Assembly: GCA_030827475.1 (NCBI GenBank)
Contig: JAUREJ010000022.1
Coordinates: forward strand, 1-33,065
DNA length: 33,065 nucleotides
DNA from: Candidatus Poseidonia sp.
GTDB taxonomy: Archaea > Thermoplasmatota > Poseidoniia > Poseidoniales > Poseidoniaceae
Direction: 5' to 3'
Positions within the stretch are counted from its first letter, which is position 1; each line of letters starts with the position of its first letter. The position numbers were made by a program, and so were the translations under genes. The notes beneath the pieces were generated by a model. That model searched no databases and was not told the DNA's origin. It saw nothing but the letters and a program-made list of their open reading frames with translations. This document shows, piece by piece, positions 1-33,065 of this stretch.

Positions 1-212
1 ATGAAGAACACGCCGGGGGACCGACTGATGGTCCAATCGACGGTGCTGGTGAAGTTGAGGGTCAAGTACTGACCCCGTGTGGCCGTGGTCGGCATCTCCT
101 CGCTCGGGGTTAGAACGGCCACGACCGGCCCCGTCTCGTCTTCGCCAAAGCAACCTGAGAGCGGCGCGAGCATGAAGACGGTCACGATGAGGAAAGCGGA
201 CAAACGTTGCAC
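1..212 (-). CDS. Lipoprotein, N-terminal part only (gene runs off the left edge)
   Basis: Read on the minus strand from a GTG at 212, the frame stays open to the window edge (about 70 codons). It begins with a short N-terminus and a hydrophobic stretch (AFLIVTVFMLAPLSGCF) ending in an LSGC lipobox, with the lipidated Cys near residue 21. An acidic segment (GEDE) and then a Thr/Ser/Pro-rich exported region follow. This is the usual layout of a lipid-anchored extracytoplasmic protein, and several other proteins in the window share it. The start lies about 4 bases after the serS stop, which suggests co-transcription and coupled translation with serS. No ATG lies in frame at the right place, so GTG is inferred; a TTG 9 bases further in is an alternative. 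The function cannot be judged because the domain part is cut off. Confidence 0.6.
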   Translation of the reverse strand, partial: MQRLSAFLIVTVFMLAPLSGCFGEDETGPVVAVLTPSEEMPTTATRGQYLTLNFTSTVDWTISRSPGVFF

Positions 213-216
213 ATCA

Positions 217-1509
217 TCAACCCCACGAGCACGGTTCAAGCACCGTTTGACCGCCCAAATACGGCTGCAAGACATCGGGTACGGCCACGCGACCGTCCTC
301 CAATTGATACTGTTCCATAATGGCGACCAAGGCCCGAGATGTGGCGACAGCTGTCGAATTCAGGGTGTGGACGATGGGTTGGTTGGGGTGGCCCGGTTGA
401 CCGTAGCGGATGCCCAAGCGGTTGGCCTGATAGTCGGTGCAATTTGAGCAAGAGACGATTTCCTTGTACTGGTTTGCACCCGGAATCCACGCCTCCAAGT
501 CGTACTTCTTGGCGGCGACGGTCCCCATGTCTCCGGTGCAGATGTTCACCACCTCGTAGTGGATGCCGAGGCTGTCCCAAAGGTCGGTGCAATTTTGCAG
601 CAATTCTTCGTGCAAGGCCCAGGAGTCCTCCGGTTTGGCGATGATGATTTGCTCTATTTTGGTGAACTGATGAACGCGCCAGATGCCCAAATCGCTCTGA
701 CCGTGGCTGCCAACTTCACGACGGAAGCATTGCGACACGCCGACCATTCGCAGGGGCATCTGTTCCTCTGGGATGGTCTCGTCCATGAACATCGCTGTGA
801 GCGGGTGTTCGGAGGTGGCGATCATGTAGTACTTGTCCGGTTCAATGCCGTACATCACAGTTTCAAAGTCCCCCAAATCGGTAACCCCTTCGTAGGCTTC
901 ACGGTTCATCATCACGGGTGGCTGCACGAAGGTGTACTGGCGGGAACGAAGGAACTCAACCGCATACTGCTGCAACGCAAACTCCAGCCGAGCCAAATCG
1001 CCTTTGAGAAAATAGAACCGGCTCCCCGTGATTTTTGCGGCTCGCTTGAGGTCAACCCATTTGTTCATCTCGATGAGGTCGTTGTGGGTCCGTGGCTCAA
1101 ACATGAACGTCGGTTTCTCGCCGTGAACAGCGTGAGCCGTGTTCCCAGAATCGTCATCGCCAACGGGGACGTCGTCGTGAAGAATGTTCGGGATGGACAT
1201 GCGCAAGCGGTCACGCTCTGCCATCGCCTCGTTGGTTTTGGCTTCCCACTCTGCGATGCGTTGACCAAGGTCGGCAACCTGGGCGAGGATGCGTTGTGCA
1301 CCCTCGTTGTCGCCTGCTTTTTTCGCCGCCCCGATGCCTCGGGCAGCCTCGTTCTTCTCACGGCGCCACTGGTCGGTCTCGTGCAGCAAGTTTCGCCAGT
1401 TTTGGTCCAGTTCAATGACACGGTCGATGTTATCGTGAGGCAAACCCCGTTTGGTGTGGTCCGCACGGATGACATCGGCGTGTTCTCGAAACATCGTTAT
1501 GTCCAGCAT
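217..1509 (-). CDS. serS: Seryl-tRNA synthetase (class II)
   Basis: Cytoplasmic enzyme that charges tRNA-Ser with serine using ATP. The 430-residue protein has the standard SerRS length and order. Residues about 1-115 form the tRNA-binding helical arm, starting MLDITMFRE as in the family, with a charged coiled coil. The class II catalytic core follows, with motif 2 visible as CFRREVGSHG...HQFTKIE and motif 3 as LNSTAVATSRALVAIMEQYQ. It is the common bacterial/archaeal form, not the rare methanogen form. I chose the ATG at 1509 because MLDI is the conserved family start. An ATG two codons upstream (1515) shares its A with the TGA stop of the preceding protease gene (TGATG), so translation is probably coupled to that gene. 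A lipoprotein gene follows directly. Confidence 0.97.
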   Translation of the reverse strand: MLDITMFREHADVIRADHTKRGLPHDNIDRVIELDQNWRNLLHETDQWRREKNEAARGIGAAKKAGDNEGAQRILAQVADLGQRIAEWEAKTNEAMAERDRLRMSIPNILHDDVPVGDDDSGNTAHAVHGEKPTFMFEPRTHNDLIEMNKWVDLKRAAKITGSRFYFLKGDLARLEFALQQYAVEFLRSRQYTFVQPPVMMNREAYEGVTDLGDFETVMYGIEPDKYYMIATSEHPLTAMFMDETIPEEQMPLRMVGVSQCFRREVGSHGQSDLGIWRVHQFTKIEQIIIAKPEDSWALHEELLQNCTDLWDSLGIHYEVVNICTGDMGTVAAKKYDLEAWIPGANQYKEIVSCSNCTDYQANRLGIRYGQPGHPNQPIVHTLNSTAVATSRALVAIMEQYQLEDGRVAVPDVLQPYLGGQTVLEPCSWG

Positions 1510-1514
1510 GTGCA

Positions 1515-3746
1515 TCACCACGAGATGTTGAAACTCAAAATTTCGCTTCCGAGGAAGAAGAAACCGCCAACCAAGTACCCCATGATGGCCCCGCCGTTGA
1601 GCAACGGAAGGCCGGCTTGGGCTTTGCCACGAGCCACGTAGGTCATGAGAGCGAGGTAGCCGAGCAAACCACCCATCATCGTGGTCAGAGCGACGTTGAA
1701 GGCGACCTCGGGGTCCAGCCACTGCATCGCAGACAACACGAGCATCCCCGGGAAGATGACATCGCCCAATCCCATGAACATCGCTTCGCTGCCCTTGCGT
1801 TCGGGCCGACGGGCTTGGGGTTGACCGGGTGCGGCACGGTCAACGGAGACGGCACGCTTGTTCTGTTCGGTTTCCTCAATGAGGGAATAATCCCTGTCCT
1901 GGGGGGCGACCAGGAGGATGGGCAGACGAAGTCCGATCATGGTGTCGGCCAAATCGAGCATGTGCTTCGAACGGTAAACCGCCCAGAAATCGTAAACAGC
2001 GGCCAAGACCATGAAGAGAATGGCCAGCACCGGTACAAAGGTGACGCCCAGCATCACGCACACGCCTGCACCGAGCAGAACACCGGTGGTGTTGACCACG
2101 TACCATTCGCTGTGGACGAACAAAAGGACGAGCAGGAGGACGGTCACGGCCAAACCGACGAGGGTGGGGCCGAGGAGCAATTGCAACCCGTAAAGCGGGA
2201 ACATGGCCGTGGTCAGCTCTCCGAGGTGGACCGTGCTCGTGCCGTTTTCGACGGTCACCACGACGAGTTGTGTGCTGTTGTCATCGATGGCAAAGAACGC
2301 GTGACGGACGCCTTCTGGAACCGGGAAGGTCCCTCGGTCCACCAGCGAAGTGGTGTAGAGCCAATGCACCTGGGTTTCGTCGGCAACGAGCATGTCGCTG
2401 TAGCCCGATTCGTCCATATCGGTCAGCCGCAACGAGGTGACGTTGTCCACCAAACCGTCGAGCGCCATTCGGTCTTGAATCGCGTAGGTGGAATTCGCAC
2501 CGTTTCCGTCCCATTCCACGCCCGTTATGTGGCCATTGGACTCCCCCAACAGCACCAAGCGTTGAGCTCTTGTAGAGGGGTCGGCTTCAAGGGCGGTGAA
2601 ATTGACCTCCAAAAACGGTGAATAGCCGACATCAAAAGCGGAAAAGACGGCATCTGCTTCGGGTTGATACGCTGTGAGGTAGGTGGCGTTGCCTTGGGTG
2701 CCGGGCGCCATACCGATGCCGCCAATATTCTCCTCGAGAAGAACGGCGCCCGCTTGGGAGGGCGTCACGATGAACCACTCATCGTCATCCAGCAAGGTGC
2801 TTCCATGAACGCCTTCTTCCACATCAAATCCCGGAAGCACCCACCGACCGCCTTCTTGAACGAGCAGATTGATTTCGGGGAAGGATTGGAAACGAACAAG
2901 TTCGTTGCGTCCGGTGACGACGTAAACGATGTCGTCAACCGGTGCGGCCAGTTCACAACCTGGGGCGACGTTGGGCAAGTAGTTGATATTCGGTTCCGCC
3001 CACGTCTGACAGGGATAACTCGCCTCCAGTGCCCCGGTATCGCCGTCAACCTGCCAGATGTAATCACCGCTTGCGAACATGAGCGAACCGTCTGCTTCGG
3101 TCATCGTCACAGGATGGCTCCTGTCGTACACGTTGTGAGCGTGTTGAACCGTCCACACCGGAGAGGCGTAGTTGTTGGACGCATCCCAAGCACTGATGTT
3201 GACGGTTGAATTCAACTCTTCCGAACCAACATTGGCGAGGACGAAGCCGTTTTCTCCCCACGTCCCGAGAACATCGCCCTCCGTCGAAGAAGTGGTGCTG
3301 ACTTCAAACGGCTCGGGTTCAAAATCCAGGACGAGCATGTGCGCAAGGGGCACCAGGGAATACAATAGAGCGAGACTCAACACGGCGTACATGCCGTATT
3401 TGATGATGAATTCCTTGCCCCAACGGGCGAGGAAAATAATCAGGGCCGTGAACGCGAAGATCGCAAGGAGTTCGATCGCCACGTAGCGAACTTGGGTGGC
3501 GCCCGATGCTCCAAAAGCATGCAACTCCCCGACATCGTAGTAAGGTCGGATGTAGAGGGCAAGGGCGATGGTTGCGACGAACATGCCGGCCATGCCCGTC
3601 ATACCGCGCCACTGTTCGGCCATGAGGGAGACCAATGTGTCGCCTTGCCTCAACTCGTCCTCAACTTCAGCGAAGCGTTTCGAGACGCGGCGTTTCCAAC
3701 CGCTCTCTTCTGCATCGCTCATGAAGGTGCCACTCCGCTCTTGCAT
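1515..3746 (-). CDS. Presenilin-type intramembrane aspartyl protease with a large inserted ectodomain
   Basis: Predicted polytopic membrane protease of the presenilin/signal-peptide-peptidase family (archaeal PSH). Seen: hydrophobic segments near residues 51-68, 88-107 and 117-140. A soluble region of about 370 residues follows (142-511), then segments near 517-545, 552-567, 571-590, 656-675, 684-706 and 712-733, for about nine in all. The catalytic signatures are in the expected helices: YD at 585-586 in TM6, GLGD at 659-662 in TM7, and a PAL-like PLL at 714-716 at the start of TM9. The soluble insert has several NxS/T sequons, a PQQ-propeller-like stretch (WQVDGDTG) and an FG-GAP-like stretch (TDMDESGYSDMLVA). 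With a cytoplasmic N-terminus the insert falls outside the cell. Archaeal relatives are usually much shorter and lack such an insert. An alternative start is the ATG at 3722 (MSDAEESG), preceded by a GGAG and better placed relative to the TATA-like ATAAAAT near 3760. The gene is divergent from folC. Confidence 0.85.
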   Translation of the reverse strand: MQERSGTFMSDAEESGWKRRVSKRFAEVEDELRQGDTLVSLMAEQWRGMTGMAGMFVATIALALYIRPYYDVGELHAFGASGATQVRYVAIELLAIFAFTALIIFLARWGKEFIIKYGMYAVLSLALLYSLVPLAHMLVLDFEPEPFEVSTTSSTEGDVLGTWGENGFVLANVGSEELNSTVNISAWDASNNYASPVWTVQHAHNVYDRSHPVTMTEADGSLMFASGDYIWQVDGDTGALEASYPCQTWAEPNINYLPNVAPGCELAAPVDDIVYVVTGRNELVRFQSFPEINLLVQEGGRWVLPGFDVEEGVHGSTLLDDDEWFIVTPSQAGAVLLEENIGGIGMAPGTQGNATYLTAYQPEADAVFSAFDVGYSPFLEVNFTALEADPSTRAQRLVLLGESNGHITGVEWDGNGANSTYAIQDRMALDGLVDNVTSLRLTDMDESGYSDMLVADETQVHWLYTTSLVDRGTFPVPEGVRHAFFAIDDNSTQLVVVTVENGTSTVHLGELTTAMFPLYGLQLLLGPTLVGLAVTVLLLVLLFVHSEWYVVNTTGVLLGAGVCVMLGVTFVPVLAILFMVLAAVYDFWAVYRSKHMLDLADTMIGLRLPILLVAPQDRDYSLIEETEQNKRAVSVDRAAPGQPQARRPERKGSEAMFMGLGDVIFPGMLVLSAMQWLDPEVAFNVALTTMMGGLLGYLALMTYVARGKAQAGLPLLNGGAIMGYLVGGFFFLGSEILSFNISW

Positions 3747-3818
3747 ATCAGTCTCGCGATTTTATCTCGCTCCTTTTCCGAGGAAAGAGGCTATCACGGG
3801 CCGTCCGCTGCAGCATCC

Positions 3819-5105
3819 ATGGATGAGCCGCACGGGTTGCGTTGGTGGCTCACAGAAACGAAGTCTCGTGGCATGGCGTTGGGCGTGGAAGCAACACACC
3901 GCGCGCTCAAAGCGCTGAATCTTGGACCACCTTCATACGAAACGGTTCATGTTGCTGGAAGCAACGGGAAGGGCACCACCGTCGCCACGCTCAGCGCCGC
4001 GCTTACCGCGAGCGAAATTCCCAACCTCTCGTTTACTTCGCCGCATCTGGTGCGTGTGGAAGAGCGGGTCCGGCTCAACGGCGTCCCCGTCTCCCGGGAT
4101 GAATTCGACCGTGCCTTAGCCGCCGTCAAAGCGGTGGAGGACAGCACGAACCATCCGCTCACGTTTTTCGAGGTCACCTTTCTCGTTGCGGCCGTCGTTG
4201 CAAGCCGCCACGATATTCGCGTGCTGCTGCTGGAGACCGGGTTGGGTGGGCGTTTGGACGCTACTCGGGCGGCGACGGCTGACATCTCGGTGGTGACCGC
4301 CCTTGCGTTGGAACACACCGATGTGCTCGGGGATGATTTGACGGGCATCGCCCGGGAAAAGGCAGCCATCGCTCGCCCTTTTCAACCCCTTATCGCCCGA
4401 TGGCCCAAGGAGGTTGAGGTGAAAAACGCGGTTGAAACCCTCGCCCAGCGGGTGGGAAACCCGGCTCTTGGCGAGCAGGTGGGACCGGCCCTGCTCGAAT
4501 GGGTTTCCATGGAAGAACACGACGGAGCCTTTGAGGAAGCGAAGCGCCTTTCCAAGGCCGTATGGCCGCACCTAAAAGCGACCGAAGGTACCGATTTCCC
4601 TCCGCTCGAAGCCCTCCATTGGCCGGCGCGCATGCAACGCGTTGCAAGCCCAGGAAAAGACGAGATGACCTACCTGCTCGACGGGGCGCACAACCCGAGC
4701 GGGATGGTGAAATCGTGTGAGCACCTCACCAAGACGTTCAGCGAAACGGGCGAGCCTTGGGGCTTGCTTCTCGGCAGTTCCCCCCAAACCGACATGACGG
4801 CTTTTTTATCCCCGCTCGTGAGCTTAACGAACGTCCACGCCCCCTCTGTGGTTCTTGTATCCGTGCCGCAAGGTGGGCGCTATCCAGGGGTGGAGGGGAA
4901 CGTCATGGCCGGCCACCTTCGAGCATTGGGGGTGCCCGTCCACCGCATCACCGCCACGCCCGCAGAAGCCGTGACGTGGTTCGAGACCCAACCCACCAGC
5001 ATCAAGACCGTCCTTTCCATCGGTTCGCTCTACATGCAAGGCAATGTTCTCGAAGCGCTTGGGGCCACGGACGATGACGCCCTGACCGTGCGGGCGAAGG
5101 TATGA
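3819..5105 (+). CDS. folC: Folylpolyglutamate synthase / dihydrofolate synthase family (Mur ligase fold)
   Basis: ATP-dependent cytoplasmic ligase that adds glutamate to folates (and, in bifunctional members, to dihydropteroate). The 428-residue product has the family's usual length. Near the N-terminus it has the P-loop HVAGSNGKGTT (residues 44-54), then the folate-site segment FTSPHLVRVEERVRLNG (72-88). Further on come ETGLGGRLDATRA, the conserved LEHTDVLG and REKAAIA segments, and the C-terminal-domain motif LDGAHNPSGM. The open frame extends further upstream, but the ATG at 3819 is the first start giving a normal FolC N-terminus, and it clears the divergent protease gene. The stop overlaps the dCMP deaminase start by four bases (ATGA), so the two form an operon. 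The synthase activity cannot be separated from the dihydrofolate-synthase activity by eye. Confidence 0.93.
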   Translation: MDEPHGLRWWLTETKSRGMALGVEATHRALKALNLGPPSYETVHVAGSNGKGTTVATLSAALTASEIPNLSFTSPHLVRVEERVRLNGVPVSRDEFDRALAAVKAVEDSTNHPLTFFEVTFLVAAVVASRHDIRVLLLETGLGGRLDATRAATADISVVTALALEHTDVLGDDLTGIAREKAAIARPFQPLIARWPKEVEVKNAVETLAQRVGNPALGEQVGPALLEWVSMEEHDGAFEEAKRLSKAVWPHLKATEGTDFPPLEALHWPARMQRVASPGKDEMTYLLDGAHNPSGMVKSCEHLTKTFSETGEPWGLLLGSSPQTDMTAFLSPLVSLTNVHAPSVVLVSVPQGGRYPGVEGNVMAGHLRALGVPVHRITATPAEAVTWFETQPTSIKTVLSIGSLYMQGNVLEALGATDDDALTVRAKV

Positions 5106-5617
5106 AACCAAGTCGCGCCGTCCTCTTCTCCGGGGAGCGCATGAAGGCGAAACACTTGGCCATCCGGATCCAACAGTGCTTGGCCTTGGCCGAAGCCTCA
5201 AACTGCCCCCGACGAACCTTTGGTGCACTCTTGGTCGACCCCGACCGAAACGTGGTGCTCATGGACGGTTACAACGGCGGGCCCCGAGGTGGCGGCCGAT
5301 TGTGCGGCGGCGAGGAATGTCTCCGCGACACGATGAACGTGGTCTCGGGGACCCGAGTGGAAATCGGTTGCCATCACGCTGAAATGAACCTGATTTGCAA
5401 CGCTGCAGCCAACGGCGTGCCCACGAACAACGCCTGGCTCATCGTCACCGGAGAGCCGTGCATGATGTGCGCGAAACTCATCCACCACGCAGGCATCGCC
5501 CGAGTCGTCATCGTTGATGGCGGTTTTATGGGCGAAAACGGCGTCGGCTATCTCGAGGAGCACGGGGTGGAAATCCAACGGACCGAAGGGCCGAAAGATC
5601 CACGCGCCTCAGCGTGA
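5102..5617 (+). CDS. Deoxycytidylate (dCMP) deaminase family protein
   Basis: Zinc-dependent deaminase that probably converts dCMP to dUMP, the substrate of thymidylate synthase. The 171-residue protein has the zinc signature HHAEMN (His92, catalytic Glu94) and EPCMMC (Cys120, Cys123). It also has the GYNGGPRG segment (57-64) that is typical of dCMP deaminases rather than of CMP/cytidine or tRNA-adenosine deaminases. The four-base ATGA overlap with folC shows coupled translation. Together the two genes supply dUMP and folate cofactor for dTMP synthesis, which supports the assignment. An in-frame ATG at codon 14 (MKAKHLAIR) is closer to the typical family start and could be the true one. The C-terminal tail after about residue 158 is polar and not conserved. 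Confidence 0.9.
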   Translation: MKPSRAVLFSGERMKAKHLAIRIQQCLALAEASNCPRRTFGALLVDPDRNVVLMDGYNGGPRGGGRLCGGEECLRDTMNVVSGTRVEIGCHHAEMNLICNAAANGVPTNNAWLIVTGEPCMMCAKLIHHAGIARVVIVDGGFMGENGVGYLEEHGVEIQRTEGPKDPRASA

Positions 5618-5706
5618 TGCAAACGGGAAGCCCCGAACGCCACCAACGGTCAAGTCTCCAACGAACCCGTCAAATAAAAGGAACCGAGCGCACGGGGCGA
5701 GCGAAG

Positions 5707-6270
5707 ATGAACACCGGAGAGAAATCCATCAAAGGTTCAACAGAAACCACGCAGGAAGGGCTCAACCAGATTCTTCTTGGTCGAAACGTGGATCGCATTA
5801 TCGGCTACATCAACATGAAAATGTCGACGGCTGTCGCGGTGAATGGCGAACTATCGGGCATCCGGACCCAGGTTCTCCAGATGGGATGGTTCCTCACCGT
5901 CGCCCTCGTTCTGGGCACAGGTGGTTTGAATTCCTTCTTCGAATGGAGCCAAACCGCCCTTCTTGTTTCCGTGAGCGTGACCTTGCTCGTCGCCGCCTTC
6001 GCGATGGATTCAATGCGAACCTTGACCGCTTACACGGACATCGTGATGGAGGAGCACCAACGCATGGAGACGCTCTACTGTCACATCGTGTGGCACGGAT
6101 TTGCCGACACGGCCGCAATCGCCCAAACCGTCGCCGAGATCGAGTCAGACACCCGTGGAAAGGTGGACGACATGAACAAGAAACACCGCTTGTTGACGGG
6201 AACCATCCTTCACTCCATGATTCACTTTGAGCGTGACCACGCCATCTTCGGGGAAGTCAACACTACGTGA
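5707..6270 (+). CDS. Two-helix membrane protein of unknown function
   Basis: I do not recognise a family. The 187-residue product has a polar, helical N-terminal part. Two closely spaced hydrophobic segments follow (residues about 60-78, starting GWFLTVALVLG, and about 84-102, starting ALLVSVSVTLLVAAF), joined by a short turn containing NSFFEWSQ. A helical C-terminal region with many charged residues and histidines comes last, so both ends probably lie on the same side of the membrane. The open frame begins at 5614, overlapping the deaminase stop. I prefer the ATG at 5707 because an AT-rich AAATAAAA box lies about 34 bases upstream (near 5670-5677), and the extra 31 residues look non-conserved and basic. 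It may still be read through from the folC operon. It converges with the GIDE-like gene on the other strand. Confidence 0.72.
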   Translation: MNTGEKSIKGSTETTQEGLNQILLGRNVDRIIGYINMKMSTAVAVNGELSGIRTQVLQMGWFLTVALVLGTGGLNSFFEWSQTALLVSVSVTLLVAAFAMDSMRTLTAYTDIVMEEHQRMETLYCHIVWHGFADTAAIAQTVAEIESDTRGKVDDMNKKHRLLTGTILHSMIHFERDHAIFGEVNTT

Positions 6271-6289
6271 ACAAAGGGCTGAGGCATTT

Positions 6290-6308
6290 CTTTGGGCGTG
6301 CACCAAAG
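6290..6308. terminator. Inverted repeat between convergent genes, possible bidirectional terminator
   Basis: CTTTGG and CCAAAG flank a 7-base spacer in the 77-base gap between two convergent genes. The position suits a transcription-end element. The stem is only 6 bp and no long T run follows, so this is tentative. Confidence 0.3.
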
Positions 6309-6347
6309 CCATGGATGAGCATCATAAAACCGCAGAACTTCGTTCGC

Positions 6348-8168
6348 TCACGGCGTGTAATTGAGAAACATGAAGACGCCCACCGTGAAAACGAAGAGCG
6401 GAACGATCAAAATCTCAAAGATGGACCGGTTTTGAGCCAACAAGTCCAACTCCGTACCGTAATGCAGAACCGAGGCATCTCCGGTGGCGGTGGTGGGAAC
6501 CACCGTGAGCAGGGCGTTTTGAACGGTTGGGTCACCTCCCCAATCGCTGAGATGTTGTTCGGTTCGGGGAACACAATCGCCGAGGATGTACACCGGGTCC
6601 CCAACACCGAGGCCTCTTACGTCCCAACGCCAATCTCCTCGCTGCCAAGTGTCCAAAACAGGTCCAAGGTCAACCTGTTTTTCCTCCCATGACTCCGGGT
6701 CAACGATGATACCGCCTGAACCGTCGTGAAGAACGAACGGAACGCCGTTGGAGACCCGCTCTTTGTGGTTCCAGCTGCAAGACCTGTTTCCCTTGCTATC
6801 GGTGGTGCATTCGTAACGATAGGAGTCCCACCTCCAGGTCACCAAACCCTTGGTTTCTCTCCCACCGACTTCCATGGCCGGCGTTCCCGCAACGGAAGGG
6901 CGAACTTGCCCCACCAATTCGACTTGGCCTACCGCAGCGCTCCGTACGGGTGTGGTGGGCAAGTCGCTGACCAACCGAACAAGTTTGAATTGCTTCCAGG
7001 CGCGGTAAAACCAGACCAAATTCACCCCCGTCACCAAGAAGGTGAGCCCCCATCCCAACATCGAATGGAACCACGACCCGTCTCGAGCTCGGAGGTCAGC
7101 GGCCAACCAAATGAACGATATCGAAAAGAGAAGGGCCCCGATGGAATACGGTGTGATCGTGGCGGGCCGAGGCGTCCCCAACTTGATGGGGTGCTCGGGG
7201 ATGAGGGTGCCATCGCCCTGTTGTTTGAACGGGTCTTCATAGGACTCGGGCAGTGGAGGGGCGCCAAAGAGCCAGTCGTCTTCAACGTCTCTGGTTGGTC
7301 TGGATGGCGTTTCAAGGCGTTCAAAATTCAAGCCAAAGTGCGGGAAAGAACGACCGGAACCGCGTAAAAAACCTTCGCCGGAGGTGGGGTTTTTGGCCGA
7401 TGCCGAGTTTTGGTTGCGGATTCGCCTCAAATCCTCTTTGAGCGAAGGGGTGGTGCTGTACATGAACACCAAACCGGCCAACCCACTGAAAAGAAGCGCC
7501 CAGCGGCCTCGGTCTTCTCGTTGCGTCACCTCATCGGGAAGGATGGCGTTGCTGAACCCGAGGTTTTCGGCCACGGAAAGCAATTGATAGCGAACAGGGT
7601 CTTCTTCAACGAGCATAAAAACCGAAAAACGGTGGTTGTCGCTGTGACCCTCCCCGTGACCGATGATATCTCGGTCGTACTCGCTTGAACATTCGGAGAG
7701 CATGGTGCCTTCAGGGCTTAGGGAGCCTTGTTTCGAAAAAGATGCATCGATCCTCTGACCGGCGACATCGCGGAACCGAACCAAATCGTCTGAAAATTCG
7801 ACACTGTATTGCCAACTCCCCCCTCCGTCATCGTCCTCAACCCATCTGCAGGATTCGGAGCCAATCCCGCCGCTTTCAAGTTCAAGCGGAACCACGACAA
7901 AAGCGGCGGCGGTGGCGTATTCATCAGCATCGTACCCCTTCTGCAGGGGGCCGAAGGCATACATGGACGGGTCTTCATGCAAGGAGGGCAATTTTTCAGC
8001 CTCGTCAATCCGGGGCACATCGGGAATGAAGAGGCTTGAGGAGTAGAGGAACACCGCCACAATCATCAATACGACGGAGAGCACATACCCGGCTTTGTGA
8101 GCGGCCGTGGGTTTTGGAAAGTGGAAGAAACCATGGTCCAAACCGTAGGCCTCGGATGAACTCGCCAT
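6348..8168 (-). CDS. Multi-pass membrane protein with a GIDE-like domain
   Basis: The 606-residue protein has a hydrophobic segment at about 27-47, then an extracytoplasmic-looking region of about 170 residues. Further hydrophobic segments lie near 223-240, 340-358, 368-390 and 583-603. Between the last two is a soluble region (about 413-560) with the layout of the GIDE/MULAN-type domain: VGQVELVGQV, an aromatic stretch around YRYEC, a PFVLHDGSGG turn followed by VDPE, and later GVGDPVYILG before the C-terminal helix. In eukaryotes this domain occurs in mitochondrial E3 ligases, but no RING finger is present here; in prokaryotes its role is unknown. The region 250-330 is low-complexity and probably cytoplasmic. 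A well-placed TATA box at 8191-8197 points to a leaderless transcript starting at the ATG. The domain call is by pattern only. Confidence 0.7.
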   Translation of the reverse strand: MASSSEAYGLDHGFFHFPKPTAAHKAGYVLSVVLMIVAVFLYSSSLFIPDVPRIDEAEKLPSLHEDPSMYAFGPLQKGYDADEYATAAAFVVVPLELESGGIGSESCRWVEDDDGGGSWQYSVEFSDDLVRFRDVAGQRIDASFSKQGSLSPEGTMLSECSSEYDRDIIGHGEGHSDNHRFSVFMLVEEDPVRYQLLSVAENLGFSNAILPDEVTQREDRGRWALLFSGLAGLVFMYSTTPSLKEDLRRIRNQNSASAKNPTSGEGFLRGSGRSFPHFGLNFERLETPSRPTRDVEDDWLFGAPPLPESYEDPFKQQGDGTLIPEHPIKLGTPRPATITPYSIGALLFSISFIWLAADLRARDGSWFHSMLGWGLTFLVTGVNLVWFYRAWKQFKLVRLVSDLPTTPVRSAAVGQVELVGQVRPSVAGTPAMEVGGRETKGLVTWRWDSYRYECTTDSKGNRSCSWNHKERVSNGVPFVLHDGSGGIIVDPESWEEKQVDLGPVLDTWQRGDWRWDVRGLGVGDPVYILGDCVPRTEQHLSDWGGDPTVQNALLTVVPTTATGDASVLHYGTELDLLAQNRSIFEILIVPLFVFTVGVFMFLNYTP

Positions 8169-8190
8169 GCTCTAGATTCCTCGGTGGCGG

Positions 8191-8197
8191 ATATAAG
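8191..8197 (-). promoter_or_regulatory. TATA box of the GIDE-like membrane protein gene
   Basis: The minus strand reads CTTATAT here, centred about 26 bases before the ATG at 8168. That spacing puts transcription start at or next to the start codon, the archaeal leaderless arrangement. Confidence 0.6.
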
Positions 8198-8294
8198 GCA
8201 ATTCCCTTGAGCAGGCTCATTGGTATCGCATACAGAGGGTGTTTTGAATCCGTGGCGATGATCGTGGACAAGCCTTCTATCCGTGGTCTGGAAG

Positions 8295-8376
8295 TGCCGG
8301 GGGCAGGATTCGAACCTGCGAAGCAATATGCAGAGGAGCTTGAATCCACCCCCTTTGACCACTCGGGTACCCCGGC
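8295..8376 (-). tRNA. tRNA-Leu (anticodon CAA)
   Basis: An 82-base class II tRNA. The acceptor stem GCCGGGG pairs fully with CCCCGGC and is followed by discriminator A73, the leucine identity base. The D arm is CCC-GAGTGGTCAAA-GGG and the T arm GCAGG-TTCGAAT-CCTGC is perfect. The anticodon loop TTCAAGC gives CAA with G37. The variable arm contains a GCA-TAT-TGC hairpin. The anticodon stem (GTGGA with TCCTC) has one T-T mismatch at positions 28-42. No CCA is encoded and no intron is needed to fold it. It reads UUG codons. Confidence 0.93.
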
Positions 8377-8409
8377 TTCGTGTTGAGCCGTGATGAACGC
8401 TCTTCTTGA

Positions 8410-11400
8410 CTATTCCTCTTGGACTTCGTCCATGAGCCCCCACGGAACCGGCGGAGGAGTCCGTTTTGACACGATTCGGCGGATTCGCTCCAGATGATAG
8501 GCCTCTTCGCTTTCGGACCGCTTTTGATTGACGATCAACAACACCGCCCCTGCAATAACAATGGAAAGAATCGAAAGGCTCAGGACCGCCATGCTGCTGA
8601 TGGCCTTATCGCCATCCGAGGCTTGAACATCTGCCAGAGGAATGGGTATGAGCGGCGTGTAACCCTCAAGTTGGACGCTGAGGCCCAACCGGCCCACCTC
8701 CCACGCCGTAACATTCCAGGACACTTTGACCCACTCTCCGGTGGCGAGAGCGATGTCTTCCGAAGCAAGAATGCGCCCTTTACCGTCCCGAAGTACCGCT
8801 TTGGTTTCCCCGGGAAGCAAACCCTCGTTTGCAATGCGGACGTAAATCGCCACATCGTCACCAACCTCGGGTCGATACGGCGAGGCCGATATGTCGGTGA
8901 ACACCGGTTCAAAGGCCACCCAAGTCATGCCCACGTTGAGCGGTGCTGATTCCGTTCCCAGTCCGGTCAATGCCCTCCCCGAGCGGTCGTTGGCTTCAAA
9001 CCAAACCACGAGGAGATCGCTGCGAGTCAATACCACTTCCGCAGGGAGGAAGCTCACAACGCCTTCGTAAACGGTGTAGGCATTCACCACGTCGATGATG
9101 GGCAGTTCGTCCACGCGTTGGGTTCCTTCAACAGGTTGACCCATGCGGTAGAACACGGAGTGCATCTTCAGCGGGCCGGGTGGCATGTGGGTGTCATCAT
9201 TCACGCTCAGCGTGATGCTAACGTTGTTGAGTTGATTGGAATCCAAGCGTTCCAGGGTTCCAGGAGAGAGCACCAATTTGGGCGCACGGTCATCCAGCAC
9301 CACGTCGTACGCTAAGCCGTTGATTCCATACGCTTCGAAGCCTTTGGGAGTGACGCTTACATTTCCATAATCGTGGTACATGATGCCCGCATTCATCGTG
9401 ATGTTCAACTCCATTTCCCCTGACGAGGTGACGTTAAACGCACCCTCCATCCGACGTTCACCATCGTTGAGTTCCCACACGAAATGGCCAACGTCGGGGA
9501 GGTCACGGGCGAGAAGATCGGTGCCTTCGTGCACCACGCCCAACCGGTGGTGAATGACATCGTTGCGGTGGAACCAATGCGTCGTTTCATTGGATTCGCC
9601 GACAGGTTCCATCGTATCAACGATCTCAAGCCATCGCAAAGCAAGAGCCGTGCTGCCCGTCCATGCATGCGCGTTGAGGTGGTGCAGGCCCAAGCCCAAA
9701 TCTTGACCCTCGTCGACGACCACCAAAGCCGGCGTACCCCCGCTTGAGGCAACGGATTGGGTGGCCGCCCATCCCAGACGGAATCGGAAGGTGACGTCGT
9801 AAGTGGACGAGAGCGGGCGTTGTGCAACCGAGACCTGCGGCTCCTCATGGAAACAGGTTTCATCGGCTGAGACCTCTCCGAATCGAGGCTCGTAATGCAC
9901 GAAGCAGGAAGCCGGCGCTGATTCTCCCAACAAAGCGAGTTCAATGCGGTCCAACGAGGCAATGCCGTTGCCGTCGGAGAGGACGAAGGAAAACGAATGT
10001 TCGTGACCGGCCAGAAGGTGCCCGTTCACCGCATCCATGCGTATGTCGTCGATGTCCGCGGTGGTGTCGGCCCGTTGTTGAACGCGAACCGTTGCCAAAT
10101 CGTTCTCTTCACCAAAGTCGCCGCCGCCTTCAAGTGGGTTTCCAGCAAGGTCGTGGCCTTTGACCACGATGCTTGCTTTTCCTTCAAAGGCCCCGTCAGG
10201 GAGGATTTGGGTGGAGGAGATGAGGGGGAGGTCAACCTCCATCCCAGTGACGCCCCGATTGACGCTCACGTGTTGCATCGTATATTCCTCCGGGTCCATC
10301 ACACCGTCGTCGTTGGCGTCGTTCTGACGTTCCAACCATGTCCAGATTTCCACACGGTTCTCCAACCCTTCTACATCGCTGAGTTCCATCCGCAACGGCA
10401 GATCGCGACCAGAAAGGATCACGTGGCCGTCTGCGGGCACCTCCCTTCCAGAATCAAGGAGTGACAAAGAGGCCACGTGCGGTGATACCGTGTCGTGAAG
10501 CAAGCGAGGAGGGTTGAGCACCACGGAGCGGTCCTCGCTGGAGGATGCGTTGACTTCGGACGGCCCTCGACGGGAAAGACTCGGACGAATTTCAAGCCAT
10601 GTGTTGCTCGGTACGCCATCTCCAAGACTCGGCGTGTTCATGGAAACCGAAAACCAACCGTCGTCTTGAATTTCTGCGGTCCATGTTCTCGACCAGTTCA
10701 CGGGCGCACCAACCCATTCGTCCTGGCCACCGGAGACGTTCTTTGGAGGGACGGCTCGGAGGGATACGCTGGCTTCGCCTTGGCCCGCCTCGGCCCACTG
10801 GTCAACAATGCCTTCCAAGCGTACGCGGCCGGTGGCAACCAACGATTCATTTTCACCTAGATGATAGGGCCAAAACGAATTGGTCCAATCGTCAAGGCGA
10901 CGCAAAGAGGCGTCGACAACCGTGAAGTCCACCACCTCCAAATCGTTCTCAACCTCGTTGAACGGGGTGCGTCGCACGAAGACGGAAGGGCCGACTTCCA
11001 AACCTTCCTCATCGCTGGCTTGAGTTAGCACGTGGAGGTCATCGATGTCATCGAGCAACCAGGTGCTTGCAAAGGTCCAAGTCACGGTGCAGGCGTTGAC
11101 GACGCACGAGATGTTGGATGCTTGAGTTTGGAACGGTGACACACCCGCACCGGTCAATTGCCTGAATCGAGGGGTGGCATCCAAACGGTCAACGAGGACA
11201 TGAGCGAAAGCATCGGAAAGGGAGGACGAGGTGCTGAGGTACAACGCCACCTCCGAGATGTCCGGTGCATCTTCGCTCAAATCGAGCGGGTTTTGGCGTT
11301 GATGATGCGTTGTAAAGGTCACCGAAGATTCCGGCAACCATCGAGTGTGAAGCGGTGGGTCAACGCTCTCCACCATCAACGGCAGGGTGTTCGCGGTTAA

Positions 11401-14400
11401 TCCCGCTCTCAGACCGCCGTAAGCGGTGCGAACGTGCAAGGGGATGGTGAGCACTGCCCGTACATCCCCCGTAGCGGACGCCTCTTTCGCTTCGTTGAGC
11501 AGGCTCGCATCCAAATCAATGTCCAGAGTTTTGAACGAAGAGAGGTGGGTGAAATGGAGTACTTTCACGTCTGCTGAACCGACAAGGCCGACATCGATCT
11601 CGCAGGAGAACAGGGAATAATTGGAGGAAACCGTTGCGGAGAGCGAGGAAGAGGGGCATGCACTGGCGGTCGTGTAGGTGAACGGTTCTGCTTCAGAGGG
11701 CAAGTCTTGCAACACACCATTGATGCTCAAAGCGAGCGAGGCGGTGCGGTTGGTGACCGTCACCAACATCGACGCCCCGGGGCCCGAAACCGACCCCGAG
11801 CGCTGAACTGTACGGTAGGTGAGCGTCACGTTGCTGTTGTTGAGGGCGAAGGACGGCACCGGAACGGAGGGATCCCATGGTGCCGAAACACCGTCGTGGT
11901 CAACTTCCGCCAAGCGGCCGTTCAGGCCGAAGGTGGCCGACATGCTGGAGGGTGGCCAATCGAAAACGGTGGCGTTGTTCCACCCCAGCTTCAATTCGGG
12001 GCTTTCCGTGGGACGAACACAATCCAGTTCGGCTTTGCTCCGTTGAACCACTTCACCTCCGGAGGCAGTGACAGTAAAGGTCGGATTGACCGAAAGTTTC
12101 CCGCTCAAGGAGTAGTTCAGATAGGTGGTTTTGACGGGCTTGGCCTGATGGGATGAGGCGTAAAGTTGCGGTTGAGCCATGGTCCAGGTGAGGTTATCGC
12201 CGATGTTGGTGACGCGATACCCGTCAAACGGGCAAGCGAGCAAAGCAGGAAGTGACAAGGAGAAGGGTGCGTGAACGACCAAGTTCCCGTCGGCATTGAC
12301 GGACGAGGCGTTGGCGCCGTCGGGGGAAGCCAGCACATGCTCCGGTCCGACGAAGGCCGTTCGACCCAAGGTCATGCTGTGAATCAACGGTGTGACAAAG
12401 GTGTCGTTGGTGGCCATCTTCACACGAAGATGAACGGTCGGGTGCTCAACAGGGTCAACACTGAGGACGGCTGGCAGCGAGAGGTTGCTGTGGCCGTCGA
12501 TGGGTTGGAGTTGCGCGTCGAGGACATCGATGCTCAGGGTGGTGCCTTCTGGAACGGTGGACCAACCGTCAAGCCATCCATAACCAAACAACGGATGTGG
12601 TGCAAGAGAAGGCGAAGTCCATTGTCCTGAGGTTTCGAAGACATCGATTTCAACGCCGGCATCGTCGATGTACCAACCGTCGGCCTCAACGTAGGTGTCA
12701 GAGAAAAAGGAAAAGCGCGCTTTGACGGATTGACCTGAAAGGTTTGAGAGGTCGTAGGTCTTCAATTCAAAGGGCCTGTTTTTGTTCGTACCGCACCCGT
12801 TTGGAGCGCTTGAACCGTCGATGATCCCTTGACCAAAGAGCGGTGAATTGAGGTTGACGTTTGATATTTGGTCGTGGAAACCGTTCAAGTTTGGAGGTAA
12901 AAACCACCATGTTTGGCCACCATCGGTGGAGATGGAAACCGCTCCGCCGTCCCAATTGGCTTCTGCGCACACCCAGGACTGGAACGCGAGACGAGCGGAG
13001 GCGTTGGTTGGAATGCTGTATTCTTCGGTCACGAGGTGCGTGTAGATGTTGTTGGTGTACTTCGTGGTCAGGTTCACTGCCGCCCCACTGCTGCCCGAGT
13101 GGAATTGACCCGGCCCGTAGCCCGAGGTGTTTCGTGTGGTTCCAATCTCCCATCCGTCCGGCCACGTGCCTTCAATCAACCACCCAGGAGGCGCAACCAT
13201 CGTTTGCTCAAACGAGTTTGTGGTGCTCTGTGGTCCGTTCATCCCGAAGTTCGTTGTCCACATCCATTCGTTCACCGATGATGTGTTGGCGCGCCAACCG
13301 TTGGGGTCACCGGAAACACCGGTGGGCATCGTTGTGAAGTTCGCAACTTGAATGATGTCCGCTTGAGGGGTCCCTCGGCCGTCATGAATCAGCACGTTGT
13401 CGATGGCAACGCCCTCCCATCCGGACGAGGCAAAACCTCCGAAACCCGTTTGGTGGTTGGTTTGGACGTGGAATTCAAGCAACACCGAGGACGCGTTGGG
13501 GTGCGAGGCCAAACCGCTGGGCAATGCGTAGAAGATGGGTACCCAACCCAACGATTCGTCCGTGTAGAACCTCCCTTGGGACGTGAACCCGTTCCCCGGG
13601 AGGCCTGGAATTCCCGAGACGGATTGCCAGGTTGTTCCGTTGTTCACACTGAGCGCCACCATCAGGTTGTCGGAAAAAGCGCCCTCCAAATCCCAATTGG
13701 CCCAAAACTGCAACTCCAAGGTGCCGGTTGTTCCCGACACATCAGCGAGAACATACATCTTCCCGTCTGCATTGTTGGCGTAACTTCCAGAGAGGTTTCC
13801 GTGGAACCATGCCCCGGGTTGATCACCTTGATTGGAGATGGTGAGGTTGTCAATATACCACCCTTGACGAGTGCCAACCGAAGCAGAGGTTTCGTAGCAG
13901 GCACGCACCTCAAGCGTTGCTGTTGAAGCGTTGGTCAGGCCGTCCAAGAGAAATTCCGCTCTCTCCCAAACGGTGGATTGACCGGACCAAACAGAGGAGG
14001 GTGCTTGTTGCAATGACGATGCGTTAGGGTAGGCAACGATGGGGTTCAACGTCTGCCAGGTGCCGCCGCTTCCTCGCCACTCCATCCACGCAGCATCGTC
14101 GTCATGGAGCGATAACCAGTGATCAAAGGTCAAACGATAGCCGACAACGAAGGCGGGAACGGTCATCGAAGGCGAGGCAAGACAACCGCTCATGTTCGCG
14201 GTCAAGCCCCCGAGGGCTTGCGTCGTGAGCACCCGTTGACCATGAGTAGCGTTGGTGGGTTGACCAGCCCCAACACCGCTCAAAGGCAAAGCGACCACGT
14301 TCCAAACCTCGTGGTCCGGGCCTTGGCCCTCCCAGTTGGGGAGCGTTTCCACCAACGTCTCAAAATCGGTCAATGAGGCTACCGTGGAAACGGGTGAGAG

Positions 14401-14769
14401 CGAGAGTTGTCCACCATGACCGATGCCCAGGGTGCCGTTGTGCTGCCCGCTCCAACCAGCATTCAGGTCGATGCCGAACCGATGCCCCGTCAATCCGGTG
14501 TCGGTCCATGTCGGCGTGATGTCAAGGCGACCGCCGCTGAAGGTTTCATTGGCAGGAATGTTGAGCATACCGTTGTTCGTGGTGTTGACGCTCGTCGCGT
14601 TGAGCGTTGGGGTGAAAAACGTAGCATGAGAGGGCGTTGGAACGTTGTTTTCCAACGGTTGAACGAGGGGGGTCGCCAACATCAAGAACATCAGCAGGCA
14701 CAATCCGATGGCCGAGCGCCGACGCCTCGCGTCGTCAGCCGGGCGGGATTGACCGGGTTTCATGCTCAT
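8410..14769 (-). CDS. Giant secreted, membrane-anchored surface protein (2119 residues)
   Basis: The N-terminus has a basic RRRR stretch and a hydrophobic signal (residues about 19-38). The C-terminus has a single hydrophobic anchor (about 2056-2081) and a 38-residue charged tail, so nearly the whole chain should face outside. The first third holds several jelly-roll/MAM-like modules, recognisable from repeated pieces such as GWYIDNLTIS, GVAIDNVLIHDG and DGWYIDDAGVE. A calcium-loop-like DANDDGVMDPEEY lies near residue 1483. The last module before the anchor looks like a CARDB/Ig-type domain (PEVGDDVAIYVRIANEG). NxS/T sequons are frequent, as expected for an archaeal surface glycoprotein. No protease or other catalytic motif was recognised. 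A role as adhesin, surface-layer component or polymer-binding protein is possible but unproven. It is a single uninterrupted frame, divergent from the GINS gene, with an inverted repeat at its start. Confidence 0.88.
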   Translation of the reverse strand: MSMKPGQSRPADDARRRRSAIGLCLLMFLMLATPLVQPLENNVPTPSHATFFTPTLNATSVNTTNNGMLNIPANETFSGGRLDITPTWTDTGLTGHRFGIDLNAGWSGQHNGTLGIGHGGQLSLSPVSTVASLTDFETLVETLPNWEGQGPDHEVWNVVALPLSGVGAGQPTNATHGQRVLTTQALGGLTANMSGCLASPSMTVPAFVVGYRLTFDHWLSLHDDDAAWMEWRGSGGTWQTLNPIVAYPNASSLQQAPSSVWSGQSTVWERAEFLLDGLTNASTATLEVRACYETSASVGTRQGWYIDNLTISNQGDQPGAWFHGNLSGSYANNADGKMYVLADVSGTTGTLELQFWANWDLEGAFSDNLMVALSVNNGTTWQSVSGIPGLPGNGFTSQGRFYTDESLGWVPIFYALPSGLASHPNASSVLLEFHVQTNHQTGFGGFASSGWEGVAIDNVLIHDGRGTPQADIIQVANFTTMPTGVSGDPNGWRANTSSVNEWMWTTNFGMNGPQSTTNSFEQTMVAPPGWLIEGTWPDGWEIGTTRNTSGYGPGQFHSGSSGAAVNLTTKYTNNIYTHLVTEEYSIPTNASARLAFQSWVCAEANWDGGAVSISTDGGQTWWFLPPNLNGFHDQISNVNLNSPLFGQGIIDGSSAPNGCGTNKNRPFELKTYDLSNLSGQSVKARFSFFSDTYVEADGWYIDDAGVEIDVFETSGQWTSPSLAPHPLFGYGWLDGWSTVPEGTTLSIDVLDAQLQPIDGHSNLSLPAVLSVDPVEHPTVHLRVKMATNDTFVTPLIHSMTLGRTAFVGPEHVLASPDGANASSVNADGNLVVHAPFSLSLPALLACPFDGYRVTNIGDNLTWTMAQPQLYASSHQAKPVKTTYLNYSLSGKLSVNPTFTVTASGGEVVQRSKAELDCVRPTESPELKLGWNNATVFDWPPSSMSATFGLNGRLAEVDHDGVSAPWDPSVPVPSFALNNSNVTLTYRTVQRSGSVSGPGASMLVTVTNRTASLALSINGVLQDLPSEAEPFTYTTASACPSSSLSATVSSNYSLFSCEIDVGLVGSADVKVLHFTHLSSFKTLDIDLDASLLNEAKEASATGDVRAVLTIPLHVRTAYGGLRAGLTANTLPLMVESVDPPLHTRWLPESSVTFTTHHQRQNPLDLSEDAPDISEVALYLSTSSSLSDAFAHVLVDRLDATPRFRQLTGAGVSPFQTQASNISCVVNACTVTWTFASTWLLDDIDDLHVLTQASDEEGLEVGPSVFVRRTPFNEVENDLEVVDFTVVDASLRRLDDWTNSFWPYHLGENESLVATGRVRLEGIVDQWAEAGQGEASVSLRAVPPKNVSGGQDEWVGAPVNWSRTWTAEIQDDGWFSVSMNTPSLGDGVPSNTWLEIRPSLSRRGPSEVNASSSEDRSVVLNPPRLLHDTVSPHVASLSLLDSGREVPADGHVILSGRDLPLRMELSDVEGLENRVEIWTWLERQNDANDDGVMDPEEYTMQHVSVNRGVTGMEVDLPLISSTQILPDGAFEGKASIVVKGHDLAGNPLEGGGDFGEENDLATVRVQQRADTTADIDDIRMDAVNGHLLAGHEHSFSFVLSDGNGIASLDRIELALLGESAPASCFVHYEPRFGEVSADETCFHEEPQVSVAQRPLSSTYDVTFRFRLGWAATQSVASSGGTPALVVVDEGQDLGLGLHHLNAHAWTGSTALALRWLEIVDTMEPVGESNETTHWFHRNDVIHHRLGVVHEGTDLLARDLPDVGHFVWELNDGERRMEGAFNVTSSGEMELNITMNAGIMYHDYGNVSVTPKGFEAYGINGLAYDVVLDDRAPKLVLSPGTLERLDSNQLNNVSITLSVNDDTHMPPGPLKMHSVFYRMGQPVEGTQRVDELPIIDVVNAYTVYEGVVSFLPAEVVLTRSDLLVVWFEANDRSGRALTGLGTESAPLNVGMTWVAFEPVFTDISASPYRPEVGDDVAIYVRIANEGLLPGETKAVLRDGKGRILASEDIALATGEWVKVSWNVTAWEVGRLGLSVQLEGYTPLIPIPLADVQASDGDKAISSMAVLSLSILSIVIAGAVLLIVNQKRSESEEAYHLERIRRIVSKRTPPPVPWGLMDEVQEE

Positions 14770-14791
14770 GCACCTCGCTGTGCGAGGTGCA
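14769..14791. promoter_or_regulatory. Perfect 9-bp dyad at the start of the giant surface protein gene (possible operator)
   Basis: TGCACCTCG and CGAGGTGCA flank the 5-base spacer CTGTG. The dyad ends on the A of the minus-strand ATG and covers the expected transcription start, since a TATA-like AATATG lies at 14799-14804. It could be a repressor site or a 5' mRNA hairpin. Confidence 0.5.
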
Positions 14792-14829
14792 GCCTCCGAA
14801 TATGAAAGGGTGTATCGGTTGCTTCACGG

Positions 14830-14850
14830 CACCTCGCCACCGAGAGGTGG
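14830..14850. promoter_or_regulatory. Second CACCTC/GAGGTG dyad upstream of the GINS gene
   Basis: CACCTC (14830-14835) and GAGGTG (14844-14849) flank 8 bases. The same stretch can also fold as CCACC-GAGA-GGTGG. It shares its arm sequence with the dyad at 14769-14791 and sits just upstream of the GINS TATA box, so both may bind the same factor. Confidence 0.4.
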
Positions 14851-14856
14851 GTGAAG

Positions 14857-14864
14857 GGTTCAAT
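14857..14864 (+). promoter_or_regulatory. TATA box of the GINS gene
   Basis: TTCAATAT is centred about 28 bases before the ATG at 14889, consistent with a leaderless transcript. Confidence 0.5.
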
Positions 14865-14888
14865 ATCCGTCACCGTTTGGTTCGCTCC

Positions 14889-15890
14889 ATGTCCACCATC
14901 CGAGATCTCAACAGCGCTCAAGCGCAAGAGATTGAGGAGCAGTTGTTCGCTGTCCACCGTCAGCAACTTCCCCGCCAAGTCCCCATTCCACTGCCTCGCC
15001 CGGATTTTTGGGACATGGTTGCTGCCTTGCTCTCCACCTTGGACGTGCAAATACAGAATATGGTGAGGAAAGGGGCAACGGACATGCGCTTGCAAAACCT
15101 CCAGAAGCGTCAAACCAACATCCGACGCATCGCTTCGGAGCTTGCCCGCAAGCGAATGGTGGCGATGATGCAACACGCAGCGAGCCAATCGCTTCGTAGC
15201 GGCGTGAATCCAACAAGCATGGCCCACGAACTTCCCTCTTTGGACTGGCAGCGACACGACCCTGCCGAGAAAGCGTTTTATCACGCTCTGCAACTTAACG
15301 TTGACCGGTTCAAAAAGGAAATCGATTGGAAAGGCATGCAGCAAGGCATTCTGAGCGAGGTCGGAGACCGCACCGTCACCCACGCTCCCGGGACGATGCA
15401 ACTGGATGCGTTTGTCGGCGAAGGTGAACTCTCAAACCAACCCCCGCCGGATTTGGCGTTCGAAGATCCCCTTCCTCCCCTCGAGAGCGAAGAACTCGAC
15501 GAAGAACGTTGGATGGACGATGCGGAGTGGGTTGATGAAGAGGCATACCTCCTCGCAGATTTGGAGCAGCAGGACTTCATCAAGCCAAACCCTGCTCCAG
15601 TCCAACCCAAAGCCGACGAAAATCGCCACGGAGCCGCCATGGAGTTGGCGCCGTCCAACAAACCCATGCCTGTGATCGAAGCACCACCAGAATCGCCGGT
15701 TGAGCACCAAAAGAACGACAGCGCTTCGGAAACAAATGTCCGTGTTCGTATTCTGGAAACGCTTGGCGAGCCCATTCTGAACGAAGCAGGTGAGGCCCTC
15801 GTGCTCGAAGCAGGTGATGTTCACATGCTCGACGAGATCACGGCCTCGTGGCTGATGGACGCAGGTGTAGCGGAACGAGCCGAACTTTAG
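14889..15890 (+). CDS. Archaeal GINS subunit, Gins51 (Sld5/Psf1-like) type
   Basis: Replication factor expected to join MCM and a RecJ/Cdc45-like protein in the CMG helicase at the fork. The 333-residue protein has the Gins51 order. A helical A-domain (residues about 1-110) includes the conserved helix-rich piece around NLQKRQTNIRRIASELARKR. A small beta-rich B-domain lies at the C-terminus (about 284-333), beginning VRVRILETLGEPI and continuing with GDVHMLDEITASWLMDAGVAE. In between is an acidic, proline-rich, probably disordered linker (about 170-283), which makes this protein longer than the usual archaeal Gins51 of roughly 180-200 residues. The ATG at 14889 is preceded by a TATA box at leaderless spacing; the frame upstream of it has no conserved sequence. 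It converges with the uS10 gene. Confidence 0.8.
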   Translation: MSTIRDLNSAQAQEIEEQLFAVHRQQLPRQVPIPLPRPDFWDMVAALLSTLDVQIQNMVRKGATDMRLQNLQKRQTNIRRIASELARKRMVAMMQHAASQSLRSGVNPTSMAHELPSLDWQRHDPAEKAFYHALQLNVDRFKKEIDWKGMQQGILSEVGDRTVTHAPGTMQLDAFVGEGELSNQPPPDLAFEDPLPPLESEELDEERWMDDAEWVDEEAYLLADLEQQDFIKPNPAPVQPKADENRHGAAMELAPSNKPMPVIEAPPESPVEHQKNDSASETNVRVRILETLGEPILNEAGEALVLEAGDVHMLDEITASWLMDAGVAERAEL

Positions 15891-15987
15891 AGCGTGTTGT
15901 TGTCGTCAAGTGGGCAGGCACAAGGCTGCGAGCAGAAGATGCAAATCAATCCCAACAACCGGATGGCCGGTCAAAGGTGGCACTGGT

Positions 15988-16317
15988 TCAGTTCATCGTT
16001 CGCATTGAAATCTCAATGCTGACGGTATCGGGAATGGGGATTTTGGTCACGGCCCGCAAGGCCGTTTCGTCCTTGCCAGTGGTGATGTCCATCTCAAGCA
16101 GACGCTTGTGGATTCGCAATTCCCAGTGGTCGTACGTCTCGCTGCCTTCGCCGTCGGGTGCCTTGCGAACGGGCACGACCAAACGTCGGGTCGGCAAGGG
16201 GATAGGGCCACGAAGGGTGATTCCACCGCTGTCGCAGATGGTTTTGATCTGGCCAGCGACGTCATCAATGTCCTTGTGGTTTTCACCGGTCAACTTGATA
16301 ACGGTCACAGCGGCCAT
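15988..16317 (-). CDS. rpsJ: 30S ribosomal protein uS10
   Basis: Component of the small-subunit head. The 109-residue protein has the archaeal uS10 pattern: an N-terminal strand (AVTVIKLTGENHKDID), GPIPLPTRRLVVPVRK in the middle, then HWELRIHKRLLEMD and a C-terminal VSIEISM strand. It lies 36 bases after the EF-1A stop on the same strand, the classic archaeal EF-1A/S10 pair. A strong Shine-Dalgarno GGAGGAG (16323-16329) sits 5 bases before the ATG, as expected for the second gene of an operon. Confidence 0.97.
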   Translation of the reverse strand: MAAVTVIKLTGENHKDIDDVAGQIKTICDSGGITLRGPIPLPTRRLVVPVRKAPDGEGSETYDHWELRIHKRLLEMDITTGKDETALRAVTKIPIPDTVSIEISMRTMN

Positions 16318-16322
16318 TCAAT

Positions 16323-16329
16323 CTCCTCC
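16323..16329 (-). promoter_or_regulatory. Shine-Dalgarno site of uS10
   Basis: The minus strand reads GGAGGAG, five bases before the ATG at 16317. It supports this start and translation from the EF-1A transcript. Confidence 0.7.
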
Positions 16330-16353
16330 AACACCAATGTTCCGTGAGCGAGC

Positions 16354-17643
16354 TCACTTCTTCTCGATCTTCAAACAGACACCAGCGGCCACGGTTTTGC
16401 CCATGTCGCGGATGGCGAAGCGGGACAACTCTGGGAAGGTGTCCATTTGCTCGATAGCCATTGGCTTGGTTGGCTGGAAGCGGATGAGACAAGCGTCACC
16501 GGTCTTGAGGAAGGAAGGGTTGGCTTCCTTGCCGGATTTGTTGGTCTTCTCCAAGAGCTCCATGAACTTCACAGCAACTTGGGCGGTGTGAGCGTGGAAC
16601 ACCGGGGTGTAACCAACGGAGACGACCTTGGGGATGTCCATCAACTGGATTTGACCAACGAAGGTCTCGTCGTGACGCACGAAGGTTGGAGCGCTGTCGG
16701 TGTAACCGGCAACGTCACCACGGCGGATGTCGGTGGTGGCGAGGCCACGCACGTTGAAACCAACGTTGTCACCAGGCTCGGCCTTGTTGACCATCGTGTG
16801 GTGCATCTCAATGGTCTTGACATCAGCGGACTTCTGAGAGGGGTTGAAGACAACGGTCTTGCCGGTGTTCAAAGTTCCAGTCTCAATCTTTCCAACGGGC
16901 ACGGTACCGATACCGCCGATCTTGTAAACGTCCTGGATGGGCAAGCGGAGAGGCTTGTCAACAGGCTTTTCGGGCATTGGCGTTGCGTCGATGGCCTCAA
17001 AGAGGGTGGGTCCTTTGTACCAGGAGCACTTGTCGGACTTCTCATACACGTTGTCACCGTTGAGGGACGAGGCAGGGATCATGGGAACATCGTCGGGCTT
17101 GAAACCGGCCATCTTGAGGAGGCCAGAGACCTGTTCGCAGGCAGACTTGTACTTCTCCTCGGACCAGTCAACACCGGAAATGTCCATCTTGTTGACGTGG
17201 ACGATGAGGCCCTTGACACCAAGCACCTTTGCGAGGAAAGCGTGTTCCTTGGTCTGGGCGTTGACACCGTCGTTGGCTGCGCACAGCAGGACAGCGGTGT
17301 CAGCCTGGGAGGCACCGGTGATCATGTTTTTCACGAAATCACGGTGACCAGGTGCGTCGATGATGGTCCAGTAGTAGTTGGGGGTGAAGAACTCCTTGTG
17401 AGCGACGTCGATGGTGATACCACGCTCGCGCTCTTCCTTGAGTCCGTCCATGACGTACGCAAGGCCGAACCCGGCCTTACCGGATTCAGCAGCGAGTTTT
17501 TCGTTCTTGTCAATCACGTGCTTTTCAATGTGGCCCGAGTCGAGGAGGAGACGTCCAACAGTGGTGGACTTTCCGTGGTCGACGTGACCAATAAACACGA
17601 TGTTGCGGTGTGGCTTGCTTCTATCTTCCCATTGTGAACCCAT
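16354..17643 (-). CDS. tuf: Translation elongation factor 1-alpha (aEF1A)
   Basis: GTPase that delivers aminoacyl-tRNA to the ribosome. The 429-residue protein shows the full set of G motifs: the P-loop GHVDHGKS (19-26), ERERGIT of switch I (71-77), DAPGH (96-100) and NKMD (151-154). Two beta-barrel domains follow, with typical pieces such as PVGKIETGTL, EPGDNVGFNVRG and the C-terminal RFAIRDMGKTVAAGVC. The switch I helix insertion is archaeal/eukaryotic in type. The start is supported by AAGGAG (17652-17657) eight bases upstream and a TATA box at 17682-17687. It heads the operon with uS10. Confidence 0.98.
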   Translation of the reverse strand: MGSQWEDRSKPHRNIVFIGHVDHGKSTTVGRLLLDSGHIEKHVIDKNEKLAAESGKAGFGLAYVMDGLKEERERGITIDVAHKEFFTPNYYWTIIDAPGHRDFVKNMITGASQADTAVLLCAANDGVNAQTKEHAFLAKVLGVKGLIVHVNKMDISGVDWSEEKYKSACEQVSGLLKMAGFKPDDVPMIPASSLNGDNVYEKSDKCSWYKGPTLFEAIDATPMPEKPVDKPLRLPIQDVYKIGGIGTVPVGKIETGTLNTGKTVVFNPSQKSADVKTIEMHHTMVNKAEPGDNVGFNVRGLATTDIRRGDVAGYTDSAPTFVRHDETFVGQIQLMDIPKVVSVGYTPVFHAHTAQVAVKFMELLEKTNKSGKEANPSFLKTGDACLIRFQPTKPMAIEQMDTFPELSRFAIRDMGKTVAAGVCLKIEKK

Positions 17644-17651
17644 GGTAATCG

Positions 17652-17657
17652 CTCCTT
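17652..17657 (-). promoter_or_regulatory. Shine-Dalgarno site of EF-1A
   Basis: The minus strand reads AAGGAG with an 8-base spacer to the ATG at 17643. Confidence 0.6.
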
Positions 17658-17681
17658 AGCAAGCCGTCCGAAAAGTATCCC

Positions 17682-17687
17682 ATATAT
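17682..17687 (-). promoter_or_regulatory. TATA box of the EF-1A/uS10 operon
   Basis: ATATAT lies about 42 bases before the ATG, predicting a leader of roughly 15 bases that would contain the AAGGAG site. It separates this unit from the pyruvate kinase gene upstream. Confidence 0.55.
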
Positions 17688-17737
17688 CAAGAGCGCGATG
17701 GGCAACATCCGCTGATTAATGCGAAAAAGGAGGTCAA

Positions 17738-19189
17738 TCACTCCGCATCAAGAATTTCACCGTCTCGGCCAATCCGGTACAAACGCAGGGTGCTTGTGGA
17801 CCCTCGCATCGCCAACGGGCTGCCCGAAATTGCCACAATACGGTCACCGGGCTCAATGCGCTTCTGAAGGACGAGCTGTTCCACGGCTTCACGCATCGTT
17901 TTCGAACCGCGCTCGTGTTCTTTGGAGAGAATGGTGTCCACGCCCGGGAGCATGCAGGTGCGTCGCAACGCACGCAGCCGATCACTCACGGCAGTGACGG
18001 GAATGTTGGGCCGATATCCCGAGACCAGTCGGGGGGCTGTACCGTGTTGGGTCGCCACCACGATGCGGGCTGCGCCGGATTCTTTGGCGAGTTCAACCCC
18101 AGCATGGGCTACGGCGCGAGTTGAACGGAACCGAGCCAAGGCGTTGGGTCGTAAGTCGTGGCTGCTGAGGCCTTGCTCCGTGGCCTGGGCGATTTTGGCC
18201 ATCGTTTGAACGGCTTCGAGCGGGTACTTTCCGGACGCCGTTTCGCCCGAGAGCATCACACCGGTCGCTCCGTGGCGAATCGCTGTGGACACATCGCTCA
18301 CTTCAGCCCGAGTCGGCCGAGGTTGAAGCGTCATCGAATCGAGCATCTGAGTGGCCACCACAACAGGCATGCCGCGCTCAAGAGCTTTGTCGATGATACG
18401 TTGTTGAACCACGGGGACGTTTTCCAAAGGAATCTCTACGCCGAGGTCTCCACGAGCAACCATCACCGCATCGGCGGTGTCGAGAATGCTGTCCAAGTTC
18501 TCAAGAGCGGCAGGGTGCTCAATCTTCGCGAGCACCGGGACATGCATTGAAGCAGCCTTCACCATTTGTTTTGCGGGGAGGAGGTCCGAGGCGGTGCGAA
18601 CGTAACTTACGGCGATGTAGTCGGCGCCGTTTTCGAGGGCGTGTTGGATGGCACGCTCGTCTTTGACACCGATGGCGGGCAGATCAACCAACGTCCCTGG
18701 GACGTTAACGCCTTTTCGGCTGCTGATGGGGCCACCGTCCTCCACACGACAACGGACGATACCGTTCGCTGTTCCCGGCGTTGAAGTCACGGTCAGGCGA
18801 ATCAACCCGTCTGCGAGCAAAACGGGGTCACCGGGATTTAACTCGCTGGACAGACCGCCGTATTGAACCGGGAAACGGTGACCATCGGTCGCCTCCATGT
18901 GGTCCACACCGCAATGAAGCTCGATCTCGCTTCCGTCTTGGAGGCTGGTCGCTTCAGGGAAGGTGCCGAGGCGAAGTTTCGGACCGGGGAGGTCGGCCAT
19001 GATGCACGTAGGCCGCCCGGTTTCATCCTCAATGTCCCGAATCAAGCGATAGAGTTCGGTCTTCTCTTCGGGTTCGCCATGCGAGTAATTCAGTCGGCAA
19101 ACGTCCATACCCGCTTCGAGCAGGGCCTTGATCGATGCCCGATCGTCGCACGAGGGCCCTATGGTGGCGATGATTCGAGTCCTTCGCAT
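17738..19189 (-). CDS. pyk: Pyruvate kinase
   Basis: Glycolytic enzyme converting phosphoenolpyruvate and ADP to pyruvate and ATP. The 483-residue protein has the usual length. It starts MRRTRIIATIGPSC and has the RLNYSHG loop (32-38). The active-site signature spans K222, E224 (KIEHPAALEN) and D248 (MVARGDLGVEIP). The helical segment ATQMLDSM...PTRAEVSDV follows, and an alpha/beta C-terminal regulatory domain ends YRIGRDGEILDAE. The gene lies 15 bases after the PKD lipoprotein stop and is separated from it by a perfect inverted repeat, so it may be partly expressed from the upstream gene. Confidence 0.97.
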   Translation of the reverse strand: MRRTRIIATIGPSCDDRASIKALLEAGMDVCRLNYSHGEPEEKTELYRLIRDIEDETGRPTCIMADLPGPKLRLGTFPEATSLQDGSEIELHCGVDHMEATDGHRFPVQYGGLSSELNPGDPVLLADGLIRLTVTSTPGTANGIVRCRVEDGGPISSRKGVNVPGTLVDLPAIGVKDERAIQHALENGADYIAVSYVRTASDLLPAKQMVKAASMHVPVLAKIEHPAALENLDSILDTADAVMVARGDLGVEIPLENVPVVQQRIIDKALERGMPVVVATQMLDSMTLQPRPTRAEVSDVSTAIRHGATGVMLSGETASGKYPLEAVQTMAKIAQATEQGLSSHDLRPNALARFRSTRAVAHAGVELAKESGAARIVVATQHGTAPRLVSGYRPNIPVTAVSDRLRALRRTCMLPGVDTILSKEHERGSKTMREAVEQLVLQKRIEPGDRIVAISGSPLAMRGSTSTLRLYRIGRDGEILDAE

Positions 19190-19191
19190 AG

Positions 19192-19208
19192 GTGAAACCC
19201 CGTTTCAC
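19192..19208. repeat. Perfect inverted repeat between the PKD lipoprotein gene and pyk
   Basis: GTGAAAC and GTTTCAC flank CCC. The repeat includes the stop codon of the lipoprotein gene and ends three bases before the pyk ATG. It could act as an attenuator, mRNA processing site or operator; no poly-T follows. Confidence 0.45.
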
Positions 19209-20437
19209 TTGTAGTACAGACGGATGACGAATTGGTCGATGACGAAATCGTTCACGCGGTCGTTTTGAATCGTCATGGTCCATTCACCATCGCCGTACGT
19301 TGAATCCGTGTCGGAGAAGAGGTAACTTGAGAGGCGGAGGTGGACGCAGTCCTGTTCGCTATCGCACTCGCCATCGTCCCGCGATTCTCGGTCAACCTTG
19401 GTGGTGTTATCGGCTTCCTCGTCCTCTTCGTTGTAAGCAAAGATGTCGATTTCACTGCGGCAGTTGTTGGCTCCCGGAATCGGGGTACAGTCCTCGTCCT
19501 CCTTGGGGTACTCCAACTCCATTTGGGCTTTCACGATGGTGTTGCCTGATGTTTTGTCGTAATGAATCATGGTCTTGAATTCCAGCGTAGCGGGATTCCC
19601 GCTGGTGTTCCCACCGATTTCGAAATCGTTCCAGTATCCCGCATAGTTCACGATGACTTTGATGGTGGCGCTGTCGGTCATGTCCACGTTGTTGGTCACG
19701 GTCAGGCCGATTTCGTATTCACCGGGTTCAACGTTGGACCACTGCACGGTCTCGCCGACCAAATCGCCGTCGTTTTCGCTGTCGCCATCGTTGTCCTTGT
19801 CGTCGTCCAAGTTGAGATCCCACCGGTAACCGTCGGTTGGAATGTACTGGGAGGATGCCTCACCAGCCGTGGAGGCCGAGGCGTCGAGTTCGATGGTGAT
19901 GGTCTCGGTCACGGTCCGGTCGGTCATCGATTTGTCGCGAGCGCAGATCCAGACCAAGATGTAGCGGTCCTCGTTGATGGTCTCGTCCTCGCAATCTTCG
20001 TTGTCCGCATATTGCCTGATTTCGGCCTTTGGAGGCTCGGCGCTTTCAGCATAGACGACGACGTCTCGCGTTTGTTCTGAGGTCGTGGTGCCGTCCGAAA
20101 CTTCCAACCTGACCTGGTAGGTTTTGGCCTCGTCAAATGACCACGAGGCTGTGCGACCCGTTGCGTCGATGTCGATGGAGCCCTCTGCATCAAAGTTCCA
20201 ACGGTAGGTGAGCGAGCCGTCACTTGGCGTGGAATCCGAGGCATCAAACGTGACGGTGGTGCCGGATTTGATGTTCTTTGATGGACTGAATTTGAAGACG
20301 GCAAGAACGTCTTCAGCGTCGGCACCGCCGTCGTCTTCGAAAATGCATCCCGCAAGGGAGGACATCACCATCAGGCAAGCCATGAGCAGGGTCACGGAGA
20401 TGCGGGCCATGCGCTGCGGTGGTGGCTCGGTTTTCAA
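19205..20437 (-). CDS. PKD-domain lipoprotein
   Basis: Exported lipid-anchored protein of unknown role. The 410-residue frame has a hydrophobic signal ending in the SLAGC lipobox (lipidated Cys31 in this numbering) and then an acidic stretch (FEDDGGADAED). A PKD-like domain (about 45-128) is recognisable from DASDSTPSDGSLTYRWNFD and YQVRLEVSDG. A second PKD-like module (about 175-265) contains an Asp-rich, calcium-loop-like DLNLDDDKDNDGDSENDGD insert. The C-terminal part resembles a beta-sandwich such as the proprotein-convertase P domain (DSTYGDGEWTMTIQN near the end). The ATG ten codons in (20410, MARISVTLL) may be the real start because it gives a normal-length signal peptide. It lies 18 bases after the polB stop and just before pyk. 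Confidence 0.82.
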   Translation of the reverse strand: MKTEPPPQRMARISVTLLMACLMVMSSLAGCIFEDDGGADAEDVLAVFKFSPSKNIKSGTTVTFDASDSTPSDGSLTYRWNFDAEGSIDIDATGRTASWSFDEAKTYQVRLEVSDGTTTSEQTRDVVVYAESAEPPKAEIRQYADNEDCEDETINEDRYILVWICARDKSMTDRTVTETITIELDASASTAGEASSQYIPTDGYRWDLNLDDDKDNDGDSENDGDLVGETVQWSNVEPGEYEIGLTVTNNVDMTDSATIKVIVNYAGYWNDFEIGGNTSGNPATLEFKTMIHYDKTSGNTIVKAQMELEYPKEDEDCTPIPGANNCRSEIDIFAYNEEDEEADNTTKVDRESRDDGECDSEQDCVHLRLSSYLFSDTDSTYGDGEWTMTIQNDRVNDFVIDQFVIRLYYK

Positions 20438-20455
20438 AAGGGCTTCCTCAAGAAG

Positions 20456-23152
20456 TCACGTTCCAAACGAAAACAGCGTCCTCTGCCGGTTGCCCGCCAT
20501 CAGGTCATTGGCATCCCAATCGAAGATTTCCGTGATTCGTCCCACGGCGGCAGCCAAACGTTCAGCGTAGAACAATCCGTCGTAGCTGACCTCGACCCCC
20601 TCTTCCTCGTTGTCAAGCCATGGAGCCACCTCCATCGGTCGCTTTTTTGCATCCGTGACGAGGAACGAGACTTTCATTCCTGAAGTAAAGCCCAAGCCCC
20701 GTTCGATGCGTTGTTTGGCTACCCGCACCTGCGCCATGCTGTTGGGGTTGGTGTAGTCCTTGTGAAAATCGACATCGTCCGCAGATTTCACCGGTGTTCG
20801 CAAGACCCGGCCTTTGCAGGATTTGGCCAAAACCACCTCGCTTGGAGGAACTTTGCCTTGCTTGAGTGCACGAACCTGGTCTCTCGCAAACTCCACCAGT
20901 TGGTCGCCTTGGTCGGCCAAAGCGAAGCGGAACACCTGCCGCATGGTGCGGGTCAGGTAGGGGAATGAATCGGTGCGTTGGGTTTCATAGCCTCGAATCA
21001 ACATCTCCTCCGCAGGCCATACGACGTTGCCGATGTACCGCTTCTTGGCCCCGTGGCTGAAGAAGACGGAAAGGCCTTTTTCAAACTCCAGAACGGCGGC
21101 GTCCTTGCTGTAGCGTTGGGCCAACTTGGTCCCGAAGGCAACCATTTCCTCAACGGCTGCAAGATGAGCACTGCGCTTTTCCAAAGCAGCGGCGTCCCCT
21201 CGCTCAACGGCTTCCTTCTCATCATCGCTGAGCATCCGCGGGGCGTTCGGGTCGATCGGACACCGAACAAAGATGGAGTCTGTGTCCGAGTACACAACGC
21301 CGTGACCTTCTGTTTCCACGGCAGCGATGATGGTCTTGATGTTCTGACGGGCCCATGCCGTAATGGACGAGCCAAGGTCGCGGTGGGTGAACCGGTAAAA
21401 GCCGCTGGCAAAAACCCCGTAGAAGGAATTCATGAGGATCTTGACAGCGTATTGCATAGCATCGTGAAAACCAACCGCAAGCTCATCGTTGGCCTTCTTC
21501 GCCGCACGCAAAGCAGCTTTGTGTTGATCCCGCTGGGCCATCAAATCCTCAAGCAACAACGGTACGAGTCCTTTCCGCTCGTCTTGGTGGCGAAACACCA
21601 CTTGGGTGGGGGAGCGGTGGGCTTTGTCAGGGTGCTCAATGTCGTCCAAGGACCCCTCGAGGCGGGTTGTGTAGCAGATGTTATGACCGATCATGATGGA
21701 GGGGTACATGCTCTTGAAATCAAGCACTGCAATCCAAGGATGCAGGCCCTTCTCCACATCGTGAACGTACCCCCCGGTGATTTGCCCTTCTTTGGCTTCC
21801 GCAGAACCGGTGAGGGGGACTGCAACCTGCTGCCGGTCAGCCAAACGGATGACGAGGGAATCGATGAGTTGGCTCGTGCTGCCGTTCGCGGCGGTCTCGA
21901 AGGGGACCTTGGCGACGGCAGCCACGGCCTCCTTACGCCGAACCGCTTGAATGGCCCGCAAAATGTCCAACGGCAGTTCCGCATCGCGGACACAGTAACT
22001 CAGAACCTCGTCAGGACGGGTTGCCCACTCTTCGTCCATGTTTGAGGCATCCACGTCCATTTTGTGCTTGGCCTCATCATCGGGAAAGAGCAGGGTTGCG
22101 ACGAAAGAGAGCGTTTCCCTGCGAGGGTTCAGCGCTTGCCGTGCCTGCCACCATGTGTCCATGATGACCCGCCCCGCAAGGTTCCATGCACGGTTGCTCT
22201 GGCGTTTGGGGAGCAGAGCGTCTCGCTGCCGTTTGAGTTCGATTTCTTGGGGCGGTGCTCGGCCCCAACCAAACAAGGCGATGCTCCCCTCAGACCCTCG
22301 TCCTCGCTGGAGGATTTTGCTTCGGTCAGCGAGGCGAGGCAGGTCAAAGTTGTCGATGTTGTATCCCGTGATGATGTCAGGGTCGTGCTCCAGAACGGTG
22401 GCGGTCAACGCCTCCAGAATCTCGGTCTCCGTGCCCGTGTAGGCAATGGAATGTCGATTTCCAGAACCGAGGTCTTCGATGCAGGCCGCTGCACAAAGCA
22501 CGGTTTCGTGCTCAATGCTCGTTTCCAGGTCGAAGGACATGATGCGGTAAGGGACCTGAAACGGCGGTGTTGATTCCAAACGGTCGACGGAGGTGACCAC
22601 GGTCACGTCCACCGCGTATCGACCGCCTCCGCCCGCTTCGATCACGCTGGGTCTGAGCAACGGGGCATCGTCGCGGCGTTCGTCGACCGTTTCGCCTGAA
22701 AACGCAACGTGAGCGCCGATATCGGCGTCCAAAAACAAGCGGTTGACAAACGGAATATCGCCCGAAAAGACCTGCCAAGATTGGGACATGAGGGCGCTTC
22801 GAAGGGCCGGAACATGGAAGGGTTGTTCGACTTCTACGGTCCAAACCGGTCGGTGCCCCAACATGGTCCATTTGACCTCGGGACCCCTGACGTCAGCGAC
22901 GTGATCCATTGTCGTCACGCTTCGTATACGGTCCTTGAGAAAAGGAGCAATCTCGTCGTCAACGTTCCACTGGCCGATGGGTGCAATTTCAAAGGTCGGA
23001 CGAAGACCGTGAACGAGCAGGCAGACTGAACGCCCATCGTCCATTCGACCGAAAAGTTCGATCACCGTACGGGGGGCTGAATCTTCGTCTGCTCGGTCAG
23101 AAAGCGAACGATATCGTCCGCTCACCACCCCCATTCGCCCCTTCATTATCAC
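20456..23152 (-). CDS. polB: Family B DNA-directed DNA polymerase
   Basis: Replicative or repair polymerase with proofreading. Numbering from the first codon of the 898-residue frame, the exonuclease motifs are intact: Exo I FDLET (Asp208, Glu210), Exo II YNIDNFD (264-270) and Exo III YCVRD (386-390). So are the polymerase motifs: A DFKSMYPSI (478-486), B KILMNSFYG (571-579) and C YSDTDS (621-626). No intein interrupts A, B or C. At about 900 residues it is somewhat longer than the roughly 780-residue euryarchaeal PolB enzymes. The frame opens with a GTG; an ATG two codons later (MKGRMGVV), preceded by a G-rich stretch, is an equally good start. The PKD lipoprotein and pyk follow closely on the same strand. 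Confidence 0.97.
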   Translation of the reverse strand: MIMKGRMGVVSGRYRSLSDRADEDSAPRTVIELFGRMDDGRSVCLLVHGLRPTFEIAPIGQWNVDDEIAPFLKDRIRSVTTMDHVADVRGPEVKWTMLGHRPVWTVEVEQPFHVPALRSALMSQSWQVFSGDIPFVNRLFLDADIGAHVAFSGETVDERRDDAPLLRPSVIEAGGGGRYAVDVTVVTSVDRLESTPPFQVPYRIMSFDLETSIEHETVLCAAACIEDLGSGNRHSIAYTGTETEILEALTATVLEHDPDIITGYNIDNFDLPRLADRSKILQRGRGSEGSIALFGWGRAPPQEIELKRQRDALLPKRQSNRAWNLAGRVIMDTWWQARQALNPRRETLSFVATLLFPDDEAKHKMDVDASNMDEEWATRPDEVLSYCVRDAELPLDILRAIQAVRRKEAVAAVAKVPFETAANGSTSQLIDSLVIRLADRQQVAVPLTGSAEAKEGQITGGYVHDVEKGLHPWIAVLDFKSMYPSIMIGHNICYTTRLEGSLDDIEHPDKAHRSPTQVVFRHQDERKGLVPLLLEDLMAQRDQHKAALRAAKKANDELAVGFHDAMQYAVKILMNSFYGVFASGFYRFTHRDLGSSITAWARQNIKTIIAAVETEGHGVVYSDTDSIFVRCPIDPNAPRMLSDDEKEAVERGDAAALEKRSAHLAAVEEMVAFGTKLAQRYSKDAAVLEFEKGLSVFFSHGAKKRYIGNVVWPAEEMLIRGYETQRTDSFPYLTRTMRQVFRFALADQGDQLVEFARDQVRALKQGKVPPSEVVLAKSCKGRVLRTPVKSADDVDFHKDYTNPNSMAQVRVAKQRIERGLGFTSGMKVSFLVTDAKKRPMEVAPWLDNEEEGVEVSYDGLFYAERLAAAVGRITEIFDWDANDLMAGNRQRTLFSFGT

Positions 23153-23252
23153 ACCCCCTACCGCCTTGAGGCTTGGACCCCATTAGAACCCATCTGTGAA
23201 GGAAATTGGGCATCGACGAAACGGATCCCACATCACAAAAAATGAGAGAGGA

Positions 23253-23266
23253 AGGCTTGAAAGCCT
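23253..23266. repeat. Inverted repeat upstream of ilvE
   Basis: AGGCTT and AAGCCT flank GA, and the outer bases AATG (23241-23244) and CATT (23267-23270) can extend the stem around a bulge. It lies about 40 bases before the ilvE start in the 150-base region between polB and ilvE and may be a regulatory hairpin. I see no clear TATA box at leaderless spacing for ilvE. Confidence 0.35.
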
Positions 23267-23301
23267 CATTCCAATCGCTAGCGTTGAGGGAGCGTTAAAT
23301 C

Positions 23302-24318
23302 ATGCATGAGTCGTTTGATTGGGACAGCCTCACTTTTTCCCTCACCCCAACCGACACCATGTACATCACAACCACCGAGGGTGATGAACCGTGGATGCCG
23401 GGCGAACTCCAACCCTACGGCGACATCCCGATGTCACCGGCTGCAGGGGTGCTCAACTACGGCCAAGGCTTGTTTGAAGGGATGAAGGCGTTTCGCACAT
23501 CGGCAAACCGCATCGTGTTCTTCCGGCCAGAAGAGAACGCACGCCGCATGCAACGCGGCGCTGACCGACTGAAGATGCCCCCGGTTCCCGAATCCATTTT
23601 TGTCGATGCGGTCGAGCAAGTCGTCGCCGCCAATCAGCATTGGGTGCCCCCCACCGGAAAAGGTGCCATGTATGTTCGGCCGTTGCTGATGGGAAGCGGA
23701 CCTGTACTCGGCGTCAAACCTGCTCCGTCCTACACCTTCCTCATCTACGTCACCCCTGTTGGACCGTACTTCAAAGGCGGCATGAACGCCATCGACCTGT
23801 TGATTTCAGAACATCACCACCGCGCCGCACCGGGCGGGTCGGGCGGTGTCAAGGCGATTGGCAATTATGCCCCGGGCATGAAGCCGAGTAAGGAAGCCAA
23901 GGAACTGGGGTATGCCGAGGTGATTTACCTCGATGCAGAGACACACTCGGCGATTGAAGAAGTGGGTGCTGCGAACTTCTTCTGCATCAAAGACAAGGTG
24001 CTTTACACGCCGGAATTGACCGGCACCATTCTGCCCGGCATCACACGCGACTCGATCATCCAACTGGCGCGCCACCAAGGCTACGAGGTCGTTGAAGGGA
24101 ATGTGCTGGCGGATTTTGCCGTACAAGCGGACGAAGCCTTTTGCTGCGGAACCGCCGCCGTGATTTCACCCATCGGCTCCATCACCCATAACGGGGTCAA
24201 ATCGGTGTACGGTGGAGGAACACCCGGAAAGATCACGACGGAACTCTACAACCTTTTGACCGGGATTCAAAACGAGACCGAAGAGGACGTCTTTGGCTGG
24301 CTTCACCCGTTGCCTTGA
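23302..24318 (+). CDS. ilvE: Branched-chain amino acid aminotransferase
   Basis: PLP-dependent fold-type IV enzyme that interconverts valine, leucine and isoleucine with their 2-oxo acids, with glutamate as partner. The 338-residue product has the family length. It shows VLNYGQGLFEGMKAFR near the N-terminus, the PLP lysine in GGVKAIGNYA (Lys184), the EEVGAANFF segment, LTGTILPGITRDSI, and the phosphate-binding CGTAAVISPIGS. This is the longer eukaryotic/Gram-positive-like BCAT form (BCAT type II). No other ilv or leu genes are in the window. Its last 16 bases overlap the 3' end of the convergent cupredoxin gene. Confidence 0.96.
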   Translation: MHESFDWDSLTFSLTPTDTMYITTTEGDEPWMPGELQPYGDIPMSPAAGVLNYGQGLFEGMKAFRTSANRIVFFRPEENARRMQRGADRLKMPPVPESIFVDAVEQVVAANQHWVPPTGKGAMYVRPLLMGSGPVLGVKPAPSYTFLIYVTPVGPYFKGGMNAIDLLISEHHHRAAPGGSGGVKAIGNYAPGMKPSKEAKELGYAEVIYLDAETHSAIEEVGAANFFCIKDKVLYTPELTGTILPGITRDSIIQLARHQGYEVVEGNVLADFAVQADEAFCCGTAAVISPIGSITHNGVKSVYGGGTPGKITTELYNLLTGIQNETEEDVFGWLHPLP

Positions 24319-24791
24319 AGGCGACGCAGGGCGAAAGCAAGGGCCAACGTCACCGCCGTCCACGACATCGGAAGAAACGGCGTGTCCTCTGAGTCGGCTG
24401 GAACCTCGGGTTCGGGTTCGGGCTCTTGTTCGGCGGCAGGTTCAACCACGATTTGACCCACCATACCAACCGATTCATGCGGCTCGCAGACGAAGGCGTA
24501 GGTTCCGTTCATGCCCCGCTCAAAGGTGAAGGAAAAGTCCACTGCGCGCGCAGGCTCGCCCGTATCAAAAACACCGTTTTCCTCAACAGCGTTGTGCGGG
24601 AGGGCTTGGCCGCTCCAAAAGAAACGCACCGTATCGCCTTCGGTAACGGTCACGGAAGAAGGTGAAAACCGAAGGTTCGTGCTGTCCACTGAAATCACGG
24701 TCGTATCGCCGCTTTGTGCAGGTTGTGCGGCGATGTCCCCTTGAAGAAGCAAGAGAAGGGCCGTGACCAGAAGCGCCTTGGCGGAGTTCAT
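24303..24791 (-). CDS. Secreted plastocyanin-like type 1 copper protein (cupredoxin)
   Basis: Small exported electron carrier. The 162-residue product has a signal peptide (about 1-22) and a plastocyanin-type beta sandwich (about 30-116) with all four type 1 copper ligands visible: His66 in LPHNAV, Cys102 and His105 in VCEPHES, and Met110. A Glu/Pro-rich linker (EQEPEPEPEV) follows, then a short hydrophobic tail (MSWTAVTLALAFALRR) ending in arginines. The tail resembles archaeal C-terminal sorting or anchoring signals, so the protein is probably held at the outer face of the membrane. Its redox partner is not in the window. It follows SRP19 by 45 bases on the same strand and may be co-transcribed. 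Confidence 0.9.
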   Translation of the reverse strand: MNSAKALLVTALLLLLQGDIAAQPAQSGDTTVISVDSTNLRFSPSSVTVTEGDTVRFFWSGQALPHNAVEENGVFDTGEPARAVDFSFTFERGMNGTYAFVCEPHESVGMVGQIVVEPAAEQEPEPEPEVPADSEDTPFLPMSWTAVTLALAFALRRLQGNG

Positions 24792-24836
24792 GGTTAGAAA
24801 AGCGAGGATGGAGTTATCAAAGCCTGTTTGAACGCT

Positions 24837-25280
24837 TCACTTCTTCTTGAAGCCAGAACGTTTTTTGAAACTGGAACGTGGTTGGGTGTTTTTTCGTTGC
24901 GAACGTGCCCGTCTGTCTCCGGTTTTCGGACCTCGTGCAGTCTCCGCTTCGGTGGCTTTCCGCTCATCGCGTTGCATTTGTCGCCATTGGCCTCCGATGA
25001 GTTGCAACACCTCCTCTTTCGAGCCGGCTCCAATGGCCTCCTTGGCTCCAGAAGCCGACACCCAAAGCCGACCTTCGCGGCCGTGAGGGCGTCGAGGATG
25101 TGAGGTGGATTCCTCGCGCTTGATTTTCCGAAGACCGACTTCACGAGCGGCCATGAACAGACCTTCCAAATCGGGTTTCACAACGGCGGCGTCCTTTGGA
25201 ACACGGCGACCGCCTCGTCGAGAGAGTTTGAGGTCAAAGTACCCGGGCCAAATGCAAATCCGATCGGGATTGTGGTCCAT
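24837..25280 (-). CDS. srp19: Signal recognition particle 19 kDa protein
   Basis: Binds the SRP RNA and helps load SRP54 for co-translational targeting of membrane and secreted proteins. The 147-residue product carries the SRP19 core in its first 95 or so residues: ICIWPGYFDLKLSRRGGRRVPK, then LEGLFMAAREVGL. A very basic, probably disordered extension with KKR/FKKK clusters follows and makes it longer than the usual archaeal protein of about 100 residues. The tail could contact RNA. The gene lies 54 bases after eS8 on the same strand, so an operon is likely. Confidence 0.93.
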   Translation of the reverse strand: MDHNPDRICIWPGYFDLKLSRRGGRRVPKDAAVVKPDLEGLFMAAREVGLRKIKREESTSHPRRPHGREGRLWVSASGAKEAIGAGSKEEVLQLIGGQWRQMQRDERKATEAETARGPKTGDRRARSQRKNTQPRSSFKKRSGFKKK

Positions 25281-25334
25281 GGTCTCGCCTCAAAGGACGC
25301 TCACGCCAAACCGTCTTGAAGCCGTCGCTCGGGC

Positions 25335-25715
25335 TCACTCGATGAGCACGCCGTTGATGACGCCGTCCTTGCCTGGGCGGGACGTGATGCGAACGCGGCC
25401 TTTGTCGGTCTCGATGATGGCCCCTTTAACGAGGATGTTTCGTCGAACGTAGTTGGGGTCTGAAGCGTTTTCGACCACGCTGTGAATTGAGCCCAAGGTG
25501 GTTTTCCCGGTCTTGGTGTCGTTGATGCTGACTTGGTTGGCCGCCATCACGCGGACCATGGTGTTGCCACCGGCCTTGCGGTAGATCTTCCGCTTGGGCT
25601 CACCGACGAGCGCAAATTGCTTCTCGGTCGAGATTTCAGTGGCTCGCTTGCCTCGGGCCTGTACCTTGCGTCCACCTGTGGGTTTGCGTCGAGAAATACC
25701 GTGCCATTGAGCCAT
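25335..25715 (-). CDS. rps8e: 30S ribosomal protein eS8
   Basis: Archaeal/eukaryotic-specific small-subunit protein. The 126-residue product starts MAQWHGISRRKPTGGR and contains EKRK-type basic segments around GEPKRKIYRKAGGN and the conserved ASDPNYVRRNILVKGAIIET, then a C-terminal TSRPGKDGVINGVLIE. The frame extends 11 codons further upstream, but MAQWHGIS is the family start, and GGAGG eight bases before it supports the choice. A TATA box lies near 25753-25758. SRP19 follows on the same strand. Confidence 0.97.
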   Translation of the reverse strand: MAQWHGISRRKPTGGRKVQARGKRATEISTEKQFALVGEPKRKIYRKAGGNTMVRVMAANQVSINDTKTGKTTLGSIHSVVENASDPNYVRRNILVKGAIIETDKGRVRITSRPGKDGVINGVLIE

Positions 25716-25752
25716 GTGAGAGCCTCCTGCGTCGCCACCGACCAGCACGCGC

Positions 25753-25758
25753 TATATG
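25753..25758 (-). promoter_or_regulatory. TATA box of the eS8/SRP19 unit
   Basis: The minus strand reads CATATA about 40 bases before the eS8 ATG, leaving a leader of about 14 bases with its GGAGG site. It suggests transcription separate from the gene upstream. Confidence 0.5.
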
Positions 25759-25768
25759 AAAGCAACCC

Positions 25769-26371
25769 TCAGTCACAGCGCGAGACGATTTCGGAGAGAA
25801 GTTCTCCTTTTCCGTTCGTGAGACGGGCCACGAAGGTGTCCCCTGGAAGGAATCGACCAACGCCTTCAGGCGTTCCGGTGAACAGCAGGTGGCCACTCTC
25901 AACAGGCGCCCATGATTGCAGGGCGGCGATTTGTTGAGCGGGCGTGACCGACATTTCGTGCAAAGGCGTGGATTGACGCACCTCCCCGTTGACGGTCAAG
26001 GAGAGATGCAAACCCTGTGCGGGGTCGACCAAGGCGTCCCAATCCTCTGTCCACGAATGCCAGTCACCGACGACGGCACTGGCACGGAAACATTTCGCCT
26101 TGGCCCACGGAAGTTGGTTTGCCCGAAGCTCTCCCTGCGCAGCGCGATCGGTCAAGTCAAGACCCACCGCAATGGCCTCGGGTTGCAACTCGTCGCCTAA
26201 CCGAACCACGCATTCCACCTCGTGGTGAACTTCCCCCGGATGGTCCGTGACGGGAAGGGGGCCGTGATGGTGCAAACAGGAGGCGGGCTTGACGAAAATG
26301 ATGGGCTCAACCGCCGGAGCGTTGCCGAGTTCTCTGGCGTGTTTTGCGAAGGTTCGGATGGTGCACCACAT
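25769..26371 (-). CDS. Fumarylacetoacetate hydrolase (FAH) family protein
   Basis: Metal-dependent enzyme of the FAHD1/acylpyruvase/oxaloacetate decarboxylase group; the exact substrate cannot be read from sequence. From the ATG at 26371 (MWCTIRTFAKHARELG) the product has 200 residues. It shows the early IIFVKPASCL segment, the metal-binding HHEVECVVRLG (Glu51, Glu53), GLDLTDRAAQ with the third metal ligand Asp72, and the C-terminal GHLLFTGTPEGVG and PGDTF signatures. An ATG two codons earlier (26377) is equally possible. The frame extends further upstream but would run into the divergent PUA gene. No aromatic-catabolism genes are nearby, so a housekeeping oxaloacetate or acylpyruvate clean-up role is more likely than tyrosine breakdown. 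Confidence 0.88.
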   Translation of the reverse strand: MWCTIRTFAKHARELGNAPAVEPIIFVKPASCLHHHGPLPVTDHPGEVHHEVECVVRLGDELQPEAIAVGLDLTDRAAQGELRANQLPWAKAKCFRASAVVGDWHSWTEDWDALVDPAQGLHLSLTVNGEVRQSTPLHEMSVTPAQQIAALQSWAPVESGHLLFTGTPEGVGRFLPGDTFVARLTNGKGELLSEIVSRCD

Positions 26372-26413
26372 GGTCATGGCTTGCGCAACTCGCTTTTGCA
26401 CATCAAGGGCGCG

Positions 26414-26959
26414 ATGCCGAAGAATGAAAGCCAAACGCCCCCTCTCCCGACCATGGGCAACGAATGGAGCATTCGAAAACGGCGGCCTGTTCGTCGCAAA
26501 AACATCGCCCCCCTGCTCAAGCGCCTAGAAGTCGACTTGGAATTGGACCTTAACGTGGACGGAGCGTTTCTCGAAATGGCCGAATACGGCCCTTGGACGG
26601 TGGTCTTTGTCGATCGCGTTCCGTTGGTGGTTGAGGTCCCAAGCGAGAACGACGAGCGGTTTGTGTTCTTGACCTTGCGCGGCTTCCTCTCTCATCTTGA
26701 CGCCTTGAAGTGGGTCGAAGTCGATCACGGAGCGATTCCGTTTTTGATGAACGGCGCCGATTGCATGGTTGCGGGTATCCACGGCGCCGAATCTTCCGTG
26801 GCCGAAGGCGACTTGGTGTGGGTCCGCGACATGACCCACAAGCGCCCACTGGCTCTCGGTTGGGCCATGAGTGACGCTGAGGCGCTGATTGAGAACACCA
26901 AAGGCAAAGGCATCAAGACCGTTCACTGGGTTGGTGACGATTTGTGGGAAATGGAATGA
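26414..26959 (+). CDS. PUA-domain RNA-binding protein, MCT-1/Tma20-like
   Basis: The 181-residue product ends in a PUA domain (about 95-175): VEVDHGAIPFLMNGADCMVAGI, AVEGD-like turn AEGDLVWVRD, PLALGWAMSDAEAL and the closing GKGIKTVHWVGDDLWEM. The NGADCMVAGI and the GIKTVHWVGDDLW end match the archaeal relatives of eukaryotic MCT-1/Tma20. Those relatives act with a SUI1-domain partner in initiation and ribosome recycling; the function here is inferred from that family. The N-terminal part (about 15-90) has the strand-helix layout of the MCT-1 N-terminal domain. I chose the ATG at 26414 (MPKNESQ). The ATG at 26453 (MGNEWSIRKRR) also fits and lies closer to the conserved region. The gene is divergent from the FAH gene. 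Confidence 0.85.
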   Translation: MPKNESQTPPLPTMGNEWSIRKRRPVRRKNIAPLLKRLEVDLELDLNVDGAFLEMAEYGPWTVVFVDRVPLVVEVPSENDERFVFLTLRGFLSHLDALKWVEVDHGAIPFLMNGADCMVAGIHGAESSVAEGDLVWVRDMTHKRPLALGWAMSDAEALIENTKGKGIKTVHWVGDDLWEME

Positions 26960-26980
26960 TGCAGCCAGCCTCGCGCGAAC

Positions 26981-26988
26981 ACTAAAGA
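26981..26988 (+). promoter_or_regulatory. TATA-like element of the small exported protein gene
   Basis: ACTAAAGA lies about 27 bases before the ATG at 27012, the leaderless spacing. The match to TATA is modest. Confidence 0.35.
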
Positions 26989-27011
26989 GGGAGCGGCGCC
27001 CATTTCCTCCC

Positions 27012-27596
27012 ATGAAGCGAAGCCTTGCTGTGCTGACGATGATGGTTGTCATCACCGCCATGGTGCAATCAGCGGTGGCTGCGGGGGCTGAAGGTGGCGA
27101 GGACGTCAACCCCGAAGATGACGTGCCCTTCACGGTCCTCGAACGGACCACGCCGTCCCAAGATGGCATGAAATGGATCCTCTCGGTTGAACTTGCGCAG
27201 GCCGCCAAGGAGAACGGCACCACGCTTGCACTCACGACTCAAATTTGCCTGAACAGTGGGGTTTGCGACCCTCCCGTGACTCACGATGCAACCGTAGAAA
27301 ACGGTGTGTACACCATGTCGCTCAGCCCGCCTGAAGACCATTCCTACGTCAACTGGCGTGTCAAAGCGACGTACGATGACGAGAGCACCGAAAACTTCCC
27401 GAACGCCGACTGGTACAAGACGTGGTCCACTTGCTACTACCAGGAGGGCGGATACGGTGGCGAACACGCCGACGGTGACGGTTGCGATGTCCCAGCTGCT
27501 GGCGATACCGATGAATCCCTACCGGCCTTGAGCGCCCTCGTCGCCGTTGGTGCTGTTGGCGTTGCCGCTGCAGCCATCGTGATTCGACGCCGCTGA
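27012..27596 (+). CDS. Exported protein with C-terminal hydrophobic anchor, function unknown
   Basis: I do not recognise a domain. The 194-residue product begins with a clear signal peptide (MKRSLAVLTMMVVITAMVQSAVAA). A beta-rich extracytoplasmic region of about 130 residues follows. It contains two cysteines in QICLNSGVCD and two more in STCYYQEGG and DGCDVPAAG, possibly two disulfides. It ends with an acidic spacer, SLPALSALVAVGAVGVAAAAIVIRR and stop. That acidic linker, hydrophobic helix and terminal Arg cluster look like an archaeal C-terminal sorting signal. The frame is open to 26889, but only the ATG at 27012 gives a signal peptide. Its stop lies one base from the stop of the convergent gene. 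Confidence 0.8.
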   Translation: MKRSLAVLTMMVVITAMVQSAVAAGAEGGEDVNPEDDVPFTVLERTTPSQDGMKWILSVELAQAAKENGTTLALTTQICLNSGVCDPPVTHDATVENGVYTMSLSPPEDHSYVNWRVKATYDDESTENFPNADWYKTWSTCYYQEGGYGGEHADGDGCDVPAAGDTDESLPALSALVAVGAVGVAAAAIVIRRR

Positions 27597-27597
27597 T

Positions 27598-27999
27598 TCA
27601 AATCGTCAGGTGATGTTCAACGAGGCGTTCGACAAACCGACGCTGATCCGCCGTCCACATGGTGAGCGTGACCGAAACCGCTGAGCGGTCGACTGCCAGT
27701 TCTGGGCGGAGAAAACCGCTTCCATGCAAATCGCTGAGAACCAGAGGGAGATGTTCGCCTTTGGCCTTGAACAGACAGCCGTTTTCGGTGGCTTTCGCTG
27801 AACCGAACGAAAACTGAACGCCGGCTTTGTTTTCTTTGCACTTCACACCTCCAGCCGTGAGAAAGCGCTTCAAAGCCGCGAGTAAGGCCTCCCCGTCGCT
27901 GTTGGCCCCGTCATCCACTCCCCCGTAGGCCGAAAGGAAACCCAGTTCGGTCTCGTTTTGTTCCATCAGGTGGTCCAAACCTCGCCGGTCGTCCGTCAT
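27598..27999 (-). CDS. Hypothetical cytoplasmic protein (133 residues)
   Basis: Not recognised. It has no signal peptide or membrane segment. It is mixed alpha/beta with a helical, acidic start (LDHLMEQNETELGF) and a helix EALLAALKRFLTAGGVKCK. Strands such as VQFSFGS and SVTLTMW follow, then a final helix QRRFVERLVEHHL. The start at 27999 lies two bases after the stop of the SAP-domain membrane protein, so the two genes are almost certainly co-translated. An ATG 11 codons later (MEQNETEL) is an alternative. It converges with the small exported protein gene with no space for a terminator. Confidence 0.72.
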   Translation of the reverse strand: MTDDRRGLDHLMEQNETELGFLSAYGGVDDGANSDGEALLAALKRFLTAGGVKCKENKAGVQFSFGSAKATENGCLFKAKGEHLPLVLSDLHGSGFLRPELAVDRSAVSVTLTMWTADQRRFVERLVEHHLTI

Positions 28000-28001
28000 G
28001 G

Positions 28002-30317
28002 TCAGGCCTCCGTCGACAGTTTCGTCCAGCCGATGAGGCGTCCATCGGTGGCGTCCACGAGCAAAGAAAAGCGATGGTTCAATCCGTTCTCGTCCCATTG
28101 ACGTTGAACATCATACGTCGTTGCCCCGCTGTTGTCAAACAGGTCGCCGAAGTCCAAGCCAAAGCCGGTTCCCGGAACGACCACGAGATAACCGACGGTG
28201 GTCTCGGGGTGGAAACCGGACGCGGTGAACAAGCTGTCGTCACCCGTGAGGTCGGCGAAACGCTGTTCGTCCATCACCCTCGATTCAAGCTCATGCATTG
28301 GCAGGACCGAAGGAATGGCCTCCCGGTCGTAGGTGATGGAATCGTCGTATGCACCCTTGGCGATGAAGTCGCAAACGAGGTCGTCTACGCTGCTTCCACT
28401 GACGCTAAAGTGCAACCACCCTGCGGTGCTGTCGGTCGCAACCCAGGAAAGGTTCCATTCCGTGGCGCTGCCGTTCTGTGCGTTCACCGCTCGCCAAACG
28501 TAGCCGCCGTTGTCCAAGGCCGAGGTCGCTCCGGAGGCCACGCTGTTGAAATCGGACAAACATTCCATGGCGAGGTCAAGAGGATGCGAGCGAAGCGTTG
28601 AGTTGTCGGGCAAGTGGGTTCCATCAACCCCCCAATTTGAGAGTTCGTCCTCATCCGGGTCAAGTTCGTTGGATTCTGGCCGGTTATCGTAGGCTTTCCC
28701 GAGTTCAATCGCTTTCACGCCTCGGACGAGGGTGGTCCGCTCAAAGGAATGGTGCAATTCAAGTTCGCCTTCCGGCAGGAGGGCTTCGATACCCGCTTGC
28801 TGCCATCCTGCACAATCGCTTTTGGAGGCCTGACTGCTGCTGATGGCGATGTCCACCGACTGACGAGCAGCCCAAGGGCTTTCAGCGTCCAACCAGAGGT
28901 TCATGTTGGCATACCCAAGACACAGATCACGAACGTCGCGATGGGTCGCCGTCACCTTCCACATGTTGGTTGAGCCAACCTTTTCTGAGCCCGTCACGCG
29001 CCATTCCCATCCCGAACTCGTCCCTGAAGCATCGGTGGTGATGAAGGCGTTTCCAAAGAAGTCGGCCAATTCCACCGGTGCGACGACGATGCCGAGGCCG
29101 GGAGAGAAATCCTCCAAACCGCCCAACAGGCCGCCGATGCCGTAGGTAAAGGCTGTCCCGCTGGTGGTTCCGTCGCTGTTGGTCAACAATCCGTCGAGTT
29201 GCGTGGCGAGCGTCACCCGCTCGCGCAACTCCTTCCACGTGGTCAGCGTCAATTCAGCGTTGCCGGAAGTTCCCTCGCTGAAGTCGTTGCACTTCTGGTT
29301 GGTTCGCTTGTGACCAAAGATGTCAAATTGAGAGAGTTCCATGGCGTTCGTGCTCTCCACCGCCAGCCACGAAAGGCCTTGACCACCTTTTACCTCAACT
29401 GCACCCAAACGGTCGTCGGTACGTTGCGTGAACAGTTCCGTGGAAGCCCCCTCCGTGATGGAGGCTTCGCTTTCGCCTTGGAAGAGCAAACGGACCTTGC
29501 AATAGTCCGGAGGGTCCTCAAGTTGGTCGGTGATGAGTGATACATATTCGCCGGTGGCGACCAAGGTGCCGCTTGTGCTCTCTCCGTAGCCGTCGTAGGC
29601 GCCGTTGATCTGGTAGCCCATCGTGTCTCCATAGCGAAGCGCATCGGCGGTGAAAGGTTCGAGCTGATTGTTCACGTAATACCAACCGCCCGCTCCCAGG
29701 ATCACCAGCGTGAGCAAAACGGCCACCGTTTGCGGGCGTCGCACCATTTCACGCAGCGTGGTCGGCGAGCTTCCTGTCGGAGACTGAGCTAGCGGCGAAG
29801 TCACGTCGCTTCCTGCAGAGCCTTTGGATGAGGCGATCACCTTTGTCTCGGGCTCGCTCAACGGCGGCTCGTCGTCCACCAAATCGGCTTCGAGGATTTC
29901 AGCCTCAAGGACTTCGTCGTCATCAGCAGGGACGGAGACCACCGCACCTTCCTTCTTGGAACGAGGTTTGGTTTCGACCTTGGGGGACGATGTTGCGGGG
30001 GTGAGGGTGTCGTCATCTTCCAAGGAAAGCATCACCGGTTCAGACGAGGTCACCCCAGCATCTTTGGGGGTTTCAGGCTCGGCATCAACGGGTTCAGCGT
30101 CATCCTCGTCGTGAACAACTTCCTTCCCGTCCGCTGTGGATTGGAAGGTCGAAGTCGAATCGTCAAACACCTCAATGCCGAGTGTTTCGTTGTCCACGCC
30201 CGCTTCCATCAGACGTAGAAGCAATTCGGGCTTCTTGCCCGTGGCAGAGACATCGTTGAGGACACAAAGCGCCTTGAGTTTCGCCACCGTAAGGTTGGTG
30301 GTCGGGACGTCATCCAT
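28002..30317 (-). CDS. Membrane protein with N-terminal SAP domain and large exported domain
   Basis: The 771-residue product starts with a SAP-like helix-turn-helix (residues 8-40: LTVAKLKALCVLNDVSATGKKPELLLRLME), a fold that usually binds DNA. A long acidic Ser/Pro/Thr-rich linker (about 45-190) follows, with a basic patch KPRSKK near 117-122. Next come one transmembrane helix (about 195-215, AVLLTLVILGAGGWYYV) and an exported beta-rich domain of about 550 residues with few cysteines and no recognised enzyme motif. The basic RRP just before the helix supports a cytoplasmic N-terminus, which puts the SAP domain inside the cell. The start codon is the first ATG of the frame. Its stop lies two bases before the 133-residue gene. 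Binding of DNA, RNA or a protein by this SAP domain is not shown by sequence. Confidence 0.8.
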   Translation of the reverse strand: MDDVPTTNLTVAKLKALCVLNDVSATGKKPELLLRLMEAGVDNETLGIEVFDDSTSTFQSTADGKEVVHDEDDAEPVDAEPETPKDAGVTSSEPVMLSLEDDDTLTPATSSPKVETKPRSKKEGAVVSVPADDDEVLEAEILEADLVDDEPPLSEPETKVIASSKGSAGSDVTSPLAQSPTGSSPTTLREMVRRPQTVAVLLTLVILGAGGWYYVNNQLEPFTADALRYGDTMGYQINGAYDGYGESTSGTLVATGEYVSLITDQLEDPPDYCKVRLLFQGESEASITEGASTELFTQRTDDRLGAVEVKGGQGLSWLAVESTNAMELSQFDIFGHKRTNQKCNDFSEGTSGNAELTLTTWKELRERVTLATQLDGLLTNSDGTTSGTAFTYGIGGLLGGLEDFSPGLGIVVAPVELADFFGNAFITTDASGTSSGWEWRVTGSEKVGSTNMWKVTATHRDVRDLCLGYANMNLWLDAESPWAARQSVDIAISSSQASKSDCAGWQQAGIEALLPEGELELHHSFERTTLVRGVKAIELGKAYDNRPESNELDPDEDELSNWGVDGTHLPDNSTLRSHPLDLAMECLSDFNSVASGATSALDNGGYVWRAVNAQNGSATEWNLSWVATDSTAGWLHFSVSGSSVDDLVCDFIAKGAYDDSITYDREAIPSVLPMHELESRVMDEQRFADLTGDDSLFTASGFHPETTVGYLVVVPGTGFGLDFGDLFDNSGATTYDVQRQWDENGLNHRFSLLVDATDGRLIGWTKLSTEA

Positions 30318-30410
30318 GGTCTTGCCTCGCTAAACCGTAGGCTTGGACCCTTTCAAAGATGGCCTTCATTTGCGGCGAATTTCGCCCAAATGCGTGCTCT
30401 TTGCGCCTCC

Positions 30411-31451
30411 TCAGCCTTGGTAGGCTTCATAGCCTCCATCGGCGTTCTGAATGTACACCGTCTGGTCGTAGGTCCCATCGGGCATCTTTCGGAAAAAGTA
30501 CCCGTTTTCCGCAGGCTCAAAGGTGGCCTCGTCCAATGGAGATGGGGAAGGTTGCGCCGCTTCTGGAGGGGTGGCTGGGGCGGGTGAAGGGGAATCCTCG
30601 TTGTCCATGGGTCCGGGAACCTCTGCTGCTGCGCCATCGGCTGGAGTTTCCGGCGGCCCACCCGGCCCGCTTGTCGGTGGTGCACCCGTTGGACCCGCCA
30701 TGATTCGGGCTTGGCTCGCTTCGCTGAGCACCTTGGCCTCGGTGCTCTCGGCTTCGCCTTCCAATATCTTGCGCATGGCGGCACCGTGACGCTGAGCGCC
30801 AACGAAGGCAAAGGCCGATAGGGAAAGGCAAGCGAAACCGAGAATGCCACCAATGAATTGGTTCGGGTAGAGTTTGCCGTCCACGGCCATGCCGATATCA
30901 CCCGTATCGATGATTTCGCCCTGTGCATCGATGTAATACGCCACCAAGCAATATTGACCGGGATCGATGTTGAATTCGAAATCATACGTCCCTTCGGGCA
31001 ACACACGCTCGCTGCCCTCTTGGTATTGATATGCATGCGATTCACCCTCTTTGGCCTCGACCATCTTCTCCGAGAGCGAATAATCCGTGCAATCTTTCTG
31101 TTCAACCACGTAGACGGCGATGTTGATCGACGGTTCCGTCGGCGGGTTGGAAGCCGTCACGGTGAGGCGCATGGGGACATCAAAGAGGTCTTCGCCCTCC
31201 AGTGGCAGACCCCAAACCAAGCCCACGTCTTTTTCCGCAGTTTTGCTGAATTCGTCCAAATCTGCTGAGAAGGGCATGGGGAAAAGGGCGAAGAGGAAGA
31301 AAATAGCAGCCACGCCGAGGTAGAGAAACACGTTCCAGCGGGCTTTCTTCAGGCGCTCTTGGCGCTCTTCAAGCGAGAGGTCTTCCATCAATTCGTCTTG
31401 GTCCTCATCAACGGCGAGTGCGCCCACCGCATCAAGTTCCTCTTCGGTCAT
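30411..31451 (-). CDS. Two-helix membrane protein with Pro/Ala-rich cytoplasmic tail
   Basis: Not recognised. The 346-residue product has an acidic N-terminus with a charged helix (SLEERQERLKKARWN), a first membrane helix (about 39-58) and an extracytoplasmic beta-rich domain (about 60-195) with two Cys. A second membrane helix (about 198-219) and a cytoplasmic tail follow. The tail contains a helix, a PPTSGPGGPPETP-type low-complexity stretch and, at the end, the small module NGYFFRKMPDGTYDQTVYIQ, which may be a binding module. The open frame runs on to 31763, but that would overlap the divergent RimK gene. The ATG at 31451 gives a natural start. It may form an operon with the SAP-domain gene 93 bases downstream. 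Confidence 0.75.
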   Translation of the reverse strand: MTEEELDAVGALAVDEDQDELMEDLSLEERQERLKKARWNVFLYLGVAAIFFLFALFPMPFSADLDEFSKTAEKDVGLVWGLPLEGEDLFDVPMRLTVTASNPPTEPSINIAVYVVEQKDCTDYSLSEKMVEAKEGESHAYQYQEGSERVLPEGTYDFEFNIDPGQYCLVAYYIDAQGEIIDTGDIGMAVDGKLYPNQFIGGILGFACLSLSAFAFVGAQRHGAAMRKILEGEAESTEAKVLSEASQARIMAGPTGAPPTSGPGGPPETPADGAAAEVPGPMDNEDSPSPAPATPPEAAQPSPSPLDEATFEPAENGYFFRKMPDGTYDQTVYIQNADGGYEAYQG

Positions 31452-31551
31452 GAAATCCCGACGTCCTGCGAGCACTTCAAAGGCGCGACATGTTTTCCAG
31501 TGTCCGATGAGGACCGATGGTATCAAGAACATCGCCACTGGGCGGGGCGGT

Positions 31552-32742
31552 ATGGCGCTCCGTTTGGCCGTTCTCAGCCGTGGGCAACGCCTGTACAGCA
31601 CACGGCGCATTGTCGATGAGGCGAAAAAACGGGGCTTGGAGGTCGAGGTTTGCGACCCCATGAAGTTCTCGTTGGTGGTGAACAACGGCACGGTCGACGT
31701 GTTGCACAGGGGTCGCCATTTCACCCACGAAGCCGTTATCCCGCGAATCGGCCACTCAATCACCGAGCACGGCGTGGCCGTCTTGCGTCACATCGAACAA
31801 CTTGGCATTTGGACCGCCAACACCGGACAGGGCATTTTGCAAAGCCGAGACAAACTTCAGGCCTCCCAAATCCTTGCCCGCAACCGGATTCCCGTTCCAA
31901 AAACCGTCTACGTCCGGGACATTCTTGACGTTGAACAAGCGATCGAAACCGTGGGAGGCCTTCCGGTGGTGGTCAAGGTCACGCAGGGCACGCAAGGTGA
32001 CGGGGTTTTTCTTCGCCACACGGCCTTTGAAGTCCGAAATTTGGTGCAAGGCCTGTTGATGACGGGGAAATCCGTGCTCGTGCAGGAATACATCGCTGAA
32101 TCTCACGGAAAAGACATCCGCGCCCTCGTCGTGGGCGACCAAGTCGTCGCTTGCATGCGACGGCGCGCCCGAGGCCGGGAATTCCGCAGCAACTACCACC
32201 TCAACGGCACGGTGGAGAAGGTCGAGTTGCCCGAAGGGTACGCCGATGCTGCCTGTCGGGCTGCGCGTGTGCTCGGGCTCAACATCGCAGGCGTTGACCT
32301 GCTCGAGGGCAAGGACGGCCCGCTCGTTCTCGAAGTCAATTCTTCACCCGGCTTGGAGGGGATTGAGAAAGCCAGCGGGGTCAACGTGGCCGGCGCCATC
32401 GTGGATTACGTCATGGAAGACACGGCTTTTTCCGAGGTTGACATCGGTCAATTGCTGCGAACGGTTCCAGGGTCCGGCGTGCTTTCCCTGCAAATGCGAA
32501 ATCATCCGAAGATGGTTGGGAAGCGTCTGAGTGAGGTTTTTGCCTCCGTGCCCGTTTTCGCTCTTTCCCGAGGTGACCGGCTGGTGTGGAACCCCGATCC
32601 CGACCTCCAACTGCGCTACGACGACGTGTTGGTGTGTTATGGCGAATTGACCGAGCTACGGTCATCGCTTCGTCAGGCCATGCTCGGCGTGCCTCGGGAA
32701 GCGCTCATGTTCGAGGAAGCCACGGAGCCGTCCGAAGGGTGA
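31552..32742 (+). CDS. RimK-like ATP-grasp ligase fused to a TrkA-C/RCK-C-like domain
   Basis: The 396-residue product starts MALRLAVLSRGQRLYSTRR. It has a RimK-type preATP-grasp region, then the ATP-grasp core (about 95-285). Visible motifs include QSRDKLQASQILARN, the ATP-contacting VVKVTQGTQGDGV (Lys142), QEYIAE (Glu179) and the metal-binding pair VDLL (Asp249) with LEVNSSPG (Glu261, Asn263). RimK-like enzymes ligate glutamate or a related amino acid to a carboxylate, in ribosomal protein S6, in coenzyme F420 or methanopterin, or in lysine and arginine biosynthesis. The substrate here is unknown. The last part (about 309-376: GVLSLQMRNHPKMVGKRLSEV...DVLVCYGELTEL) looks like the TrkA-C/RCK-C regulatory domain of potassium channels. 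The open frame upstream of 31552 is non-conserved. It is divergent from the two-helix protein gene. Confidence 0.85.
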   Translation: MALRLAVLSRGQRLYSTRRIVDEAKKRGLEVEVCDPMKFSLVVNNGTVDVLHRGRHFTHEAVIPRIGHSITEHGVAVLRHIEQLGIWTANTGQGILQSRDKLQASQILARNRIPVPKTVYVRDILDVEQAIETVGGLPVVVKVTQGTQGDGVFLRHTAFEVRNLVQGLLMTGKSVLVQEYIAESHGKDIRALVVGDQVVACMRRRARGREFRSNYHLNGTVEKVELPEGYADAACRAARVLGLNIAGVDLLEGKDGPLVLEVNSSPGLEGIEKASGVNVAGAIVDYVMEDTAFSEVDIGQLLRTVPGSGVLSLQMRNHPKMVGKRLSEVFASVPVFALSRGDRLVWNPDPDLQLRYDDVLVCYGELTELRSSLRQAMLGVPREALMFEEATEPSEG

Positions 32743-32750
32743 ACATAAGG

Positions 32751-32799
32751 GGGGCCATTGTTGATCCCGAGTACACAACCGTAGAGTTGTGAAGGCCCC
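32751..32799 (+). terminator. Nested hairpin after the RimK-like gene
   Basis: An inner stem CACAAC/GTTGTG (32774-32779 with 32786-32791) lies inside an outer pair GGGGCC/GGCCCC (32751-32756 with 32794-32799). It begins 8 bases after the stop codon and is followed by a pyrimidine-rich stretch. It could be a terminator or a 3'-UTR structure. Confidence 0.4.
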
Positions 32800-32906
32800 A
32801 CTGCAACCCCTTTACTATGCTGGCACCACCTATGAGGGGATTGAACAAACACCCATCAACAGGCTTGAAAACAGATAATTGAAATCTTGGACATGGTTTC
32901 GCAACA

Positions 32907-32916
32907 AATAAATTAA
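32907..32916 (+). promoter_or_regulatory. Probable TATA region of the right-edge lipoprotein gene
   Basis: AAATAAATTA is centred about 25 bases before the ATG at 32937, in an AT-rich stretch. It fits a leaderless promoter. Confidence 0.4.
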
Positions 32917-32936
32917 CGGAATATAGTAGGGTGGTT

Positions 32937-33065
32937 ATGCAGAAGTTTGCTTTGTTGATCGCCGTGCTCTTATTTTCAACAGCCTGTTCTGAATTTTCAC
33001 AAAACTCATCACTGGACGAGTCTCACCAAATCCGATTTTCTCACGATGCCCAAGATGACGAATTT
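32937..33065 (+). CDS. Lipoprotein, N-terminal part only (gene runs off the right edge)
   Basis: An open frame of 43 codons to the window end. It starts MQKFALLIAVLLFSTACSEF: a short basic start, a hydrophobic core and an STAC lipobox with the lipidated Cys near residue 17. A polar Ser/Asn/Asp-rich region follows. The coding sequence and its upstream region are AT-richer than the rest of the window, and its signal peptide is of a simple bacterial style. This could mark the start of a differently derived segment. The function cannot be judged from the fragment. Confidence 0.65.
   Translation, partial: MQKFALLIAVLLFSTACSEFSQNSSLDESHQIRFSHDAQDDEF

Follow-up and report, generated by a model that had tools for sequence, protein, structure and literature searches.

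The gene at positions 1515 to 3746 of the window, by which we mean the whole stretch of 33,065 nucleotides of Candidatus Poseidonia sp. that was analysed, encodes, judged by its sequence, a presenilin-family (A22) intramembrane aspartyl protease whose activity is predicted, and this protease core almost certainly carries a beta-propeller inserted in the loop between TM3 and TM4. Among the titles and abstract openings listed from the openly accessible literature, which was the limit of that search, no description of a propeller-inserted PSH was found. The features are the following, by position in the window.

1515..3746, minus strand: inserted PSH gene (psh), 743 codons plus stop, a single open frame without internal stop
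3720..3722, minus strand: Met9, possible true start, invariant in a 17-row alignment
3327..3605, minus strand: TM1-TM3, residues about 48-140, from hydropathy and NF041679 positions 2-88
2214..3323, minus strand: beta-propeller insert, residues 142-511, predicted extracellular, from AlphaFold2 and Foldseek
1548..2192, minus strand: TM4-TM9 catalytic half, residues about 519-733, from phmmer to 4HYC and Foldseek
1989..1991, minus strand: Asp586, predicted catalytic (YD, TM6), aligned with the YD of 4HYC
1761..1763, minus strand: Asp662, predicted catalytic (GLGD, TM7), aligned with the GMGD of 4HYC
1596..1613, minus strand: PAL equivalent GLPLLN, residues 712-717
2955..3011, minus strand: Cys246 and Cys264, possible disulfide, both invariant in the 17-row alignment
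2394..2420, minus strand: Asp-rich loop D443-x-D445-x-S447-G-x-x-D451, possibly Ca-binding-like, from the 17-row alignment
217..1509, minus strand: serS (seryl-tRNA synthetase), the adjacent next gene, in the same direction as psh
3819..5105, plus strand: folC-like gene, divergent from psh, from neighbour comparison

Translation may start at Met9 rather than at the first codon of the 743-codon frame, two of the 17 rows in which Met9 is invariant being aligned only from this residue onward.

The archaeal PSH model NF041679 matches the protein with 209 bits against a cut-off of 125 (E 9.8e-62), and the Pfam SPP profile PF06550 covers residues 528-730 (E 1.8e-47, 162.6 bits against a cut-off of 23.9). 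In the genome search, NF041679 splits into positions 2-88 on the N-terminal side, a piece that by itself is under the cut-off (E 7e-4), and positions 93-279 on the C-terminal side. With phmmer against the PDB, residues 523-729 align with residues 95-291 of the PSH 4HYC (E 2.1e-29), and a second piece, not significant by itself, pairs residues 45-130 with 4HYC 5-88. Since these pieces end and begin there, the insertion point corresponds to 4HYC 88/95, and the two flanking alignments thus describe an ordinary PSH that is broken after TM3 and before TM4, at the site given for the insert in the preliminary description, with about 370 residues in place of about 7. The YD (residues 585-586) and GLGD (659-662) motifs lie on neighbouring TMs. 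Among 88 rows, YD and GxGD are each conserved in 88 and GLP in 86, and both aspartates and GLP are retained in all 36 inserted rows. The profile matches, the 4HYC alignment and the YD, GLGD and PAL-like motifs together bear out the presenilin/SPP assignment that had been made from the letters of the sequence. In the whole-protein AlphaFold2 model, the membrane part is mostly at pLDDT 31-62. A low-confidence model of the C-terminal half (mean pLDDT 57) gave 4HYG as its best Foldseek match (E 1.5e-3, TM-score 0.40), with PSH chains at E 1.5e-3 to 1e-2 ahead of gamma-secretase chains (0.14 at best) and SPPL2a (0.64). None of the matches reaches E <= 0.001, and this order is consistent with a presenilin fold, not decisive.

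The insert is, according to the models, a beta-propeller. We ran AlphaFold2 on 16 sequences, the window protein and those of 15 loci, with L012 (frame break), L009 (N) and L018-L020 (partial or distant) omitted. Between residues 151 and 510, the ten-residue blocks are mostly at pLDDT 74-93, falling to 50-70 in places, while 30 strands of at least three residues are predicted between 151 and 511; residues 144-511 contain no 19-residue stretch above KD 1.11. Foldseek against the PDB returned 649 matches at E <= 0.001, and the best 50 are led by beta-propellers, with the BPB propeller of DDB1 (E 9.4e-11), BamB (1.9e-10) and the ribosome chain SGG (5.5e-10) at the top. We take the chains SGG and Sg of the ribosome entries to be RACK1. 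DDB1 BPB and RACK1 have seven blades and BamB has eight. By target, DDB1 BPB and the RACK1-type chains reach TM-scores of 0.55-0.60 and BamB 0.34-0.45, and because the seven-bladed targets outscore the eight-bladed one, the propeller is most likely seven-bladed. The mostly confident all-beta model and the propellers among the top matches support what had been called a propeller-like ectodomain. At the level of profiles, the best Pfam match on the insert is the BBS7 propeller PF23743, below the cut-off (E 0.02, 14.6 versus 27 bits), and no FG-GAP/integrin-type or PQQ propeller profile was found in it above cut-off.

The propeller is very probably extracellular. Nine segments, in line with the roughly nine hydrophobic ones first noted, can be placed by hydropathy with bounds set by hand, segments 5 and 6 merging in the plot, and hydropathy and the positive-inside count agree on a prediction of nine TMs with the N-terminus inside. 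The parts predicted inside hold 8 (N-terminus), 2 (loop 2-3), 11 (loop 6-7) and 2 (loop 8-9) K+R, and the outer loops 1-2 and 7-8 none with these hand-set bounds, Arg67 being assigned to TM1 and loop 5-6 left without residues; loop 4-5, predicted inside, is also without K or R, which counts against the topology. The insert region contains 10 K+R versus 57 D+E and 8 sequons. This charge pattern, the sequons and the invariant Cys246 and Cys264 suggest an insert outside the cell, as had been supposed. According to PMC7248309, access to the MCMJR1 active site is from the cytoplasm, which suggests that the propeller lies on the side opposite to that of active-site access.

Scanning the genome collection with a pattern yielded 20 loci, of which 17 match over the full length or almost all of it. 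Among these 17, all from other genomes, 16 are open in one frame. The frame break of L012 (1 of 17) is the one sign in favour of two genes fused through an assembly or annotation error, which the preliminary description had named as a way to be wrong; the 16 open loci, together with halves of NF041679 that flank the insert in the correct order, reduce the probability of such an artefact to practically nothing. In all five pairs computed, dN/dS of the insert is 0.10-0.18, as against 0.02-0.09 for TM1-3 and 0.06-0.08 for TM4-9, with synonymous sites near saturation in at least two pairs. Such purifying selection indicates that the insert has some function, even if it changes more quickly than TM4-9.

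The insert is not confined to the window. A PSH match was obtained in 134 of the 145 genomes of the order, above cut-off in 132, and we sorted them as long or compact by the frame length of the C-terminal match. Searching the homologues for the same insertion, we found a long frame in 62 of the 66 genomes of the window's own family (f1) that have a C-terminal match; the four others are shorter, and in three of them (G037, G041, G061) the remaining piece lies on a different contig. A further two f1 genomes (G035, G039) have the N-terminal match only, and four have none. In the sister family (f2), 16 genomes are long, 46 compact or partial and 4 have 444-445 codons, with seven lacking a match; the long frames are all the matched genomes of genera g14, g16, g18 and g21, and the insert is absent in 7 of 11 genera. 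One f2 genome, G023 (97% complete, 3% contamination), has two full compact PSH matches, on contigs C45 and C43, the extra copy being a paralogue or contamination. Across the phylum, 254 of 292 genomes have a match, the majority of the listed ones compact, and inserted forms also occur in f8, f11, f18, f26, f33 and, as a fragment, f28. Complete inserts of these other families are about 220-370 residues long; four of the inserted rows in the comparison are fragments. From the TM3-start motif to the xEWYVV-type TM4 motif we counted 40-65 residues in 47 compact PSHs and 275-454 in 32 inserted non-fragment ones. The generalisation that archaeal PSH proteins are compact thus does not hold throughout, inserted forms being common in parts of the phylum.

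In a search of 194 phylum genomes with profile A4, which gave 29 matches in 27 of them, the propeller was seen solely as part of a PSH. Of these matches, 24 lie in frames of at least 718 codons; the other five lie in shorter frames of three genomes, three also matching PSH and two starting at or near the first base of a contig. No stand-alone propeller gene was seen with A4 in the window's own genome and the 194 phylum genomes, and as A4 missed the inserts of four long f2 genomes (G007, G015, G030, G038), a divergent stand-alone relative could escape it too. Among viral contigs, 46 pattern matches yielded no confirmed relative. The sole plasmid match, a haloarchaeal gene of 1089 bases, was set aside as too short to hold a propeller insert. 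Patescibacteria were sampled with two loci.

The inserts of f1 and f2 align by hhalign with 99.7-99.9% probability and are therefore one domain. With those of f8, f11, f18, f26, f28 and f33, hhalign of the window insert did not reveal homology (0.2-27%); the f18 and f8 inserts reach 70.7% with each other, and that of f33 has a weak propeller signal (BBS7, E 1.9e-5, below cut-off). When 88 cores were placed in a quick tree that left the insert out, the long label requires three changes, and the 15 f2 rows that are compact or have the hairpin fall into a single starred clade within the long ones, so that a loss of the insert in the compact f2 lineages is the best reading of these sequences. A group made up of f2 and every long row is not rejected in a 75-row tree (p-AU 0.756), 13 rows having been dropped (long branches, fragments, near-copies and two bacterial rows), among them the f28 fragment, the sole inserted row standing apart in the 88-row tree. 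One ancient gain of the insert is possible. The same loop has received other additions. L080 (G266, f5), from an otherwise compact lineage, has a 93-residue DUF11 domain at the insertion point (E 1.6e-8, above cut-off), and in four f2 genomes of genus g17 (L093-L096) the stretch from TM3 to TM4 is longer by about 46 hydrophobic residues, probably an added membrane hairpin, which are missing from the one compact g17 protein compared (L035). Since the DUF11 domain and the probable hairpin share the propeller's loop, this loop looks like an insertion hotspot.

The gene context of psh is shared by long and compact forms. The gene at 217..1509 we take to be serS, as in the preliminary description, and that at 3819..5105 is presumably folC-like, judged by its sequence. 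serS adjoins psh in all 17 loci L001-L017 and in all 30 loci L023-L052, 28 of the latter being compact; the folC-like gene is the divergent neighbour in 16 of the first 17, the L006 contig ending before it, and both genes flank compact copies too. From this shared serS context we conclude that, within the order, long and compact genes occupy a single locus as orthologues; with 28 compact orthologues sharing it, the linkage is uninformative on the insert. serS was not found in six loci of 9-13 kb from f8, f11 (two), f18, f26 and f33. In six loci read by eye, the psh neighbours differ among families. The gene had been described as co-translated with serS and a lipoprotein gene. The order of psh and serS stands, with a junction of a 1-base TGATG overlap or a 5-base gap, from which co-translation is only inferred, and the lipoprotein gene did not prove general, a relative being present in 6 of 17 loci (weakly in L007), with the contigs of L005, L009 and L011 ending within or shortly past serS. 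Neither serS, which lies beside 28 compact forms, nor the lipoprotein is favoured as a functional partner, and no conserved partner gene specific to inserted forms was seen in the flanking genes read. Search with bacterial patterns in this archaeal host gave no promoter and one terminator at the gene, no more than in shuffles.

Elsewhere in the window, all on the minus strand, lie a secreted-looking giant protein of 2119 codons (8410-14769) with an InhA-like MAM domain (Pfam E 3.8e-13) and, by eye, a hydrophobic stretch near its C-terminus; a tRNA gene (8295-8376, Rfam RF00005, 53.6 bits) upstream of a membrane-protein-like frame of 606 codons (6348-8168) that has no Pfam match at E <= 0.001; and a PKD-domain protein, probably surface-exposed (19205-20437), between the genes of pyruvate kinase and a family B DNA polymerase.

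As to the main role of the propeller, our leading and still tentative reading, with a probability of roughly 0.45, is that of a fused extracellular gate or substrate filter, proposed by analogy to nicastrin and to the PA domain of SPPL2. The propeller, outside the cell in the N-in topology and joined to both TM3 and TM4 by a chain each, would act as a built-in gate. It would sterically hold intact proteins with large outer domains off the TM6/TM7 site and admit short membrane stubs, for example cleaved signal peptides or anchors remaining after shedding, as well as proteins bound by the propeller. The core persists without the insert in the compact sister-family orthologues, which fits an accessory selectivity module, and as most sister-family genera lack the domain, it is dispensable for basic function.

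Alternatively, the propeller could serve as a scaffold, which would deliver substrates instead of filtering them. It would either anchor the protease to a partner (the secretion machinery, the S-layer or a second protease, for instance a sheddase) or promote oligomerisation. Propellers are typical interaction platforms, the top fold matches DDB1 and BamB are subunits of complexes, and highly divergent sequences at one site would fit changing partners; we nevertheless consider this role rather unlikely, as no neighbour gene peculiar to the inserted forms was seen. Slightly less probable still would be a ligand sensor, in which the propeller binds a sugar, a peptide or Ca2+, shifts TM3/TM4 and switches the protease on, with release of a cytoplasmic signal fragment (regulated intramembrane proteolysis). 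The two covalent links running straight into TM3 and TM4 would suit such a switch, propellers are common ligand binders, and D443, D445, S447 and D451 of the Asp-rich loop are invariant in 17 rows; in several other inserted genera, however, this loop is altered by eye, and the flanking genes read show no linked regulator. That the domain is a near-neutral passenger of a loop tolerant of insertions, without a role in proteolysis, would agree with the propeller, the DUF11 domain and the hydrophobic hairpin all having been taken up by a single loop and with the domain missing from 7 of 11 sister-family genera. The low dN/dS across 370 codons and the long single frame kept in nearly all f1 genomes make this improbable, well below the scaffold and the sensor.

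The closest known relative is the archaeal PSH/MCMJR1 of Methanoculleus marisnigri (4HYC, 4HYG, 4Y6K), which shares YD, GxGD, GLP and an alignable TM4-9 with the window protein but, in its 301-residue chain 4HYC, has only those about 7 residues at the site of the insert. Substrates with which MCMJR1 has been assayed include the Gurken TM (PMC2947513) and APP C99 (PMC9282858). DDB1 BPB, RACK1 and BamB share the fold of the insert, but with 8-14% identity in the matches listed. In gamma-secretase, a presenilin 9-TM aspartyl protease is likewise found in complex with a large extracellular domain for which gating is proposed. That domain, nicastrin, is a separate subunit with a fold unlike a propeller. 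Homology of the insert to nicastrin found no support, as it has no such Pfam match at E <= 1 and none among the best 50 of 1217 Foldseek matches. Nicastrin is described as a steric hindrance to substrate interactions in the title of Bolduc 2016, as cited in PMC7248309. SPPL2a/b/c have a luminal domain fused in the same chain that affects substrate choice, but it is of PA fold and N-terminal. The insert follows TM3 and has no PA match at E <= 1, so homology to this domain is unsupported as well. According to PMC12043953, the PA domains help to tell apart substrates with different luminal parts, and for SPPL2 it agrees with the N-terminal position given in the preliminary description. It is conceivable, though on balance doubtful, that the TM3-TM4 loop is a port for plug-in ectodomains, into which one Thermoplasmatota lineage would have acquired a propeller and its relatives a DUF11 domain or a hairpin, others having unplugged it; the propeller would then yield a one-chain gamma-secretase-like machine, in which covalent gating arose independently of nicastrin. 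Compact PSH is a model for presenilin without partners, and a natural one-chain presenilin with ectodomain, whose compact orthologues share its order and its gene context, would make it possible to address in a single protein, through deletion of the domain, whether the ectodomain selects substrates by size or by binding.
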